NCBI RefSeq assembly: GCF_016793705.1
Contig: NZ_JAEULO010000068.1
Span: forward strand, 186,001 to 250,000
Direction of reading: 5' to 3'
Origin: Tabrizicola sp.
Lineage (GTDB): Bacteria > Pseudomonadota > Alphaproteobacteria > Rhodobacterales > Rhodobacteraceae
Length of the DNA stretch: 64,000 nucleotides
Shown piece by piece: positions 1-64,000 of the stretch. Numbering within the stretch: the stretch's first letter is position 1; each line of letters begins with the position of its first letter. The translations under genes and the position numbers were made by a program. Below the pieces are notes generated by a model. That model made no database searches, was not told the origin of the DNA, and saw only the letters and a program-made list of their open reading frames with translations.

Positions 1-2
1 AC

Positions 3-563
3 GTGCCCGGCCTCGGCAGGATCACCGTCGACACCGCCTATGGCGCCGACAGTTTCGTTGTCGTGGACGCCGAGGTGCTGGGCTTCACCCATTCGCCCGA
101 AGACGCGCATGAAATGGCGAAGCTCGGCGTGCAGATCACCACCGCCGCCGATGAACAGCTTGGCTTCAGCCACCCCGAAAACCCCGACTGGCGGCATTTC
201 TCCTTCTGTCTCTTCGCCGGCCCCCTGACCAAGGTGGCTGACGGCTGGGAGACGAAGCACGCGGTTTCCATCCGTCCCGGCAAGATCGACCGCTCGCCCA
301 CCGGCACCGCCGTTTCCGCCCGCCTCGCGATCCTCGCGGCGCGTGGCCAGATCGGACCGGGCGAGGTGCTGCGCGCCCGCTCGCTGATCGGCGGCCAGTT
401 CGAGGGGCGGATCGTGGGTGCCACCAGGGTCGGGGACCTGCCCGCGATCCTGCCGGAAATCTCGGGCCGCGCCTGGATCACCGGCACGCACCAGCACATG
501 CTCGATCCCGCCGATCCGTGGCCCGAGGGTTATCGGCTGAGCGACACCTGGGGCGCGCGGTGA
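3..563 (+). CDS. Proline racemase-superfamily protein, probably trans-3-hydroxy-L-proline dehydratase type (5' truncated)
   Basis: Only the C-terminal half (about 187 residues) is present, and the reading frame runs off the left edge. The sequence reads through the superfamily pattern VDxAYGADSFVVVDAE and a later DRSPTGTAVSAR segment. In true proline racemases and hydroxyproline 2-epimerases this second site is DRSPCGT, with cysteine as the second acid/base. Here it is threonine, the substitution known from trans-3-hydroxy-L-proline dehydratases, which eliminate water to give a pyrroline carboxylate. The first catalytic cysteine lies outside the window, so the subfamily stays an inference. 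The next gene is a DMT-type permease on the same strand 88 nt downstream. Confidence 0.8.
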   Translation: MPGLGRITVDTAYGADSFVVVDAEVLGFTHSPEDAHEMAKLGVQITTAADEQLGFSHPENPDWRHFSFCLFAGPLTKVADGWETKHAVSIRPGKIDRSPTGTAVSARLAILAARGQIGPGEVLRARSLIGGQFEGRIVGATRVGDLPAILPEISGRAWITGTHQHMLDPADPWPEGYRLSDTWGAR

Positions 564-651
564 TCCTTTCCGGCCCGCTCGCCGAACCCTTCGTACCCGC
601 CTCGCCGTGGGCCGCCGAGCGGCGCGCGATGTGCTTGAGGAGGGTGCAGCG

Positions 652-1494
652 ATGACCGACAACCACCGCGGCGCGCTCTACATGACCGCTTCGATGGCGG
701 GGTTCGCGGTCGAGGATGTCTTCGTCAAGGCGGCCGCGCGGGGCCTCCCCCTCGGCCAGGTTCTGCTGACCATCGGCCTGAGCGGGATGCTGATCTTCGC
801 CGCCATGGCCGCCCGCCGGGGCGAGGCGCTCCTGCCACCCGCCTTCCTGTCCCGTCCCATGCTGGTCCGCTCTGCCTTCGAGGTGACGGGCCGCCTCTTC
901 TATGGCCTCGCCATCACGCTGACCGCGCTGTCCACCACCTCGGCGATCCTGCAAGCCACGCCCCTCGTCGTCGTCGCCGGGGCGGCGCTGGTCTTCGGCG
1001 AAAGGGTCAGACCGCATCGCTGGCTGGCCGTGGTGCTGGGCCTCATTGGTGTGCTGGTGATCCTGCGACCGGGATCGGATTTCTCCGCCCTCTCGCTCCT
1101 CGCCGTCGTTGGCCTCCTCGGCTTCGCGGGACGCGACCTTGCGACCCGCGCCGCGCCAAAGGGCCTGTCGAACCGCCAGCTCGGCGCGCTCGGCTTCGCG
1201 ATGCTCGCCAGCGCCGGGGCGATCCTGCTGGTCGTCACCGGTGGCGCGACGATGCCGACCGGACTCGGGCTGCTCTACCTGGCAGGCGGCACGGTCTTCG
1301 CGGTGGCGGGCTATCACGCCCTCACCTATGCCATGCGGACAGGCGAGGTCTCGGCCGTCACGCCTTTCCGCTACACCCGGCTCATCTTCGCCATGGTCCT
1401 GGCGATGGCGCTCTTCGGCGAACGCCCCGACCTCACCACCTGGATCGGCGCCGCGCTGGTCGTGGGCTCCGGGATATTCGCCCTGAAACGGTAG
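652..1494 (+). CDS. EamA/DMT-superfamily transporter
   Basis: This is a 280-residue, very hydrophobic protein with about ten predicted membrane segments in two homologous EamA halves, the usual size for this family of metabolite exporters. Examples of the segments are LPLGQVLLTIGLSGMLIFAA and the closing WIGAALVVGSGIFAL. The start chosen is ATG 652 (MTDNHRGAL) because GAGGAGGG lies at 637-644 with ideal spacing; a GTG at 607 in the same frame has no such site and adds a non-hydrophobic leader. The substrate cannot be told from the sequence. The TAG stop sits inside a GGTGGGT/ACCCACC hairpin repeat. Confidence 0.85.
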   Translation: MTDNHRGALYMTASMAGFAVEDVFVKAAARGLPLGQVLLTIGLSGMLIFAAMAARRGEALLPPAFLSRPMLVRSAFEVTGRLFYGLAITLTALSTTSAILQATPLVVVAGAALVFGERVRPHRWLAVVLGLIGVLVILRPGSDFSALSLLAVVGLLGFAGRDLATRAAPKGLSNRQLGALGFAMLASAGAILLVVTGGATMPTGLGLLYLAGGTVFAVAGYHALTYAMRTGEVSAVTPFRYTRLIFAMVLAMALFGERPDLTTWIGAALVVGSGIFALKR

Positions 1495-1511
1495 GGTGGG
1501 TGAAACCCACC
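1491..1511. repeat. Short palindromic intergenic repeat overlapping the DMT stop codon
   Basis: GTAG is followed by GGTGGGT, GAA and ACCCACC (1495-1511), a perfect 7-bp stem. The TAG inside it (1492-1494) is the stop codon of the transporter gene. It resembles the other GTAGG-hairpin repeats in this window (6201, 11177, 27676, 27757, 59487). It may also act as a transcription end or RNA-stabilising hairpin. Confidence 0.65.
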
Positions 1512-1540
1512 AGACGCCGGGTTCAGCCCGATCCGATCCC

Positions 1541-2482
1541 TCAGAACTCCACCTCCGCCACCACGGCCCGGTGATCCGACGGCCAGGGCATGACCACGAT
1601 GTCGCTCCTCGGCCCGTCCTCGCCGACGATGGCGGCGTCCCTCACCCGCAAGCCGTCGCCCTTTGCCAGCACGAAGTCGATCCGGTCGGGATGGTCGTCG
1701 GTCGCCGCCTCGTCATAGCTCGGCGTCCAGGTATAGGCCGGTTTCGCCACCGGGTCGGCATGGACGGCCCGGTAGGCATCGACGAACCCGGCCGCCACCA
1801 GTCGCCCCGTCGTGGGCCATTTCACCGCCACCGGGTGATGCCCCGCAGCAACCGCCTCGGGCGTCCAGTCATGCACCGAAGGCTCGTTGAAATCCCCCGT
1901 GACGAAAACCGCCGCAGCCCCCTCGGCAACCGCCATCTCCGCCTCCAGCAGGTCCAGCGCCGGCCCGCGGGTCTCGGTCGCAAACTTCAGCGCTTCGGCC
2001 TCGGTGGTGATGAAGGGTGCCGGGCCATATTCGATGCCCAGAAGCTGGTACGGCTGATAGGGTTCGTCGTCGAGATGGACGTTGAACAGCCAGACCGTCC
2101 TGCCGTTCACGTCCAGTGGCACCCCCAGCCCGTTCGGCGACTGCGCCCCGATCGGATAGCGCGAGATCACCGCATTGGCCCAGAGCGCGACATTGTCCCC
2201 GGTCTGGTCCACCACATGCCAGCCCAGCGCCTGCGCCAACGCCGGGGCGACGCTTTCGCCCACCGCCGGACAATGCTCCGCCGTGCAGGGATCGCTTTCC
2301 AGCCGGGTCTCCTGCAGGCCCACCACGTCGGCCCCGGCCGCCTTGATCGCGGCGACCGTTTCCTCGATCCCCTTGCCCTCGTTCGCGCCGCCGCCCCAGA
2401 CGTTGAAGCTCATCACCCGCAACGTCTCGGCCCCCACCGGGCCCGCGCACAGCGCCAGAAGTCCTGCCAGTCGGATCATCAT
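1541..2482 (-). CDS. Secreted endonuclease/exonuclease/phosphatase-family protein
   Basis: This 313-residue protein has a Sec signal peptide (MMIRLAGLLALCAGPVGAE) followed directly by the first EEP-fold motif, LRVMSFNVWGGG. Further motifs are GLQETRLE (metal-binding Glu), VTGDFNEPS (Asp/Asn pair) and the terminal SDHRAVVAEVEF (general-base His). These mark a DNase I-like metal-dependent phosphodiesterase or phosphomonoesterase acting in the periplasm or outside the cell. The substrate could be nucleic acid, a phospholipid or an inositol phosphate. It is transcribed alone, convergent with the DMT gene. Two consecutive ATGs make the exact start uncertain by one codon. Confidence 0.85.
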   Translation of the reverse strand: MMIRLAGLLALCAGPVGAETLRVMSFNVWGGGANEGKGIEETVAAIKAAGADVVGLQETRLESDPCTAEHCPAVGESVAPALAQALGWHVVDQTGDNVALWANAVISRYPIGAQSPNGLGVPLDVNGRTVWLFNVHLDDEPYQPYQLLGIEYGPAPFITTEAEALKFATETRGPALDLLEAEMAVAEGAAAVFVTGDFNEPSVHDWTPEAVAAGHHPVAVKWPTTGRLVAAGFVDAYRAVHADPVAKPAYTWTPSYDEAATDDHPDRIDFVLAKGDGLRVRDAAIVGEDGPRSDIVVMPWPSDHRAVVAEVEF

Positions 2483-2552
2483 CCTTCCCTTCCCCCAAGG
2501 TTCCCCTTGCGGTCAGGCTAGCGCAAAGCGCCGCAACGGTCGACGGTTCCGA

Positions 2553-2927
2553 CTACCCGCGCCGGAACCCCGCAATCGCCTCGCCCTGGTGGCGAAGCTT
2601 CTTGCCCAGTCCCATCTGGTCGATCCAGGCCTGCATCGCGGGCGAGATCGGGCCATAAAGATCCGTCCGCGCCAGCCGCGCCGCCGCGCGCAAGGCCACC
2701 ATCTCCTGCCAGCCCATGATCAGGTCATGATGCCCGACCCAGGCTTCCGGCCCCTCGTAGATCGCCACCAGCCGCCGCTCCTTCGGGCCGGACCCGAAGA
2801 AACGGTAGCTGCGCAACCCCTCATGCCCTTGCAGCCGTACCCTGGGCACCAGCGCCCGCAACGCGCGGTCGAAGCCCGCAGCATCGCGCAGGGCGTAGAA
2901 ATTGACGACGACGATCTCAGGCGTCAT
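2553..2927 (-). CDS. Conserved hypothetical protein, ABM/ferredoxin-like fold suspected
   Basis: This is a 124-residue cytoplasmic protein. The N-terminal pattern (EIVVVNFYALRDAAGFDRAL, then a later RLVAIYEG) resembles the beta-alpha-beta core of antibiotic-biosynthesis-monooxygenase-like domains, which are small dimeric proteins. This is a fold impression, not a firm family match. Its ATG lies inside the end of nadE (11-nt overlap), so the two are almost certainly co-transcribed and translationally coupled, with this gene second. No catalytic motif is recognisable. Confidence 0.6.
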   Translation of the reverse strand: MTPEIVVVNFYALRDAAGFDRALRALVPRVRLQGHEGLRSYRFFGSGPKERRLVAIYEGPEAWVGHHDLIMGWQEMVALRAAARLARTDLYGPISPAMQAWIDQMGLGKKLRHQGEAIAGFRRG

Positions 2928-4575
2928 CGCGGAAGCGGTTCACGATGGGATAGCGTCGGTCCAGCCAGAACGCCTTCTGCGTGAGGCGCACCCCCGGCGC
3001 GGACTGGAAGCGCTTGTATTCCGCCAGATAGAGGAGGTGTTCCACCTTCTTCACCACGGCCCGCTCAAATCCCAGTGCGACGATCTCGGCAACCGCCATC
3101 TCCTTCTCCACCAGACACTCCAGGATCGCATCCAGCACCTCATAGGGCGGCAGGCTGTCGTCGTCGCGCTGGTTCGCCCGCAGCTCGGCGGACGGCGGGC
3201 GCGCGATGATCCTCTCCGGAATGACCTCGCCCGCCGGGCCTTTCATCCAGGCCCGGTGGTTCTCGTTCCGCCAGCGCGCGGTCAGGAACATCCGGGTCTT
3301 GTACATGTCCTTGACCGGGTTGTAGCCGCCGTTCATGTCGCCATAGATCGTGCAGTAGCCGACCGCCATTTCCGACTTGTTCCCGGTGGTCAGCAGCATC
3401 TCGCCGAACTTGTTCGATAGCGCCATCAGCATCAGCCCGCGCAGGCGCGACTGGATGTTCTCCTCCGTTATTCCGGCTTGCGTCCCCGCAAACAGGGGCG
3501 CCAAAGCCTCCCCTACCGCCCCCTGCGCGCCCGAGATCGGCACCGTGTCATAGCGGCATCCCAGCGCCTTCGCCGCTGCCGTGGCAAGCTCCAGCGACTC
3601 CGCACTGGTGAACTCCGACGGCAGCATCACGCAGCGCACGTTCTCCGGTCCCAGCGCATCCACCGCCATCGCCGCGACGATCGCGCTGTCGATCCCGCCC
3701 GACAGGCCAAGAAGCGCCTTCTTGAACCCACATTTCCGCATGTAGTCGCCCAGCGCCAGCACGCAGGCCCGGTAATCCGCCTCGCCAATCGGCGGGATTT
3801 CAGAAATCTCCCCCGGATCGGCCCGCCATCCCTCCGCCCCACGACGGAAGGTCACCATCACCTCCGCCTCGTCGAACTGCGGCAGCTGCGCCATCAGCCG
3901 ACCGCCGGGGTTCAGCACCATCGAAGAGCCGTCGAACACCTGGTCATCCTGCCCACCCACCATGTTCAGGTAACAGAGCGGCAACCCCGTCTCGATCACA
4001 CGGGCCACCATCAGGTTCAGCCGCAAATTCGGCTTGCCCCGGTGGTACGGAGACCCATTGGGGATCAGCAAAATCTCCGCCCCGGTCTCGGCCAGCGTCT
4101 CGGCCACGTCCGGGTGCCAGGCATCCTCGCAGATCGGGGTTCCGATCCGCACCCCCTTCACCACATAGGGCCCATGCACATCGGCCGAGGCGAACACCCG
4201 CTTCTCGTCGAACACCGCGTCATTCGGCAGGTGATGCTTCAACACCCGCGCATGTACCCGCCCGCCGTCCAGCACATAGTACCCGTTGTAAAGCCTGCCC
4301 CCCACCGGCACCGGCCCACCGATCCCCAGCGCCGGGCCATCGGCACAGCCCACCGCCAAGGCCTCCACCGCCGCAATCGCCGCGCTGACGAAGGCGGGCT
4401 TCAGGATCAGGTCCTGCGTCTGGTAGCCGGTCACGAACATCTCGGTCAGCGCGACCATGTCCGCCCCCGCCGCCCGGCCCTTGTCCCAGGCCGCCTTGGC
4501 CCGCGCGATATTCCCCGCAATGTCCCCCACCACCGGGTTCAGCTGCGCCAGCATCAGGTTGAACGTGTCGGTCAT
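2917..4575 (-). CDS. nadE: Glutamine-dependent NAD+ synthetase
   Basis: NadE amidates nicotinate adenine dinucleotide to NAD+ in the last step of NAD synthesis, using ammonia channelled from glutamine. The 552-residue length fits the two-domain type. The N-terminal nitrilase-fold glutaminase carries the E45, K113 and C149 triad (ALTEMF, LKHHLPN, TPICEDAW). The C-terminal adenylating domain has the PP-loop SGGIDS at about 292-297 and the TTGNKSE segment. It is the first gene of a two-gene unit with the overlapping small gene downstream. pncA and pncB, which feed the same pathway, lie about 34 kb away in this window. Confidence 0.96.
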   Translation of the reverse strand: MTDTFNLMLAQLNPVVGDIAGNIARAKAAWDKGRAAGADMVALTEMFVTGYQTQDLILKPAFVSAAIAAVEALAVGCADGPALGIGGPVPVGGRLYNGYYVLDGGRVHARVLKHHLPNDAVFDEKRVFASADVHGPYVVKGVRIGTPICEDAWHPDVAETLAETGAEILLIPNGSPYHRGKPNLRLNLMVARVIETGLPLCYLNMVGGQDDQVFDGSSMVLNPGGRLMAQLPQFDEAEVMVTFRRGAEGWRADPGEISEIPPIGEADYRACVLALGDYMRKCGFKKALLGLSGGIDSAIVAAMAVDALGPENVRCVMLPSEFTSAESLELATAAAKALGCRYDTVPISGAQGAVGEALAPLFAGTQAGITEENIQSRLRGLMLMALSNKFGEMLLTTGNKSEMAVGYCTIYGDMNGGYNPVKDMYKTRMFLTARWRNENHRAWMKGPAGEVIPERIIARPPSAELRANQRDDDSLPPYEVLDAILECLVEKEMAVAEIVALGFERAVVKKVEHLLYLAEYKRFQSAPGVRLTQKAFWLDRRYPIVNRFRDDA

Positions 4576-4727
4576 GCACCTGCCCCCACTAGATACACCA
4601 TTTCTAGCAGACTGAGGCCCAAGGGAAAGTGGTTCCGGTCCGCTCCTCCAGCCGTGACCGCCAAATCCTTGTCACCTTGGAAACCGCCCCTTACCCTGCC
4701 TCCGATCACCGCCCGAAGGATTCGTCC

Positions 4728-6203
4728 ATGCGCCTTCCGACCGCCTTCTTCCTCGCCCTCCTCGCCACGCAAGTGCAGGCCCAGGACGGCGAAATCATCA
4801 CCAAGCAATACGACGACGGCTCGGTCTACGAAGGCACCTTCCTGAACGGCCGCCAGCACGGGACCGGCACCTACCGCCTTCCCTCCGGCTTCGAATACAC
4901 CGGCGACTGGGTCGAGGGTGAGATCACCGGCCAGGGCACCGCCCGCTATCCGAACGGTTCGGTCTACGAAGGCACGTTCGAGCAAGGTCAGCCCGACGGC
5001 ATCGGCAAGATCACAGCCCCCGACGGCCGCACCTATGAGGGTGACTGGGTCGAGGGCCAGATGACCGGCGAAGGGAAGGCCATCTATGCCAACGGCTCGG
5101 TCTACGAAGGCAGCTTCGTGAAGGGCACGCACAACGGCAAGGGCAAGCTGACCAACCCCTCCGGCTATACCTACGAGGGCGACTGGGTGCTGGGCGTCAA
5201 GGAAGGCACCGGCAAGATTACCTACCCCGACGGCACCGTCTACGAAGGCACCCTCGTCAAGGGCCAGCGCTCGGGCAAGGGCAAGCTCACCATGCCCGAC
5301 GGGCTGACCTATCAGGGCGATTGGGCCGACGGCCAGATCAACGGCAAGGGCCTCCTGACCCAACCCAACGGCGACCTCTACGAGGGCAGCTTCAAGGACG
5401 GTTTGCGCGAGGGGCAGGGGAAGCTCACCCACAAGAACGGCGACATCTACTTCGGCAGCTGGGCCAAGGACCACCGCCAGGGGCAGGGCAGCTTCACCAG
5501 TGCCGACGGCTTCAAATACGAAGGCGCCTGGGTCGCGGGCCGGATGGAGGGCACCGGTTCGATCACCTACCCGGACGGCTCGGTCTACATCGGCGCGATG
5601 AAGGCCGACCAGCCGAACGGGCAGGGCGCGATCACCTACCCCGACGGGTCCACCTACCAGGGCAACTGGGTGGCCGGAGTGATCGAGGGCCAGGGCCGTG
5701 CCACCTACAAGGACGGCCGCGTCTACGAAGGCGCGTTCAAGCAGGCCAAACCCGAGGGCAAGGGCCTGATGACCTATCCCGACGGCTACCGCTACGAAGG
5801 CGACTGGGTCGGCGGTGAACGCCAAGGCATCGGCGCCGCGGTCTACCCCGACGAAAGCCTGTACAAAGGCGAGTTCAAGGCCGGTTTGCGGCACGGCCAG
5901 GGCGAGTTCTCCACCACCGACGGGTTCAAATATGTGGGCGCCTGGGTCGCAGGCCAGATCGAGGGACAAGGCGTGGCGACCTACCCCGAGGGGGATATCT
6001 ACGAGGGGATGTTCAAGGCGGGGAAACGCGCGGGGCAGGGCAAGCTGACCTACAAGTCAGGCGAGGTGGCCGAGGGGGTCTGGCAGAACGGGATACTGAC
6101 CGCGCCGCCCGAAGCCCCCGCAGAAGCGGCTCCGGTGGAAGGCGAGACCCCGGCAGCCCCCGCCGAAGGCACCACCCCGGCAGAACCCGCTACCAACCCG
6201 TAG
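4728..6203 (+). CDS. Secreted MORN-repeat protein
   Basis: The protein has 491 residues. A signal peptide (MRLPTAFFLALLATQVQA, cleaved before QDG) is followed by about 19 tandem 23-residue MORN repeats of the form YEGxWxxGxxxGxGxxxxxDG. It ends in a Pro/Ala/Glu-rich tail of about 35 residues. MORN repeats form extended beta-hairpin rods used as protein or lipid-contact scaffolds; the bacterial periplasmic versions have no assigned reaction. The start at 4728 is supported by GAAGGA at 4715-4720, whereas the in-frame upstream extension has no ribosome site and would bury the signal peptide. The TAG stop is part of a palindromic repeat. Confidence 0.88.
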   Translation: MRLPTAFFLALLATQVQAQDGEIITKQYDDGSVYEGTFLNGRQHGTGTYRLPSGFEYTGDWVEGEITGQGTARYPNGSVYEGTFEQGQPDGIGKITAPDGRTYEGDWVEGQMTGEGKAIYANGSVYEGSFVKGTHNGKGKLTNPSGYTYEGDWVLGVKEGTGKITYPDGTVYEGTLVKGQRSGKGKLTMPDGLTYQGDWADGQINGKGLLTQPNGDLYEGSFKDGLREGQGKLTHKNGDIYFGSWAKDHRQGQGSFTSADGFKYEGAWVAGRMEGTGSITYPDGSVYIGAMKADQPNGQGAITYPDGSTYQGNWVAGVIEGQGRATYKDGRVYEGAFKQAKPEGKGLMTYPDGYRYEGDWVGGERQGIGAAVYPDESLYKGEFKAGLRHGQGEFSTTDGFKYVGAWVAGQIEGQGVATYPEGDIYEGMFKAGKRAGQGKLTYKSGEVAEGVWQNGILTAPPEAPAEAAPVEGETPAAPAEGTTPAEPATNP

Positions 6204-6247
6204 GTCGGGCTTCAGCCCGACTCCGGTAGGGTGCGCTACGGCGCACC
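6201..6247. repeat. Two consecutive hairpin repeats after the MORN gene
   Basis: The first hairpin is GTCGGGCT-TC-AGCCCGAC (6204-6221), preceded by TAG, which is the MORN gene's stop codon. The second is GGTGCGC-TACG-GCGCACC (6230-6247). Both stems are perfect. The first belongs to the GTAGGTCGGG family seen also at 11177, 27676, 27757 and 59487. A role as terminator or mRNA 3'-end stabiliser is plausible. Confidence 0.7.
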
Positions 6248-6294
6248 GATCATGCGCAACTTGACGCCCAACTGAACTTAGTTCCGTAGACTAC

Positions 6295-6771
6295 TCAGCA
6301 GGTGGCGATTCCTTTTTCAGCTATCTCTTTCCACTTTTCGCCCAGCACGCCCTTAGCATCGACTCCGCGCTCATATCCCGCATCCCCGCGCTTCAAGAGC
6401 AGCACCCCAAGCGACGCGTCATGCGTACCGTAAACGATGGTATTTCCGCCTCCAAACTGAGTGTTGGAATATCCGTAGCCAGTGTTGCCGTAGGTGTTCA
6501 GCGTAGTCGTCGTGGTCGCGTAAGTTGGCGCAGTCTGGAATACCCCGGTATTGTTCTGCTGCGCAGCTCCGGTGATGATGAAACGATCGTAACCTCGGCG
6601 CAGGGCTTCCACGGCAGCCATCTTTACGGCGACGTTTTGCGCACCAGTTCCGCGGCAGATCGGTGCGGCGCTCGTATTGATTATGATCTGGTTTCTTGCG
6701 ACGGGAACCACAGAGGTCTCGACACAAGCCGACAAAGTCAGAAATGCACCTAGTGAAATCTCTTTGTACAT
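6295..6771 (-). CDS. Hypothetical lipoprotein, AT-richer than its surroundings
   Basis: This is a 158-residue protein with a lipoprotein signal (MYKEISLGAFLTLSACVETS, lipobox LSAC). The conserved-looking core CRGTGAQNVAVKMAAVEALR is followed by a low-complexity Thr/Gly/Asn/Tyr/Gln segment and a charged C-terminus. The ATG at 6771 is preceded by AAGGTGG. A longer in-frame extension upstream reads through palindromic repeats and is rejected. Base composition is unlike its neighbours: 29 of 60 bases are G or C in 6421-6480, against roughly two thirds elsewhere, which hints at horizontal acquisition. I do not recognise a function; an outer-membrane location is inferred from the lipobox. Confidence 0.6.
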   Translation of the reverse strand: MYKEISLGAFLTLSACVETSVVPVARNQIIINTSAAPICRGTGAQNVAVKMAAVEALRRGYDRFIITGAAQQNNTGVFQTAPTYATTTTTLNTYGNTGYGYSNTQFGGGNTIVYGTHDASLGVLLLKRGDAGYERGVDAKGVLGEKWKEIAEKGIATC

Positions 6772-6871
6772 GACTTCCACCTTCGTGAGATGACTCGTTG
6801 CGATTCGAGCTACAGGCACTTCTTGACAACCACGAGTAGATTTTCCGGCGAATTTTGGACGTTTTCCCGCT

Positions 6872-6952
6872 GTCATCCCCGCGAAAGCGGGTACCCAGTT
6901 TTTCAAAGCCAACCGCCCGGCCCATCTGGGTTCCCGCTTTCGCGGGAATGAC
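6872..6952. repeat. Inverted pair of REP-like palindromes
   Basis: The 322-base stretch 6772-7093 has no gene. It holds two 27-bp elements in opposite orientation, 6872-6898 and 6926-6952, each centred on CCCGCGAAAGCGGG and matching at about 25 of 27 positions after inversion. This is the layout of bacterial interspersed mosaic elements. The same family is familiar in many proteobacteria because it translates to the spurious peptides FPRKREP and PAFAGMT, seen here too. It is followed at 6974-7046 by one copy of another conserved intergenic element. Confidence 0.8.
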
Positions 6953-6973
6953 AACCAGCGCGAATCGACCCCG

Positions 6974-7048
6974 GTTAACCCCACCCTACCACCCAAACCC
7001 AACCCCTTGAAATCCCACACCTCCCCCTCCCTGTCCTGCGTGGACAGC
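6974..7048. repeat. Multi-block intergenic element, copy 1
   Basis: Three blocks stand in order: GTTAACC at 6974, TTGAAATC at 7007-7014, and the dyad CTGTCC-TGCGT-GGACAG at 7031-7047. The same order and spacing recur at 27831-27903 and 60316-60387. This copy ends about 46 nt before the zapE start. Confidence 0.55.
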
Positions 7049-7093
7049 CAGTCCCCCTTGCGGCCCCCGCCCCCGCCCCGCTACTCCTTCCCC

Positions 7094-8173
7094 ATGCGCC
7101 AGACCCTGACCGAGATCTACGAGGCCCGCGTCGCCCAGGGCACCCTCAGGGCCGACCCCGCCCAGCACGCCCTCCTCCCCCGGATGGAGGACCTGCGCGC
7201 CTGGCTGGAGGCGAACGCGACCCGCAAGGTCGGCCTCTTCGCCGGCCTCTTCGCCAAGCCGATCCAGCCCCCGAAGGGCCTTTACCTCTGGGGTGGCGTC
7301 GGGCGGGGCAAGTCGATGCTGATGGACCTCTTCACCGAAGCCACGGACATCACCCAGAAACGCCGCGTCCACTTCCACGCCTTCATGCAGGGGGTCCACA
7401 AGGGAATGCATGCGGCCCGGCAACGCGGGGTGGAGGACCCGCTGGTCCCCGTCGCCGACGAGATCATCCGCGACCTCCGCCTCCTCGCCTTCGACGAGAT
7501 GCAGATCACCGACATCACCGACGCGATGCTGGTGGGGCGGCTCTTCGAGAAGCTCTTCGCCGCCGGGATCGTGATCGTCACCACCTCGAACCGGCCCCCG
7601 CAGGACCTTTACAAAGACGGGCTCAACCGCGGCATCTTCCTGCCCTTCATCGCCATGCTGGAGGAGCGGCTGGAGGTGGTAGAACTGGAAAGCCCGACCG
7701 ACTACCGCCAGCACCGGCTGCAAGGCGCGCAGGTCTACTTCCACCCGGCCCGCTCCGCCACCACCCAGATCGCCGCGATCTGGTCCGATCTCACCGGCGG
7801 CGCACCCGAAGCCCCCCTGACGCTGGAGGTGAACGGGCGGCAGGTCTCTGTTCCGCGCTTCGCGAGCGGGGTCGGGCGGGCGAGCTTCTGGGACCTCTGC
7901 TCGAAACCCCTCGGCCCGGCCGACTACCTTGCTATCGCACGCGCCGTGCGGGTGCTGATCCTGGAGGACATCCCACAGCTCTCCTCGGCCAACTACAACG
8001 AAGCGAAGCGCTTCGTCACCCTGATCGACGCGCTCTATGAAGCGAAGGTCCGCCTCATCGCCTCAGCCGCCGAGACACCAGAACGACTCTATATCGAGGG
8101 CGAGGGCAGTTTCGAATTCGAACGCACCGCCAGCCGCCTGCGCGAGATGCAGGGGGCAGACTGGGGCATCTAG
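7094..8173 (+). CDS. zapE: Cell division protein ZapE (AFG1-like ATPase)
   Basis: A 359-residue P-loop ATPase of the AFG1/ZapE family, which in enterobacteria joins the division ring and destabilises FtsZ polymers. The Walker A GGVGRGKS is at about 67-74, Walker B LAFDEMQ at about 131-137, and the sensor-like TTSNRPPQDLY and family-typical FDFLCSxP-like region (FWDLCSKPLG) follow. The ATG at 7094 begins the conserved N-terminus (MRQTLTEIYEARV); no clear Shine-Dalgarno precedes it, and the 29-residue upstream extension is proline-rich and not family-like. It converges on the TauE-type gene and shares its CTAG stop sequence. Confidence 0.9.
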   Translation: MRQTLTEIYEARVAQGTLRADPAQHALLPRMEDLRAWLEANATRKVGLFAGLFAKPIQPPKGLYLWGGVGRGKSMLMDLFTEATDITQKRRVHFHAFMQGVHKGMHAARQRGVEDPLVPVADEIIRDLRLLAFDEMQITDITDAMLVGRLFEKLFAAGIVIVTTSNRPPQDLYKDGLNRGIFLPFIAMLEERLEVVELESPTDYRQHRLQGAQVYFHPARSATTQIAAIWSDLTGGAPEAPLTLEVNGRQVSVPRFASGVGRASFWDLCSKPLGPADYLAIARAVRVLILEDIPQLSSANYNEAKRFVTLIDALYEAKVRLIASAAETPERLYIEGEGSFEFERTASRLREMQGADWGI

Positions 8174-8931
8174 CCCAAAGCCTGCCACAAGAGCCGCAGC
8201 GCCATCGCGGTCGAGACGAAGACCAGCAGCGGCTTGATCAGCCGCGCCCCCACTCGCATCGCGACGCGGGCCCCCAGCGCGGCCCCGGCGATCTGCCCCA
8301 AGGCCATCGCCAGCCCCACGCCCCACCAGGTCGCGCCGGAAAAGACGAAGACCACAAGCGAGCCGATGTTCGAGGCGAAGTTCAGCATCTTGGTATGCGC
8401 GGTCGCCTTCAGCACGCCGTAGCCCGCCAGAAGCACAAAACCCATCATGAAGAACGATCCCGTGCCCGGCCCGAAGAACCCGTCATAGGCCGCGACCAGC
8501 GGCACCACCGTGGCCCCGAAGACCGGCAGCGGAATCCGCGCGGCGCGGGCGTCGTCGGAAAGACCCGGCTTCAGCGCGAAGAAGGCGGCGACCCCGATCA
8601 GCACCACCGGCATGATGATCCGCAGTACCTCCGCCGGGATCAGATGCGCGACCATCGCCCCTGCGGCCCCGGCGCCTGCGCTGACCGCCGCCATCCCCAG
8701 CTGATCCGCCAGCCGCACATGCCCCGCCCTGGCATAGGCCAGCATCGCCGTCCCCGACCCGAAAGTCCCTTGCAGCTTGTTGGTCGCCAGCGCCTCGACC
8801 GGAGAGGCTCCGGCCAAAAGCAGCGCAGGCACCGAGACCAGCCCGCCCCCGCCCGCGATGCTGTCGATGAACCCGGCGCAGAAGGCGACAAGGACCAGAA
8901 GCAGGGCAAGATGGGTCGCGATCTCGAACAT
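8170..8931 (-). CDS. TauE/SafE-family sulfite/organosulfonate exporter-like permease
   Basis: This 253-residue membrane protein has about eight hydrophobic segments and the family features near the N-terminus (GFIDSIAGGGGLVSVPALLLAG) and the mirror motif in the second half (YDGFFGPGTGSFFMMGFVLLAG). TauE/SafE proteins export sulfite, sulfoacetate or related anions; the substrate here is unknown. It is probably a single-gene unit with serB 49 nt beyond its start on the same strand. Its TAG stop and that of zapE are the two strands of one CTAG. Confidence 0.87.
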   Translation of the reverse strand: MFEIATHLALLLVLVAFCAGFIDSIAGGGGLVSVPALLLAGASPVEALATNKLQGTFGSGTAMLAYARAGHVRLADQLGMAAVSAGAGAAGAMVAHLIPAEVLRIIMPVVLIGVAAFFALKPGLSDDARAARIPLPVFGATVVPLVAAYDGFFGPGTGSFFMMGFVLLAGYGVLKATAHTKMLNFASNIGSLVVFVFSGATWWGVGLAMALGQIAGAALGARVAMRVGARLIKPLLVFVSTAMALRLLWQALG

Positions 8932-8980
8932 GCCCGGCTTGTCGCCGGTTCGGCGGGCCGGGGCAAGGGCCGTGCAGATG

Positions 8981-9859
8981 TCAGACGCGGGCGAACTCGT
9001 CGCGGGAATAGCCCTGCAGGTAGAGAAGCGCGGTCAGGTCGCCGTGGTTGACCCGGACCTCGCATTCCGCCTGCACCCGCGGCTTGGCGTGGAGCGCGAC
9101 GCCAGTGCCCGCCGCCAGAAGCATCGGCAGGTCGTTCGCCCCGTCGCCCACCGCGATCGCCTCCGCGGGCGAGATGCCCAGCCGCGCGGTGATCTCTTTC
9201 AGCGCCAGAAGCTTGGCCTCCTTGCCGAGGATCGGCTCGGCCACCGTCCCCGCCAGCAGCCCATCGGCGACATGCAGCGCGTTGGCGCGGTTCTCGTCGA
9301 AGCCCAGCTGCTCCGCCACCGCCGCAGTGAAGGCGGTGAACCCGCCCGAGACCAGCGCCGCATGGGCGCCGTTCGCCTTCATCGTCGCCAGCAGCACCTC
9401 GCCTCCCGGCATCAGCGTGATCCGGTCGCGCAGGACCCGGGCGATGACCCCTTCCGGCAGGCCCTTCAGAAGCCCCACCCGCTCGCGCAGCGCGGTCTCG
9501 AAGTCCAGCTCGCCGTTCATCGCCCGCGCGGTGATCCCGGCCACATGCGCGCCGACCCCCGCCTCGTCGGCCAGCTCGTCGATGCATTCCTGCCGGATCA
9601 TCGTCGAATCCATGTCGGCGATCAGGAGCCGCTTCCTGCGACCCTCGGCCCGCTGCACCGCCATGTCGACGCGCAGGCCTTGCAACCCCTCCCAGACCTG
9701 CCAGCGGTTCTCCGGCACCCTCTCCACCTCGAACTCCGCCGCCACCCCGGGGTCGAGCCAGCGCGCCGCCCCGCCGCCCCAGGCATCGCGCAGGGATTCG
9801 ACCGTCACCCGTTCCAGCACCGGGGTTTCGGGGTTGGTCAGCAGGGTGACGACATGCAT
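8981..9859 (-). CDS. serB: Phosphoserine phosphatase
   Basis: SerB dephosphorylates 3-phosphoserine to serine. The 292-residue protein has an N-terminal ACT-like region and a HAD hydrolase domain: motif I DMDST at 82-86 (nucleophile D82), motif II SGGF at 171-174, the motif III lysine around 213-216, and motif IV GDGAND at 238-243. The start is set at the ATG opening MHVVTLLTNP, as in the alphaproteobacterial family. A much longer frame continuing upstream runs antisense through serC and is not coding. It is divergent from serC-serA, so the whole serine branch is in one place. Confidence 0.95.
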   Translation of the reverse strand: MHVVTLLTNPETPVLERVTVESLRDAWGGGAARWLDPGVAAEFEVERVPENRWQVWEGLQGLRVDMAVQRAEGRRKRLLIADMDSTMIRQECIDELADEAGVGAHVAGITARAMNGELDFETALRERVGLLKGLPEGVIARVLRDRITLMPGGEVLLATMKANGAHAALVSGGFTAFTAAVAEQLGFDENRANALHVADGLLAGTVAEPILGKEAKLLALKEITARLGISPAEAIAVGDGANDLPMLLAAGTGVALHAKPRVQAECEVRVNHGDLTALLYLQGYSRDEFARV

Positions 9860-9899
9860 GGGCAGGTTTCCGATAGTGAACAGGCCTGTCGCTTTTTCG

Positions 9900-10012
9900 C
9901 GACCAGGCGGCGGATTAGCGCGATTTTTCCGCTTGCGCCAGAGCGGCTGCGTCTTTAGCCAAGGCGTCGGGACACCCTTCCCCAACGAAGGGCTTTTAGC
10001 TGGAAGGCTACC
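9900..10012 (+). ncRNA. Probable serC-type 5' leader RNA
   Basis: The serB-serC intergenic region contains two stem-loops before serC: CCGCT/AGCGG at 9929-9946 and CCCTTC-CCCAAC-GAAGGG at 9975-9992. The second is followed by CTTTTAGC and then the ribosome site GGAAGG (10002-10007). Alphaproteobacterial serC-serA operons are known to carry a structured leader called the serC motif, with a terminator-like hairpin near the start codon; position and gene context fit. I could not align it to the covariance model, so the class call is tentative. Confidence 0.45.
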
Positions 10013-11170
10013 ATGACTGACCTGACTCCGCCGGCCAAGCGCCCGGCCAATCCGCGCTTCTCCTCCGGCCCCTGCGCCAAGATCCCCGGTTATTCCCTCG
10101 ACATGATCGCCGACGCCCCCCTCGGGCGGTCGCATCGTGCTGCCGTCGGCAAGGCGAAGCTGAAAGAGGCCATCGACCTTACCCGCGAGATCCTCGGCGT
10201 TCCTGCCGACTACCGCATCGGCATCGTCCCCGCCTCCGACACCGGCGCGGTGGAAATGGCGCTGTGGTCGCTGCTCGGCGCCCGCCCGGTGGAGATGCTG
10301 GCCTGGGAAAGCTTCGGCGAGGGCTGGGTCACGGATGTGGTCAAGCAGCTGAAACTCGACGCCACCGTGCGCAAGGCACCCTACGGGCAGATCGTGGATT
10401 TCGCGCAGGTCGACTTCGACAAGGACGTGGTCTTCACCTGGAACGGCACCACCTCCGGCGTCCGCCTGCCGAACGGCGATGCAATCCCGGCGGATCGCGC
10501 TGGCCTGACGATCTGTGACGCGACCTCGGCCGCCTTCGCGATGGACCTGCCCTGGGACAAGCTCGACGTGACCACCTTCTCCTGGCAGAAGGTGCTGGGC
10601 GGCGAGGGCGCGCATGGGATGCTGGTCCTCAGCCCCCGCGCCGTCGAACGGCTGGAAAGCTACACCCCCGCCTGGCCGCTGCCAAAGATCTTCCGGCTGA
10701 CCGCGAAGGGCAAGCTGATCGAGGGCATCTTCCAGGGCGAGACGATCAATACGCCCTCGATGCTGGCGAACGAGGATTACCTTGTCGCCCTGAAATGGGC
10801 GAAATCTGTCGGTGGGCTGAACGGCCTGATCGCCCGCGCGAATGCCAACGCGCAGGCGGTTCATGACTTCTGCGCCGCGAATCCCTGGATCGCGAACCTC
10901 GCCGAAGACCCGGCGACCGCCTCCACCACCTCCGTCTGCCTGAAGTTCACCGATCCCCGCATCACCGACGGCGAGGCTTTCGCCAAGGCGGTGGCGAAAC
11001 GGATCGAGAAGGCCGGCGCGGGCTTCGACCTCGGCGCCTACCGCGACGCCCCTCCGGGGTTGCGCATCTGGTGCGGGTCCACCGTGGAAACGGCGGACGT
11101 GCAGGCGCTGATGCCCTGGATCGCCCACGCCTTCCACGCCGAGATCGCCGCGCTGGCCCAGGCCGCGTGA
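10013..11170 (+). CDS. serC: Phosphoserine aminotransferase
   Basis: SerC converts 3-phosphohydroxypyruvate and glutamate to 3-phosphoserine and 2-oxoglutarate, with PLP. The 385-residue protein belongs to the alphaproteobacterial/archaeal SerC branch. It shows the substrate-binding start ([12 protein letters not shown]), [13 protein letters not shown], and the PLP lysine K193 in [21 protein letters not shown] at 10002-10007 supports ATG 10013. serA follows on the same strand after 79 nt occupied by a large palindrome, so the two are a likely operon producing serine with the divergent serB. Confidence 0.95.
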
Positions 11171-11176
11171 CCATGT

Positions 11177-11222
11177 GCCGGGGCACGCCCCGGCCTACGT
11201 AGGTCGGGGCGTGCCCCGACTC
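11177..11222. repeat. Double palindromic repeat between serC and serA
   Basis: Two GTAGGTCGGG-family hairpins stand head to head around CCTACGTAGG: CCGGGGC-AC-GCCCCGG and GTCGGGGC-GT-GCCCCGAC. The whole 46 bp can also fold as one long near-perfect palindrome. It lies within the serC-serA unit, where it could attenuate or stabilise the messenger. Confidence 0.75.
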
Positions 11223-11249
11223 TCTCCCAAAATATCCAAGGACCATCCC

Positions 11250-12842
11250 ATGCCCAAAGTCCTCGTTTCCGACGATCTCTCCGAAACCGCCGTCCAGATC
11301 TTCCGCGACCGCGGGCTGGAGGTCGACTACCTGCCGAAGCTCGGCAAGGACAAGGACGCCCTCCTTGCCGCTATCGGCCAGTATGACGGCCTTGCCATCC
11401 GCTCCGCCACCAAGGTCACCGAGAAACTCCTGGAGCAGGCCACCAACCTCAAGGTCGTCGGCCGCGCCGGGATCGGGGTCGACAATGTCGATATCCCGGC
11501 GGCCTCGAAAAAGGGCGTCATCGTGATGAACACGCCCTTCGGCAACTCGATCACCACGGCCGAGCATGCCATCGCCATGATGTTCGCTGTCGCCCGGCAA
11601 ATCCCCGAAGCAAACGCCTCGACCCATGCCGGAAAGTGGGAAAAGTCCAAGTTCATGGGGGTCGAACTCTTCAACAAGACCCTCGGCGTGATCGGCGCGG
11701 GCAACATCGGCGGCATCGTCTGCGACCGCGCGGTGGGGCTGCACATGAAGGTGGTGGCCTACGATCCCTTCCTGTCCGAGGAGCGCGCCAAGGCGATGGG
11801 CGTCCACAAGGTCGAGCTGGACGAGCTTCTGGCCAAGGCCGATTTCATCACGCTGCACGTGCCCCTCACCGACAAGACCCGCAACATCCTGTCGCGCGAG
11901 AACCTTGCCAAGACGAAGAAGGGCGTCCGCATCATCAACTGCGCCCGGGGCGGGTTGATCGACGAAGCCGCATTGCTCGACGCGCTGAACGCGGGCCATG
12001 TCGCCGGCGCGGCGCTGGACGTGTTCGAGGTGGAGCCCGCCACCGACAGCCCGCTCTTCAACCACCCGAACGTCGTCTGCACCCCGCATCTCGGCGCCTC
12101 CACCACCGAGGCGCAGGAGAACGTGGCCCTGCAAGTGGCCGAGCAGATGTCGGACTACCTGCTGACCGGCGCGGTGCAGAACGCGCTCAACATGCCCAAC
12201 GTCACCGCTGAAGAGGCCGCGGTGATGGGGCCGTGGATCAAGCTTGCTTCCCATCTCGGCAGCTTCATCGGCCAGATGACGGACGAGCCGATCAAGGCGA
12301 TCAACATCCTCTACGACGGCACCGTCGCCACGATGAACCTCGCCGCGCTGAACCAGGCCGTCATCGCGGGCGTCCTGAAGGCGCAGAACCCGGACGTGAA
12401 CCTCGTCTCCGCACCCGTGGTGGCGAAGGAAAAGGGCATCCAGATCTCCACCACACGGCAGGAGAAGACCGGGGTCTTCGACGCCTACATCAAGGTCACG
12501 ATGGTGACGGACAAGCGCGAACGGTCCGTGGCGGGCACATGCTTCAGCGACGGCAAGCCGCGCTTCATCCAGATCAAGGGCATCAACATCGACGCCGAGA
12601 TCGGCCGCCACATGCTCTACACCACCAACGAGGACGTGCCCGGCATCATCGGCCTTCTCGGCATGACGATGGGCAAGAACAACGTCAACATCGCCAACTT
12701 CACCCTCGGCCGGTCGGGCGTGGGGCAGGACGCGATCGCGATCCTCTACCTGGACCAGCCGATCGACCCGAAGGTGATCGAGACGCTGGAAGGAACCGGC
12801 ATGTTCCAGCAGGTGAAGGCCCTGCAATTCGAGGTCGCCTGA
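11250..12842 (+). CDS. serA: D-3-phosphoglycerate dehydrogenase
   Basis: SerA oxidises 3-phosphoglycerate to 3-phosphohydroxypyruvate, the committed step of serine synthesis. The 530-residue length is the long form: a split catalytic domain, a Rossmann domain with GAGNIG (149-154), the catalytic R233 (CARGGLID), E262 and H280 (CTPHLGAS), an intervening domain, and a C-terminal ACT domain (YTTNEDVPGIIGLLG). The ACT domain usually senses serine. AAGGA at 11238-11242 supports ATG 11250. The gene ends in a strong hairpin 40 nt downstream. Confidence 0.96.
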   Translation: MPKVLVSDDLSETAVQIFRDRGLEVDYLPKLGKDKDALLAAIGQYDGLAIRSATKVTEKLLEQATNLKVVGRAGIGVDNVDIPAASKKGVIVMNTPFGNSITTAEHAIAMMFAVARQIPEANASTHAGKWEKSKFMGVELFNKTLGVIGAGNIGGIVCDRAVGLHMKVVAYDPFLSEERAKAMGVHKVELDELLAKADFITLHVPLTDKTRNILSRENLAKTKKGVRIINCARGGLIDEAALLDALNAGHVAGAALDVFEVEPATDSPLFNHPNVVCTPHLGASTTEAQENVALQVAEQMSDYLLTGAVQNALNMPNVTAEEAAVMGPWIKLASHLGSFIGQMTDEPIKAINILYDGTVATMNLAALNQAVIAGVLKAQNPDVNLVSAPVVAKEKGIQISTTRQEKTGVFDAYIKVTMVTDKRERSVAGTCFSDGKPRFIQIKGINIDAEIGRHMLYTTNEDVPGIIGLLGMTMGKNNVNIANFTLGRSGVGQDAIAILYLDQPIDPKVIETLEGTGMFQQVKALQFEVA

Positions 12843-12881
12843 TCTTGCCCTTTCATACTGGGACAAATATCCCACGGGGGT

Positions 12882-12902
12882 CCGGGGGTGTGAAACCCCC
12901 GG
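12882..12902 (+). terminator. Hairpin after serA
   Basis: CCGGGGGT-GTGAA-ACCCCCGG forms a perfect 8-bp stem 40 nt after the serA stop. No T-run follows, so it may stop transcription weakly or protect the 3' end. Confidence 0.5.
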
Positions 12903-12925
12903 CGCTCTCCATCTGGACCTGACCC

Positions 12926-13681
12926 ATGCACATCTATGCCATCGGCGACATCCACGGGCATCTCGGCCTCTTGAAGGCCGCTCATGACCTGATCGCCGCC
13001 GACATGGGCCGTCACGGCAAGGGCCAGGTCATCCATATCGGCGACCTCGTCGACCGCGGCCCCGACAGCCGGGGGGTGATCGACCACCTGATGCAAGGCC
13101 AGGCGCGGGGCGAGGACTGGGTGGTCCTGAAAGGCAACCACGACCGGATGTTCACCCGCTTCCTCAACGATCCCGGCGAACCGGAGCCGGGCCTGCGGTC
13201 GGAATATTCCTGGCTGCACCCCAGGCTTGGCGGCACCACCACGCTGGCCTCCTACGGCGTCGGCAAGGCCGCCGACCGCCCGGTCCCCAAGGTTCATGCC
13301 GATGCGCTGGCCGCTGTCCCACAAACGCATCGCGACTATCTCTCCGCCTTGCCCGCGCTGCACCAGGCGGGCGAATGCGTCTTCGTCCATGCCGGTATCC
13401 GTCCCGGCGTGGCGTTGGACCAGCAGACCGAGACCGACCTGATCTGGATCCGCGACGCCTTCCTGATCGAGGCCGTGAGCTTCGGCCCCCTGATCGTCCA
13501 CGGCCACACCGCCATCGACCATGCCACGCACTACGGCAACCGCATCAACCTCGACAGCGGCGCGGCTTACGGCGGGCCGCTCTCCGCCGTGGTGATCGAG
13601 GGGCGCGAGGCCGCCCTTCTGACCCCCGAGGGCCGCAGAAAGCTTCCCGGCCCCGCACCGATGCTGTTCCAGCGCGCCTGA
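12926..13681 (+). CDS. PPP-family metallophosphoesterase (serine/threonine phosphatase-like)
   Basis: This 251-residue protein has the three PPP signature motifs in order: GDIHG at the N-terminus, GDLVDRGPDS at about residue 38, and GNHDRMF at about 70. Histidines VHAGIRPG and VHGHT complete the dimetal site. These bacterial PPP enzymes (PrpA/ApaH-like size class) hydrolyse phosphoproteins, dinucleoside polyphosphates or other phosphoesters; the substrate here cannot be assigned. It follows serA by 83 nt with a hairpin in between, so it is probably expressed separately. Confidence 0.87.
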   Translation: MHIYAIGDIHGHLGLLKAAHDLIAADMGRHGKGQVIHIGDLVDRGPDSRGVIDHLMQGQARGEDWVVLKGNHDRMFTRFLNDPGEPEPGLRSEYSWLHPRLGGTTTLASYGVGKAADRPVPKVHADALAAVPQTHRDYLSALPALHQAGECVFVHAGIRPGVALDQQTETDLIWIRDAFLIEAVSFGPLIVHGHTAIDHATHYGNRINLDSGAAYGGPLSAVVIEGREAALLTPEGRRKLPGPAPMLFQRA

Positions 13682-13730
13682 CGCAAGATCGCGCTGGACG
13701 GCAAGCCCCCGGCGTGATTCCTTCCGCAGC

Positions 13731-14306
13731 ATGACAGACCGCAGCGCCCCGAACCGCCTTGTCCCGATCCTGATCACCGCCGGGATCATCCTCCTCACCG
13801 CCGCCTGGCTCCTCTGGATCGGGCGTGAGCCCTGGTGCAAATGCGGCTATGTCAAGCTCTGGCACGGGCAGGTGGTCAGTTCGGAGAATTCGCAACACAT
13901 CTCCGACTGGTACACCCCCAGCCACATCATCCACGGCTTCCTGTTCTTCGGCGCGCTCTGGCTGGTCGCGCGCAGGCTTTCCTTCGGCTGGCGGCTCGTC
14001 CTCGCGACGCTGGTCGAATGTGCCTGGGAGATCGTCGAGAATTCCGACGCAGTGATTGAACGCTACCGCAGCGTCACCATCTCGCTGGATTATTACGGCG
14101 ATTCCGTCCTGAACACGGTCTGCGACGTGCTGGCGATGGTGCTGGGCTTCTGGCTGGCCGCGAAGCTGCCGGTCTGGGCCACGGTCGCGCTGATCGTGAT
14201 CTTCGAGGGAGTGACGATGTGGATCATCCGCGACGGCTTGGCGCTGAACGTGCTGATGCTGCTTTACCCGCTCGACTGGGTGGCGGAATGGCAAGCCGGA
14301 CGCTGA
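13731..14306 (+). CDS. DUF2585 family membrane protein
   Basis: A 191-residue protein with about four membrane segments and the hallmarks of DUF2585 (UPF0314): CKCGYVKLWHG, SQHISDWYTPSHIIHGFLFF and CAWEIVENSDAVIERYR. The family is restricted largely to alphaproteobacteria and has no experimentally known role. The conserved His, Asp and Glu residues close to the membrane are of interest. It follows the PPP phosphatase by 49 nt. Confidence 0.85.
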   Translation: MTDRSAPNRLVPILITAGIILLTAAWLLWIGREPWCKCGYVKLWHGQVVSSENSQHISDWYTPSHIIHGFLFFGALWLVARRLSFGWRLVLATLVECAWEIVENSDAVIERYRSVTISLDYYGDSVLNTVCDVLAMVLGFWLAAKLPVWATVALIVIFEGVTMWIIRDGLALNVLMLLYPLDWVAEWQAGR

Positions 14307-14312
14307 GCGAGC

Positions 14313-14338
14313 CTGAGAATCTTCTAGAAAGTTCTCAG
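14313..14338. terminator. Bidirectional hairpin between convergent genes
   Basis: CTGAGAA (14313-14319) pairs with TTCTCAG (14332-14338), and the intervening TCTTCTAGAAAG is itself nearly palindromic. It sits just after DUF2585 and overlaps the stop of the convergent MFS gene, suiting termination from both sides. Confidence 0.6.
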
Positions 14339-15435
14339 ACTTTCATCCGCCGCAGCGACAGCACCGCCGCCGCCGTTAGCACCAGCGTCACCCCGGCAAC
14401 GACCCAGAAGAACCCGCGATCCCCCATCCCCGCCATCATCGGCGCCAGCACCAGCGGCGCGCCGATCCCTCCCACCAGGCCTGAGGCGATGATCGTTGGC
14501 GGCACCCTGATGTCCTCGCCCATCTTGCCGCTCGCGGTCACGTAGAAACCGGGGAAGAACAGTCCCGCCGAGGCCCCCATCGCGACGAAGAAGATCGAGG
14601 GCGAGACGAAGACCGCCCCCAGCGCACAAGCCGCCGCCGCCCCGACCGCAAGCGTATACAGCAGGAACGGCGCGATCCGGTGCGCGAAGAAGATCAGCAC
14701 AACCCGCGCGGCCAGGAAGACCACGAAGAACGCGCTGAGAAGCTCCGCCGCCGTCTTCTCGGCCACGCCCGCGCGGATCAGCGCGGTGGGGCCAAGGCCG
14801 ATCAGGCTGGCTTCAAGCCCGATCGCCACCGCGCCGAAGGCCATGATCCCCCAATGCGGCCGGAAGGTCCGCACCTCGGCCTGCTGTGCCACGCCCTCGC
14901 GCCCCGCAGGTCCGGCAAACAGCCAGATCGCCGCCGCGAAAGCCGCCGTCAGCCCGAAGGAGAGCCGCGGATCGCTGCCGAGCGCCACGAAGATCAGGGG
15001 CGCGGCAATCGCCCCCACCCCGAAGGTCGCGTTCAACAGGCTCAGCATCGACGGCCCGCGCCGCCCGAAGGCGCGCAGCACGCGCGGGTTGAAGACCGCG
15101 GTCGAGAGGCCATAGCCCAAGCCGAAGATCACCGCGCCCGTGATCGTCGCCCACCACCCTGCCAGCGCTGCCACCGCGGCCGCCCCCAGCGCCATCGCCG
15201 CCAGTGCATGCCTTGGCGTGATCCCCGCCCCGCGCAGATACATGATCGCCACGCCCAGGAAGCAGCCCACCCAATGCGCCGACACCAGGACACCCGCCTG
15301 CGCCTCGCTGACCGCGAAGATGCGCGAGAAGGCGGGAAGCGCCGGGCCATACAGCGACTGCCCCGCGCCCATCATGACAAAGGTCGCCACCCCGGCAATG
15401 AGAAGCCCGGCGTGGGCCCGGATCAGGTCTTTCAC
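14335..15435 (-). CDS. MFS transporter
   Basis: A 366-residue, strongly hydrophobic protein with about twelve predicted membrane segments. Loop motifs typical of the major facilitator superfamily are visible (FSRIFAVSEAQAGVLVSAHWVG and the cytoplasmic YLRGAGITPRHAL). The short total length and the early membrane segment are typical of the FucP/YfkF-like group. The GTG start at 15435 is supported by GGGAG 8 nt upstream. The substrate is unknown. It is divergent from the thiolase gene. Confidence 0.82.
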   Translation of the reverse strand: MKDLIRAHAGLLIAGVATFVMMGAGQSLYGPALPAFSRIFAVSEAQAGVLVSAHWVGCFLGVAIMYLRGAGITPRHALAAMALGAAAVAALAGWWATITGAVIFGLGYGLSTAVFNPRVLRAFGRRGPSMLSLLNATFGVGAIAAPLIFVALGSDPRLSFGLTAAFAAAIWLFAGPAGREGVAQQAEVRTFRPHWGIMAFGAVAIGLEASLIGLGPTALIRAGVAEKTAAELLSAFFVVFLAARVVLIFFAHRIAPFLLYTLAVGAAAACALGAVFVSPSIFFVAMGASAGLFFPGFYVTASGKMGEDIRVPPTIIASGLVGGIGAPLVLAPMMAGMGDRGFFWVVAGVTLVLTAAAVLSLRRMKV

Positions 15436-15563
15436 GATATGCTCCCGCTGACCCGTCTGATCTCCCCTGCCTGTCAGCCGCTGTCAATGGCGCCCGTGAC
15501 GCGACGTCCTCTCTGCAATCGCCGCCGGATGGTGCAGAGTGTCGCGAAACCCCGGAGGCCCCC

Positions 15564-16721
15564 ATGACCGAAATCCACATCCTCTCCGCCGCCCGCACCG
15601 CCATCGGCGGATTCGGCGGTTCGCTTGCCGCGATGCCGGCCATCGACATCGCCACCCACGCCGCGAAAGCCGCTCTGGACCGTGCCGGGGTAGAAGGCGG
15701 GCAGATCGGCCAGGTGGTCATGGGCCATGTCATCAACACCGAACCGCGCGACATGTATCTTTCCCGCGTCATGGCGATGAACTCAGGGATTCCCGAAACC
15801 ACCCCGGCGATGAACGTCAACCGCCTCTGCGGCTCCGGCGCGCAGGCCGTGGTCTCCGCCGTCCAGGCCCTGATGCTGGGCGACGCCGACATGGCGCTGG
15901 CGGGCGGGGCCGAATGCATGAGCCGCTCGCCCTACATACTTCCCGCCGCCCGCTTCGGGCAGAAGATGGGCGACACCCGCGCACTCGACATGATGACCGG
16001 CGCGCTGACCTGCCCCTTCCGCACCGGCCACATGGGCGTGACCGCCGAGAACGTCGCCGCCGAATATGGCATCACCCGTGCCGACCAGGATGCCTTCGCG
16101 CTGGAAAGCCAGACCCGCGCCGCCCGCGCCATCGCCGAGGGGCGGTTTGCCGACCAGATCGTCCCGGTTGAGATCAGCGGCAGGAAGGGTCCCGTCATCT
16201 TTGCCGTGGACGAACACCCGAAGACCACCAGCCCGGAGGCGCTGGCGGGCCTGCGCCCTGCCTTCCAGAAGGACGGCACGGTGACGGCGGGCAATGCCTC
16301 TGGCATCAACGACGGTGCCGCCGCACTCGTCCTGTCGCGCAACGCCAAGAACAGTCGCGCCCGGATCATGGGCTATGCGCTGGCCGGGGTGGACCCGAAG
16401 GTGATGGGGATCGGGCCGATCCCCGCCGTGCAGGCGCTGTGCAAGAAACTCGGGGTCACGCCGCAAAGCTTCGACGTAGTCGAATCGAACGAAGCCTTTG
16501 CCGCCCAGGCCCTCGCCGTTTCCCGCGCGCTGGACCTTGATCCGACGAAGGTGAACCCCAACGGCGGCGCCATCGCGCTTGGCCACCCGGTCGGCGCGAC
16601 CGGCGCGATCCTCATCGTCAAGGCGCTGCACGAGCTGGAGCGGACGGGCGGCAAGACCGCCGTGATCACCATGTGCATCGGCGGCGGACAGGGGATCGCC
16701 TTGGCCATCGAGCGGACATAG
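15564..16721 (+). CDS. Acetyl-CoA C-acyltransferase (thiolase)
   Basis: This is a 385-residue thiolase of normal family length. The acylated cysteine C89 lies in NVNRLCGSGAQAV. The histidine active site (GGAIALGHPVGATGA) and second catalytic cysteine (MCIGGGQG) lie near the C-terminus. It catalyses either acetoacetyl-CoA formation from two acetyl-CoA or the cleavage step of beta-oxidation; the two cannot be separated by motif. It stands alone, without phaB or beta-oxidation partners beside it, and is followed by a cluster of three palindromes. Confidence 0.92.
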   Translation: MTEIHILSAARTAIGGFGGSLAAMPAIDIATHAAKAALDRAGVEGGQIGQVVMGHVINTEPRDMYLSRVMAMNSGIPETTPAMNVNRLCGSGAQAVVSAVQALMLGDADMALAGGAECMSRSPYILPAARFGQKMGDTRALDMMTGALTCPFRTGHMGVTAENVAAEYGITRADQDAFALESQTRAARAIAEGRFADQIVPVEISGRKGPVIFAVDEHPKTTSPEALAGLRPAFQKDGTVTAGNASGINDGAAALVLSRNAKNSRARIMGYALAGVDPKVMGIGPIPAVQALCKKLGVTPQSFDVVESNEAFAAQALAVSRALDLDPTKVNPNGGAIALGHPVGATGAILIVKALHELERTGGKTAVITMCIGGGQGIALAIERT

Positions 16722-16723
16722 GC

Positions 16724-16790
16724 GATTTCTTCGAAGAAATCGTCGCGGAGCCTTCAAGGGCTCCGGTCCGGAGTTTTCGAGAACTCCGGA
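16724..16790. repeat. Cluster of three palindromes between thiolase and rpiB
   Basis: Three successive dyads fill the gap between convergent genes: GATTTCTTCGAAGAAATC (16724-16741, a perfect 18-bp palindrome), GGAGCCTTCAAGGGCTCC (16747-16764) and TCCGGAGTT-TTCGAG-AACTCCGGA (16767-16790). They begin three bases after the thiolase stop. The first resembles the nested palindromes at 34235-34281. Confidence 0.75.
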
Positions 16791-16798
16791 GCCCGGCC

Positions 16799-17248
16799 TT
16801 ACGGCTCCAGCGCGTCGATCATCCCGACCCGCAGGGCGTGGCGACCGCCCTCGAACCCGGCGAAGAGGAAGGCGTCGACGATCTCCAGCGCCAGCCCTTC
16901 GCCCACCACGCGCGCGCCGAGCGCCAGCATGTTGGCGTCGTTGTGCATCCGGATCATCCGGGCCGAGAATGTGTCCGAACAGACCCCGCAGCGGATGCCC
17001 CGCACCTTGTTCGCGGCCATCATGATCCCCTGCCCGGTGCCGCAAAGCACGATCCCCAGGCCGCAATCGCCCGAGGCGACCCGCCGCGCGGCCGCCGCGC
17101 CATGTTCCGGGTAATGCGTGCTTTCCGGCGTGGCCGGGCCGATGTCCACCACCTCCCAGCCCTAGGCGGCGATATGGGCGGCAATGGCGCGGCGCAGCGG
17201 AATGGCGGCGTGGTCACTGGACAGGACGATACGTCTGGCGGCGGTCAT
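16799..17248 (-). pseudogene. rpiB: Ribose-5-phosphate isomerase B with an in-frame stop at codon 29
   Basis: Read from ATG 17248, the frame gives the RpiB N-terminus with the sugar-phosphate site SSDHAA. Codon 29 is TAG (17162-17164), and the frame then continues without shift as GWEVVDIG through the catalytic cysteine loop (VLCGTGQGIMMAANK) and the normal C-terminus. The total of 149 codons is exactly family length. RpiB interconverts ribose and ribulose 5-phosphates. A restart downstream of the stop would lack the SDHAA phosphate-binding strand. Either the gene is inactivated by one base change, for example CAG to TAG, or the base is a sequencing error. Confidence 0.85.
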
Positions 17249-17318
17249 CGGGGCCTCTTGCGGTTTCAGCGGTCGCGCCCCGGTACGCCAAACCGGCCCC
17301 GGTCTCAACGCCCCGCCG

Positions 17319-19358
17319 CTACCTGACCCGCACCTGCACCCGATCCGACCGGCCTTCCGCGTCGATCACGCTCAGCGTCACGAAGCCCGCCCCCGGCATC
17401 GCCAGCATCGCCTCGCGCGCGTCGGACCCCACCACCACCGGCACCCCGTCCGCCAGCCAGGTGAAGGGCGCTGTCCCGCCCGCGACCTTGACCTTCAGAC
17501 CTGATGCCAGCAGCTCCACCTCGGCCCCGTCCGGCGGGAAGGCCACCGCCGGAGCGTCCTCCGCCGCCTCGAACACCGCCGAGCGAGACTTGAACCTTTG
17601 CAAGGGCAGCGGCAGTTCAGCATTCGCCACCAGAAGCGTCGATGCCGGGGCCGCAGGCTGCGGGTCAAGCTTGCCCTTCAGTCGGTTGAAGGCCTGGAAC
17701 AGCACGGGCGCCGCCACCTCCGCTCCGAAGGCCCCCGGCACCGGCGTTCCATCCGCCCGGCCCATCCAGACGCCGATCACATGCCTGCCGTCGAAGCCGA
17801 TGGCCCAGGCATCGCGGTGTCCGTAGGAGGTGCCGGTCTTGTAGGCCAGCCGGTTCGATGGCGCCCCCGGCGGCGGGGCCAGTCCAGCAAGGATATCCCC
17901 CACCTCCCAGGCCGCAACTTCCGAGACCACCCGCTGCCCTTCCGGCACCTCGGCATCCTGACGCCATGACAGGGGTCGCACCACGCCTCCTCGCGCGATG
18001 GCTGCGTAAAGCTGCACCATGTCGGAAAGCGTCACCCCGACGCCCCCCAGCGCAATCGCCAGCCCCGGCTTGTCGCCCGGAAAGACCGGCTTCATCCCCG
18101 CCTTCTCCATCGCCGAAACCAGCTTGGCGGGCCCCAGCGCCTCGGTCAGCGCCACCACGGGGATGTTGCGCGACAGCTGCAAGGCCTCACGCATCCGGAT
18201 CGTGCCCAGGTGGAGCTTGTCGAAATTCTGCGGCGCATAGGTGCCGAAGCTCATCGGCTTGTCGTCGATCATCGTCTCCGGATGGCCCAGCCCCTCATCG
18301 AAGGCCAAAGCATAGACCAGCGGTTTCAGCGTCGACCCCGGGCTTCGCAGGGCCTGCGTCATGTCGACGAACCCCTGCCGCAGATCGGCCTGATACCCCG
18401 CCGAGCCGACGCTGGCGAGGATCTCGCCCGAGGCATGGTCCGCCACCAGAATCGCCACCTGCAACTGCTCGCCCTTGCCCGCCACCGCCTCCTGCGCAAG
18501 CGTCTCCAGCTTCTTCTGCAACTTGCCGTCGATGGTCAGGCGATGCGCCAGGGCGAGCGGCTCCTCCTCCCGCGCGCAGTCTGCCAGATGCGGCGACAGC
18601 GCCGGGAAGGGCTTGCGCAACCCCGGCACCGCCTCACGCAGCGCCGCCCCGGCCTCCTCGGCGTCGATCACGCCCTCCCCGACCGCGCGGGTCAGCACCC
18701 GGTTCCGCGCCGCCTCGGCCCGGTCGGCAGCGCGGTCCGGGCGACGGGTCTCCGGCGATTGGGGAATGGCCACCAAGAGCGCCGCCTCCGCCGGGGTCAA
18801 CCGCGCCGGTTCTTTCCCGAAATAGGAAATCGAGGCCGCCCGCACCCCCTCCAGGTTTCCCCCGAACGGCGCAAGGTGCAGGTAAAGCTGCAAGATCTGG
18901 TCCTTCGTCAGCCGCCGCTCCAGCGCCAGCGCCACCCGCATCTGCCGGAGCTTGCCGCCAACCTGGCCGGTCGTGCCTTCCTCCAGCAGCCGCGCCACCT
19001 GCATCGTCAGGGTCGAGCCGCCCGAGACGACGCGCCCGTTCCACGCCGCCTGCAACCCCGCCCGCAGGACCGACCGCCAGTCCACCCCGGAATGCACACG
19101 GAACCGCTTGTCCTCATAGGCCAAGAGCATCCGCAGATAGAGCGGGTCCACCCGGTCCACCGGCAGCGCCAGCCGCCAGCGGCCATCGGCGACGGTATAG
19201 GCGCGGAGGAGGTCGCCGTCACGGTCCAGCACCTCGACCGACATCTCCAGCGCCAAGGGGGGCAGGATGGTCGCGTCGATCCATTGGTCGAAACGGTCGC
19301 GGCCAAGGGCTGCAAGCCAGAGGGCCAAGGCCAGGCAGATGATCCACCGCGCGCGCAT
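17319..19358 (-). CDS. pbpC: Penicillin-binding protein 1C
   Basis: This is a bifunctional class A penicillin-binding protein of 679 residues. A single N-terminal membrane anchor (RWIICLALALWLAALG) is followed by the glycosyltransferase domain (YEDKRFRVHSGVDW, GGSTLTMQVARLL). The transpeptidase domain has SxxK in SPGSTLKPL, SxN in SRNIP and KTG in KTGTSYGHRDAW. It ends in the small C-terminal domain typical of PBP1C (BiPBP_C). The ATG at 19358 follows a GGGGTGG site and is preferred over GTG 19370. It lies directly after the alpha-2-macroglobulin gene on the same strand, the conserved pbpC-yfhM type pairing. Confidence 0.94.
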   Translation of the reverse strand: MRARWIICLALALWLAALGRDRFDQWIDATILPPLALEMSVEVLDRDGDLLRAYTVADGRWRLALPVDRVDPLYLRMLLAYEDKRFRVHSGVDWRSVLRAGLQAAWNGRVVSGGSTLTMQVARLLEEGTTGQVGGKLRQMRVALALERRLTKDQILQLYLHLAPFGGNLEGVRAASISYFGKEPARLTPAEAALLVAIPQSPETRRPDRAADRAEAARNRVLTRAVGEGVIDAEEAGAALREAVPGLRKPFPALSPHLADCAREEEPLALAHRLTIDGKLQKKLETLAQEAVAGKGEQLQVAILVADHASGEILASVGSAGYQADLRQGFVDMTQALRSPGSTLKPLVYALAFDEGLGHPETMIDDKPMSFGTYAPQNFDKLHLGTIRMREALQLSRNIPVVALTEALGPAKLVSAMEKAGMKPVFPGDKPGLAIALGGVGVTLSDMVQLYAAIARGGVVRPLSWRQDAEVPEGQRVVSEVAAWEVGDILAGLAPPPGAPSNRLAYKTGTSYGHRDAWAIGFDGRHVIGVWMGRADGTPVPGAFGAEVAAPVLFQAFNRLKGKLDPQPAAPASTLLVANAELPLPLQRFKSRSAVFEAAEDAPAVAFPPDGAEVELLASGLKVKVAGGTAPFTWLADGVPVVVGSDAREAMLAMPGAGFVTLSVIDAEGRSDRVQVRVR

Positions 19359-19393
19359 CAGCCACCCCACGCGACGGTGGGTCGGTCAGCGCT

Positions 19394-19490
19394 TCCCTCC
19401 CCCCCTGTGGGGGAGGGGGATGGTGGGGGGGCTTCGCCACATGGTCCGGAGGCCCCCCACCCCCATCCCCTCCCCACAAGGGGGAGGGGA
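19394..19490. repeat. Large G/C-homopolymer inverted repeat between the macroglobulin gene and pbpC
   Basis: Two imperfect 39-bp arms (19394-19432 and 19452-19490) made of runs of C and G are inverted around a 19-nt loop. Each arm contains its own small hairpin around GTGGGG or CCCCAC. It occupies nearly all of the 154-bp spacer between the two co-oriented genes, so it may set the expression ratio between them. Similar elements are common intergenically in alphaproteobacteria. Confidence 0.75.
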
Positions 19491-19512
19491 GGCGCGTATG
19501 CCTGCCCGTGAC

Positions 19513-22500
19513 TCACTTCGTGATCGTGATCTCGCCCGTCTCGCTCCGCGCCCGGAAGTCCGGTCGATACATGTCCTCGACCGAGGCCGCGGCATGGTGG
19601 AACGTGCCGGGGCTGACCGCGCGGACCACGTAGGCCAGCTTGAAGGGTTGGTCCGAGGACCAGTCCACCGCCGTCAGGAACCGGTCCTGCCGGAACTCGG
19701 AATGCGCCACCTCGTTCAGCGTGTCCAGCCAGCCGAGTTCCGAGGTCGAGCCCGCCGACATCAGGTTCGGGTTGTCGATCTCGAACCCGGCCGGAAGCGG
19801 ATCGCTGACCATCAGCCGCGCTTCGCCATAACCGAACGGAGTAATCTCCAGCACCGTCACCAGCCGCGTCCCCGCCGCCACGCTGTCCAGCGTCACAGGC
19901 TCGCCCGCCATGGTGTAGTAGGTCCGGGTGATGGCATAGCCGTTGCCCCCCGCCGGTTCCGGCTCGGACGGCACGCCATAGGTGGTGACGGTGACGGTCG
20001 TGTCCGCGCCATCGTTTTTCACCACCACAGGCGTCACCGCGCCTGCATCCAGCACCCGCACCAGCGGCCCGTCCGCAGGCTTGCCGTCGATGGTGATGCC
20101 TTCCGCCCCCGGCCGGTCGATCAGCGCATTCGTCGCCAGCAAGGCCCAGGTCGCCTCCTGCGTGGACAGGTTCTGCCCCTGCACGGCGATCCGGTCGGTC
20201 AGCGCCTCACGGTCCACCGCCTGGCTCCCGGCCTCCACCGCCAGCGTCAGCAGAGCTGCCGCATCGCGGTAGCGGGTGCCATAGTCCACCCGCCAGATCT
20301 GGCCCTGCTCCGGCTCCTGTGCCTCCATCTTCGCCACGGCCTTGCGGAACATCGCATCCGCCCGCGCCTGGTCGCCATAAGAGGCCAGGGCCGCCCCCAG
20401 CTGCGCCTGCGCGATGGGGGTGGAGAAGTCGTCCCCCTTCACGTCAGCATAATAGCGCAGGTCGCCGATCGCCGCCGCGCCTTCCCGCGCCAGCACCATC
20501 AGCGCATAGGCAAGCGCCTCGCCGCCGCCGTTGACCTGGTCCGAGAAGTCCGGCGCATAGTTCACCTGGTTGCGCAGGTTCGCCAACGCGTTCCTGAACG
20601 CCAGGTCGGGCACCTGATACCCCTGCGCCTTCGCCCGGCTCAGGAAGTCGGTGACATAGGCGTCCAGCCAGAAGTCGCCTTCATATGGCCCCCAGAGCCC
20701 GAAGCCGCCGGTCGCCGACTGGTTGGACAGGATCTCCACCACCGCCTCGTCGATCCGCTTCTGGATGTCCTCCGCGCCCTTCAGGTCCATCACCTGCGCC
20801 ACCTCGTCGAAGTAGAGGAGCGGCAGCGCGCGCGAGGTCATCTGCTCGGTGCAGCCATAGGGATAGCGGTCCAAGGCCGCGAGCAGCCCCGGCGCGTTCA
20901 GCCGCGCCAGCGGGCCCACCGCCATCGTCGCCTTGCCCGAGCCCGGCACCAGCCCGGCGAAGACATTCTCGTCGAAGGTGAAGGTCTGCCCGCTGGCGAG
21001 TTCCAGCCGCGAAATCCTCGCAACCTCGGGATCATTCACCTGCACCGGCACGGTCAGCGTCTTCTTCAGGATCTTCCCGTCCGGCGTGGTCAGGCTCACG
21101 TCGATGGTCTGGATCCCCACCGCCCCCGCCGTGACCGGCACCTCGAACACCGCCTTGGCCTTGTCGCCGAGGTCGAAGCCCGAAGGCACCTCGCCCAGGG
21201 TCAGCCCGGTCGCCGTCACGTCCAGCCCCATCCGGCCCGAGGGCCCGGTGGCATGGACCACCTCCAGCAGCAGCCGCGAGGTATCCCCCGGCGACAGGAA
21301 GCGCGGCACCGAAGCCGTCACCACCACCGGATCGCGCACCAGCACATCGGCGCTGGCCTGCCCGACCCCGGTCTTCGACCAGGCCACGGCCATCACCTTC
21401 ACCGTCCCGTTGAAGCTTGGCAGGTCGAAGGACGCACGGGCATAGCCATCCGCCCCCACTTCCACCGGCCCGGTGAAATAGGCCACCAGCTCCTCTGTGG
21501 GCGGCGGCGCCTGCAGCCGCGCCTGCGCGCCCGCGTCTCCGCCGGAGCGGACCTCGCCGGTCGCCCCGTTCAGCCCGTCGATCAACCGGCCATAGATGTC
21601 GCGGATGCCCACGCCCAGCCGCCGCTGGCCGAAGTAATAGTCGCTCGGGTCGGGGGCCTCGAACCCGGTCAGGTTCAGGATGCCCACGTCCACGGCCGCG
21701 ATGGTGACATAGGCGGTTTCGCCCGCCGTCACGCCATCCACCTTCACCGCCACGTCCAAGGGCGCGCGCGGCGCTGCCTCGGCGGGAACTTCCACCGTGG
21801 CCGCAAGCGCCCGTGCGCCGGGGTCGATGCTGGCATGGGTCAGCCCCAGCGCCCGCGCCGGGTTGCGGCCCGCCGCCACGTCCATCGGCCGCAGGACCGA
21901 GGCCGTCACATAGACGCCCGCGCCCCATTCGTCCGTGACCGGCAACTGGATCAGGTTCTCGCCTTCCTTCACCTCGACCGCCTGCATCGCCACCAGCCGG
22001 TTCGACAGCACCGTCACCAGCGCCGTCCCTGCCGCACGCGGCACGATCCGCAGCGTCGCCGTCTCACCCGGCTTGTAGGCCGGTTTGTCCAGCGACAGTT
22101 CCAGCGTGTCGGGCGTGGCCGAGGCATCCGCAGGCGCATACCAGCCCGCGTAGAACTCGGTCGAGGTCGCGGCCTTGCCGCCGTCCACCCGCTCGACCAG
22201 CAGCTCATAGGTGCCCCAGTCCACATCCGCCGCGATCTCCACCGGGGCCGTGCCCAGCGTCGCCTCGCCCTCGGCCACGATGGACCGGCTCACCACCGGC
22301 TCCCAGCTCCAGTTGCCGTAGCTCTGGTACCACTGGTAGTCATAGTCCACGCGGCTGACCGTCCACTTCACCGGCAACGCAACCGCCGTCTCGCCATCCA
22401 CCGCGATGATCTGGAACCTGGCCTCGCCGCCTTCCGGGGCCACTCCGTCGAACAGCGGCTTCACCCCGATCATCGGATCGGCGGAAGAAACCACCTTCGT

Positions 22501-24960
22501 CACCTGCCGCTCCACCGGGCGGCCCGAGCCTTCGGCGACGCGGATCGTCACCCGCGCTTCCAGCGGGCGATGCGGGTCCTCGATCATCGGCAGGTAGACC
22601 GGCAGCACGGCATTGCCCGCCTCGTCCGTCTCCGCCCCGTTCAGCGATTCCATCTGCGCGCTGAACGGCTGGTCATGCCGCCCGAAGACATACCCGGGGA
22701 AAGCCTCCAGCCCCGCCGCCGCCCGCAGCAGCACCTCGCCCTCGATGGCAAGCCCGGCACCGGGCGCCCCGAACAGATAGCGCGCAGCCACCGTCAGGTC
22801 GACCGCCGAGTCCTGGCCCACGAACAGCGGCTCATCCGCCAGCGTCAGGTCGAAGTCGATCCGTTCCGGCAGGAAATCCTCGACCAGGAAGGTCTTCGAC
22901 GCCAAAGCCGGGGCTTCCAGATCGGCATACATCTCCAGCCGCCAGACGCCCCGCGGCGCCGACCCGGCGATGGGGAGCGAGAACACATGCCCGCCCGCGC
23001 CCTGATCCTCGACCAGTTGCCGGGAATATTCCACGCCATCGGGCCGCGACAGGACCGCCGTCAGCGGCAGCCCCTCGACCGCCGCCTGCTCCGCATCCCG
23101 GGCAAGTGCTGTTACATAGACCGTCTCGCCAGCGCGATAGGCGCCCCGGTCGGTCGTCACGAACACATCCACCGGCGGCGCGGCCTCGCGGCCTTCCACG
23201 CCCCGGTCGGACAGGTCGAACTCCGGGTCGGTCAGCGACAGGAAGGCGATGTCCTCCGCCCCCTCCTTCACCACCACCATCGCCGGGGCCGAGCCGCCCG
23301 TGCCGCGCGTCAGCCCGGCATCGAAGCGGGCATAGCCCTGCTCATCCGTCGTCGCCGTCCCCAGCACCGTATTGGCCCGGTTCAGCAATTCCACCGTCAC
23401 CCCCGCCTTCGCCCCCGCCGTTCCCAGCGAGCGGACGAAGACATGCAGCCCATCGACCCCCGACATCGTCGTGACCCCGAGGTCCGAGACGACGAACCAC
23501 TGCCAGCCCGGCGGAATGGTATAGGGGTCCACCCCCGGCACTTCCGCCTTCAGCGCATAGATCCCCGCTGGAAGCCCCTCCAGCGCCTCGCCCAGCGGCA
23601 GGCGGGTGGTGACGTCCTTGTTCACCTCCTGCGCCACCGTGGCCGTCCCGGTCCACAGCTCCTCGCCCACCGTGTCGGCGAAATATTCCTCGGAATAGAC
23701 GTTGATCGGCGCGCCGAAGTAATAGTCCTGGATCGACCGCAGCAGGTTGCGGTCGGTCACGCGATAAAGCTTCAGGTCCAGCTTCTCGGTGTTCACCGTT
23801 TCCACCGGCAGCGCGGGCTCCCCCGCCTTCGGCAGCACATAGCCCCGACCGGGGAACTTCACCCCAGGCGCGCGGTCGCGGATATATTGCGTCACCTCGA
23901 CCGACTTGGCCATGACCTGCCCGTCGGCGGCGGGAAGCCCCTCGCGGAAGGTCACCGTATAGCGCTTGCCATGCTCCAGCCCGCTGACGCACAACTGACG
24001 CCAGCCGCCGTTCTCCACCACCATCCCGGCTTCGGGCAGCTGCACGAAGGTGGAATAATCCACGCCCGAGGCCACCAGATCCTCGCTGAACGTCGCGCAG
24101 ATGCGGGGCCGCGCGAGGTCGGATTGCACCAGCGTCTCGGCAATGCGGAAGCCATACTTCCCGATTGCCGCATCCAGCAGCGCCGCCGTATCCACCCGCT
24201 CCTGCAAGCTTTGCGCCAGCCGCAACGCCTGCACCGTGTCGCGGCCCCGCCCGTTCCGCTCCAGCACATCGCCCATCGTCAGGAGGATCGTGTGCCGCAG
24301 CGCCGGACTGTCGGCCCTGAGATAGGCGTTGATCGACGACAGGAACGCCTGGTTGAAGAAATAGCCCGACTGGTTCTGGTCCGCGATCCCCGCCTGCAAC
24401 TGCCGCCGCGCGAATTCGCCCCAGGTCGCCGCGTCATCCGTCAGGTTCAGTGCCGCGCCCGTATAGGCCGCCGCCGCCGCCCAGTCGCCCCGCGCCTCGG
24501 CCTCGGACGCCGCCGCCAGATGCTCCTCGGCTGACCACGGCCCCGTGGTGTGCTGCCGCCCCAGCCCCTGCGCCTGGTCGAAGGCGGGCTGGATGTCCCA
24601 GTCCGGCAGGAAGGCCAGTTCCCCCCGCCGCACCTTCGCCGCCTCGCGTGAGCTTTTGTCCGCCTCGATCACCGTGGCCGAGAAGGCCCCCGCGAAATAA
24701 CTCCCCTCGCCGGGGGAGTTCTTCACGAAGCACGCCCCGTTCCGGGTGTTGTAGACATAGGCTTCGCAGCGCGCATTGGTAACGCAGGCGCGCTCGCAGG
24801 CCTCGATGGTGGTGTCGAAGATCGACGCGATATCCCCGCCCGGCAGGTCCTGGTCCTGCGTCACGACGAATCGCCGCTCGGGGATCAGGTCCTGCGCCAG
24901 GGCCATCCCGGACCCGCCCAGAACCACAGAAGCAATCGCCGCCTTCAGAAACCACCGCAT
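19513..24960 (-). CDS. Periplasmic alpha-2-macroglobulin with N-terminal PAN domain
   Basis: This 1815-residue protein has a signal peptide (MRWFLKAAIASVVLGG to ALAQ) without a lipobox. A PAN/apple domain follows at about 25-85 (Cys-containing EACERACVTNARCEAY), then a string of MG beta domains. The thioester region YGCTEQMTSR has C1370 and Q1373 intact, and a C-terminal receptor-like region closes the protein. Bacterial macroglobulins trap proteases that breach the outer membrane, while PBP1C repairs peptidoglycan. E. coli YfhM is a lipoprotein; this one should be soluble in the periplasm. The ATG 24960 has GGGAGG upstream. pbpC follows. Confidence 0.93.
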   Translation of the reverse strand: MRWFLKAAIASVVLGGSGMALAQDLIPERRFVVTQDQDLPGGDIASIFDTTIEACERACVTNARCEAYVYNTRNGACFVKNSPGEGSYFAGAFSATVIEADKSSREAAKVRRGELAFLPDWDIQPAFDQAQGLGRQHTTGPWSAEEHLAAASEAEARGDWAAAAAYTGAALNLTDDAATWGEFARRQLQAGIADQNQSGYFFNQAFLSSINAYLRADSPALRHTILLTMGDVLERNGRGRDTVQALRLAQSLQERVDTAALLDAAIGKYGFRIAETLVQSDLARPRICATFSEDLVASGVDYSTFVQLPEAGMVVENGGWRQLCVSGLEHGKRYTVTFREGLPAADGQVMAKSVEVTQYIRDRAPGVKFPGRGYVLPKAGEPALPVETVNTEKLDLKLYRVTDRNLLRSIQDYYFGAPINVYSEEYFADTVGEELWTGTATVAQEVNKDVTTRLPLGEALEGLPAGIYALKAEVPGVDPYTIPPGWQWFVVSDLGVTTMSGVDGLHVFVRSLGTAGAKAGVTVELLNRANTVLGTATTDEQGYARFDAGLTRGTGGSAPAMVVVKEGAEDIAFLSLTDPEFDLSDRGVEGREAAPPVDVFVTTDRGAYRAGETVYVTALARDAEQAAVEGLPLTAVLSRPDGVEYSRQLVEDQGAGGHVFSLPIAGSAPRGVWRLEMYADLEAPALASKTFLVEDFLPERIDFDLTLADEPLFVGQDSAVDLTVAARYLFGAPGAGLAIEGEVLLRAAAGLEAFPGYVFGRHDQPFSAQMESLNGAETDEAGNAVLPVYLPMIEDPHRPLEARVTIRVAEGSGRPVERQVTKVVSSADPMIGVKPLFDGVAPEGGEARFQIIAVDGETAVALPVKWTVSRVDYDYQWYQSYGNWSWEPVVSRSIVAEGEATLGTAPVEIAADVDWGTYELLVERVDGGKAATSTEFYAGWYAPADASATPDTLELSLDKPAYKPGETATLRIVPRAAGTALVTVLSNRLVAMQAVEVKEGENLIQLPVTDEWGAGVYVTASVLRPMDVAAGRNPARALGLTHASIDPGARALAATVEVPAEAAPRAPLDVAVKVDGVTAGETAYVTIAAVDVGILNLTGFEAPDPSDYYFGQRRLGVGIRDIYGRLIDGLNGATGEVRSGGDAGAQARLQAPPPTEELVAYFTGPVEVGADGYARASFDLPSFNGTVKVMAVAWSKTGVGQASADVLVRDPVVVTASVPRFLSPGDTSRLLLEVVHATGPSGRMGLDVTATGLTLGEVPSGFDLGDKAKAVFEVPVTAGAVGIQTIDVSLTTPDGKILKKTLTVPVQVNDPEVARISRLELASGQTFTFDENVFAGLVPGSGKATMAVGPLARLNAPGLLAALDRYPYGCTEQMTSRALPLLYFDEVAQVMDLKGAEDIQKRIDEAVVEILSNQSATGGFGLWGPYEGDFWLDAYVTDFLSRAKAQGYQVPDLAFRNALANLRNQVNYAPDFSDQVNGGGEALAYALMVLAREGAAAIGDLRYYADVKGDDFSTPIAQAQLGAALASYGDQARADAMFRKAVAKMEAQEPEQGQIWRVDYGTRYRDAAALLTLAVEAGSQAVDREALTDRIAVQGQNLSTQEATWALLATNALIDRPGAEGITIDGKPADGPLVRVLDAGAVTPVVVKNDGADTTVTVTTYGVPSEPEPAGGNGYAITRTYYTMAGEPVTLDSVAAGTRLVTVLEITPFGYGEARLMVSDPLPAGFEIDNPNLMSAGSTSELGWLDTLNEVAHSEFRQDRFLTAVDWSSDQPFKLAYVVRAVSPGTFHHAAASVEDMYRPDFRARSETGEITITK

Positions 24961-25141
24961 CGAAAATGCCTCCCTTTGGATTGGCGGAACTGTCGCATGG
25001 CCCGCCCCGTGGTGGCAAGCGCACCCCAATTCCTTTCGGCGTTAAGGCTTGGTTCATCTTGGCTTGCGAGGCTAGTCGCGAAAACCGGATGTTGCGGTCC
25101 CCCGCGCCGCCGGACACAGGCAGAATGTCGGCTGGAAAGCG

Positions 25142-27673
25142 ATGGATCTTTCGGAACGTCTGGTCAGGGAACGGCGCGCGCGGCTGGCGGCCGAACGCCT
25201 TCTCGAACAGAAAAGCCGGGAACTTTTCGCCGCCAACGAAAAGCTCGCCATCCACGCCCGCGCCCTCTCCGACCAGATCGTCGAGCAGCGCCAGGTCGTG
25301 AAGTCGGCGCTTTCGCAGGCCGAGGTGCTGAAGGACCAGAACCTCCGCTTCGTCGAAGACCTCGACCGCGCCCATACCGCCGCCGTCATGGCCGAACGCC
25401 GCCTCTGGGACGCGCTCGAAACCATAAACGACGGTTTCGCCGTCTTCGACAGCGCCAAGCGGTTGGTCAGCGCCAATGCCGCCTGGTTCGGTCCCTTTGG
25501 CCAGGTCATCGCCCCCGGCTGCCCCTATGGTGACATCATCCGCCAGTCCGCCGAGACCATCATCGACCTCGGCGAGGAGACGGCCGATGCCTTCACCGCC
25601 CGGATGCTCGCCCGGGTCGAGGGCGACCCGATCGAACCCGCCACCCTGAAACTGCGCGACGGCACCTGGATCAAGATCCAGGAACGCCGCGCCCGCGATG
25701 GCGATCTCGTCTGCCTTGCCATCGACATCACCGAACAGATGCGCATCTGGGCCGCCATCGACGTGCTGCCCGACGCCTTCGTCCTTTTTGACCGGGAGGA
25801 ACGTCTTTTGGCCTGCAATCAACGTTATCGCGAAATGTTTCCCGACTCTGCCCCCCTCATGCAGCCGGGCACCACCTTCGAGGACCTGCTTCGACACGGG
25901 TTGAAGCACGGCCATGTGCCGCAGGCCGTGGGGCGCGAAGAAGACTGGCTCGCCGACCGGCTCGCCCATTTCCGCGCCGCCGACACCATCGCCGAGAACA
26001 CGCTCGCCAACGGAAGGGTGGTGCTGGAATCCGACCATGTCACCCCGGACGGTGGCCGCGTCGGCCTGCGCACCGACATCACCGCGATCCGCGAGCAGCA
26101 GGCACAACTCGAAGCCGCCCGCCAGGCCGCCGAGGCGGCGAACCGCGCCAAATCCGCCTTCCTCGCCAACATGAGCCATGAGATCCGCACGCCGATGAAC
26201 GGCGTCGTCGGCATGGCGGAACTCCTGTGCGACACCGCTCTGTCCGAGGAACAGCGACTCTTCGCGGAAACCATTCGCTCCTCGGGCGAGGCGCTTCTGG
26301 TCATCATCAATGACATCCTCGACTATTCCAAGATCGAGGCGGAGCGGCTCACGCTCCGCCCCGAGCCTTTCGACCTCGAACGCACCATCCACGAGGTGAC
26401 GATGCTCCTCCAGCCCCGCGCGCGGGAAAAGGGCATCGACCTGATGATCGACTTCGACATGTTCCTGCCCACCCGTTTCGTCGGCGATCCGGGCCGCCTG
26501 CGGCAGGTGCTGACCAACCTGATCGGCAATGCGGTCAAGTTCACCGAAAAGGGCCATGTGCTGACCCGTGTCGTCGGGGTCGACTCGGAAGACGGCAGCC
26601 AGACCCTGCATGTCACGGTGGAAGACACCGGCATCGGCATCGCGCCGGACTATCTCGACCACATCTTCGGCGAGTTCAACCAGGTCGAGGATGAGCGGAA
26701 CCGCAAGTTCGAGGGTACCGGGCTTGGCCTTGCCATCACCCGCCGCCTGATCGAGCATATGGGCGGCGCGGTCTGGGTCGACAGCGATCCCGGCCAGGGC
26801 TCCAGCTTCGGCTTCCGCGTGACGCTCCCGGTGGCCGAGGATGCCGCCCCCGTGCAGGTCCCGGTCGCCGTGAAGCGCGTTATCGCCGTCGACGACCAGT
26901 TCATCAACCGCACCATCCTGGAACGCCAGCTCGCCCCCTGCGGGATCGAGGTGACGCTCTGCCGCTCGGGCGTCGAGGTGCTGGAAAGGCTCACCGCCGA
27001 CCCGGCCTATGACGTGGTGCTGACCGACCATGCCATGCCCGAGATGGACGGGGTCCAGCTCCTCGACCACATCCGCGTCGCCGGGCATACGCTGCCGGTG
27101 ATGCTGCTCTCTTCCAACCCCACGGGCCTGGGCAATCTCGCGCATGACTTCGCCGCGATCCTGCAAAAGCCGATCCTGCGCTCCGACCTCTACCGCCACC
27201 TCCAGGGCCTGACCGCCCCGGCGCTGGCAGAGACCCCGCCCGAAGCCCCACCTGCGCCGTCGGACCTGCGCCAGATGCGGGTGCTGGCCGCCGAGGACAA
27301 CCGCACCAACCAGCTCGTCTTCCAGAAGATGGTCCGCGACATGGATATCGACCTGCGCTTCGCCGACAACGGCCGCATTGCGGTGGAGATGTTTGCAAGC
27401 TTCCAGCCTGACCTGATCTTCATGGACATCTCGATGCCCGAGATGGACGGCAAGGAAGCGGCCCGCACCATCCGGTCGTTGGGCTCCACTGTCCCCATCG
27501 TGGCGCTGACCGCGCACGCGATGGAGGGCGACGCCGAGGCGATCCTCGCCGCCGGGATCGACCGCTACCTGACCAAACCCCTGCGCAAGACCGCCATCGA
27601 GGGTGCGCTGACCGAGTACACTCCGCGCGAGGCCCGCCCTCCGGTCGCAACCCCCGCAGAGAACGCTGCCTAA
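25142..27673 (+). CDS. Hybrid sensor histidine kinase / response regulator
   Basis: A soluble 843-residue protein in this order: an N-terminal coiled coil (about 1-90), two PAS-like sensory regions (about 95-200 and 205-310), HisKA with the phosphoacceptor H346 in NMSHEIRTPMNG, and HATPase_c (NLIGNAVKFTEKGH; GTGLGLAI). Two receiver domains follow with acceptor aspartates D629 (LTDHAMPEMDG) and D762 (FMDISMPEMDG), each with conserved acidic pair and lysine. No transmembrane segment is visible, so the signal is probably cytoplasmic or comes from a partner. It is divergent from the macroglobulin gene. No output regulator is adjacent. Confidence 0.92.
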   Translation: MDLSERLVRERRARLAAERLLEQKSRELFAANEKLAIHARALSDQIVEQRQVVKSALSQAEVLKDQNLRFVEDLDRAHTAAVMAERRLWDALETINDGFAVFDSAKRLVSANAAWFGPFGQVIAPGCPYGDIIRQSAETIIDLGEETADAFTARMLARVEGDPIEPATLKLRDGTWIKIQERRARDGDLVCLAIDITEQMRIWAAIDVLPDAFVLFDREERLLACNQRYREMFPDSAPLMQPGTTFEDLLRHGLKHGHVPQAVGREEDWLADRLAHFRAADTIAENTLANGRVVLESDHVTPDGGRVGLRTDITAIREQQAQLEAARQAAEAANRAKSAFLANMSHEIRTPMNGVVGMAELLCDTALSEEQRLFAETIRSSGEALLVIINDILDYSKIEAERLTLRPEPFDLERTIHEVTMLLQPRAREKGIDLMIDFDMFLPTRFVGDPGRLRQVLTNLIGNAVKFTEKGHVLTRVVGVDSEDGSQTLHVTVEDTGIGIAPDYLDHIFGEFNQVEDERNRKFEGTGLGLAITRRLIEHMGGAVWVDSDPGQGSSFGFRVTLPVAEDAAPVQVPVAVKRVIAVDDQFINRTILERQLAPCGIEVTLCRSGVEVLERLTADPAYDVVLTDHAMPEMDGVQLLDHIRVAGHTLPVMLLSSNPTGLGNLAHDFAAILQKPILRSDLYRHLQGLTAPALAETPPEAPPAPSDLRQMRVLAAEDNRTNQLVFQKMVRDMDIDLRFADNGRIAVEMFASFQPDLIFMDISMPEMDGKEAARTIRSLGSTVPIVALTAHAMEGDAEAILAAGIDRYLTKPLRKTAIEGALTEYTPREARPPVATPAENAA

Positions 27674-27675
27674 AC

Positions 27676-27780
27676 GTAGGTCGGGGTTCACCCCGACTCT
27701 GCCCGCCAACCTGCATCCGTCGCCTCAGCGCCGAGACCGCCGCACCTGGCCAACCCGTAGGTCGGGCTTCAGCCTGACTC
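27676..27780. repeat. Two GTAGGTCGGG-family palindromes
   Basis: Copies at 27676-27699 (GTCGGGGT-TC-ACCCCGAC) and 27757-27780 (GTCGGGCT-TC-AGCCTGAC, one mismatch) lie in the same orientation in the 237-bp gap between the kinase and recQ. The first starts two bases after the kinase stop. Confidence 0.75.
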
Positions 27781-27830
27781 TTCCACGCACCCAAGGCGCG
27801 GCAATACCGCGCCGAAAGAAAACCAGAACA

Positions 27831-27903
27831 TTACCAAACGCCTAACACCCGCAACCAACCCATTGAAATCATTCACGCCAAAATTCTGTCCACCGTGGAC
27901 AGC
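27831..27903. repeat. Multi-block intergenic element, copy 2
   Basis: The blocks are TTACC at 27831, TTGAAATC at 27863-27870, and the perfect dyad TGTCCAC-C-GTGGACA at 27887-27901. It is the cleanest of the three copies (others 6974-7048 and 60316-60387) and lies between two converging genes. Confidence 0.6.
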
Positions 27904-27910
27904 CCCGGCC

Positions 27911-29956
27911 TCACCCCTCCCGCAGCACCGCCAGAAACGCCTCCCCGAACCGCTCCACCTTGGCCTCCCCCATCCCGCCGATCCCCATCAGCTCCCCCAG
28001 CGTCGAGGGCCGCCGCTCCACCACGGCCCGCAGCACCGCCTGAGAGCAGGCCATGTATTTCCCCGTCCCGTCCTCCCCCCGGGCCAGCGAAAGCTGCACC
28101 TCCGCCAGCCGGTCGAAGACCACCCCCTCCGGTCGCCCGACGAGCCGCATCCGCGCCGGATGCAGCCCCTCCGCCGCCCCGGTGATCACCTCCAGGAAGG
28201 CCGCTCCGTAGCTTTCCAGCTTCTTCGCCCCGACCCCGGTGATCCCCGCCATCCGATCCAGCGTCGCGGGCTTCCTCTCCGCCATCTCGATCAGCGTCTT
28301 GTCCGGGAAGACCACATAGGCCGGGACATTCTGTGCCTCCGCCAGCGCCCGCCGCCTGGCCTTCAGCAGGGCCAGCAGCCCGGCATCCTCCTCCGCCACC
28401 TGCGCGCGGACCACCGGCTCCCGCTCCCCCGCCGCCGCCACCGTGTCGCGGCGCAGCGTCACCGAGGCCTCGCCCCGCAAGACTGGCCGGGCCGCATCGG
28501 TCATCCGCAGCGCGCCGTGGCGGTCGGGGTCGGGGCGGACAAGGTCGCGCCCCATCATCTGCCGGAACACCGCGCCCCAGGCGGGTTTCGACAGGTCGCG
28601 CCCCACCGCGAAGGTCGGCAGCTGGTCATGTCCCCGCTCGCGGACCTTGTCGGTGGCGGTGCCGGTCAGGATGTCGATCAGATGCCCCGCCCCGAACCAC
28701 TCGCCGGTCCGCAGGATCGCCGACAGCGCCTTCCTGACCGCCTCGGTCGCGTCGAACAGAAGGGCAGGGCGGTCGCAGAGGTCGCAGTTCCCGCAGGGTT
28801 CCGCCGCCTCGCCGAAATAGCCCAGCAGCACCTGCCTCCGGCAGCCCAAGGCCTCGGCCAGCCCCAGCAGGGCATTCAGCCGGGCATGATCGGCAGCCTT
28901 GCGGTCGGGCGGGGCTGCTCCCTCGTCGATCTGGCTCCGCCGCAGCCGGATGTCGTCCGGGCCGTAGAGCGTCATCGTCTCGGCGGGAGACCCGTCCCGC
29001 CCGGCGCGGCCGATTTCCTGATAGTAGGCCTCGATCGACTTCGGTAGGTCGGCATGCGCCACCCAGCGGATGTCGGGCTTGTCGATCCCCATTCCGAAGG
29101 CGATGGTCGCCACCACGATCAAGCCATCCTCGCGCTGGAAGCGGGTCTCGACCCGGCGGCGCTCGTCGGCCTCCATGCCCCCATGATAGGCCACCGCCTC
29201 ATGCCGCGCCTCGCGTAAGGCGCGGGCCAGCGTCTCGGTCTTGGCCCGTGTGGCGCAGTAGACGATGCCGGACTGCCCCCGCCGGGCGGCGGCGAAGCGC
29301 AGGATCTGCTCGCGCGGCTTGTCCTTGACCGCGAAGGCGAGATGGATGTTCGGCCGGTCGAAGCCGCGCAGGAAGGTGACGGGCGGTTCGCCGTCGAACA
29401 GACGGGTGACGATTTCCGCCCGCGTCTCCTCGTCTGCCGTCGCGGTGAAAGCGGCCAAGGGCACCCGCAAGCTGCGGCGCAATTCACCGATCCGAAGATA
29501 GTCGGGGCGGAAGTCATGGCCCCACTGGCTGACGCAATGCGCCTCGTCCACCGCGATCAGGCTGCACTTCGCTCGCCGCAGAAGCGCCAGCGCCCCGCCG
29601 GAGGCCAACCGCTCCGGCGCCATGTAGAGGAGCTTCAACCGCCCCGCGTCGATGGAGGCGAAGACCTCTTCCGTCTCCTCCTCCGTATTGCCCGAGGTCA
29701 GCGCCCCGGCCTCCACCCCCGCCGCGCGCAAGGCCCGGACCTGATCCCGCATCAGTGCGATCAGCGGCGAGATGACGACCGTCACCCCGTCGCGGCACAA
29801 GGCGGGCAGCTGGAAGCACAAGGATTTCCCGCCGCCGGTCGGCATGATCGCCAGCGTGTTGCGCCCCTCCAGCACCGATTGCACGATCTCGGCCTGGCCG
29901 GGGCGGAAGTCCGGGAAGCCGAAGACCGAATGCAGAAGCCGGGAAGCGCCGTCCAC
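27911..29956 (-). CDS. recQ: ATP-dependent DNA helicase RecQ
   Basis: This 681-residue superfamily 2 helicase unwinds recombination and replication intermediates. It shows the RecQ motif 0 region (SVFGFPDFRPGQ), Walker A PTGGGKS, DEAHCVSQWGHDFRPDY, the RQC zinc cysteines (CGNCDLC), and two C-terminal HRDC domains (around YVVFPDKTLIEMA and the closing GGMGEAKVERFGEAFL). E. coli RecQ has one HRDC. The start is GTG 29956, eight bases after the yggT stop on the same strand, so the two are probably co-transcribed. A second RecQ-like domain is present in the fusion at 51351. Confidence 0.95.
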   Translation of the reverse strand: MDGASRLLHSVFGFPDFRPGQAEIVQSVLEGRNTLAIMPTGGGKSLCFQLPALCRDGVTVVISPLIALMRDQVRALRAAGVEAGALTSGNTEEETEEVFASIDAGRLKLLYMAPERLASGGALALLRRAKCSLIAVDEAHCVSQWGHDFRPDYLRIGELRRSLRVPLAAFTATADEETRAEIVTRLFDGEPPVTFLRGFDRPNIHLAFAVKDKPREQILRFAAARRGQSGIVYCATRAKTETLARALREARHEAVAYHGGMEADERRRVETRFQREDGLIVVATIAFGMGIDKPDIRWVAHADLPKSIEAYYQEIGRAGRDGSPAETMTLYGPDDIRLRRSQIDEGAAPPDRKAADHARLNALLGLAEALGCRRQVLLGYFGEAAEPCGNCDLCDRPALLFDATEAVRKALSAILRTGEWFGAGHLIDILTGTATDKVRERGHDQLPTFAVGRDLSKPAWGAVFRQMMGRDLVRPDPDRHGALRMTDAARPVLRGEASVTLRRDTVAAAGEREPVVRAQVAEEDAGLLALLKARRRALAEAQNVPAYVVFPDKTLIEMAERKPATLDRMAGITGVGAKKLESYGAAFLEVITGAAEGLHPARMRLVGRPEGVVFDRLAEVQLSLARGEDGTGKYMACSQAVLRAVVERRPSTLGELMGIGGMGEAKVERFGEAFLAVLREG

Positions 29957-29964
29957 GCCGCGCC

Positions 29965-30252
29965 TCAGAGGAAGGCGGCGATGTTGTTCCGCAGGATGAT
30001 CTGCAAGGCGTAGATCGCGATCAGCACCACCAGCGGCGCGAGGTCGAGCCCGCCCATCGGCGGCAGGATGCGGCGGACCGGGGCGTAGATCGGCTCCAAG
30101 AGCCGGTTCAGCCCGTCCCAAATCTGGCGGACCAGCGGTTGCCGAATGTTCAGCACCTGGAAATTGACCAGCCAGCTCATGATGACCTGCGCCAGGATCA
30201 GGAACTGCGCGATCTGCAGGATCAGCATCAGGATCTGGTAGAGCGAGGTCAT
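29965..30252 (-). CDS. YggT family membrane protein
   Basis: A 95-residue protein with two hydrophobic helices flanking the family's conserved middle (MSWLVNFQVLN, RLLEPIYAPVRRILPPMGGLDLAPL). YggT proteins are small inner-membrane proteins tied to osmotic stress and cell shape; no enzymatic role is known. GGAG seven bases upstream supports the ATG at 30252. recQ follows closely. Confidence 0.88.
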   Translation of the reverse strand: MTSLYQILMLILQIAQFLILAQVIMSWLVNFQVLNIRQPLVRQIWDGLNRLLEPIYAPVRRILPPMGGLDLAPLVVLIAIYALQIILRNNIAAFL

Positions 30253-30378
30253 CGGGCACTCCATCGGGATTTCGTCACAGGTATCCGCAGGGGCAGCCAA
30301 GGGCAATGGCTTCCGCAGCGTTCTGCTTGACGAAGCGTTGATGCCGCGCCAGTCCGGGGGTAACAGCCGGAGGCCCCG

Positions 30379-30909
30379 ATGTACCCTTTCCTGCGCATGT
30401 TCAAGGAACTGGCCCGTGCCCGGCGGATGCCGCCGCTCGGCCTGTTCGACACCCATGTCAGCCATCACCTCTGCTGGCCCTGGGACCTGGACCCCTGGGT
30501 CGAGTTGAACAACGGCCGCACGCTGACGCTTTACGACCTGGGCCGCCTGCCGCTTGGGGCGCGGACCGGCATCCACCGGATGCTGAAGGCGAAAGGCTGG
30601 GGGATGACGGTGGCGGGGTCTTCCGTGCGCTACCGGAAGCGGGTGACGATGTTCTCACGCCTGACGACCTACAGTCGCTGCCTTGGGTGGGACGACCGCT
30701 TCCTCTACATGGAACAATCAATGTGGAAGGGCGATGACTGCACCTCGCAGGCGCTGATCCGCTCGGCCATGGTGTCGAAGGCAGGGATCGTACCGCCCTC
30801 GGAACTGGCGAAGGCGGCGGGGGTTTCGACAACCAGCCCCGAGTTGCCAGACTGGGTCAAGGCCTGGATCGTCGCGGATGCGACCCGGCCCTGGCCGCCG
30901 CAGCGCTGA
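30379..30909 (+). CDS. Hotdog-fold thioesterase family protein
   Basis: A 176-residue protein with the features of the acyl-CoA thioesterase/THEM-like hotdog group: THVSHHLCWPWDLDPWVELNN corresponds to the HxxxxxxDxDxxxHxNN-type core, although the usual central histidine is replaced. A long helix and strand pattern follow (GSSVRYRKRVTMFSRLTTYSR). It would cleave acyl thioesters in the cytoplasm; the substrate is unknown. It is divergent from yggT-recQ and followed after 84 nt by the UMF1 transporter on the same strand. Confidence 0.75.
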   Translation: MYPFLRMFKELARARRMPPLGLFDTHVSHHLCWPWDLDPWVELNNGRTLTLYDLGRLPLGARTGIHRMLKAKGWGMTVAGSSVRYRKRVTMFSRLTTYSRCLGWDDRFLYMEQSMWKGDDCTSQALIRSAMVSKAGIVPPSELAKAAGVSTTSPELPDWVKAWIVADATRPWPPQR

Positions 30910-30993
30910 TCGGCGGGCGAAGGCGCCCCGCATAGCCTTCCCTTGCGCCGCCCCGCTTTTCCGGCTTCACTTCGCGGAAAACAGGGGGCGGGA

Positions 30994-32364
30994 ATGGCAA
31001 GCGCGCGGCAGCGGATCTGGGGCTGGTATTTCTTCGACTGGGCCAGCCAGCCCTACAACACGCTGCTTCTCACCTTCATCTTCGGTCCCTATTTCACGGA
31101 AATCGCCATCGGCTACTACATGGGCGAAGGTCTTGACCCCGACGCGGCCGCAGCCGCGGCGCAGGGCTTCTGGGGCTGGGGGATCGCCGCGAGTTCCGTG
31201 CTGATCGCCATCTTTGCGCCGATCCTGGGCGCCATGGCCGACAGCACCGGGCGGCGGCTGGTCTGGGTCTGGTTCTTTTCCGCCTTCTATGTGGTGGGGT
31301 CCTGGGCGCTTTGGTGGGTCGCGCCCGGCGGCGGGATCGACGTGCTTTACTGGGCGGTTTTTTTCTTCGGCCTCGGTTTCATCGGGATGGAGTTCGCCAC
31401 GATCTTCACCAATGCCCTGATGCCCAGCCTGTCGGCGCATGACGAGCTTGGGGCGATCTCCGGCTCGGGATTTGCCTTCGGCTATCTTGGCGGGCTGGTC
31501 GCTTTGGTTATCATGCTGGGATTCTTCGTCTCGAAACCCGAAGATGGCCTGACCTATCTGGGCCTGCCCCCCCTTCTGGGCGAGGATGCCGAGACCCAGG
31601 TCGGCACCCGGATCGTCGGCCCCTTCACCGCCGTCTGGTATATCCTGTTCATGGTGCCGTTCTTCCTCTGGGTGAAAGAGCCGCGCACGACGGCGGCGCA
31701 TATCGGCCTTGGCCGGGCCATCGGGCAGGTCAGGGAGATGTTGGCCTCGCTGCGATTCCGCAACAGCCTCAAGGCCTATCTGGTGTCGTCGCTGCTGTAT
31801 CGCGACGCGCTGAACGCGCTTTATGCCTTTGGCGGCGTCTACGCGAAGGGCGTACTGGGGTGGAGCATCGGGCAGATCGGCATCTTCGGGATCGTCGGTG
31901 CCGCGGCGGCCGTCCTCGCCTCGTGGATCGGCGGCAAGCTGGACCGTGCCTTCGGTCCAAGGCCGGTGATCGCCGTCAGCATCCTGGTGCTGATCCTCGT
32001 CTGCGCGGTGCTGGTCGGCATGACGCGCGAACAGGTCTGGGGCATCGCGCTTGACCCGGCCAGCAAGGCCTCGGACGACATCCTCTTCTTCTGCGGTGCA
32101 CTGATCGGGGCGGCGGGCGGCACGGTGCAGGCGGCAAGCCGCACGATGATGGTGCGCCACACGACGCCCGAGCGCGCGACCGAGGCCTTCGGCCTGTTCG
32201 CCCTGTCGGGCAAGGTGGCAAGCTTCATCGCGCCGGCGCTGATCGCGATTGTTACAGGGATCAGCGGATCGCAGCGCATCGGCTTTTCGCCGCTGATCCT
32301 GCTGTTTCTCCTCGGCCTGATCCTGCTAGTTTGGGTCAATCCCAAAGGTGAGCAGCCGAGATGA
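30994..32364 (+). CDS. UMF1-family MFS transporter (ATG22-like)
   Basis: A 456-residue protein with about twelve membrane segments. The N-terminus RIWGWYFFDWASQPYNTLLLTFIFGPYF is the signature region of the UMF1/ATG22-like permeases, shown here by WGWYFFDWASQPYN. In fungi ATG22 releases amino acids from vacuoles; bacterial members have no firm substrate. ATG 30994 follows a purine-rich site at 30984-30992. The last four bases overlap the start of mepA (ATGA), so the two are translationally coupled. Confidence 0.86.
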   Translation: MASARQRIWGWYFFDWASQPYNTLLLTFIFGPYFTEIAIGYYMGEGLDPDAAAAAAQGFWGWGIAASSVLIAIFAPILGAMADSTGRRLVWVWFFSAFYVVGSWALWWVAPGGGIDVLYWAVFFFGLGFIGMEFATIFTNALMPSLSAHDELGAISGSGFAFGYLGGLVALVIMLGFFVSKPEDGLTYLGLPPLLGEDAETQVGTRIVGPFTAVWYILFMVPFFLWVKEPRTTAAHIGLGRAIGQVREMLASLRFRNSLKAYLVSSLLYRDALNALYAFGGVYAKGVLGWSIGQIGIFGIVGAAAAVLASWIGGKLDRAFGPRPVIAVSILVLILVCAVLVGMTREQVWGIALDPASKASDDILFFCGALIGAAGGTVQAASRTMMVRHTTPERATEAFGLFALSGKVASFIAPALIAIVTGISGSQRIGFSPLILLFLLGLILLVWVNPKGEQPR

Positions 32365-33269
32365 TCCCCCGTTTCCTCGCCAGCGCGCTGTTGTGCGCGG
32401 CCCTCCTGTCCCCCGCCCCCGCCCAGGCCGAGAAGCTGGCCAACAAGCTTTTCGGCGCGATGGCGGCCCCTTCGGCGCAGGATGCGATGCCCATCGGTTC
32501 CTACGCCAAGGGTTGCGGGGCCGGGCTGGTGGAGCTGCCGGAAACGGGGCCGACCTGGCAGGCGATGCGGCTTTCGCGGCACCGCAACTTCGGCCAGCCG
32601 GTGATGATCCAGTTCCTGATGGACCTTTCGGCCACGGCGCGCGAGATCGGCTTCGGCAAGGGCCTCTACATCGGCGACATCAGCCAGCCGCGCGGCGGGC
32701 CGATGACCAGCGGTCACGCCAGCCACCAGATCGGGCTCGACGCCGATATCTGGATGCTGCCGCCGCGCAGCCTGACCCTGACCGAAGCGGAACGCGAGGC
32801 GATCAGCTCGATCCCGGTGCGGTCGGCGGACCAGCGCTCGGTGACGGAGAACTGGACAAAGGTCCACCGCGAGCTGCTGAAGCAGGCCGCGCTCGACCCG
32901 CGCGTCGACCGCATCTTCGTGGCCGCGGCGGTCAAGATCGAGATGTGCCGCACCGCCAAGGCCCGCGACAAGAAATGGCTGCAGAAGATCAGGCCCATCG
33001 CCGGGCATGACACCCATTTCCACGTCCGGCTGAAATGCCCCAAGGGCGCGCGGCTGTGTGAAACCCAAAGCCCGACGGTCGCCGAGCTGTCGAAAGGCGG
33101 CGACGGCTGTGACGAGACGCTGATGTGGTGGGTGACGGATTACCTGAACCCGCCCAAGGCCGACCCGAAGAAGCCGAAGGACGAGGATGCGCCGAAGAAG
33201 AAAGGGCCGCGCGAATTCACCATGGCCGACCTGCCCAAGCAGTGCAAAGGCGTGCTGGCCTCGGATTAG
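32361..33269 (+). CDS. mepA: Penicillin-insensitive murein endopeptidase
   Basis: MepA is a periplasmic zinc peptidase that cuts D-alanyl-meso-diaminopimelyl crosslinks in peptidoglycan. The 302-residue protein has a signal peptide (MIPRFLASALLCAALLSPAPAQA), the LAS metallopeptidase motif SGHASHQIGLDADIW, and the second metal histidine in GHDTHFHVRLKCP. Paired cysteines fit the family's disulfides. A lysine/proline-rich stretch (NPPKADPKKPKDEDAPKKK) precedes the C-terminus. It overlaps the upstream transporter by four bases. Confidence 0.93.
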   Translation: MIPRFLASALLCAALLSPAPAQAEKLANKLFGAMAAPSAQDAMPIGSYAKGCGAGLVELPETGPTWQAMRLSRHRNFGQPVMIQFLMDLSATAREIGFGKGLYIGDISQPRGGPMTSGHASHQIGLDADIWMLPPRSLTLTEAEREAISSIPVRSADQRSVTENWTKVHRELLKQAALDPRVDRIFVAAAVKIEMCRTAKARDKKWLQKIRPIAGHDTHFHVRLKCPKGARLCETQSPTVAELSKGGDGCDETLMWWVTDYLNPPKADPKKPKDEDAPKKKGPREFTMADLPKQCKGVLASD

Positions 33270-33363
33270 GTTGACTTGGGCCTTCCGTCGGCATAGATCG
33301 CGCCCGCTCCCGCCCCGATGGTGGGGGCCAAGTCTCCGCGACCTTGCCAAAACGGAACAGCAC

Positions 33364-33984
33364 ATGCGCATCTTTCTGCCCGGCGTCATCGCCATGGCGA
33401 TCATCGTCGTCGCCTCCAACATCCTTGTCCAATACCCGCTCGGGGCTTTTCTGACCTGGGGGGCCTTCACCTATCCTTTCGCTTTCCTGGTGAACGAGAT
33501 CGTCAACCGCTTCGAAGGCTCCGCCGCCGCCCGCAAGGTGGTGCTTGTGGGGTTCGTCACCGGGATCGTCTGCTCCTTCATCGGCACGCAGGTGCAGGGC
33601 GAGTTCGGCCCGCTTGTCACCTTCCGCATCGCCCTCGGCTCTGGCGCGGCATTCCTGTCGGCGCAGCTTCTGGACATCACCATCTTCAACCGCTTCCGCC
33701 GGGGCCTGTGGTGGAAGGCGCCGCTGATCTCGCCGGTGATCTCCTCCACCCTCGACACGGCGATCTTCTTCACCATCGCCTTCTCGGCGGCGTTCACCTT
33801 CCTGGAACCCGGCGTCGACGTGTCCTGGGCGACGCAACCCGCCCCGCTTCTCGGCATTGGTCCCGAGGCGCCGTTCTGGGTTTCGCTGGCGGTTGGTGAC
33901 TGGCTGGTGAAGCTTCTGCTTGCCGGGGTGGCATTGTTGCCATTTCGATTGGCACTGGCAAAGCTCGCCACAAGGGTTGCGTGA
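33364..33984 (+). CDS. YhhQ/VUT-family queuosine-precursor transporter
   Basis: A 206-residue membrane protein with about six segments and the VUT family pattern (SNILVQYPLG, FTYPFAFLVNEIVNRFEG, FIGTQVQGEFGPL, QLLDITIFNRFRR, SSTLDTAIFFTIAF, VGDWLVKLLLA). E. coli YhhQ imports preQ0/preQ1 for queuosine tRNA modification. The ATG at 33364 starts the first membrane helix; upstream in-frame codons overlap the end of mepA in another frame. A different tRNA U34 enzyme, trhO, is encoded about 5 kb downstream. Confidence 0.85.
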   Translation: MRIFLPGVIAMAIIVVASNILVQYPLGAFLTWGAFTYPFAFLVNEIVNRFEGSAAARKVVLVGFVTGIVCSFIGTQVQGEFGPLVTFRIALGSGAAFLSAQLLDITIFNRFRRGLWWKAPLISPVISSTLDTAIFFTIAFSAAFTFLEPGVDVSWATQPAPLLGIGPEAPFWVSLAVGDWLVKLLLAGVALLPFRLALAKLATRVA

Positions 33985-34038
33985 TTTGTTTTGACAAACA
34001 CAAAATCTGTGTCACCCTCCCCCTATCGGCAACCATTT

Positions 34039-34111
34039 GAAAGGAGGTGATCCAGTGTCTAGAGTGATATTGGAGAGAGGTGTCGGGACAGTCGGAGGGC
34101 GTATTTTCTAA
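34039..34111 (+). CDS. 18-codon mini-ORF behind a 17-nt perfect anti-16S leader
   Basis: GAAAGGAGGTGATCCAG at 34039-34055 is the exact complement of the 3' end of bacterial 16S rRNA (CTGGATCACCTCCTTTC). A GTG at 34055 lies seven bases past AGGAGG and opens MSRVILERGVGTVGGRIF, ending at TAA 34109-34111. The codons AGA, ATA and TTG are unusual for this genome. The 328-base gap 33985-34312 has no other gene; a perfect terminator hairpin lies 70 bases further on. The peptide could be a leader or small protein, or the whole could be an RNA with an SD-like segment. I do not recognise its function. Confidence 0.5.
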
Positions 34112-34180
34112 GGGCAGCCCCTGGGAAATAAACCACCGATTGGATTTGGATGCCTAACTGGCCCATCTCCTTGGATCTCG

Positions 34181-34219
34181 GAAAGGGTTGCCTGAGCAGG
34201 GCAACCCTTTCTCTATTTC
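34181..34219 (+). terminator. Intrinsic terminator of the mini-ORF transcript
   Basis: GAAAGGGTTGCC (34181-34192) and GGCAACCCTTTC (34200-34211) form a perfect 12-bp stem with loop TGAGCAG, followed by the T-rich TCTATTTC. It closes a putative transcript of about 170-200 nt starting near 34020. Confidence 0.75.
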
Positions 34220-34234
34220 TCCTGGCCGATACAA

Positions 34235-34281
34235 AATTCTTCTGCGAAGAATTCCGGCCCGCAATTCTTCGCAGAAGAATT
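34235..34281. repeat. Nested palindromes upstream of arfB
   Basis: AATTCTTCTGCGAAGAATT (34235-34253) and AATTCTTCGCAGAAGAATT (34263-34281) are exact reverse complements, and each arm is itself palindromic around three bases. The DNA can therefore form either two small hairpins or one 19-bp stem with a 9-nt loop. It lies 31 bases before arfB. Confidence 0.75.
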
Positions 34282-34312
34282 GTGCCCGCGCCCCGCAACC
34301 AAGACCTGACCC

Positions 34313-34735
34313 ATGCTGCACGTCACCGAAACCCTTACCATCGCCGAATGGGAACTCACCGAAAGCTTCATGCGGGCCTCCGGCCCCGGCGGCCAGAACG
34401 TCAACAAGGTCTCGACCGCCGTCGAACTGCGCTTCGAGGCGGAGCGGTCGCCGCATCTGGCGCCCGGCGTGAAGGCGCGGCTGAGGAAGCTGGCCGGGCG
34501 GCGCTGGACCACCGAAGGCGCCATCGTGATCCAGGTCGATGAAACCCGCAGCCAGGCCCGCAATCGCGACATCGCACGGGAGCGGCTGGTGGAGATGATC
34601 CGTGCCGCACTGGTCGCGCCGAAGCGGCGGATCGCCACCAAGCCAACGCTCGGCAGCCAGCGCCGTCGCATCGCGGCCAAGACCCAGCGCGGCGAGGTCA
34701 AGGCCCTGCGCGGCAAGGTGGGGGACGAGGAATGA
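34313..34735 (+). CDS. arfB: Alternative ribosome-rescue factor B (peptidyl-tRNA hydrolase)
   Basis: ArfB (YaeJ) enters stalled ribosomes lacking a stop codon and releases the peptide. The 140-residue protein has the RF1-like catalytic domain with GGQ at 26-28 (ASGPGGQNVNKVSTAVELRF). A basic C-terminal tail (APKRRIATKPTLGSQRRRIAAKTQ) binds the empty mRNA channel. Length and architecture are those of ArfB, not of full release factors. Its stop overlaps the start of the phosphotransferase gene (ATGA). Confidence 0.93.
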   Translation: MLHVTETLTIAEWELTESFMRASGPGGQNVNKVSTAVELRFEAERSPHLAPGVKARLRKLAGRRWTTEGAIVIQVDETRSQARNRDIARERLVEMIRAALVAPKRRIATKPTLGSQRRRIAAKTQRGEVKALRGKVGDEE

Positions 34736-35643
34736 CCGCAGCCGAAATCGCAGCAGAGGCCTGGGGCGCCCGCATCCTCCGCACCCTGCGCGACCGCGAG
34801 AACCACGTCTGTGAATGCGTCCTGCCCTCGGGCGACCGCGCCGCGCTGCGCCTGCACCGCGCGGGCTACCAGTCGCCCGCCGCCATCCGGTCCGAGCTTT
34901 GGTGGTGCGCCGAACTGGCCCGCGCGGGCCTGCCCGTCCCCGCGGCCCTGCCGGCCCGCGACGGACAGCTCCTCGTCAGCCTGCCGGATGGCCGCCATGC
35001 GTCGGTCATCGCCTGGATCGAGGGCGAGGCCCTGGGCGAGGCGGCGAAGCCTTTCAGCCGCCCGTTGCCGCAGGTGCTGGACCTCTACCACAGCCTCGGC
35101 GCGCTGCTGGCCCGCGTGCACCGGGCGACGGATTGGATGACCCTGCCCGAAGGCTTCACCCGCCCCCTCTGGGACCTCGATGGCCTTGTCGGCGAAACCC
35201 CGTTCTGGGGCCGCTTCTGGGACCATCCCGCCGCCACCCCGGATCAGCGCGGGGTGCTGATCCGCGCCCGCGACGCCCTGCGCGAGCGACTGTCGGGCGA
35301 GCTCGGCCTGATCCATGCCGACGTGCTGCGCGAGAATGTGCTGGTGAACGGCCGTTCGGTATCGCTGATCGACTTTGACGATTCAGGCTTCGGCTTCCGG
35401 CTATACGACCTCGGCACCGCTCTGGTGCAAACGGTCTTCCACCCGCAGCAGCCGCAGTTGCGCGAGGCGCTGATGGCGGGCTACGGCACGACCGACGAAG
35501 CGATGGTCCGGACGTTCACCCTTGCCCGCACGCTCGCCTCGGTCGGCTGGACCATGCCGCGCCTCCAGCCCGATGACCCTATCCACAAAAGTCACCTTGC
35601 GCGGGCGGTCATGGTCGCGGAACAGGTCCTCGGACCCGTGTGA
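34732..35643 (+). CDS. APH-family phosphotransferase (kinase-like fold)
   Basis: A 303-residue protein of the aminoglycoside-phosphotransferase/choline-kinase fold. The catalytic loop is HADVLRENVL (HxDxxxxN) and the metal-binding motif is LIDFDDSGFG; the N-terminal half has the nucleotide-binding strand region (ALRLHRAGYQS). Related proteins include SrkA/YihE, a stress kinase, and homoserine-kinase-like ThrB2. The substrate is not decidable here. It overlaps arfB by four bases, suggesting a joint role or coupling. Its last codons overlap a candidate PHO box for the next operon. Confidence 0.8.
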   Translation: MTAAEIAAEAWGARILRTLRDRENHVCECVLPSGDRAALRLHRAGYQSPAAIRSELWWCAELARAGLPVPAALPARDGQLLVSLPDGRHASVIAWIEGEALGEAAKPFSRPLPQVLDLYHSLGALLARVHRATDWMTLPEGFTRPLWDLDGLVGETPFWGRFWDHPAATPDQRGVLIRARDALRERLSGELGLIHADVLRENVLVNGRSVSLIDFDDSGFGFRLYDLGTALVQTVFHPQQPQLREALMAGYGTTDEAMVRTFTLARTLASVGWTMPRLQPDDPIHKSHLARAVMVAEQVLGPV

Positions 35644-35678
35644 CACTCATGTAACGGATTGCGGAAACTTTTGTGAAC
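35639..35678 (+). promoter_or_regulatory. Candidate PHO box upstream of the phosphate genes
   Basis: TGTGAC at 35639, TGTAAC at 35650 and TGTGAAC at 35672 lie on one face of the helix at 11 and 22-base intervals, matching PhoB sites (7-bp direct repeats separated by four). The position is 47-86 bases before the DUF47-pit start. The first repeat overlaps the end of the preceding gene. Phosphate control of the module is inferred from this and from the gene functions. Confidence 0.5.
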
Positions 35679-35724
35679 GGCTAGTCGGAGCGCCGGAACG
35701 CAGGCCCACGCCCGGAGAGTCGCC

Positions 35725-36369
35725 ATGTTCAAGCTCATCAAGGCCATCATGCCGCGGTCGGACAATTTCTTCGACCTGTTCGAGGCCCAGGCCCACAAGG
35801 CGCAAGAGGCGGCGCAGACCCTGCGGGCCATCCTGGACGGCGGCCCCGATACGGCGGACAAGTGCACGCGCCTCTCCACGCAGGAGGAAGAGGCCGACCA
35901 GATCAGCTACGAGGTGATGCAGTCGATCCGCCGCAGCTTCATCACCCCCTTCGACCGGTCCGACATCAAGGCGCTGTCGACCTCGCTGGACGATGCCATC
36001 GACCAGATGAACAAGACGGGCAAGACGGTGATGCTGTATGACGTGGCCGCCTTCCAGCCCAACATGCGGGCGATGGGCGACCGGATCATCCTCTTGGCCA
36101 ATATCGTTGCCGACGCCCTGCCGCTGATGCGCAACATCGGCGCGCATTCCAGCCAGTTGCACCAGATGGTCGGCGAGATCAGCCGGATCGAGGAACAGTC
36201 GGACCAGATGTATGACACGGGGCTGAAAGAGCTGTTCAAGGCCACCCCGAAGGATCAGGCGCTGGACTTCGTGATCGGGGCCGAGCTTTTCGACCGGCTG
36301 GAAAAGGTCTGCGACCGCTTCGAGGACGTGGCTCACGTCATGAGCGACATTGTCATCGAGCACGTATAG
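35725..36369 (+). CDS. DUF47 (PhoU-like) accessory protein of phosphate transport
   Basis: This 214-residue all-helical PhoU-like protein shows metal-cluster acidic motifs typical of DUF47 (EEEADQISYEVMQSIRRSF, SLDDAIDQMNK, RIEEQSDQMYD). DUF47 genes are nearly always paired with low-affinity Pit transporters and regulate them. Here pit starts eight bases downstream on the same strand. GGAGAG precedes the ATG. Confidence 0.9.
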   Translation: MFKLIKAIMPRSDNFFDLFEAQAHKAQEAAQTLRAILDGGPDTADKCTRLSTQEEEADQISYEVMQSIRRSFITPFDRSDIKALSTSLDDAIDQMNKTGKTVMLYDVAAFQPNMRAMGDRIILLANIVADALPLMRNIGAHSSQLHQMVGEISRIEEQSDQMYDTGLKELFKATPKDQALDFVIGAELFDRLEKVCDRFEDVAHVMSDIVIEHV

Positions 36370-36377
36370 GGCGCGCC

Positions 36378-37400
36378 ATGGACGCCGGTTCCGTCACCTT
36401 CCTGCTGGTCTTCCTGATCGGCATCGCCTTCCTGTTCGACCTTCTGAACGGGATGCACGATGCGGCGAACTCCATCGCCACCATCGTTTCGACGCGGGTA
36501 TTGTCGCCCTTCCTGGCGGTCCTCTGGGCCGCCTTCTTCAACTTCGCCGCCTATTTCATCGGCCACCATTTCGGCTTCGAGGCCAAGGTCGCCTCGACCA
36601 TCGGCAAGGGGCTGATCGACCCTGACATGGTCACGAACGCGGTGATCTTCGGCGCGCTGATGGGCGCGATTGTCTGGAACGTCATCACCTGGCGGCTGGG
36701 GATCCCCTCATCCTCCTCGCATGCTCTGGTCGGCGGCATCATCGGGGCAGGCGTCGCCAAGGCGGGCTTCCCGGCGATCCAGTGGGCGGGTCTGTCGAAG
36801 ACGCTGGTCGCCATCGTGCTGTCGCCGGTGACGGGCTTCGTCCTCGGCATCCTTCTGGTGGTGCTGATCAGCTGGCTTTTCGTCCGCGCCAATCCGGCCC
36901 GCACCGACGGCATCTTCCGCAAGCTCCAGCTTCTGACCTCGGCGCTCTATTCCATCGGCCACGGCTCGAACGACGCGCAGAAGACCGCCGGGATCATCGC
37001 CGTGCTCCTCTACGCCAACGGCTACTACACGGAATTCACCGTCCCGGCCTGGGTCGTCCTGTCCTGCTTCACCATCATGGGCATCGGCACCATGCTGGGC
37101 GGCTGGCGCATCGTGCATACGATGGGGTCGAAGATCACCCGGCTGACCCCGATGCAGGGTGCCTGCGCCGAAAGCGCCGGGGCGTTGACCCTGTTCGCGG
37201 CGACCTATATGGGCATCCCGGTCTCGACCACCCACACGATCACCTCCTCCATCGTCGGCGTGGGTGCCGCCCGCAGGGTCCATGCCGTGCGCTGGGGGTT
37301 GGCGAGCCGTATCGTCTGGGCCTGGGTCATCACCATTCCCGCCGCCGCAATCATGGGCGCGGTGTTCTACGGGATCGGCGAGTTGTTCATCGGCACCTGA
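36378..37400 (+). CDS. pit: Inorganic phosphate transporter, Pit family
   Basis: A 340-residue secondary transporter that moves metal-phosphate or phosphate with protons. It has the two inverted Pit signatures, HDAANSIATIVSTRVLSP near the N-terminus and GHGSNDAQKTAGIIAV in the second half, and about ten membrane segments. It is the second gene of the DUF47-pit unit. pncB converges on it with only six bases between stops. Confidence 0.93.
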   Translation: MDAGSVTFLLVFLIGIAFLFDLLNGMHDAANSIATIVSTRVLSPFLAVLWAAFFNFAAYFIGHHFGFEAKVASTIGKGLIDPDMVTNAVIFGALMGAIVWNVITWRLGIPSSSSHALVGGIIGAGVAKAGFPAIQWAGLSKTLVAIVLSPVTGFVLGILLVVLISWLFVRANPARTDGIFRKLQLLTSALYSIGHGSNDAQKTAGIIAVLLYANGYYTEFTVPAWVVLSCFTIMGIGTMLGGWRIVHTMGSKITRLTPMQGACAESAGALTLFAATYMGIPVSTTHTITSSIVGVGAARRVHAVRWGLASRIVWAWVITIPAAAIMGAVFYGIGELFIGT

Positions 37401-37406
37401 CGTCGG

Positions 37407-38699
37407 TCAGACCAGCACTTCCTGCGCCTCCTGCTGGCCCACACCGAAGACGCGTTTGTAGCGTTCGATCTCGTCCTTCGGGCCCATGGCCTTGGCCGGG
37501 TTGTCCGACAGTTTCACCGTGGGCCGACCGTTCGCCGACAGCGCCTTGCAGACCAGGCTGAACGGCGCCAGCGCATCGCCTGCGACCAGCCCGCGAAAGT
37601 CGTTGGTCAGCATGGTGCCCCAGCCGAAGGAGACCTTCACCCGTCCGTGGAACTGCGCGTAGAGCTGTTCGATGGTATCGACGTCCAGCCCGTCCGAGAA
37701 GATGACCAGCTTCTGCCGCGGATCCTCGCCGCGCTCCTGCCACCAGCGGATCGCGATCTCCGCCCCCTTCGCCGGATCGCCGGAATCGATGCGGATGCCG
37801 GTCCAGCCCGCCAGCCAGTCAGGCGCGTTCTTCAGGAAGCCCTCGGTGCCATAGGTGTCGGGCAGGATGATCCGCAGGTTGCCCTCATGCTCTTCCTGCC
37901 AGTCGGCCAGAACGCGATACGGGGCCTGGCGCAGCTCCTCATCTGAATTGGCCAGGGCACTGTAAACCATCGGCAATTCATGCGCATTGGTCCCGATGGC
38001 CTCGATATCGCGGCGCATGGCGATGCGGCAGTTCGAGGTGCCGGTGAACTTCGATCCCAGCCCCTCCTGCATCGCCTGCACACACCAGTCCTGCCACAGG
38101 AACCCGTGCCGTCGTCGGGTTCCGAAATCGGCGATCTTCAGCCCGTCGATCTTCTTCAGCCGCTCGATCTTCTCCCAAAGCCGGGTCATCGCGCGGGCAT
38201 AAAGCACCTGCAGCTCGAACTTGCCCATGTCGTTCAGCACGGCGCGGCTGCGCAGCTCCATCAGCACCGCCAGCGCCGGGATTTCCCACAGCATGACCTC
38301 GGGCCAGCGCCCCTCGAAGGTCAGCTCGAACTGCCCGTCGCGCTTTTCCAGGTGATAGGCGGGCAGGCGCAACCCCTCGAACCATTCCATGAAATCAGGG
38401 CGGAACATCTGCCGCTTGCCATAGAAGGTGTTCCCCCGCAGCCAGGTGCTTTCCCCCCGCGTCAATGAGACGGTGCGCACATGGTCAAGCTGCTCGCGCA
38501 ACTCGCCCTCGTCGATCAGGTCGGCGAGGCGCACCTTGGTCGAGCGGTTGATGAGCGAGAACACCACGTTGGTGTCCGGCTTGTTTCGGAAAATCGATTG
38601 GCACATCAACAGCTTGTAGAAGTCGGTGTCGATCAGCGACCGCACGATCGGGTCGATCTTCCACTTGTGGTCCCAGACCCGCGTCGCGATATCCACCAT
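37407..38699 (-). CDS. pncB: Nicotinate phosphoribosyltransferase
   Basis: PncB makes nicotinate mononucleotide from nicotinate and PRPP with ATP hydrolysis, in the Preiss-Handler salvage route. The 430-residue length is normal. Family motifs include [12 protein letters not shown], the activating-histidine region [18 protein letters not shown], and the phosphate site [11 protein letters not shown]. It begins immediately after the pncA stop codon with no gap, so the deamidase and transferase are one transcript. Confidence 0.95.
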
Positions 38700-39308
38700 C
38701 TATGCCTCCAGCGCGACGCCGGCCGCGCGCATCTTGTCCCGCGCTTCGGCCAGGCTGCCGTTCAGGTCGATGGCCCGGGTCGCGCCTTCCAGCACGGTCG
38801 CCTTGAATCCCAGTCGCGCCGCGTCCAGCGCGGAATAGGCGACGCAGTAATCGGTGGCGAGGCCGACCAGCGTGAGCGCCGTCACCCCCCGGCTCCTCAG
38901 ATAGCCTTCCAGCCCGGTGGGCGTGCTGTGGTCGTTCTCGAAGAACGCGGAATAGCTGTCGATCCCGGCGCGAAAGCCTTTGCGGACAATCAGTTGCGCG
39001 GGATCGGTGCGCAAAGTCCAGTGGATCTCGGCCCCTTCCGTACCCTGCACGCAATGGGTGGGCCACAGCACCTGCGGCCCGTAGGGCATGTCGATCAGGC
39101 TGAAGGGCTCGGCCCCCGGATGGTTGTCGGCAAAGGAGGTGTGGTCGGCCGGATGCCAATCCTGTGTCAGCACAACGGTCGGGAACTCCGTCATCAACCC
39201 ATTGATCCGACTGATGATTTCATCGCCCCCCGCCACGGCCAGGGCGCCGCCGGGGCAGAAGTCGTTCTGCACGTCGATCACGATCAGCGCTTCGTTCGCG
39301 GCTCTCAT
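38700..39308 (-). CDS. pncA: Nicotinamidase
   Basis: PncA deamidates nicotinamide to nicotinate and also activates pyrazinamide-like amides. The 202-residue isochorismatase-fold enzyme has the triad D12, K110 and C155 (VIDVQNDFCPGG, VRKGF, ATDYCVAYSA). The metal ligands D50, H52 and H56 lie in QDWHPADH. It directly precedes pncB; with nadE elsewhere in the window only NadD is missing from the salvage route. Confidence 0.95.
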   Translation of the reverse strand: MRAANEALIVIDVQNDFCPGGALAVAGGDEIISRINGLMTEFPTVVLTQDWHPADHTSFADNHPGAEPFSLIDMPYGPQVLWPTHCVQGTEGAEIHWTLRTDPAQLIVRKGFRAGIDSYSAFFENDHSTPTGLEGYLRSRGVTALTLVGLATDYCVAYSALDAARLGFKATVLEGATRAIDLNGSLAEARDKMRAAGVALEA

Positions 39309-39408
39309 GGCGGCCTCCCCCGGATCATCCCTCCTTGGTTAGGTCCGGGGGCGGGGTGCGTCAAGCGAAGCGCTTGAAATTCCGGGAGGTTGGGCGCAAA
39401 GGGGGGCC

Positions 39409-40311
39409 ATGCTGACCGTCGCTGCGCTGTATCACTTCACCCGCTTCCCCGATCCCGCTGCCCTGAAACCGGGGCTCCTGGAGGTTTGCGAGACGCATGG
39501 CGTGAGGGGGTCGCTGCTGCTGGCGCCAGAGGGGATCAACGGCACCATTGCCGGGACCCGCGAAGGGATCGACGCCGCCTTGGCCGCGATCCGCGCCCTG
39601 CCGGGCTGTGAAGGGTTGGAGTGGAAGGAAAGTTTTGCCGAGGCAATGCCATTCGGGCGGATGAAGGTGAAGCTGAAGCGCGAGATCGTGACCATGGGGC
39701 AGCCCGGCGTGGACCCCCTTGCCCGAGTCGGGAACTATGTCGCGCCTGCCGACTGGAACGCGCTGATCTCGGACCCCGATACCGTGCTGATCGACACGCG
39801 GAACGACTACGAGGTGGCCATCGGCACGTTCCGGGGGGCGGTGGACCCCGATACGCGAGCCTTTGGCGAGTTTCCCGATTGGTGGCAGGCGAACCGCGAC
39901 CGCTTCGCGGGCAAGCGGATCGCGATGTTCTGCACCGGGGGCATCCGTTGCGAGAAGTCGACGAACTACCTTCTGGGGCAAGGGGTCAATCAGGTCTACC
40001 ACCTGAAGGGCGGCATCCTGAAGTACCTGGAAGAGGTCCCGGAGGCGGAGAGCCTGTGGCTGGGCCAGTGCTTCCTCTTCGACGACCGGGTGTCGGTCGG
40101 GCACGGGCTGGTGCCGGGGGGCCTGAAGGTCTGCGGCGCCTGCCGGAGGCCGGTGACAGAGGCGGATCAGGCCGCACCGGAGTATGAGGAAGGGGTCTGC
40201 TGCCCGGCCTGCGTCGAGGAATACTCGACCGCCGACCGGGCGCGGTTCCGGGAAAGGCACCGCCAGATGATGTTGGCAGCCAGGCGGGGCCGCCAACATC
40301 TTGGGGCCTAG
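39409..40311 (+). CDS. trhO: tRNA uridine(34) hydroxylase (rhodanese family)
   Basis: TrhO (YceA) hydroxylates U34 of certain tRNAs on the way to 5-methoxyuridine derivatives. The 300-residue protein has the N-terminal ferredoxin-like domain (MLTVAALYHFTRFPDPAAL, APEGINGTIAG) and a rhodanese domain with catalytic C175 in MFCTGGIRCEKST. A C-terminal zinc-like cysteine cluster closes it (CGACRRP, CCPAC). It shares a CTAG stop with the convergent flavin monooxygenase gene. Confidence 0.92.
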   Translation: MLTVAALYHFTRFPDPAALKPGLLEVCETHGVRGSLLLAPEGINGTIAGTREGIDAALAAIRALPGCEGLEWKESFAEAMPFGRMKVKLKREIVTMGQPGVDPLARVGNYVAPADWNALISDPDTVLIDTRNDYEVAIGTFRGAVDPDTRAFGEFPDWWQANRDRFAGKRIAMFCTGGIRCEKSTNYLLGQGVNQVYHLKGGILKYLEEVPEAESLWLGQCFLFDDRVSVGHGLVPGGLKVCGACRRPVTEADQAAPEYEEGVCCPACVEEYSTADRARFRERHRQMMLAARRGRQHLGA

Positions 40312-41345
40312 GCCGCCTTGTCGGCCAGCATGTCCTGCACCATCGGGATGACCTTCTCGCCATAAAGCCGGATGCAGTCCATCAGGTCGGCATGCGGGAC
40401 GGGACCGGTGGAGTATTTCATGTCGAACCGCTGGATTCCCAGCGTCTTCACGGTCTTCGCGATCTTCCGCGCCACCGTCTCGGGCGAGCCCACATACAGC
40501 GCGCCGTGGTGAACTTCGCCCAGGTAGCGGTCCTTCGTCACCGGCGGCCAGCCCCGTTCCTTGCCGATGCGACCGAACATCTCGGCATAATGCGGCCAAA
40601 GCTTTTCCTGCGCGATTTCATCCGTTTCCGCAACGAAACCGGGCGAGTGGACGCCGATGGGCCGCACGGGTTTCTCCAACTGGGCGCAGGCGCGCTGGTA
40701 GAGGTCGACATAAGGCGCAAAGCGCGCCGCATCGCCGCCGATGATCGCCAGCATCAGTTGCAGGTCCTGCCGCACCACCCGCACCACGCTTTCAGGGCTG
40801 CCGCCGACGCCAACCCAGACCGTCATCGGCTGGCCCAGCGGCGGGAAAACCTGCTGGTCTTTCAAGGCGCTACGGGTTTCGCCCGACCAAGTCACGCGCG
40901 GCTCGCGCAGGAGCTTGGCGAAGAGGTCAAGGCGCTCCTCGAAGAGCTGGTCGTAGTCGTGCAGGTCATGCCCGAAGAGCGGATAGCTTTCGGTAAACGA
41001 CCCGCGCCCGAGGATCGGCTCCGCCCGGCCGTTCGACAGGGCGTTGAGCGTGGAAAACCGCTGGAAGACGCGGACCGGGTCGTCGGTCGACAGCACCGTG
41101 ACGGCGGTGCCGAGCTTGATCCGGCTGGTGCGCCCGGCGATGGCGGCCAGCACGATCTCGGGTGAGGAAATCGCGAAATCGGGGCGGTGGTGTTCGCCAA
41201 GGCCAATGAAATCAATGCCGATTTCATCGGCGAGCGTGGCCTGGTCCAGGACTTCGCGCAGCACGCGGTCCATGCTTTGCGGCTGGCCGTCAGGACCGAC
41301 CGAGACGTCGCCGAACGTGTCGAGGCCGAGAGAGATGGGGGTCAT
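40308..41345 (-). CDS. LLM-class flavin-dependent oxidoreductase
   Basis: A 345-residue TIM-barrel flavoprotein of the luciferase-like monooxygenase class. It has the N-terminal strand SLGLDTFGD, the flavin-region EHHRPDFAISSPEIVLAAIAG, SNGRAEPILGRGSF and GVGGSPESV. These enzymes use FMNH2 with oxygen, or F420, to oxidise varied substrates; none is suggested by the neighbours. AAGGAGC upstream supports ATG 41345. It is monocistronic, convergent with trhO. Confidence 0.87.
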   Translation of the reverse strand: MTPISLGLDTFGDVSVGPDGQPQSMDRVLREVLDQATLADEIGIDFIGLGEHHRPDFAISSPEIVLAAIAGRTSRIKLGTAVTVLSTDDPVRVFQRFSTLNALSNGRAEPILGRGSFTESYPLFGHDLHDYDQLFEERLDLFAKLLREPRVTWSGETRSALKDQQVFPPLGQPMTVWVGVGGSPESVVRVVRQDLQLMLAIIGGDAARFAPYVDLYQRACAQLEKPVRPIGVHSPGFVAETDEIAQEKLWPHYAEMFGRIGKERGWPPVTKDRYLGEVHHGALYVGSPETVARKIAKTVKTLGIQRFDMKYSTGPVPHADLMDCIRLYGEKVIPMVQDMLADKAA

Positions 41346-41606
41346 GGGAAGCTCCTTTCCGGCCAAGGTAGGGAGGGAGCCGCGACAAATGAATGCGGAT
41401 TTCGAGAGAGGGGCGGTTCAGCGCCGCACGCATCGGGCAAGCCACGACGAACGCTGGATTAATTGGACGGATCGGCAGCGATCCGGGCGTCTTCCTTCCG
41501 TCCCCATCGCGTCTACATTCCGTCGATATGCACGCACGTCCTGCAACCGATTAATCATGGCGGCGAATCGGCGGGCCGGGGCAGGATGACAGGGAAGGAG
41601 ACCGAC

Positions 41607-42089
41607 ATGACATCACCCGAGAAACTGGCCATCGAGATGGGCCTCGACATCCCCGACTTCGACCGTGACGGCTATTACGGCGCGGGTTACGGCACGATGA
41701 AACCCTATCATCGGGTCGGCAGCCTGCTGTTCCTGTCGGGCCATGTCGCGCAAAGGGGCACCGAGATCACCCAAAGGGGCCGCCTCGGCGCCGATGTGAC
41801 GGTGGACCAGGGCTATCAGGCGGCGCGGCGGACCGGGGTGAACGTTCTGGGCGGCATCCGGCAGGCGGTGGGGTCGCTCGACCGCGTGAAGGGGATTGTC
41901 CGCAGCCTCAACTTCGTCGTCTGCGCGCCGGAGTTCGAGGAGGTGAACAAGGTCTCCTCGGGTCTGTCGGACCTGTTCGTCGAGGTCTTCGGGCGCGAGC
42001 GCGGCCTTGGCGGTCGGGCGACGATTGGCGTGATGGCGCTCGCGAATGGTGTCTGCTTCGAGACCTGGGTCACGGTCGAGGTCGAATAG
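41607..42089 (+). CDS. RidA family protein
   Basis: A 160-residue YjgF/YER057c/UK114-fold protein. The core has LFLSGHVAQRG, VNVLGGIRQAVGSLDRVKGIVRSLNFV and the trimer-interface end (GRATIGVMALANGVCFETWVTVEVE). Canonical RidA deaminates reactive enamine and imine intermediates and has an essential arginine in a CTV/R-I-E end; here the end is GVCFETWV, so it belongs to a divergent subfamily and imine deaminase activity is uncertain. AAGGAG six bases upstream fixes ATG 41607. The 239 bases before it hold no gene, only a CGGATCG-GCAG-CGATCCG hairpin near 41468. Confidence 0.82.
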   Translation: MTSPEKLAIEMGLDIPDFDRDGYYGAGYGTMKPYHRVGSLLFLSGHVAQRGTEITQRGRLGADVTVDQGYQAARRTGVNVLGGIRQAVGSLDRVKGIVRSLNFVVCAPEFEEVNKVSSGLSDLFVEVFGRERGLGGRATIGVMALANGVCFETWVTVEVE

Positions 42090-42091
42090 CC

Positions 42092-42274
42092 TCAGCGGCA
42101 GGGGGCCTGCGCGGCGACATGCGGTTTCAGCGAGGCCCAGGCCGTCAGTCGGGCAATGGCTGCGGTCCAGCGCTGGCGACGATCTGCGCGGAGGACGGCC
42201 AGATGTTCTGCCAGATGTTGCGCGTGGGCGGAGCGCGGGGCGATGCGGAGAAGGTCGAGGTTGACGCCGTTCAT
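42092..42274 (-). CDS. Possible 60-residue small protein divergent from the LysR gene
   Basis: The frame starts at ATG 42274 and gives an Arg/Ala/His-rich, probably helical protein (LRIAPRSAHAQHLAEHLAVL, then RADRRQRWTAA). It ends two bases after the ridA-like gene. A weak purine-rich stretch (GGAACGAAAG) precedes the start. LysR regulators often control the gene divergent from them, which would make this the natural target. It could equally be a chance frame in GC-rich DNA. No family is recognised. Confidence 0.35.
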   Translation of the reverse strand: MNGVNLDLLRIAPRSAHAQHLAEHLAVLRADRRQRWTAAIARLTAWASLKPHVAAQAPCR

Positions 42275-42369
42275 GGCTTTCGTTCCAGAATTCGATTGCC
42301 CTTTGTCATTGCCACAAATCCTGCGATATCTCGACTCAGCAATTTCCTTGGGAAGAAAGTTGAAGTTAC

Positions 42370-43239
42370 GTGTCGCGCTGGCGTGATCTCCCCTCCCTGT
42401 CCGCGTTGCGGGCCTTTGACGCCACGGCGCGCAGCGGCAGCTTCGCCGGGGCGGGGCGGGTGCTGAACGTCACCCATGCCGCGGTGACGCAGGCGGTGCG
42501 CGGGTTGGAGGCGGATCTGGGCATGCCGCTCGTGAGGCGGACGGGACGGACGGTCAGCCTGACCGAGGCAGGTGAAAGGCTCGCCCGCGCGCTGGACGAG
42601 GGGTTCGGCACGGTGGCGGCCGGCATCACCGCCCTGCGCGAGGCCGAGGCGCGGCGGGTGGTGCGGGTCACCACGACGACCTTCATCGCGGAAACCCATG
42701 TCATGCCGCGTCTGCCGGACTTCTGGGCGAAACATCCCGGGGTCGAAGTGGCGCTGTCGCCCACTCCGTCGAAGGTCGAGCTGGCCAGGGATGGTTTCGA
42801 CATGGCGATCCGGGCCTTGTCGGACGGCTGGACCGAACCGCAGGGCGAAGAGATCAGGCCACTGGCCCGCATTCCGCTGCTGGCGGTCTGTGCACCATCG
42901 CTGATCGCGGGCCGACGGATGGACTTGCAGGCCCTGCCCTGGATCGTGGGGGAGGACAGCCCCTGGGACAACGAGCAGCTTGGCGCGACGGGGATCGACC
43001 CCGCGCGGCTGAACCGGGTGCAGGTGGGCAGTCCGCATCTGGAGATGTCGGCCTGCCGGCAGGGCCTGGGCGCGATGCTGGCGACCGAGATCATCTGCCG
43101 GGCGGATCTGGAGGCCGGGCGCCTGGTGCGCCTGCCGCTGGCCGATCTGCCGGAAGTGACCTATGCGGCGGTGCTGCCAAGTGGCCCGCGTCGCCCGGCG
43201 GTGGAGGCCTTCGCCGACTGGCTGGCAACGATCTTCTGA
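42370..43239 (+). CDS. LysR-family transcriptional regulator (GcvA-like)
   Basis: A 289-residue protein with the N-terminal winged helix-turn-helix (LPSLSALRAFDATARSGSF, AAVTQAVRGLEADLG, LVRRTGRTVSLTEAG) and a C-terminal substrate-binding domain of the GcvA/AmpR branch. The start is GTG 42370. The roughly 95-base AT-richer stretch before it (about 42275-42369) is the expected place for its own operator. Ligand and targets are unknown. Confidence 0.88.
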   Translation: MSRWRDLPSLSALRAFDATARSGSFAGAGRVLNVTHAAVTQAVRGLEADLGMPLVRRTGRTVSLTEAGERLARALDEGFGTVAAGITALREAEARRVVRVTTTTFIAETHVMPRLPDFWAKHPGVEVALSPTPSKVELARDGFDMAIRALSDGWTEPQGEEIRPLARIPLLAVCAPSLIAGRRMDLQALPWIVGEDSPWDNEQLGATGIDPARLNRVQVGSPHLEMSACRQGLGAMLATEIICRADLEAGRLVRLPLADLPEVTYAAVLPSGPRRPAVEAFADWLATIF

Positions 43240-43280
43240 GGCTCAGGCCCCGGATCGGGCCCAGGGGTCAGGCCTCGGGG

Positions 43281-44003
43281 TCAGGCCTTGTCGCGGACCA
43301 TCAGGTGATTGCCTTCACCCTTGGTCACGTCGAAGCGCCCGGTGCGTTTCAGGAGATCGGAGAGTTTCGCGCTGCCGTAGCTGCGGGGATCGAAGTCGGG
43401 ATAGAGCTGCACAAGGACGTTGCCGAGCTGGCCGAGAGAATAGCTGTCCTCCTCGACGCCGATCTTCTTCATCGCCGCAAGGATCAGCGGGATGGCTTTC
43501 GAGGGCGCGTCTTTCTCGGCCCGGCTTGGCCTGGCCGGTGCCGGGGCATCGGCCGCGGGTTCCGGGGACGCCGAGAGGTTTTCAAGGAAGATGAAGCGGT
43601 TGCAGACATTGCGCAGGCTTTCGGGGGTCTTCTTCTCGCCCACCCCTATGACCTGGAGCCCGTCCTCGCGGATGCGGCTGGCAAGCCGGGTGAAATCGCT
43701 GTCCGACGACACCAGAACGAAGCCGTCGACCTTGCCCGCGTGCAATATGTCCATCGCATCGATGACAAGGCCGATGTCGGAGGCGTTCTTGCCCCTGGTG
43801 TTCGCGGATTGCTGGTGCATGACAAGGCCAAGGCTGCGGGCCTTTTCCTTCCATTGCGCCAGTGCGGAGGAGGACCAGTCGCCATAGACGCGACGGACCG
43901 AGGGTTCGCCATAGGCGGCGAGTTCGTCGAGCACGGCCTCGATGTGGCGGGCGGGAATGTTGTCGGCGTCGATCAGGACGGCAAGGCGGGGATCGGCGGG
44001 CAT
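43281..44003 (-). CDS. NYN-domain ribonuclease-like protein with C-terminal OST-HTH/LOTUS domain
   Basis: A 240-residue protein. The N-terminal NYN (PIN-like) domain has its acidic residues in LIDADNIPARH, DIGLVIDAMDIL and VSSDSDFTRLASRI. A Pro/Ala linker leads to a C-terminal OST-HTH (LOTUS) domain (ILAAMKKIGVEEDSYSLGQLGN, then SAKLSDLLKRTGRFDV). The combination mirrors eukaryotic MARF1/limkain-type RNA-binding nucleases and suggests RNA cleavage or processing. It is monocistronic and convergent with the LysR gene. Confidence 0.88.
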   Translation of the reverse strand: MPADPRLAVLIDADNIPARHIEAVLDELAAYGEPSVRRVYGDWSSSALAQWKEKARSLGLVMHQQSANTRGKNASDIGLVIDAMDILHAGKVDGFVLVSSDSDFTRLASRIREDGLQVIGVGEKKTPESLRNVCNRFIFLENLSASPEPAADAPAPARPSRAEKDAPSKAIPLILAAMKKIGVEEDSYSLGQLGNVLVQLYPDFDPRSYGSAKLSDLLKRTGRFDVTKGEGNHLMVRDKA

Positions 44004-44065
44004 CGGGGCCTCCTTGGGGTGCTCCCTTTGTCGCCGAACCGGGTCGGCGGGGGAAGCGGAAAGCG

Positions 44066-44536
44066 TCAGGCGATCAGCGGCAGGGCCTGCGCGGAAAGTG
44101 CCCGGAGCGCAGCCTCGGGCGTGAGCGACAGCAGGAGCCCGCGCTGGCCCGCGTTGATCCAGACACGCGCGGCGGTGCAGGCTGTGCCCTCGATAGCCGT
44201 GGGAACAGCCCGCTTCTGCCCGAAGGGAGAGATGCCGCCGACATGATAGCCGGTCAGCTTCTCGGCCTTCGGCGCGGGCATCATCGCGGCGGACTTGCCG
44301 CCAAAGGCCGTGGCAACGCGCTTCATGGAAAGCTGCCGGTCCGAGGGGATGACGCAGCAGGCGGGCTTGCCGTCGATCTCGACCATCAGGGTCTTGAGCA
44401 TGACGGCAGGGTCGATCCCCAGCGCCTCTGCCGCCTGCAGGCCCGTCGCCTCGGCCTTCGGATCATAGGCGTAGGGGTGCAGCGTGACCTCGATCCCGAG
44501 GCCAGCCAGCGCGCGGAGGGCAGGGGTGGAGGACAT
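44066..44536 (-). CDS. ybaK: Cys-tRNA(Pro) deacylase
   Basis: A 156-residue YbaK/EbsC-type editing protein that hydrolyses Cys-tRNA(Pro) and related mischarged tRNAs. It has the family's catalytic lysine region (AVMLKTLMVEIDGKPACCVIP), the ALGHxxAxRA-like RQLSMKRVATAFGGKSAAM, and the GGISPFGQK signature. Its start lies four bases downstream of the PIN toxin stop on the same strand, so read-through from the toxin-antitoxin unit is likely. Confidence 0.92.
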   Translation of the reverse strand: MSSTPALRALAGLGIEVTLHPYAYDPKAEATGLQAAEALGIDPAVMLKTLMVEIDGKPACCVIPSDRQLSMKRVATAFGGKSAAMMPAPKAEKLTGYHVGGISPFGQKRAVPTAIEGTACTAARVWINAGQRGLLLSLTPEAALRALSAQALPLIA

Positions 44537-44539
44537 GGG

Positions 44540-44953
44540 TCAGACCAGCGGTTCGGGGAAAGGTGATTGCACCTTGGCTCCGGTGGCGAGGAAGGCGCGG
44601 TCACCGGTGACGACCGTCGCGTCCAGCGCGAGAGCGATGGCGGCGATCTGGAGATCGGCGCCGGTATTGCCGATGCGGGCGGAAAGCTGACCCCAGATGC
44701 GGGCGGCCGGGGCGTCGAAGGGCAGGATGCGGTCGGCGAAAAGCCGGGTGGTGCGGTCGAGCCAGGCGCGAAGCTCGCCGGCGAAGACCGGGTCGCGACG
44801 GGACTGCTGGGCGATGCCTCGTTCGATTTCGCCAAGGGTGATGACGCTGAGAAACAGTGCATCGTCCGGCTTGTCGGCCAGCCAGCGGGTGACATGCGGT
44901 GCGCGGTCGGGGCGGCGCAGCGCCGACAGGACGTTGGTGTCGAGGAGGAACAT
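44540..44953 (-). CDS. PIN-domain toxin (VapC/FitB-type ribonuclease)
   Basis: A 137-residue PIN nuclease with the four acidic positions: D5 in LLDTNVL, E in ITLGEIERG, D in TGADLQIAA and D in VVTGDRAF. It should cleave RNA when free of its antitoxin. Its ATG overlaps the antitoxin's TGA by one base (TGATG), the standard coupling that makes antitoxin first. The pair FitB-like toxin with Phd-like antitoxin is common in Rhodobacteraceae chromosomes. Confidence 0.92.
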   Translation of the reverse strand: MFLLDTNVLSALRRPDRAPHVTRWLADKPDDALFLSVITLGEIERGIAQQSRRDPVFAGELRAWLDRTTRLFADRILPFDAPAARIWGQLSARIGNTGADLQIAAIALALDATVVTGDRAFLATGAKVQSPFPEPLV

Positions 44954-45195
44954 CAGAAGGAAACGTCGCGTGGCAGTGCCCCGGCCCTGTCGATTTCCCC
45001 GCCGGGAAAGGCAAGCAGGTGGTCGGCAAACCGGCCCCGATGTTGGCCCGCCTCCGAGACGAGACGCGCGTAGTCGCTGGCCGACAGCACGACGACGGCA
45101 GGCTTTCCGCGCCGGGTCACTTCCTGCGGTCTTCCGCCAAGCGCGGCTTCGACCACTTCGGAAAAGCGATTCTTGGCGTCCTGCAAAGTCCACAT
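44953..45195 (-). CDS. Phd/YefM-family antitoxin
   Basis: An 80-residue protein starting MWTLQDAKNRFSEVVEAAL, with the family's PQEVTRRGKPAVVVLSASDYARL. The N-terminal half binds operator DNA and the C-terminal tail wraps the toxin. ATG 45195 is preferred (AGGTG eight bases upstream) over GTG 45201. The palindrome directly upstream is its likely self-binding site. Confidence 0.92.
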   Translation of the reverse strand: MWTLQDAKNRFSEVVEAALGGRPQEVTRRGKPAVVVLSASDYARLVSEAGQHRGRFADHLLAFPGGEIDRAGALPRDVSF

Positions 45196-45203
45196 GAGCA
45201 CAC

Positions 45204-45231
45204 CTATCTAGCCAGATAGCTAGCTAGATAG
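45204..45231. promoter_or_regulatory. Operator palindrome of the toxin-antitoxin unit
   Basis: CTATCTAGC (45204-45212) and GCTAGATAG (45223-45231) form a perfect 9-bp inverted repeat around CAGATAGCTA, which contains further AGATAG half-sites. It lies 8 bases upstream of the antitoxin start and stands out as AT-rich in GC-rich DNA. Autorepression by the antitoxin-toxin complex is the expected role. Confidence 0.75.
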
Positions 45232-45255
45232 GTTGAAGGCTTTCTCCCGTCAAGC

Positions 45256-46386
<1,131 letters not shown>

Positions 46387-46482
46387 GGGGTTTCCCTCCC
46401 TTGAAGAATTTTTCGGAACCTGTGCCAAACTGGGGCGTAAAGCAATGACGGATTCGACTCCGAAGCATGAAGGATGCGACCC

Positions 46483-46764
46483 ATGAAACACGCCTTTCCC
46501 CTGCTTGTCTGCACCCCCCTGCTGCTGTCGGCCTGCGTGATGGAGCCGGTGCCGATGCCGCCCCCCGACCCGCTGGCCAGCTGCGGCGCGGACGAACTGC
46601 AATACCTGGTCGGTCGCCCCGGCGTGGTGCTGGACGGAATGCGCTTCAGCCAGGACGTGCGGGTGATCCAGCACGGCATGGCGGTGACGATGGACTACAG
46701 CGCCCAGCGGCTGAACTTCTGGCTTGACCGCCGCGACGTGATCGAGCGCGTGACCTGTGGCTGA
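46483..46764 (+). CDS. I78-type peptidase inhibitor family lipoprotein, copy 1
   Basis: A 93-residue protein with a lipobox signal (LLVCTPLLLSACVMEP) and a mature domain of the I78 inhibitor pattern: CGADELQYLVGRPG, then VRVIQHGMAVTMDYSAQRLNFWLD and a terminal VTCG. Such small exported proteins are predicted or shown to inhibit serine proteases. AAGGA at 46469-46473 fits ATG 46483 better than ATG 46474. The second copy starts inside its end. Confidence 0.8.
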   Translation: MKHAFPLLVCTPLLLSACVMEPVPMPPPDPLASCGADELQYLVGRPGVVLDGMRFSQDVRVIQHGMAVTMDYSAQRLNFWLDRRDVIERVTCG

Positions 46765-47017
46765 TCGCGGGGCGCTGGCCGGGGTCCTGTGTCTGGTGCT
46801 GGCCGCCTGCGTGGACCAGCCAGGTCCCGACGCCTGCGGTGCGGCAGGGATGCAGGACCTCCTCGGCCAGGATCGGGGCGTGCTGGCGGCAATGACCCTG
46901 CCGACCGGTACCCGCGTGATCACGCCGGGCATGGCCGTGACCGAGGACTACAGCGCCTCACGCCTGAACATCGACCTCGATGCGCAAGGCCGGATCACCG
47001 GCATCTGGTGTGGATAA
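46757..47017 (+). CDS. I78-type peptidase inhibitor family protein, copy 2
   Basis: An 86-residue paralogue of the preceding gene with the same core (CGAAGMQDLLGQDRG, VITPGMAVTEDYSASRLNIDLD, WCG). It has a short exported N-terminus ending in LVLAACVDQP, again a lipobox. The GTG at 46757 overlaps the first copy by eight bases, so the two are one unit arising by tandem duplication. Sequence divergence between copies is already large. Confidence 0.75.
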   Translation: MADRGALAGVLCLVLAACVDQPGPDACGAAGMQDLLGQDRGVLAAMTLPTGTRVITPGMAVTEDYSASRLNIDLDAQGRITGIWCG

Positions 47018-47029
47018 AGCCGCAGGAAA

Positions 47030-47057
47030 AGCGTCCCGGCCTTTCGGTCGGGACGCT
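47030..47057. terminator. Strong hairpin terminator between convergent genes
   Basis: AGCGTCCCGGCC and GGTCGGGACGCT form a 12-bp stem with one G-U pair around loop TTTC. On the minus strand it is followed by TTTTCC, so it most clearly ends the cytochrome gene's transcript. It also sits 13 bases after the second inhibitor gene. Confidence 0.8.
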
Positions 47058-47076
47058 GCATCACCGGGGGTCTGCG

Positions 47077-47520
47077 TTATTCCTTCATGATGCGATAGGT
47101 GGTGTGGCAGTCCTTGCAGGCCCCGCCGAGCGCCCCCATCCCCGCCTTGATCGTATCCACCGAAGCGACGTCCAGCGCGCCCGCGGCATCGTTCGCGGCC
47201 TTGGCCTTCTTCAGGAAATCGTCCCAGTTTGCCCAGATCTCCGGCTTGGCTTCCGAGGCCGGGTCCGCCGCGCCCTGGTCCTTGAAGGTGGCCTCGATCT
47301 TGCCCGTCGCCTCGACCAGCGCGGCCTTGGCGCCTTCGGCAGCGGCGGCGTCGAAGGCGGTCTTGCCACCTGCCATGTCGCCGATGATGCCGACGTTCTT
47401 GCCGATGGTTTCCATCAGCTCCTCGCGCGCGATGGCGTTCGGGTCCGTGCGTTCTTCCTCGGCGAAAGCGGCCCCTGCGGACAGGGTGGCACCGATGATC
47501 AAGGCTTTGGCAAACTTCAT
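47077..47520 (-). CDS. Cytochrome c' / c556 family protein
   Basis: A 147-residue periplasmic cytochrome. It has a signal peptide (MKFAKALIIGATLSAGAAFA), a four-helix-bundle body, and the covalent heme site CKDCH at 135-139 near the C-terminus, as in the cytochrome c' fold. A methionine in REELMETIGKNVG stands where low-spin c556 members have their axial ligand, so c556 is somewhat more likely than five-coordinate c'. Roles in this group include electron transfer and NO binding. Confidence 0.88.
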   Translation of the reverse strand: MKFAKALIIGATLSAGAAFAEEERTDPNAIAREELMETIGKNVGIIGDMAGGKTAFDAAAAEGAKAALVEATGKIEATFKDQGAADPASEAKPEIWANWDDFLKKAKAANDAAGALDVASVDTIKAGMGALGGACKDCHTTYRIMKE

Positions 47521-47687
47521 GTACTGGCTCCCTCGCTGGCTTTACCTTGGCCACTATAGGCGGGGCATTCCGTCACGATAGCCGGACGGTTGTGCTCTCA
47601 CGCACTTGTCATCTGCGGTGGTGCGGGCTCAGCAGCGCGCAACCCAGGCCCTTGCGGCAGCGCGCTGTCCGTGGAAACCATCCACAC

Positions 47688-48932
47688 ATGAAGTCCCGCA
47701 ACCGCATCTCGGTGCATCAGACGCAGCGCATGGCGCTGACCACCGGGCTTGCGACCTCGATCCGCATCCTGCGCGCCGATGCTGCCGGGCTCAGCCGCTA
47801 TCTCGAGGAAGCGGCAGTGGAGAATCCGCAGATCATCCTGACCCGGCCGCAGGTGCAGGAATGGCTGCCGCGCTGGAAATCGGCCTTCGGCTCGGACGAC
47901 CGGCCCGAGCAGGAAGCCGCGGGGCCGAGCCTTGTCTCGCATGTGCTTGGCATGATCGAGGCGCTGCGGCTGGCCCAGGCCGAGGCCCGCATCGCCATGG
48001 CACTGGCCGAGGCGCTGGAACCCTCGGGCTGGATCGGCCGCGCCCTGCCGGCGATTGCGGGGCAACTGGGGGTCGGGGTTCCGGCGGTGGAAAGCGTGCT
48101 CAGCCGTCTGCAACAGCGGGCCGAGCCGACCGGGCTTTTCGCCCGCAACCTCGCCGAATGCCTGCGGCTGCAAGCCGAAGAGGCGGGGGAACTCGACGCG
48201 CCCATGGCGGCACTTCTGTCCCGGCTCGACCTGCTGGCCAAAGGCGAGATCGACCGCATCGCGCGCGAGGCGGGGCTGGATTTGACGGACCTGCGCCAGG
48301 CCTTCGGGCGGCTGCGCAGCTATGACCCGAAACCGGGCGCCGGGTTCGAGGTCAATGCCGCCCCGGTGCGCGAGCCCGACCTGATCGCCGAGAAGGGCGC
48401 GGCGGGCTGGATCGTCTCGCTGAACCGCTCGGCGCTGCCCTCGGTCTCGGTCGCCGAAGGCCGGGGCAAGGGACGGGCCGAGGCGCGGGCGCTGATCCGG
48501 ATGATAGAGGGGCGGAACGCAACGCTTCTGTCGGTGGGGCAGGACATACTGACCCGGCAGACCGCTGCCCTCGAACACGGTCTTGGGGCGCTGGTGCCGA
48601 TGACCATGGCCGAGGTGGCAATGGCGCTGGGCCTGCACGAGGGCACGATCAGCCGGGTCGTCGCGGGCACCGCGGTCGATACCCCGCGCGGCACCTGGTG
48701 GCTGCGTGCGCTCTTCACCAAGGCGGCGCGCGACGGGGGCCTGGCGGCAGGCGCGCTGCGCGACCGGCTGGCGAAGCTGGTGGCGGGGGAGGACCCGGAG
48801 CATCCGCTTTCCGACGACGCCCTTGCCGCGGCTTTGGCCGAGGGCGGCACCCCCATCGCCCGGCGGACGGTCGCGAAATACCGCACGATGCTGAACCTGC
48901 CCCCGGCCCATCGGCGCAGGCGGCGGCACTGA
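47688..48932 (+). CDS. rpoN: RNA polymerase sigma-54 factor, shortened accessory-type
   Basis: A 414-residue sigma-54. Region I is reduced (QTQRMALTTGLATSIRIL) relative to the usual Gln-rich form, and the acidic region II is nearly absent. The core-binding part, the helix-turn-helix and the RpoN box ARRTVAKYR (391-399) that reads the -24 promoter element are intact. It would direct transcription from -24/-12 promoters with an enhancer-binding ATPase. The usual neighbours lptB, hpf and ptsN are absent, so this is probably an additional rpoN copy of the kind found in Rhodobacter. ATG 47688 opens the family start. Confidence 0.9.
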   Translation: MKSRNRISVHQTQRMALTTGLATSIRILRADAAGLSRYLEEAAVENPQIILTRPQVQEWLPRWKSAFGSDDRPEQEAAGPSLVSHVLGMIEALRLAQAEARIAMALAEALEPSGWIGRALPAIAGQLGVGVPAVESVLSRLQQRAEPTGLFARNLAECLRLQAEEAGELDAPMAALLSRLDLLAKGEIDRIAREAGLDLTDLRQAFGRLRSYDPKPGAGFEVNAAPVREPDLIAEKGAAGWIVSLNRSALPSVSVAEGRGKGRAEARALIRMIEGRNATLLSVGQDILTRQTAALEHGLGALVPMTMAEVAMALGLHEGTISRVVAGTAVDTPRGTWWLRALFTKAARDGGLAAGALRDRLAKLVAGEDPEHPLSDDALAAALAEGGTPIARRTVAKYRTMLNLPPAHRRRRRH

Positions 48933-49004
48933 TGTCGCTTCCGGGGCTGACAGCGGCGTGAACCTGCCTTAGCTGGCGGAAGGCGAAGCGGGGCAGGGAC
49001 GAAG

Positions 49005-51005
49005 ATGGCGATCTTTCTGGGTGTCGATACCGGGGGCACCTATACCGATGCGGTGATCCTGGACGAGGCGGCGAATACGGTCCTCGGCAAGGCCAAGGCG
49101 CTGACCTCGCGGCACGACCTTGCGGTGGGGATCGGCGAGGCGGTGGATGCGGCCATCGCGGCGGCGGGGGTCGGGGCGGCGGACGTGGCGCTGGTGTCGC
49201 TCTCCACCACTTTGGCGACCAACGCGCTGGTCGAGGGCCAGGGCGCCCGCGTGGCGCTGGTCTTCATCGGCTTCGACGATGCCGACCTCGGCCGCAGCGG
49301 CCTGACCGAGGCCTTGAAGGGCGACCCGGTGGTGAAGTTGCCAGGCGGGCATACCCATGCCGGGACCGAGGCCGCACCGCTGGACCTCGGGCTGCTGGAA
49401 CTCATGGTGCGGGAACTGGGCGACGAGGTGTCGGGCTTCGCCGTCGCCTCACAATTCGCGACGCGGAACCCCGCGCACGAGATCGCGGCGCGCGACCTGA
49501 TCCGCCGGGTGACGGGGCGGCCCGTGACCTGCTCGCATGAGCTGTCCGCCAACCTGAACGGCCCGAAGCGCGCCCTCACCGCCGTGCTGAACGCCCGGCT
49601 GATCGGGATGATCGACCGGCTGGTCGCCGCCTGCGAGCGGCATCTGGTGCAGGTGGGCATCGACGCGCCGCTGATGGTGGTGCGCGGCGACGGGGCGCTG
49701 ATTTCCGCCGCCATGGTGCGCGAACGGCCGATCGAGACGATCCTCAGTGGCCCCGCCGCCAGCATCGTCGGCGCGCGCTGGCTGACCGGGGCCTCCGACG
49801 CGCTGGTCAGCGACATCGGCGGGACGACGACCGACGTGGCGCTCCTGCGCGGCGGGCTGCCCGAGATCGACCCGCAGGGCGCGCGGGTGGGCGGCTTCCG
49901 CACTATGGTCGAGGCGGTGGCGATGCGCACGACCGGCCTTGGCGGCGACAGCGAGGTGCATCTGGTAACGGAAGGCCTGACGGGCGGGTTGCGGCTTGGC
50001 CCCCGTCGGCTGATGCCGGTCTCGCTCCTCGCGATGGAGCATGGCGAGATGGTCCATGCGGCGCTCGACCGCTGGCTCTCGTCCGAGGCGGTGGGCGAGA
50101 TGGACGGCCGTTTCGTCGTGCCGATGTCGGGCCAGCGCGGCGGGTTGAACGCCCGCGAACTGGCGGTGCTGGAGCGGATCACCAGGCCGATGACCATGGC
50201 CGCCGCGCTGACCTCGCGGCTCGAGGTCGCGGCGCTGGAACGGCTGGTCGCGCGGGGGCTGGTGATGCTCTCGGGCGTCACCCCCTCGGACGCGGCGCAT
50301 GTGCTGGGGCGGCTGGACAGCTGGGACGGCGCGGCAGCGGAAAAGGCCCTGCGCCTGATCGCCAAGAGGCGCACCGGGGCGGGCGAGCGCTTCGCCACCG
50401 GGCCGAAGGTCTTCGCGCAAGCGGTGGTGGATCAACTGACGCAGCAGACAGTCGATTGCCTTCTGGAAGCCGCTTTCGGCGAGGATGCGGAGTTCGCGGA
50501 TGAAGCGCCGGAAACCCTCGCCCGCCACACGCTGACCAGGGCGGGCCTCGCCCGGCACCGGGGCGTTCTGGAGCTGGACGTCAGGCTTGGCGTCCCGGTC
50601 ATCGGCCTCGGCGCCTCGGCCCCCTCCTACTATGGTGCGGTGGGCGAAAGGCTGCATTGCCAGACGATCCTGCCCGAACATGCCGGTGTGGCGAACGCCA
50701 TCGGCGCGGTGGCGGGGCAGGTCAGCCAGCGGGCAACCGGCACGGTGTCGTCGCCCGCCGAAGGCCGCTACGTCGCGCATCTGGCCGAAGGGCTGGAAAG
50801 CTTCTCCTCCTCGGAAGTCGCTCTCGCCGCGCTGGAAGCCGCGCTGGTCGCCGACGCCTCTTCCCGCGCGCGGGAGGCCGGGGCGGTGGACCTGCGGGTG
50901 ACGGTCGAGCGCGAGGTGAACGAGGTCGAGATCGAGGGCCGCACCATGTTCATCGAAGCGCGGGTCACGGCCACGGCTTCGGGCAGGCCAAGGGTGGCGC
51001 ACTAG
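49005..51005 (+). CDS. Hydantoinase/oxoprolinase family protein, HyuA-type subunit
   Basis: A 666-residue protein with an actin-like ATPase fold. The N-terminus IFLGVDTGGTYTDAVILD and the second phosphate loop SDIGGTTTDVALLRGG are the family signatures. HyuA works with HyuB to open hydantoin, oxoproline or N-methylhydantoin rings at the cost of ATP. No hyuB lies beside it here, and the length is near that of stand-alone HyuA subunits. Either the partner is elsewhere or the enzyme has another role, as in acetone or acetophenone carboxylase relatives. Confidence 0.87.
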   Translation: MAIFLGVDTGGTYTDAVILDEAANTVLGKAKALTSRHDLAVGIGEAVDAAIAAAGVGAADVALVSLSTTLATNALVEGQGARVALVFIGFDDADLGRSGLTEALKGDPVVKLPGGHTHAGTEAAPLDLGLLELMVRELGDEVSGFAVASQFATRNPAHEIAARDLIRRVTGRPVTCSHELSANLNGPKRALTAVLNARLIGMIDRLVAACERHLVQVGIDAPLMVVRGDGALISAAMVRERPIETILSGPAASIVGARWLTGASDALVSDIGGTTTDVALLRGGLPEIDPQGARVGGFRTMVEAVAMRTTGLGGDSEVHLVTEGLTGGLRLGPRRLMPVSLLAMEHGEMVHAALDRWLSSEAVGEMDGRFVVPMSGQRGGLNARELAVLERITRPMTMAAALTSRLEVAALERLVARGLVMLSGVTPSDAAHVLGRLDSWDGAAAEKALRLIAKRRTGAGERFATGPKVFAQAVVDQLTQQTVDCLLEAAFGEDAEFADEAPETLARHTLTRAGLARHRGVLELDVRLGVPVIGLGASAPSYYGAVGERLHCQTILPEHAGVANAIGAVAGQVSQRATGTVSSPAEGRYVAHLAEGLESFSSSEVALAALEAALVADASSRAREAGAVDLRVTVEREVNEVEIEGRTMFIEARVTATASGRPRVAH

Positions 51006-51080
51006 GGCTGCTCCTCATTCGGCTGTTCCCGACGAGGAGACGAAGTCGAACGAGGAGGCCCAAGCCGAGCCGATTCACCC

Positions 51081-51109
51081 TTGACCTCTTCCCGCCGCGC
51101 CCTTAATCC
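51081..51109 (+). promoter_or_regulatory. Sigma-70-type promoter of tRNA-Met
   Basis: TTGACC (51081-51086) and TAATCC (51104-51109) are separated by exactly 17 bases, and the mature tRNA begins 11 bases after the second. This fits a vegetative promoter driving the tRNA gene alone. Confidence 0.6.
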
Positions 51110-51119
51110 GCCCGCCAGT

Positions 51120-51196
51120 GGCTAGGTAGCTCAGCTGGTTAGAGCGCGCGACTCATAATCGCGAGGTCGAGGGTTCGAGTCCCTCCCTCGCCACCA
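51120..51196 (+). tRNA. tRNA-Met (anticodon CAT), probably elongator
   Basis: A complete cloverleaf can be drawn: acceptor starting GGCTAGG, D arm GCTC-AGCTGGTTA-GAGC, anticodon stem CGCGA/TCGCG with loop CTCATAA, T arm GAGGG-TTCGAGT-CCCTC, and encoded CCA. The GGCTA start and loop match elongator tRNA-Met better than tRNA-Ile(CAU) or initiator tRNA. One acceptor pair is a mismatch (T4 opposite C69), where CCTAGCC would be expected instead of the CCTCGCC seen. Confidence 0.93.
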
Positions 51197-51350
51197 CTTC
51201 CCGAAGACCCTGACGATCCCGGAGGCCCGTAGCCCCGCCTCGGTGCGGCCGTCCCGCGGCCAAGAAAGCCATTGCAGCGCAGGCCGGGCGCTGATTGATT
51301 GCATTAACAATGCCTTGCCCTGACCAGCCCTTGCGACGGGGTCCGGACCC

Positions 51351-54300
51351 TTGACCAGTCAGACCGACAGCTTCCTGGCGCGCTGCCTGTCCATTGACCT
51401 GGAGGTGGACCCGAAGACCGCGCGGCTTTTCGCCTTCGGCGCGCTGCGGGGCGGGGAGACGCTGGCCTACCGCGCCGGACCCTGGGCCGCTCTCGACATG
51501 GCACTCGACCGGCTGGAGGCGTTCAGTGCCGGGGCGACACATCTCGTCGGGCACAACATCCTGCGCCATGACCTGCCGCATCTGGCGGCGAACCGGGCGC
51601 GGCTGGCCGGGCTGGGCGCAGCGGCCGTCGACACGCTTTGGCTGAACCCGCTCGCCTTCCCGCGCAATCCCTATCACCACCTGGTCAAGCATTATCAGGA
51701 CGGGCGGCTGGAGGTCGGCCATGTCAACGACCCGGTGGAAGATGCCCGGCTGGCGATGCAGCTTTTGTCCGACCAGATCGCCGCCTTCGCCCGGCTGGGA
51801 GAGGAAAGCCCGGACACACTGGCCGCCTGGCACCACTTGACCACCCGCGGGTCCGAGGCGCCGGGCTTCGATGCCCTCTTCCAGGCGCTGCGCGGCCCCG
51901 CCCCCGGCGAGGCGGCAGCCCATGCGGCGATCCGGCGGCTCTTGACGGGGCAGGCCTGCAACCACCGGCTCGACCAGACGCTCGAGCGCCTCTCCGATCC
52001 GCAGAACGGCTGGCCGATGGCCTATGCGCTGGCCTGGATTTCGGTCGCGGGCGGGGCCTCGGTGATGCCGCCCTGGGTGCGGTTGCAGTTCCCGCAGGCC
52101 GCGCGGATCGTCCGCGACCTGCGCGACTCCAACTGCGGCGACCCGGCCTGCGCCTGGTGCCGCGAGGGAAACGATCCGGGCCGCGCGCTGGAGCGCTGGT
52201 TCGGCTTTCCCGCCTTCCGGCCAGAGCCCGTGGACCCGGAAACCCGCAGGCCGCTTCAGGAACGCATCGTCGCCGAGGCGATGGCGGGCAAGTCGGTGCT
52301 GGGCATCCTGCCCACCGGCACCGGGAAATCGGTCTGCTACCAGATCCCGGCCCTGTCCCGCTTTGACCGGACCGGGGCGCTGACGGTGGTCATCTCGCCC
52401 CTTGTCGCGCTGATGGCAGACCAGGTGCAGGGCATGGCACGGGCGGGCATCTCCTGCGCCGTCACGGTGAACGGGATGCTGTCGCTGCCCGAACGCCACG
52501 ACGCGCTGGAGAAGGTGCGGATGGGCGATGCGGCGATGCTGCTGATCTCGCCCGAACAGCTGCGCTCGCCTTCCGTCCGCTCCGTGCTGCACCAGCGCGA
52601 GGTCGGGCTCTGGGTGCTGGACGAGGCGCATTGCATCTCGAAATGGGGCCACGATTTCCGCCCCGACTACCGCTATGTCAGCCGCTTCATCAGGGAATCC
52701 TCGGGCGACAGCGTGCCGCCGGTCCTGTGCCTGACCGCCACGGCGAAGCCGGAGGTGGTGCGCGACATCCGCGACCATTTCCAGACGCGTGTGGGCGTCG
52801 ACCTCATGCTTCTCGATGGTGGCGCGGTGCGGACCAACCTGCATTTCGATGTCCTGCCGACGCAGAAGGCCACCAAGCTCTCCGACATCCTGACGGCAAT
52901 CGAGGCGCACTTGCCGTCCGAAGGTGGCTCGGGCGCGATTGTCTATTGCGCCACGCGCGCCACGACCGAACGGGTGGCGGGGCATCTCAAGGCGCAGGGG
53001 CTGGCGGCGGACCACTTCCATGCGGGCCTTGAGCCCGAGCGCAAGCGCGAGGTGCAGGAGGCCTTCCGCACCGGCCAGCTTCGGGTCATCGCCGCGACCA
53101 ACGCCTTCGGCATGGGCATCGACAAGCCCGACATCCGGCTGGTGGTGCACGCCGACATTCCGGGCTCGCTGGAGAACTACCTGCAAGAGGCGGGCCGCGC
53201 AGGCCGGGACCGGGCACCCGCCCGTTGTGTGCTGCTCTACGACCCCGAGGATGTCGAGCGGCAATTCTCGCTCTCGGCCCGGTCGCGACTGGCCCGGCAC
53301 GAGATCGGCGCGATCCTCAAGGCGCTTCGGCGGATGGAGAAGCACAAGTCGGGCGAGGTGGTCGCCACCCCGGGCGAGATCGTGCGCGAGGAGAAGGACC
53401 AGGCGTTCGAGCGCGACCGGCAGACCGACGACACCCGCGTCAAGACCGCCGTCGCCTGGCTGGAGGAGGCGACGCTCCTCTCGCGTGAGGAGAACCGGGT
53501 GATGGTCTTCCCCTCCGCGCTACGCATCCGCACGGTCGAGGACGCGGCGGCAATCCTTGACCGTGCCGATATCACGGGGGCGCGGAAGAAGCAGCTTCTG
53601 GATCTTGTCCGCCATGTGATGAACGCGGCCCCAGACGCTGGCGTGTCGACCGACGATCTGATCGGCGCGACCGGGCTTGCGGGCAAGGGCGTGGCCAAGG
53701 CCCTGGCCGATCTGGAGGCGCTGGGGATCGCCCGCAACGACACCGCGATCACCGTCTACCTGCACCTCGGCGTCGAGGACGCCTCGACCCGGCGGCTGGA
53801 GCAGGCGGCACGGCTGGAGACCGACCTGATCGAACTCATGCAGGAGGCCGCGCCAGATGCGCAGGGCAGCGTGCTGCCACTCCATCTGACCGAAACCTGT
53901 CAGGCGCTCCGCGACCGGGGCCATGTCCAGGTGCGGCCCGATCTGGTCGAGACGATCCTGCGCAGCATGGCGCAGGACGGGCGCGACCACGAGGGCAAGA
54001 GCGGTAGCCTGACGCTGCGAAAGCTCAGCCGGAACAGTCTGTCGCTGCGGCTGGGGCGGTCGTGGTCGCTGGTCGCGCGCATCGCCGATCTCCGCCGGCA
54101 AGGGGCGCAGGTGTTGCTGTCGCACCTGATCGGGCGGGCGGCAAAGGGCGCGCGGGGCAAGGATGTCCAGGTCGACACCATCCTTGGCGCGATGCTGGAC
54201 GCGCTGAACGGCGATGCCCTTCTGCGGGCTGACGTCAAGGACATGACCCGGCTGATGGACCGCGCGCTTCTCTGGCTGCATGAGCAGCGGATCGTGACGC

Positions 54301-56459
54301 TGGGCCGCGGGCTGACCGTGTTCCGCCCGGCAATCACCGTGCATCTGAACCCGAAGGGTGGGCTCTTCACGCTGAATCATTTTGCGCCTTTGGAAGAGCA
54401 TTACACCGAAACGACGATCCAGACGCATGTGATGGCCGCCTATGCCGAAATCGGGCTTGCCGACATCAATCGGGCGCAGAAGCTGGCCGAGGATTACTTC
54501 AGGCTCGACCGCGACAGCTTCCTGCGGCAGTGGCTGCCGGGGCGCTCCACCGACCTCCGGCGGCAGACCACCAGCGCCTCATGGCGCGCCATCGTCGAGG
54601 CGCTGGACAATCCCGCCCAGGCCGAGATCGTGCGCGACGACCGCGAGCAGACCAACGTGCTGGTGCTGGCGGGGCCGGGGTCGGGCAAGACCCGCGTCCT
54701 TGTCCACCGCATCGCCTATCTGGTCCGGGTCCGGCGCGAGGACCCGCGCGGCATCCTGGTTCTGACCTACAACCGTCACGCCGCAGCCGAAGTCCGCGAA
54801 CGCTTGCGCCGCCTGATCGGCGAGGATGCGGTGCTGGTCACGGTCTTGACCTGCCACGCGCTGGCGATGCGGCTGGTCGGTGCCAGCTTCGCGGGCGACC
54901 CGGGTCGCGAGCGCGACTTTGACGGCATCGTCATGCAGGCGGTGGCGCTTCTGCGCGGCGACGGCCTCACCCGGCCCGAGGCCGAGGCCCTTCGCGAGAC
55001 GCTGATCCAGGGCTACCGATGGCTTCTGGTCGACGAATATCAGGACATCGGCCCCGAGGAATACGCCCTGATCGGCGCGGTGGCGGGCCGGTCGCTGGAG
55101 GACCCCGACCTGAAGATCAGCCTCTTCGCGGTGGGCGACGACGACCAGAACATCTACGCCTTCGCCGGGGCCTCGATCGACTTCATCCGCCGCTTCGAGG
55201 CGGATCATGCCGCGAAGCCCGTCTGGCTGACCGAGAACTACCGCTCCACCGGCCATATCATCGCTGCCGCGAATGCCGTCATCGCCCCGGCGGCGGGGCG
55301 GATGAAGGCGGGGCACGACATCACCGTGAACCGCGCGCGGGCGAAGGACCCGCCGGGGGGCGACTGGTCTGCACTCGACCCGGCGGCGCAGGGCCGCGTC
55401 ACCCTGCTCGACGCCGGGCCGGGCGCGCGGGCGCAGGCGGTGGCGGCCCTGGACGAGTTGCAGCGCCTGTCGCGTCTCGACCCGGACTGGTCCTGGCGCA
55501 GATGCGCCGTGATCGCCCGCGACTGGAAGCGGCTCCTTCCGCTGCGCGCCCATGCCGAGGCGCTCGGCATCCCGGTCGACATGGCGAACGAGAAGATGCC
55601 AAGCCTCTGGCGCCTGCGCGAGATGCAGGCCTTCATCCGCGCGCTCCTGGCAGACCGTGCGCGGATGCTGGGTGTCGACGACCTTGTCGCGCTCCTCAAC
55701 GCCCAGCCGCAGACCCGCTGGACCGACCTGGTCGGCGAGGGGATCGGCGCCCTGGCCCGCGAGCTGGCGGAAAAGACCGCGACCGTCCCCGATCTGGTGC
55801 AATGGTTCGGCGAATGGGCCCGCTCGGCGCGGGGCGAGCAGCGCGGGCTGTTGCTTCTGACCGCGCATCGTTCCAAAGGGCTGGAGTTCGACCATGTCGC
55901 GATCCTGGACGGCGGCTGGGACCGCCCGTCCCGCAACGAGGATGCCGAGGCCCCGCGCCGCCTGTTCTATGTCGCCATGACGCGGGCAAGGCAGACCCTG
56001 ACCGTGCTGACCGGCGGCGCCCATGCCCTTGTCCGGCCGGGCGGGTGCGTCCTGCCGCGCCGGGTCCGTCCGGACCTTACCGCCGCGCCCGGCGTGCACC
56101 GGCACTACATTCCTGCCGATCCGAAGCTGGTGGACCTGTCCTACGCCGGACGCCTGAAACCCGGCCATCCCGCGCTTGCCGCCATCGCCGCCGCGCGTCC
56201 GGGCGATCCGGTGCGTCTTCTGCGGCAGGGCGACCGCTGGCAGATCGAGAACGAGGCGGGAATCGTGCTGGGCCGCATGTCACGCTCTTTCCACCCACCC
56301 GATACGGGCGCACTCCTGTGCGGCGAGGTCGCCGCGATCCTCGGCTGGCGCGGGAAGGACGGTCAGGACGACTACGCCCGCCACCTGCATCGCGAGGCTT
56401 GGGAGGTGGTTCTGCCCGAGCTTGTCTATACGCTCAGCGCACCCGCCCCGGCAGCGTGA
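51351..56459 (+). CDS. DEDD exonuclease - RecQ helicase - UvrD/Rep helicase fusion
   Basis: A 1702-residue protein with three enzymatic parts. Residues 10-140 look like a DnaQ-type exonuclease (D16/E18 in SIDLE, HNxxxxD with D74, D131 in VEDAR, with N126 where DEDDh has His). About 295-700 is a RecQ-type helicase (K326 Walker A, DEAHCISKWGHDFRPDY at 424). About 1090-1600 is a UvrD/Rep superfamily 1A helicase (GPGSGKT with K1113, DEYQD at 1228, GDDDQNIYAFAGA, TENYRSTGHI, TAHRSKGLEF, VAMTRARQTL). The start is TTG 51351. A role in replication repair or foreign-DNA defence is inference. It lies just after tRNA-Met and converges on gnd. Confidence 0.88.
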   Translation: MTSQTDSFLARCLSIDLEVDPKTARLFAFGALRGGETLAYRAGPWAALDMALDRLEAFSAGATHLVGHNILRHDLPHLAANRARLAGLGAAAVDTLWLNPLAFPRNPYHHLVKHYQDGRLEVGHVNDPVEDARLAMQLLSDQIAAFARLGEESPDTLAAWHHLTTRGSEAPGFDALFQALRGPAPGEAAAHAAIRRLLTGQACNHRLDQTLERLSDPQNGWPMAYALAWISVAGGASVMPPWVRLQFPQAARIVRDLRDSNCGDPACAWCREGNDPGRALERWFGFPAFRPEPVDPETRRPLQERIVAEAMAGKSVLGILPTGTGKSVCYQIPALSRFDRTGALTVVISPLVALMADQVQGMARAGISCAVTVNGMLSLPERHDALEKVRMGDAAMLLISPEQLRSPSVRSVLHQREVGLWVLDEAHCISKWGHDFRPDYRYVSRFIRESSGDSVPPVLCLTATAKPEVVRDIRDHFQTRVGVDLMLLDGGAVRTNLHFDVLPTQKATKLSDILTAIEAHLPSEGGSGAIVYCATRATTERVAGHLKAQGLAADHFHAGLEPERKREVQEAFRTGQLRVIAATNAFGMGIDKPDIRLVVHADIPGSLENYLQEAGRAGRDRAPARCVLLYDPEDVERQFSLSARSRLARHEIGAILKALRRMEKHKSGEVVATPGEIVREEKDQAFERDRQTDDTRVKTAVAWLEEATLLSREENRVMVFPSALRIRTVEDAAAILDRADITGARKKQLLDLVRHVMNAAPDAGVSTDDLIGATGLAGKGVAKALADLEALGIARNDTAITVYLHLGVEDASTRRLEQAARLETDLIELMQEAAPDAQGSVLPLHLTETCQALRDRGHVQVRPDLVETILRSMAQDGRDHEGKSGSLTLRKLSRNSLSLRLGRSWSLVARIADLRRQGAQVLLSHLIGRAAKGARGKDVQVDTILGAMLDALNGDALLRADVKDMTRLMDRALLWLHEQRIVTLGRGLTVFRPAITVHLNPKGGLFTLNHFAPLEEHYTETTIQTHVMAAYAEIGLADINRAQKLAEDYFRLDRDSFLRQWLPGRSTDLRRQTTSASWRAIVEALDNPAQAEIVRDDREQTNVLVLAGPGSGKTRVLVHRIAYLVRVRREDPRGILVLTYNRHAAAEVRERLRRLIGEDAVLVTVLTCHALAMRLVGASFAGDPGRERDFDGIVMQAVALLRGDGLTRPEAEALRETLIQGYRWLLVDEYQDIGPEEYALIGAVAGRSLEDPDLKISLFAVGDDDQNIYAFAGASIDFIRRFEADHAAKPVWLTENYRSTGHIIAAANAVIAPAAGRMKAGHDITVNRARAKDPPGGDWSALDPAAQGRVTLLDAGPGARAQAVAALDELQRLSRLDPDWSWRRCAVIARDWKRLLPLRAHAEALGIPVDMANEKMPSLWRLREMQAFIRALLADRARMLGVDDLVALLNAQPQTRWTDLVGEGIGALARELAEKTATVPDLVQWFGEWARSARGEQRGLLLLTAHRSKGLEFDHVAILDGGWDRPSRNEDAEAPRRLFYVAMTRARQTLTVLTGGAHALVRPGGCVLPRRVRPDLTAAPGVHRHYIPADPKLVDLSYAGRLKPGHPALAAIAAARPGDPVRLLRQGDRWQIENEAGIVLGRMSRSFHPPDTGALLCGEVAAILGWRGKDGQDDYARHLHREAWEVVLPELVYTLSAPAPAA

Positions 56460-56465
56460 GCGTCC

Positions 56466-57863
56466 TCAGCCTTTCGCCCAGGGTCCGTGCGGCTGGTCCA
56501 GCCCGTCAATCCGCTGGAATCCGTGCAGCCCGAAGAAATCGCGCTGGCCCTGGATCATGTTCGCCGTCCCGCGCGCCGTCCGCATCAGGTCGAACCAGGC
56601 CAGCCCCGCCGACAGCGCGGGCAGCCCCAGCCCATGCAGCGCGCCCGCCGCCACCACCCGGCGCAAGGCCGGAAGCGTCCGGCGCAGGTGATCGGCAAAG
56701 AAGGGGGCCAGCATCAGGTTGCGACCGGGGTCCTCGGCAAGCGCCTCTGCCATGTCGTTCAGCATCGCCGAGCGGATGATGCAGCCCGCCCGCCAGACCC
56801 GCGCCACCCGGGGCATGTCCAAGGCCCAGCCGAACTCGCCCGCCGCCGCCGTCATCATCGCGAAGCCCTGGGCATAGCACAGGATCTTCCCCGCGATCAG
56901 CGCCTGTTCCAGATCGTCCAGCGCAACCTCAACCCGCTCCGGCCCCGGCCCGTACAAGGCCTCGCCCGCTGCCCGCTCGCCGCGCCGGGAGGACACGTTC
57001 CGCGCCATCACCGCCGCCTCGATCACCGGGATCGGGGTGCCGAGGTTCTGCGCCTCGATCGCCGTCCAGCGCCCGGTGCCCTTCTGCCCCGCCGCATCGA
57101 CGATCATGTCCAGAAGCGGCCCGCCCTTGACCGGATCCGCCGCCCCTGCCACCGCCGCCGAAATCTCCACCAGGTAGGACCGCAGCACGCCCTCGTTCCA
57201 GCGCGCGAAAACCGGGGCGATTTCTGCGGCGCTCATCCCCAGCCCGTCGCGCATCACGCCATAGACTTCGGCGATCATCTGCATGTCGGCATATTCGATG
57301 CCGTTGTGGACGGCCTTGACGAAATGGCCCGCGCCGCCTTCGCCCATGTGGTCGGCGCAGGGGGTGCCGTCCTCGGCCCGGGCGGCGATGGCCTGGAACA
57401 CCTTGCGCATCCGCTGCCAGTGGATGGGCAGGCCGCCCGCCATGATCGCCGGCCCATGCCGCGCCCCTTCCTCGCCCCCCGACACGCCGATGCCCATGAA
57501 GCCGAAGGGCAGGCCCGCCGCCGCCCGGCGGTTGGTGTCGTGGAAGTTGGCGTTGCCCGCGTCGATCACCAGATCCTCGGGCTGGAGGAGCGGCGCCAGC
57601 GCGGCGAGTTGGTCGTCGACCGGCTGGCCCGCCGGGACCATCAGGATGATCGAGCGCGGGCCTGCCATCGCCGCGACCAGCGCCTGCAGCGTGTCGGTCG
57701 GCACGATCCGCGCGGCAAGATCGCCCGCCCCGGCGTGGAAATCGTGCGTCACGCTGGTCGTCCGGTTCCAGACCGCGATCGGAAACCCCTTCTCCGCGAT
57801 GTTCAGCGCCAGTGCCGCCCCCATGGTGCCAAGGCCGACCAGCCCGACCTGCGGTTTCTGCAT
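56466..57863 (-). CDS. gnd: 6-phosphogluconate dehydrogenase (decarboxylating)
   Basis: Gnd oxidises 6-phosphogluconate to ribulose 5-phosphate and CO2 with NADP. The 465-residue protein has the nucleotide fold [20 protein letters not shown], the substrate motifs [19 protein letters not shown] and [16 protein letters not shown] (catalytic lysine), and a normal C-terminus. The ATG at 57863 has GGGAGGA upstream. It is divergent from cobQ over a 184-bp region holding a nested palindrome, and ends six bases from the helicase fusion. Confidence 0.95.
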
Positions 57864-57885
57864 CGCGATTCCTCCCATTCCGCCG

Positions 57886-57917
57886 CCCGGCGGTGTTTGC
57901 GCAAACAGACCGCCGGG
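57886..57917. promoter_or_regulatory. Nested palindrome in the gnd-cobQ regulatory region
   Basis: Outer arms CCCGGCGGT (57886-57894) and ACCGCCGGG (57909-57917) enclose the perfect 12-bp palindrome GTTTGCGCAAAC (57895-57906). The core with central CG resembles operators of LacI/GalR-family regulators. It is 23 bases upstream of the gnd start, so control of gnd is the simpler reading. Confidence 0.5.
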
Positions 57918-58047
57918 ACATGTCGGGGTCAAGCCCAAAGCCACCCTGGCCGGGGGGCATGGCGCGAACCCGCGGCGTCGCCGCCGGGACCGGCGGGAGT
58001 CGCTTCTGGCGCTGGCTGCGACGCCGCCGCGCATGATAAGGGGGCGC

Positions 58048-59490
58048 ATGACCTATCGTTTCATGATCCAGGGCGCAGGCTCGAACGTCGGCAAGTCGCT
58101 GCTCGTCGCGGGCCTCTGCCGTCATTTCACGCGGCTCGGAATGACCGTCCGCCCGTTCAAGCCGCAGAACATGTCAAACAACGCCGCGGTGGCGACGGGC
58201 GGCGAGATCGGCCGCGCCCAGGCCCTGCAGGCCCGTGCCTGCAAGGCGTCGCCGCATGTCGACATGAACCCCGTCCTTCTGAAGCCCGAATCCGAAACCG
58301 GCGCCCAGGTCATCGTGCAGGGCCAACGCCTGACCACGGTGAAGGCCCGCGACTATGCGGTGCTGAAGCCGCAGCTGATGACCCCGGTGCTGGACAGTTT
58401 CCGCCGCCTGCAGGCACAAGCCGACCTCGTCATCGTCGAAGGCGCGGGCAGCCCGGCGGAAGTGAACCTGCGAGCGGGGGACATCGCCAACATGGGCTTC
58501 GCGCGCGCCGCCGATGTGCCGGTGATCCTGACCGGAGACATCGACCGCGGCGGCGTCATCGCGCAACTGGTCGGTACGCAGGCCGTTCTCGACCCCGAAG
58601 ATGCCGCGCTGATCCGGGGCTTCCTGGTCAACAAGTTCCGCGGCGACCCCCGGCTTTTCGACGAGGGCTACCGCCTGATCGAAAGCCGTACCGGCTGGCA
58701 GGCCCTCGGCGTCATCCCCTGGTTCCCCCAGGCCCACCGCCTCCCCGCCGAAGACGCGGCCGATCTCGGGGGCACGCGCGGCAGCGGCAGCTTCCTCATC
58801 GCCGTCCCCCACCTGAACCGTATCGCCAATTTCGACGACCTCGATCCGCTGGCGCAGGAGCCCGGCGTCACTCTGAAGATCGTCAAGCCCGGCCAGCCCC
58901 TGCCGGTCGAGGCCGACCTGATCATTCTGCCGGGAAGCAAGGCCACCATCGCCGACCTCGCCCATTTCCGGGCGCAGGGCTGGGACATCGACCTCGCCGC
59001 CGCCCTGAGACGCGGCGCAAAAGTCCTCGGCCTCTGCGGCGGCTACCAGATGCTCGGGAAGGAAATCGCCGACCCCGACGGCATCGAGGGCAAGCCCGGC
59101 TCCGTCCCCGGCCTCGGCCTTCTCGACCTCACCACCACGATGACCCCCGACAAGCGCGTCACGGAAACCGAAGCGATCCATCCCGCCTCCGGCACCCGCG
59201 TCACCGGCTACGAAATCCACCTCGGTCGCACGGACGGCCCCGACCGCGCCCGCCCGATGTTCACCGTGAACGGCCAGCCCGAAGGCGCGATCCGCGCCGA
59301 TGGCCGCGTCATGGGCAGCTACCTGCACGGCATGTTCAGCGAAGACAGATTCCGGCGCGCCTTCCTCGCCAGCCTCGGCGCCACGCCGGGCAATGCCAGC
59401 TACGACGCCACGGTCGAGGAAACCCTCGACGCCCTCGCTGACCACCTGGCGGCGCATGTCGACTGCGAAGCCCTGTCGAAGCTGGCGTAG
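58048..59490 (+). CDS. cobQ: Cobyric acid synthase
   Basis: CobQ amidates four carboxyl side chains of adenosylcobyrinate a,c-diamide using glutamine and ATP, late in vitamin B12 synthesis. The 480-residue protein has the dethiobiotin-synthetase-like ATPase domain ([28 protein letters not shown]) and a class I glutamine amidotransferase domain with C330 ([10 protein letters not shown]) and H427 (YLHGMF). ATG 58048 starts the family N-terminus. No other cob genes are in the window and I see no cobalamin riboswitch upstream. Its TAG stop is within a palindromic repeat. Confidence 0.95.
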
Positions 59491-59510
59491 GTCGGGGTTC
59501 ACCCCGACTC
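59487..59510. repeat. GTAGGTCGGG-family palindrome at the cobQ stop codon
   Basis: GTCGGGGT-TC-ACCCCGAC (59491-59508) is preceded by GTAG, whose TAG is the cobQ stop codon. It is identical over its stem to the copy at 27676. Confidence 0.75.
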
Positions 59511-59678
59511 TCCCGCCGCATCCCTGCATCCTTCCGCCCCTGTGACAACTCAGCCGCAGCCAAAAGAATTCACAGTTTCGCATGCTTTTCGGCCACAATC
59601 AGGGCGGGTAAACTTCCCGCATCTTCAGTGTGCAGGTTCGGGCCGTTCGCCCGCCGCCGCAAAAAAAAGGATCAGGAA

Positions 59679-60266
59679 ATGAAACTCGCCATCCTCGCCG
59701 CCGCTTCAGCGCTTCTCCTCGGCCAGAGCGCCGCCGCCCAGGATGGGTTCTACTACGGTATCGGCCTTGGCCTCACCCGGACCAGCACGGTCTCTCCGGT
59801 CGTTCCCGGCTATGAAGCGGATGCGACCGACGTTTCGCTCGCCCTGACGGCGGGCTACCGCTTCGCCGGCACGGCTGCGCTGAGCTACGGGATCGAGGGC
59901 AACCTCGACGTGCTCGGCGGCGCGACGATGAGCGATGGCGCCGACGCCTGCACCGGCAGTTCGCCCTCCTGGTGCAGCGTCGACACCGTCCTGCGCCTGC
60001 GCGGCACGCTGACGAACCAGCTGGCGAACGGCGGAGAGCTGACCTGGTCGCTGGGCGCGGTCATGGTCAAGGGCATCAGCGAGAATGGCCCCGGCAACAA
60101 TCTCGATACCACCGGGCGCGGACTGTCCGTCGGTCTGGGCTGGCAACCGGGGGGCGGCATGCCGGTGCGGGTCGATGTGAACTACGATGCGATCCGCGAC
60201 GACAACCAGCCCGCCTATGAGCGTGATCTCGACCTGTTCGGCCTGCGCGTCTCGTATATGTTCTGA
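59679..60266 (+). CDS. Outer-membrane beta-barrel protein (8-stranded, opacity/Omp25-like)
   Basis: A 195-residue protein with a signal peptide (MKLAILAAASALLLGQSAAAQ) and alternating hydrophobic strands through the length (YYGIGLGLTRTS, SLALTAGYRFAG, GLSVGLGWQPG, DLFGLRVSYMF). It ends in the C-terminal aromatic F expected of barrels recognised by BamA. Two cysteines (ACTGSSPSWC) may form a loop disulfide. The size suggests an 8-stranded surface barrel, not a porin. A purine-rich site (AGGAA) precedes ATG 59679. Confidence 0.78.
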   Translation: MKLAILAAASALLLGQSAAAQDGFYYGIGLGLTRTSTVSPVVPGYEADATDVSLALTAGYRFAGTAALSYGIEGNLDVLGGATMSDGADACTGSSPSWCSVDTVLRLRGTLTNQLANGGELTWSLGAVMVKGISENGPGNNLDTTGRGLSVGLGWQPGGGMPVRVDVNYDAIRDDNQPAYERDLDLFGLRVSYMF

Positions 60267-60315
60267 TCCGGCCAGCACGGGCGGGGTGGGCAGTCCTGCC
60301 CCCTTCCGCCCGTGG

Positions 60316-60387
60316 TTTACCGATCCTGAACACCCACGCGCAATTCCTTGAAATCATTGAAGGCCGCCAGTCCGTCCAGCGTGGACA
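60316..60387. repeat. Multi-block intergenic element, copy 3
   Basis: The blocks are TTTACC at 60316, TTGAAATC at 60348-60355, and GTCCAGCGTGGACA at 60374-60387. It ends exactly where the convergent znuA gene begins its stop codon. Order and spacing match the copies at 6974-7048 and 27831-27903. Confidence 0.55.
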
Positions 60388-61290
60388 TCACCCGCCCGCG
60401 CAGTCCGCGATCGTTTCCGCCAGACCGCGCAGCAGCGCCGCATAGGCCCCCGGCCCGGCCTCGAGCGAGGACCCCACCGGATCCAGTGCGGCGCCGATCC
60501 TGACCCCGGTCCCCTCGGCCAGCTGGTCCATCAAGGCCGGGTCATGCTGCACCTCCGGGAAGAGGCAGACCACGCCCCCCGCCTCGATCTGCTGCCGCAA
60601 CCCGGCCAACCGCGCGGCACCGGGCGACGAGGCATCCCCCAGCGCGATGCTGCCGACGAAATCCAGCCCGTAATGGTCGCCGAAATAGCCGAAGGCATCG
60701 TGGAAGCTGACGATGGGCTTGCCCTGCACCGGCGCCAGGATCGCCGCCACCTCTGCGTCCAGCGCCGCGACCTGCGCCGCCGCCGCCTCTGCATTGGCCT
60801 GATAGGTGCCCGCATGCTCCGGGTCCAGCCGCGCCAGTTCCGCCGCGATCAGCCCAAGCCAGACCTGCGCATTGCCGGGGTCGAGCCAGGCATGGGGGTC
60901 CTCGGAGCCATGGTCGTGGCCCGCTTCGTCGTGGTCGTGATCGTCCTCTCCCTCGCCCTCGGCATAGCTGCGGCGCAGGGTTCCCTCGGCATCCAGCAGC
61001 GCCAGCGAGGCCGCGCCTTCGGGCCGGGTTTCCAGTGCACCCTCCAGCCAGGGCGTCAGCTCCGGCCCGATCCAGACCACCAGACCGGCCCCGGCCACCG
61101 CCCCGGCCTGGCTGGGACGCAGCTGGAAGTCATGCTCGTCCGCCCCCTTGGCCAGCAAAAGCTCCGGCTGCCCCAGATCGCCCATCACCTGCGCGACCAG
61201 AGCGTGCACCGGGGGGATGTCGGTCACGACCGAAGGCACCTCGGCGAGGGCGGGGGTGGCGGTCATGAGGAGAGTAATGATATAACGCAT
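60388..61290 (-). CDS. znuA: Zinc ABC transporter substrate-binding protein
   Basis: ZnuA captures periplasmic zinc for the ZnuBC permease. The 300-residue cluster A-I protein has a signal peptide (MRYIITLLMTATPALA), the zinc histidines in ADEHDFQLRPSQ (H53), DPHAWLDP (H133) and SFHDAFGYFG, and a His/Asp-rich flexible loop (EGEGEDDHDHDEAGHDHGSE) characteristic of zinc, not manganese, binders. It is divergent from zur-znuC-znuB over 71 bases that contain the probable Zur operator. Confidence 0.95.
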   Translation of the reverse strand: MRYIITLLMTATPALAEVPSVVTDIPPVHALVAQVMGDLGQPELLLAKGADEHDFQLRPSQAGAVAGAGLVVWIGPELTPWLEGALETRPEGAASLALLDAEGTLRRSYAEGEGEDDHDHDEAGHDHGSEDPHAWLDPGNAQVWLGLIAAELARLDPEHAGTYQANAEAAAAQVAALDAEVAAILAPVQGKPIVSFHDAFGYFGDHYGLDFVGSIALGDASSPGAARLAGLRQQIEAGGVVCLFPEVQHDPALMDQLAEGTGVRIGAALDPVGSSLEAGPGAYAALLRGLAETIADCAGG

Positions 61291-61323
61291 CAGTCTGGCC
61301 TTTCCTTTGCGCCGATCTATGTA

Positions 61324-61338
61324 TGTAATATCATAACA
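61324..61338. promoter_or_regulatory. Probable Zur operator
   Basis: TGTAAT-ATC-ATAACA is an inverted repeat matching at five of six arm positions, in the only AT-rich part of the znuA-zur spacer. Proteobacterial Zur sites have this TGTTAT-type symmetry. The position serves both divergent units: 34 bases from znuA and 24 bases from the zur start. Confidence 0.65.
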
Positions 61339-61361
61339 CGTCAACCCCCGTGATACCGCCC

Positions 61362-61853
61362 ATGCCCGATTCCACCTCCCCCGACCTCGCCTTCGCCGCC
61401 CATGACCACACCCATTGCGCCCATGATGCGCTGGAACGGGCCGAGGCGCTGACGAAGGCCAGCGGCGCAAGGATGACCCCGGTCCGCCGCCGGGTTCTGG
61501 AAATCCTGCTGGAAGAACACAAGGCGCTCGGCGCCTATGACGTGCTGGCCCGGCTGGCGGTGGAGGGCTTCGGCAACCAGCCCCCCGTCGCCTATCGCGC
61601 GCTGGAATTCCTGGTGGAGCAAGGCCTTGCCCACCGCATCCAGCGGCTGAATGCCTTCACCGCCTGCACCCATCCCGGTCAGGACCACGCCCCCGCCTTC
61701 CTGATCTGCCGCCTCTGCCACATGGTCGCCGAGGCCGAAGCCTCCGCCGCCCGCACGGCACTCGACGCCGAGGCCGCCCGCGCCGGTTTCCAGGTCGAAC
61801 GCTCGACCATCGAGGCGCTCGGCCTCTGCCCGAACTGCCGGGAGGCCGCATGA
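61362..61853 (+). CDS. zur: Zinc uptake regulator, Fur family
   Basis: A 163-residue Fur-family repressor. It has the DNA-binding winged helix (ARMTPVRRRVLEILLEEHKALGAYDVL), and the structural zinc cysteine pairs CRLC and CPNC. The N-terminus is histidine-rich (FAAHDHTHCAHD). With zinc bound it should repress znuA and its own znuCB unit from the operator immediately upstream. ATG 61362 is chosen over GTG 61350; no strong ribosome site precedes either. The stop overlaps the znuC start (ATGA). Confidence 0.93.
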   Translation: MPDSTSPDLAFAAHDHTHCAHDALERAEALTKASGARMTPVRRRVLEILLEEHKALGAYDVLARLAVEGFGNQPPVAYRALEFLVEQGLAHRIQRLNAFTACTHPGQDHAPAFLICRLCHMVAEAEASAARTALDAEAARAGFQVERSTIEALGLCPNCREAA

Positions 61854-62617
61854 GCCTGATCACCGCCGACCACATCTGCGTCCGCTTCGGGGCGGAGGAA
61901 GTGCTTCACGACATCAGCCTGACCGTCCGGCCCGGCGAGATCGTCACCATCCTCGGCCCCAACGGGTCCGGCAAGTCCACGCTGCTGAGGGCGCTCCTGG
62001 GCATCGTTCCGGCCGCCGAGGGGCGGATCACCCGCCAGCCCGGCCTGCGCATCGGCTATGTCCCGCAGCGGCTGACGATCGACCGCACCATGCCGATCAC
62101 CGTGCGCCGGTTCCTGTCGCTCCCCTCCCGCGTCAGCGATGCCCAGGCCGGGGAGGCGCTGGCGCGTGTCGGCATGGCGGGGCAGGGGCATGAGCAGATG
62201 ACCACGCTGTCCGGCGGCCAGTTGCAGCGGGTGCTGCTGGCCCGCGCGCTATTGGGTCGCCCGCAGCTCCTGATGCTGGACGAGCCGACCTCCGGCCTCG
62301 ACCAGCCCGGCGAGGCGGCCTTCTACCGGCTGATCGAGGAGGTGAGGGCGGAAACCGGCGCCGCCGTTCTGATGATCAGCCACGACCTGCATGTGGTGAT
62401 GGCCGCCAGCGACCGGGTGATCTGCCTCAACGGCCATATCTGCTGCGAGGGCACGCCCCGCGTGGTCTCGACCGCGCCGGAATACCGCGCGCTCTTCGGT
62501 CTCGGGACGCAGGGCGCGCTGGCGCTCTACCGCCACGAACACGACCACGCGCATGAGGACGGGCCGCACCACCATCACCACGGGCACGACCACAGCCATG
62601 ATCATCCCCATGCTTGA
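61850..62617 (+). CDS. znuC: Zinc ABC transporter ATP-binding protein
   Basis: The 255-residue ATPase of the zinc importer. It shows Walker A GPNGSGKST, signature LSGGQLQRVLLARALL, Walker B LLMLDEPTSGLD and switch histidine MISHDLHVV. The C-terminal tail is extremely histidine-rich (HHHHHGHDHSHDHPHA and upstream His-Glu-Asp), a likely zinc sensor or store attached to the ATPase. It overlaps zur by four bases and znuB by eight. Confidence 0.95.
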   Translation: MSLITADHICVRFGAEEVLHDISLTVRPGEIVTILGPNGSGKSTLLRALLGIVPAAEGRITRQPGLRIGYVPQRLTIDRTMPITVRRFLSLPSRVSDAQAGEALARVGMAGQGHEQMTTLSGGQLQRVLLARALLGRPQLLMLDEPTSGLDQPGEAAFYRLIEEVRAETGAAVLMISHDLHVVMAASDRVICLNGHICCEGTPRVVSTAPEYRALFGLGTQGALALYRHEHDHAHEDGPHHHHHGHDHSHDHPHA

Positions 62618-63392
62618 CGATTTCCTTGTGCGCGCCGGGCTTGCCGCCGTCGGCCTCTCGCTCGCCACCGGCCCGCTCGGGTCTTTCGTCGTCTGGCGGC
62701 GGATGGCCTATTTCGGCGATGCCACCGCCCATGCCGCCGTCCTGGGCGTGGCGCTGGCGCTGGCGACCGACCTGCCCATCGGCCTTGGCACGCTGACCGT
62801 TGCCCTTGCCATGGCCGTCACCGTCGCGGGCCTCTCGGCGCGGGGCTGGGCGATGGACACCACGCTCGGCGTCCTGGCCCATTCCGCGCTGGCCTTCGGC
62901 CTGGTTGCGGTCAGCTTCTTCCCGACCGTGCGCACCGACCTCTCCGCCTATCTTTTCGGCGACATCCTCGCCGTCAGCCGGGGCGACCTTGCGCTGGTCT
63001 GGCTCGGCGCGCTGGCTGTCCTCGCCCTTCTGGCCTGGCGCTGGCAGGCGCTTCTCACCGCCACCGTCAGCGAGGACCTCGCCCATGCCGCCGACATCCG
63101 CCCCGACCGCGAGCGGCTTGTCCTCGTCATCGCCCTCGCGCTGGTCGTCGCCGTGGCGCTGAAGATCGTCGGCGCGCTTCTCATCGCCGCCATGCTGATC
63201 ATCCCCGCCGCCACCGCCCGCAGCTTCGCCCGCACACCCGAGGCGATGGCCGCCCTCGCCATCGCGATCGGCGCCGCCTCCGGGATCGGCGGCCTCGCCC
63301 TCTCGCTCTGGCAGGACACGCCCACCGGCCCCTCGATCATCGTGGTGGCCGCCGGACTCTTCGCACTGGCTTCGCTTCGGCAACAAAGTTAG
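62610..63392 (+). CDS. znuB: Zinc ABC transporter permease
   Basis: The 260-residue ABC-3-type permease of the zinc importer, with about eight membrane segments. Conserved family features are VVWRRMAYFGDATAHAAVLG near the N-terminus and KIVGALLIAAMLIIPAATA. ATG 62610 (MLDDFLV) is the usual family start; ATG 62598 is possible. It is the last gene of zur-znuC-znuB. Confidence 0.93.
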   Translation: MLDDFLVRAGLAAVGLSLATGPLGSFVVWRRMAYFGDATAHAAVLGVALALATDLPIGLGTLTVALAMAVTVAGLSARGWAMDTTLGVLAHSALAFGLVAVSFFPTVRTDLSAYLFGDILAVSRGDLALVWLGALAVLALLAWRWQALLTATVSEDLAHAADIRPDRERLVLVIALALVVAVALKIVGALLIAAMLIIPAATARSFARTPEAMAALAIAIGAASGIGGLALSLWQDTPTGPSIIVVAAGLFALASLRQQS

Positions 63393-63500
63393 GCGGATAC
63401 CCGCATCCTGCCCGAAGCTTGCCAAAATTGCCCGCTATCACCACTGCCAGACCCGCCTAGGCCGCCGTTCCCAGGGCCAAAGTTACCAAGGACTGACCCG

Positions 63501-64000
63501 TGTTCCGACTGATCGGTTTTCTCGTGATCTTCGCCCTCAGTGCCGGGGGGTTCATGTTCGTCGACTACAAGATGTCCGCCCGATGGTCCGGGCGCGAGGA
63601 TGCCGGGGGGCTGACCTTCGGCGAATATCTCCAAGGGCTTTCCGGGCGCATCTCGGGAATGGGCGGTGGTGGCGCACACGGGATGCCGAAGAAGCTTGCC
63701 GACATGCTGCCGAATCCGCCCGAAGGCTGGAAGGCCCGCCCGGTCGAAGCCGGCGACATCGACGGCTTCCTGCCGAAAAGCAGCAAGAACGCCGACAAGA
63801 AGGGCGTCGCGGCAGTGAAGGCGATGGCCGAGGGCGCCGCCGGTTCGGGCGTCGAGGTCGCGGCCCTGACCTTCCAGAAGGGCGACCGCAAGGTGATCGT
63901 CAAGGCGATCCGCTATCCCAACATCATCTTCACCAGCTTCGCCGCGATGCAGCAGCGGCTGGAGCTTCGGATGAAAACCGCCGAGTTCCGCGGCACCGAA
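63501..64000 (+). CDS. Membrane-anchored hypothetical protein (3' truncated)
   Basis: An open frame from GTG 63501 runs off the right edge after 166 codons. It starts with one membrane helix (MFRLIGFLVIFALSAGGFMF) followed by a Gly-rich and then charged soluble part (LADMLPNPPEGWKARPV; KSSKNADKKGVAAVKAMAEG). AAGGA at 63489-63493 lies seven bases before the start, and GC-rich third positions support real coding. The topology suggests a bitopic inner-membrane protein with a periplasmic domain. I do not recognise the family. Confidence 0.72.

Follow-up and report, generated by a model that had tools for sequence, protein, structure and literature searches.

Background

In human WRN an exonuclease precedes the RecQ core within a single chain; WRN is not known to have an SF1 motor, and its exonuclease is of the DEDDy kind. 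RecQ and UvrD are both families of repair motors, and motors of both move 3'-5' by family. In Gabija a UvrD-type motor is coupled to a nuclease, the two being encoded by separate genes and the nuclease being an OLD-type ATPase nuclease. GajB, the UvrD-type motor, is described as a sensor of DNA termini (PMC10952713), and Gabija has been proposed to act in an end-dependent manner, on ends that are not covered by RecBCD/AddAB (PMC12407980). According to PMC4670107, a phosphoribosyltransferase domain forms part of RqlH, whose partner in E. coli is RqlI.

Here we describe a gene of Tabrizicola sp. whose 1702-residue product joins a predicted DEDD-type exonuclease domain, a RecQ-type SF2 helicase and a UvrD/Rep-type SF1 helicase. 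It lies in a stretch of 64,000 nucleotides (the window) of contig NZ_JAEULO010000068.1. GajB models match the SF1 part of the fusion, which like Gabija couples a UvrD-type motor to a nuclease; unlike Gabija, it unites this motor in one chain with a predicted DEDD exonuclease and an extra RecQ motor, and no OLD-type GajA gene adjoins it among the window ORFs inspected by eye. The arrangement of an exonuclease before a RecQ core is that of WRN, to which PDB matches extend over fusion residues 300-665. However, the fusion has Asn at the corresponding exonuclease position, and no RQC or HRDC family was detected in its residues 625-1090 (Pfam, down to E 10, where a diverged domain could be missed). 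With RqlH the fusion shares the character of an accessory RecQ-like helicase, and the PADLOC PsyrT model matches residues 300-667, but a search for Pfam domains at E 0.001 found no phosphoribosyltransferase in it. DpdF of the Dpd system gives the best PADLOC match (2.9e-115, residues 278-660), yet this match lies in the helicase core only, and the NCBIfam model NF041063 scores 203.3 against a cut-off of 550. The same SF2 core is found in housekeeping RecQ. The broad model TIGR00614 (recQ_fam) reaches 299.7 bits against a cut-off of 219.8 and is the sole NCBIfam match above its cut-off among the best 25 of 50, whereas the equivalog TIGR01389 stays at 345.7, below its cut-off of 640.2.

Among the best 25 of 81 PADLOC matches, the best stretch of each falls within one motor only, and no PADLOC 2023 model among these 25 covers the whole protein. 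We found no description of an exonuclease-RecQ-UvrD fusion in the open-access PMC literature. Annotated relatives are called RecQ family helicase or the like, and neither the nuclease nor the second motor shows in such a name.

The fusion gene and its protein

The gene occupies positions 51351..56459 of the forward strand, begins with TTG and starts 154 bp 3' of a tRNA-Met(cat) (51120..51196, forward strand; ARAGORN, Rfam). Both the frame and the tRNA are where a preliminary description of this DNA had placed them, and the second, stand-alone recQ which it mentioned is indeed a separate gene of the same genome (27911..30259, reverse strand), 43% identical to fusion residues 271-638. On the other side lies a convergent gene (56466..58049, reverse strand), recognised by eye as 6-phosphogluconate dehydrogenase-like. 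An operon with a 984-aa ORF at 56487-59441 (forward strand) was considered and rejected, since that ORF is antisense to this conserved convergent gene. A promoter and terminator scan of 51000-51500 gave no match.

Conservation was judged from an alignment of 87 rows, made up of the window protein, seven same-genus rows, 69 from the loci L038-L117, two from viral contigs and eight from plasmids; some genomes are represented twice. Five of the rows are distant (Thiothrix, Allochromatium, Bacteroides, Nostoc, Aliarcobacter) and span Gamma- and Epsilonproteobacteria, Bacteroidota and Cyanobacteria.

The preliminary description had read the protein as three-part, with a DnaQ-like exonuclease, a RecQ SF2 helicase and a UvrD/Rep SF1 helicase, and this is borne out, the exonuclease on the strength of residues, spacing and a structural model. 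Searches of residues 1-300 against Pfam, down to E 10, found no exonuclease family, and PDB-sequence profile searches with alignments of the exonuclease region and of the middle region returned chance-level matches only. The predicted domain takes in residues about 12-200 (51384..51950, forward strand). The four DEDD acids are kept wherever the residue is present: D16 and E18 in 84/84 rows, D74 in 85/85 and D131 in 87/87, the only gaps (three rows at D16/E18, two at D74) being due to cut N-termini. N126, H109 and K113 are likewise invariant. The AlphaFold2 model of this region, built with 61 sequences, has a pLDDT of 85.5 and a pTM of 0.82, residues 110-121 falling below 50. Among the best 50 of its 157 Foldseek matches in the PDB, DEDD exonucleases and the proofreading domains of polymerases predominate. 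A TREX1 homologue leads (E 7.8e-3, probability 1.00), followed among others by E. coli Pol II, an archaeal family B polymerase, S. aureus DinG and a DnaQ domain. None of the matches listed falls below 0.001, but they point consistently to a DEDD exonuclease, which would have an RNase H-like fold. The exonuclease is thus predicted from the invariant acidic residues, their spacing, the AlphaFold2 model and Foldseek together.

What distinguishes this domain is the residue five positions before D131. In DEDDh enzymes the His that acts as general base stands there; in the fusion it is N126 in 87/87 rows, as the preliminary description had noticed in the single sequence. Since N126 never changes, the Asn is not a product of random decay. 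H109 or another residue may replace the His as general base; it is also conceivable that the exchange of His for Asn could leave the nuclease weak or inactive. An invariant Asn at the usual position of a catalytic His poses a clear question of enzymology that lends itself to testing.

Ahead of the RecQ core stands a Cys motif, C262-x4-C267-x2-C270, within residues 258-270 (52122..52160, forward strand), a possible zinc knuckle. Its three cysteines occur in 85, 85 and 86 of the 87 rows; the motif is missing from the Nostoc row and partial in that of Aliarcobacter. The RecQ-type SF2 core covers residues 297-640 (52239..53270, forward strand), with Pfam DEAD at 300-471 and Helicase_C at 521-620 in addition to TIGR00614. 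The following middle region, residues 641-1085 (53271..54605, forward strand), gave no Pfam match that reaches the family cut-off, and its predicted structure is mostly helical, of low confidence (pLDDT 67.1), with weak winged-helix-like matches. Residues 1086-1560 (54606..56030, forward strand) form the UvrD/Rep-type SF1 helicase, with Pfam UvrD-helicase from 1087 (PF00580, 135.7 bits against a gathering score of 23) and UvrD_C at 1501-1552. Its Walker A and B motifs are intact, K1113, D1228 and E1229 being present in 87/87 rows, and Q1231 and D1232 are invariant as well, as are K326, D424, E425 and H427 of the RecQ motor. All motifs named beforehand (D16/E18/D74/D131, K326, DEAH at 424, K1113, DEYQD at 1228) are not only present but conserved. 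The protein ends in a variable tail, residues 1561-1702 (56031..56456, forward strand), its least conserved part, with the top dN in 5/5 pairs. Longer reading frames of 1829-1919 aa, mostly through C-terminal extensions, are seen in L014, L077, L079, L084, L092, L112 and L117, of which L014 and L084 are apparently the same sequence.

The dN/dS ratios (NG86, five pairs) are 0.10-0.14 for the exonuclease (residues 9-200), 0.11-0.13 for RecQ, 0.18-0.23 for the middle region, 0.10-0.23 for UvrD and 0.22-0.32 for the tail. The fusion is under purifying selection and its catalytic residues are kept.

Insertion site and distribution

Two genomes of the same genus (G008 and G007) have an empty site at this place (L195, L198); the same tRNA is there, and the homologous borders lie only 15 and 14 bp apart. 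A junction comparison and blastn delimit the missing segment as 5,273 bp at 51203..56475, bordered on the left by the tRNA-Met and on the right by the convergent gene; it carries the fusion ORF and no other long ORF. Hence the window contains a one-gene insertion, and the fusion is gained and lost as one unit. The right flanking gene was found at 16 same-genus loci, of which three include the tRNA-Met and allow the site to be judged; two of the three are empty and one has a different insert. The latter, about 0.9 kb long (L194:142-1025), has this tRNA-Met on one side and the flanking gene on the other, so that DNA seems to enter here repeatedly.

The nearest homologue, at 86%, belongs to a Fuscovulum MAG (L038) and shares its left flank and tRNA-Met with the window gene, from which the insertion seems to predate the split from that lineage. 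The tRNA is not a general partner of the fusion, as one lies within 500 bp upstream at only 4 of 91 tabulated loci (L001, which is the window gene, L011, L038 and L088), 85 of the 91 having at least 600 bp of upstream sequence. We also considered an element integrated into the tRNA with a duplicated tRNA end and rejected it, as the window holds no second copy within three mismatches and the segment lacks another long ORF.

Within the genus, essentially the full length of the protein is matched in 8 of 32 genomes (own included), and pieces only in at least four more (G009, G011, G014, G016). In G020, one of the eight, a stop was flagged within the match, yet an ORF of 1692 aa is read there. Sampling one genome per genus in the family, the fusion is present in 52 of 296, again with the own genome counted. 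The best match in 41 of these 52 lies in an open frame of at least 1600 aa; the remaining 11 are shorter, some perhaps because of contig ends. Across the phylum, 17 of 397 genomes have it, own included. One genome, G674, holds an intact copy together with fragments at two other places. The fusion gene is thus an accessory gene, some copies of which have decayed. The preliminary description had reasoned that universal presence in one clade, or loss of the catalytic residues, would count against a role in defence; what we see is a patchy gene with invariant residues.

Copies are also found on mobile elements. A plasmid collection gave 522 matching records, 16 of them at 80% coverage or more, and a scan of 2.9 million viral contigs gave two loci. 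Among phage records 73 match, none with a place that covers 80% of the query. In a FastTree tree of 78 rows there are at least four changes of order label, some labels being taken from MAG titles that may be wrong; a Sphingomonadales row is nested inside Rhodobacterales, and two copies from one strain of Pseudogemmobacter bohemicus fall in distant clades.

Genes beside the homologues

In the window itself, inspection by eye of the ORFs from 45 to 64 kb revealed no recognisable defence gene. Around homologues, proteins of several loci were chosen by eye as likely defence genes and then matched to PADLOC; 5/9 of the picks matched in one set and 8/8 in a second, those without a match being three of L112 and one of L061. 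L105 has GajA (4.5e-236) and GajB (2.1e-237) about 4 kb from the fusion homologue, L063 has DrmD, of DISARM type (7.8e-295), and L076 has mREase_IV (2.3e-114), a PLD-helicase enzyme resembling type IV restriction, with blastp homologues in L078, L082 (in pieces), L084, L091 and L105. Further matches are a PDC-S37/Hhe-like protein in L077 (with a homologue in L092), type III R-M and a DrmD-like protein in L060, DrmB and a type I REase in L043, AbiD and a type I REase in L040, and a type II methylase in L051. Among 12 annotated plasmid regions, two name a defence system: a type I R-M system is adjacent to the Allochromatium homologue, and type I-D CRISPR genes lie about 4 kb from that of Thiothrix. 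The other 10 show toxin-antitoxin genes, transposases, metabolic or hypothetical genes; two further regions carried no annotation. Clusters of ORFs that include a DUF3489 protein recur near the fusion in 9, 12 and 15 loci, and in Aliarcobacter the fusion adjoins partition and replication genes.

We also compared sets of proteins at E 1e-15. In 130 fusion neighbours 96 PADLOC models were matched, against 5 in 130 background proteins and 49 in 130 proteins of integrase regions, these tallies counting models rather than proteins, with a single protein able to match many models. The neighbours were 130 of 498 dereplicated proteins (557 before) from 62 of the 74 loci within L038-L117, at most 6 kb from the gene. 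The background was 130 of 305 proteins (309 before) from 20 hand-picked 20-kb stretches of the same contigs away from the gene, and the integrase set 130 of 204 proteins from 20 hand-picked stretches. Genes were called by a codon-bias script, and proteins below 100 aa or above 2000 aa were excluded. All control genomes carry the fusion, and the controls are not matched to the case loci. Integrases that resembled XerC/D, or that lay less than about 20 kb from a copy of the fusion, were omitted from the integrase set, so that those near fusion copies in G656, G596, G594, G505 and G674 do not contribute. The one in G656 is a tyrosine integrase (G656:C2:538687-539079) about 0.6 kb from the fusion copy at 539689; in the other four genomes the distance is 9-20 kb.

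The excess over background is large. The smaller excess over integrase regions is suggestive only, and with 49 models in that control a part of the association is common to any genomic island. Of the 25 models shown for the integrase set, each is matched by a single protein, and many of them seem to come from the same two proteins, a UvrD-type one and a type I methylase; the 25 shown for the case set have at most three proteins each. The model mad3 is unspecific, since it matches five background proteins against three in the case set. The role in defence that the preliminary description raised as a hypothesis is partly supported, in that many defence genes lie beside homologues when compared with background; the contrast with integrase regions is smaller, and no such neighbour was recognised in the window.

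Possible function

The fusion is probably an overlooked defence protein. We infer this from the kept catalytic residues, the purifying selection, the movement as a single gene and the several kinds of defence system that adjoin it. In its plain form, to which we incline by a little, the hypothesis is that a solitary, horizontally moved helicase-nuclease attacks the ends or branches of invading DNA, most likely as a single-gene module against phages or plasmids. Given that GajB is described as sensing DNA termini, an end-directed role would be natural. The UvrD and RecQ motors would load on single-stranded tails, either at ends or at branched replication or recombination intermediates of incoming DNA, and both would open its duplex; the N-terminal DEDD exonuclease would then degrade the 3' strand, and the invader could neither circularise nor replicate. 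Own DNA might be told from foreign by ends without RecBCD/AddAB cover, an idea borrowed from what PMC12407980 proposes for Gabija. The substrate and this discrimination are likewise inferred. The preliminary description had spoken of end processing or fork clearing; end processing agrees with the anatomy of a nuclease with two motors.

The main rival is an accessory enzyme of DNA repair or fork restart, which would clear stalled forks or resect ends for the host and spread horizontally because it is useful under DNA damage. Both motor families belong to repair, the homologues that are annotated go under RecQ family helicase (eight with the GO term DNA recombination), relatives of lower coverage reside on Deinococcus and cyanobacterial plasmids, and a repair gene could well travel in the same islands as defence genes. 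Against it stand the patchiness within one genus although the genome has a recQ of its own, the defence genes that are neighbours at several loci, and the fragments at two further places beside an intact copy in G674. We consider this explanation rather unlikely. Improbable, in our opinion, is that the gene serves the mobile elements themselves in their replication, recombination or the protection of incoming DNA, as a matter of plasmid, prophage or island fitness or of counter-defence. Its presence on plasmids and viral contigs, the recurrent DUF3489 clusters and the partition and replication genes in Aliarcobacter would agree with this, but the scarcity of viral loci, the phage records that all fall short of 80% of the query and the window insert, which consists of the fusion ORF alone, do not.

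If the fusion is defensive, several phyla have in it a large, self-contained system of helicases and nuclease for which none of the listed PADLOC 2023 models accounts in full. It could then show how foreign DNA ends are distinguished from own ones by a nuclease that works with two motors from different superfamilies. One may speculate further, and we do so with considerable doubt, that it is an unnamed one-gene immune system of several phyla, in whose single chain an SF1 motor that loads at ends, a RecQ motor that resolves branches and a DEDD nuclease of the Asn type with a displaced general base (perhaps the invariant H109) would destroy invading ends beyond the reach of a host repair nuclease.

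Additional observations

In three separate clades of its tree the fusion has a PLD-ResIII-DUF3427 gene, resembling type IV restriction, next to it, in one or the other of two orientations (L076:8456-11593, L091:8582-11593, L078:5933-9148, L084:793-3996, L105:6005-9157), and it is a possible functional partner. In L078, L082, L084 and L105 a small methyltransferase gene stands between the two. Extra matches of 1.7-1.9 kb found 5' of the gene in L076, L091 and L101 were attributed to upstream helicase genes there. Directly after the fusion homologue, L126:19876-27080 and L224:20486-27690 share a 7.2-kb stretch that is 99.97% identical, the fusion-homologue region itself being 79.6% identical. 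The records, Bacteroides finegoldii and Phocaeicola massiliensis, come from one study, and the stretch is either an element that moved recently or an artefact of assembly.

Elsewhere in the window, positions 9965-10016 correspond to a serC leader RNA (Rfam RF00517, 64.1 bits), and 60388-63392 hold what by eye resembles a zinc-uptake cluster, with a ZnuA-like ORF on the reverse strand and Zur-like, ZnuC-like and ZnuB-like ORFs.
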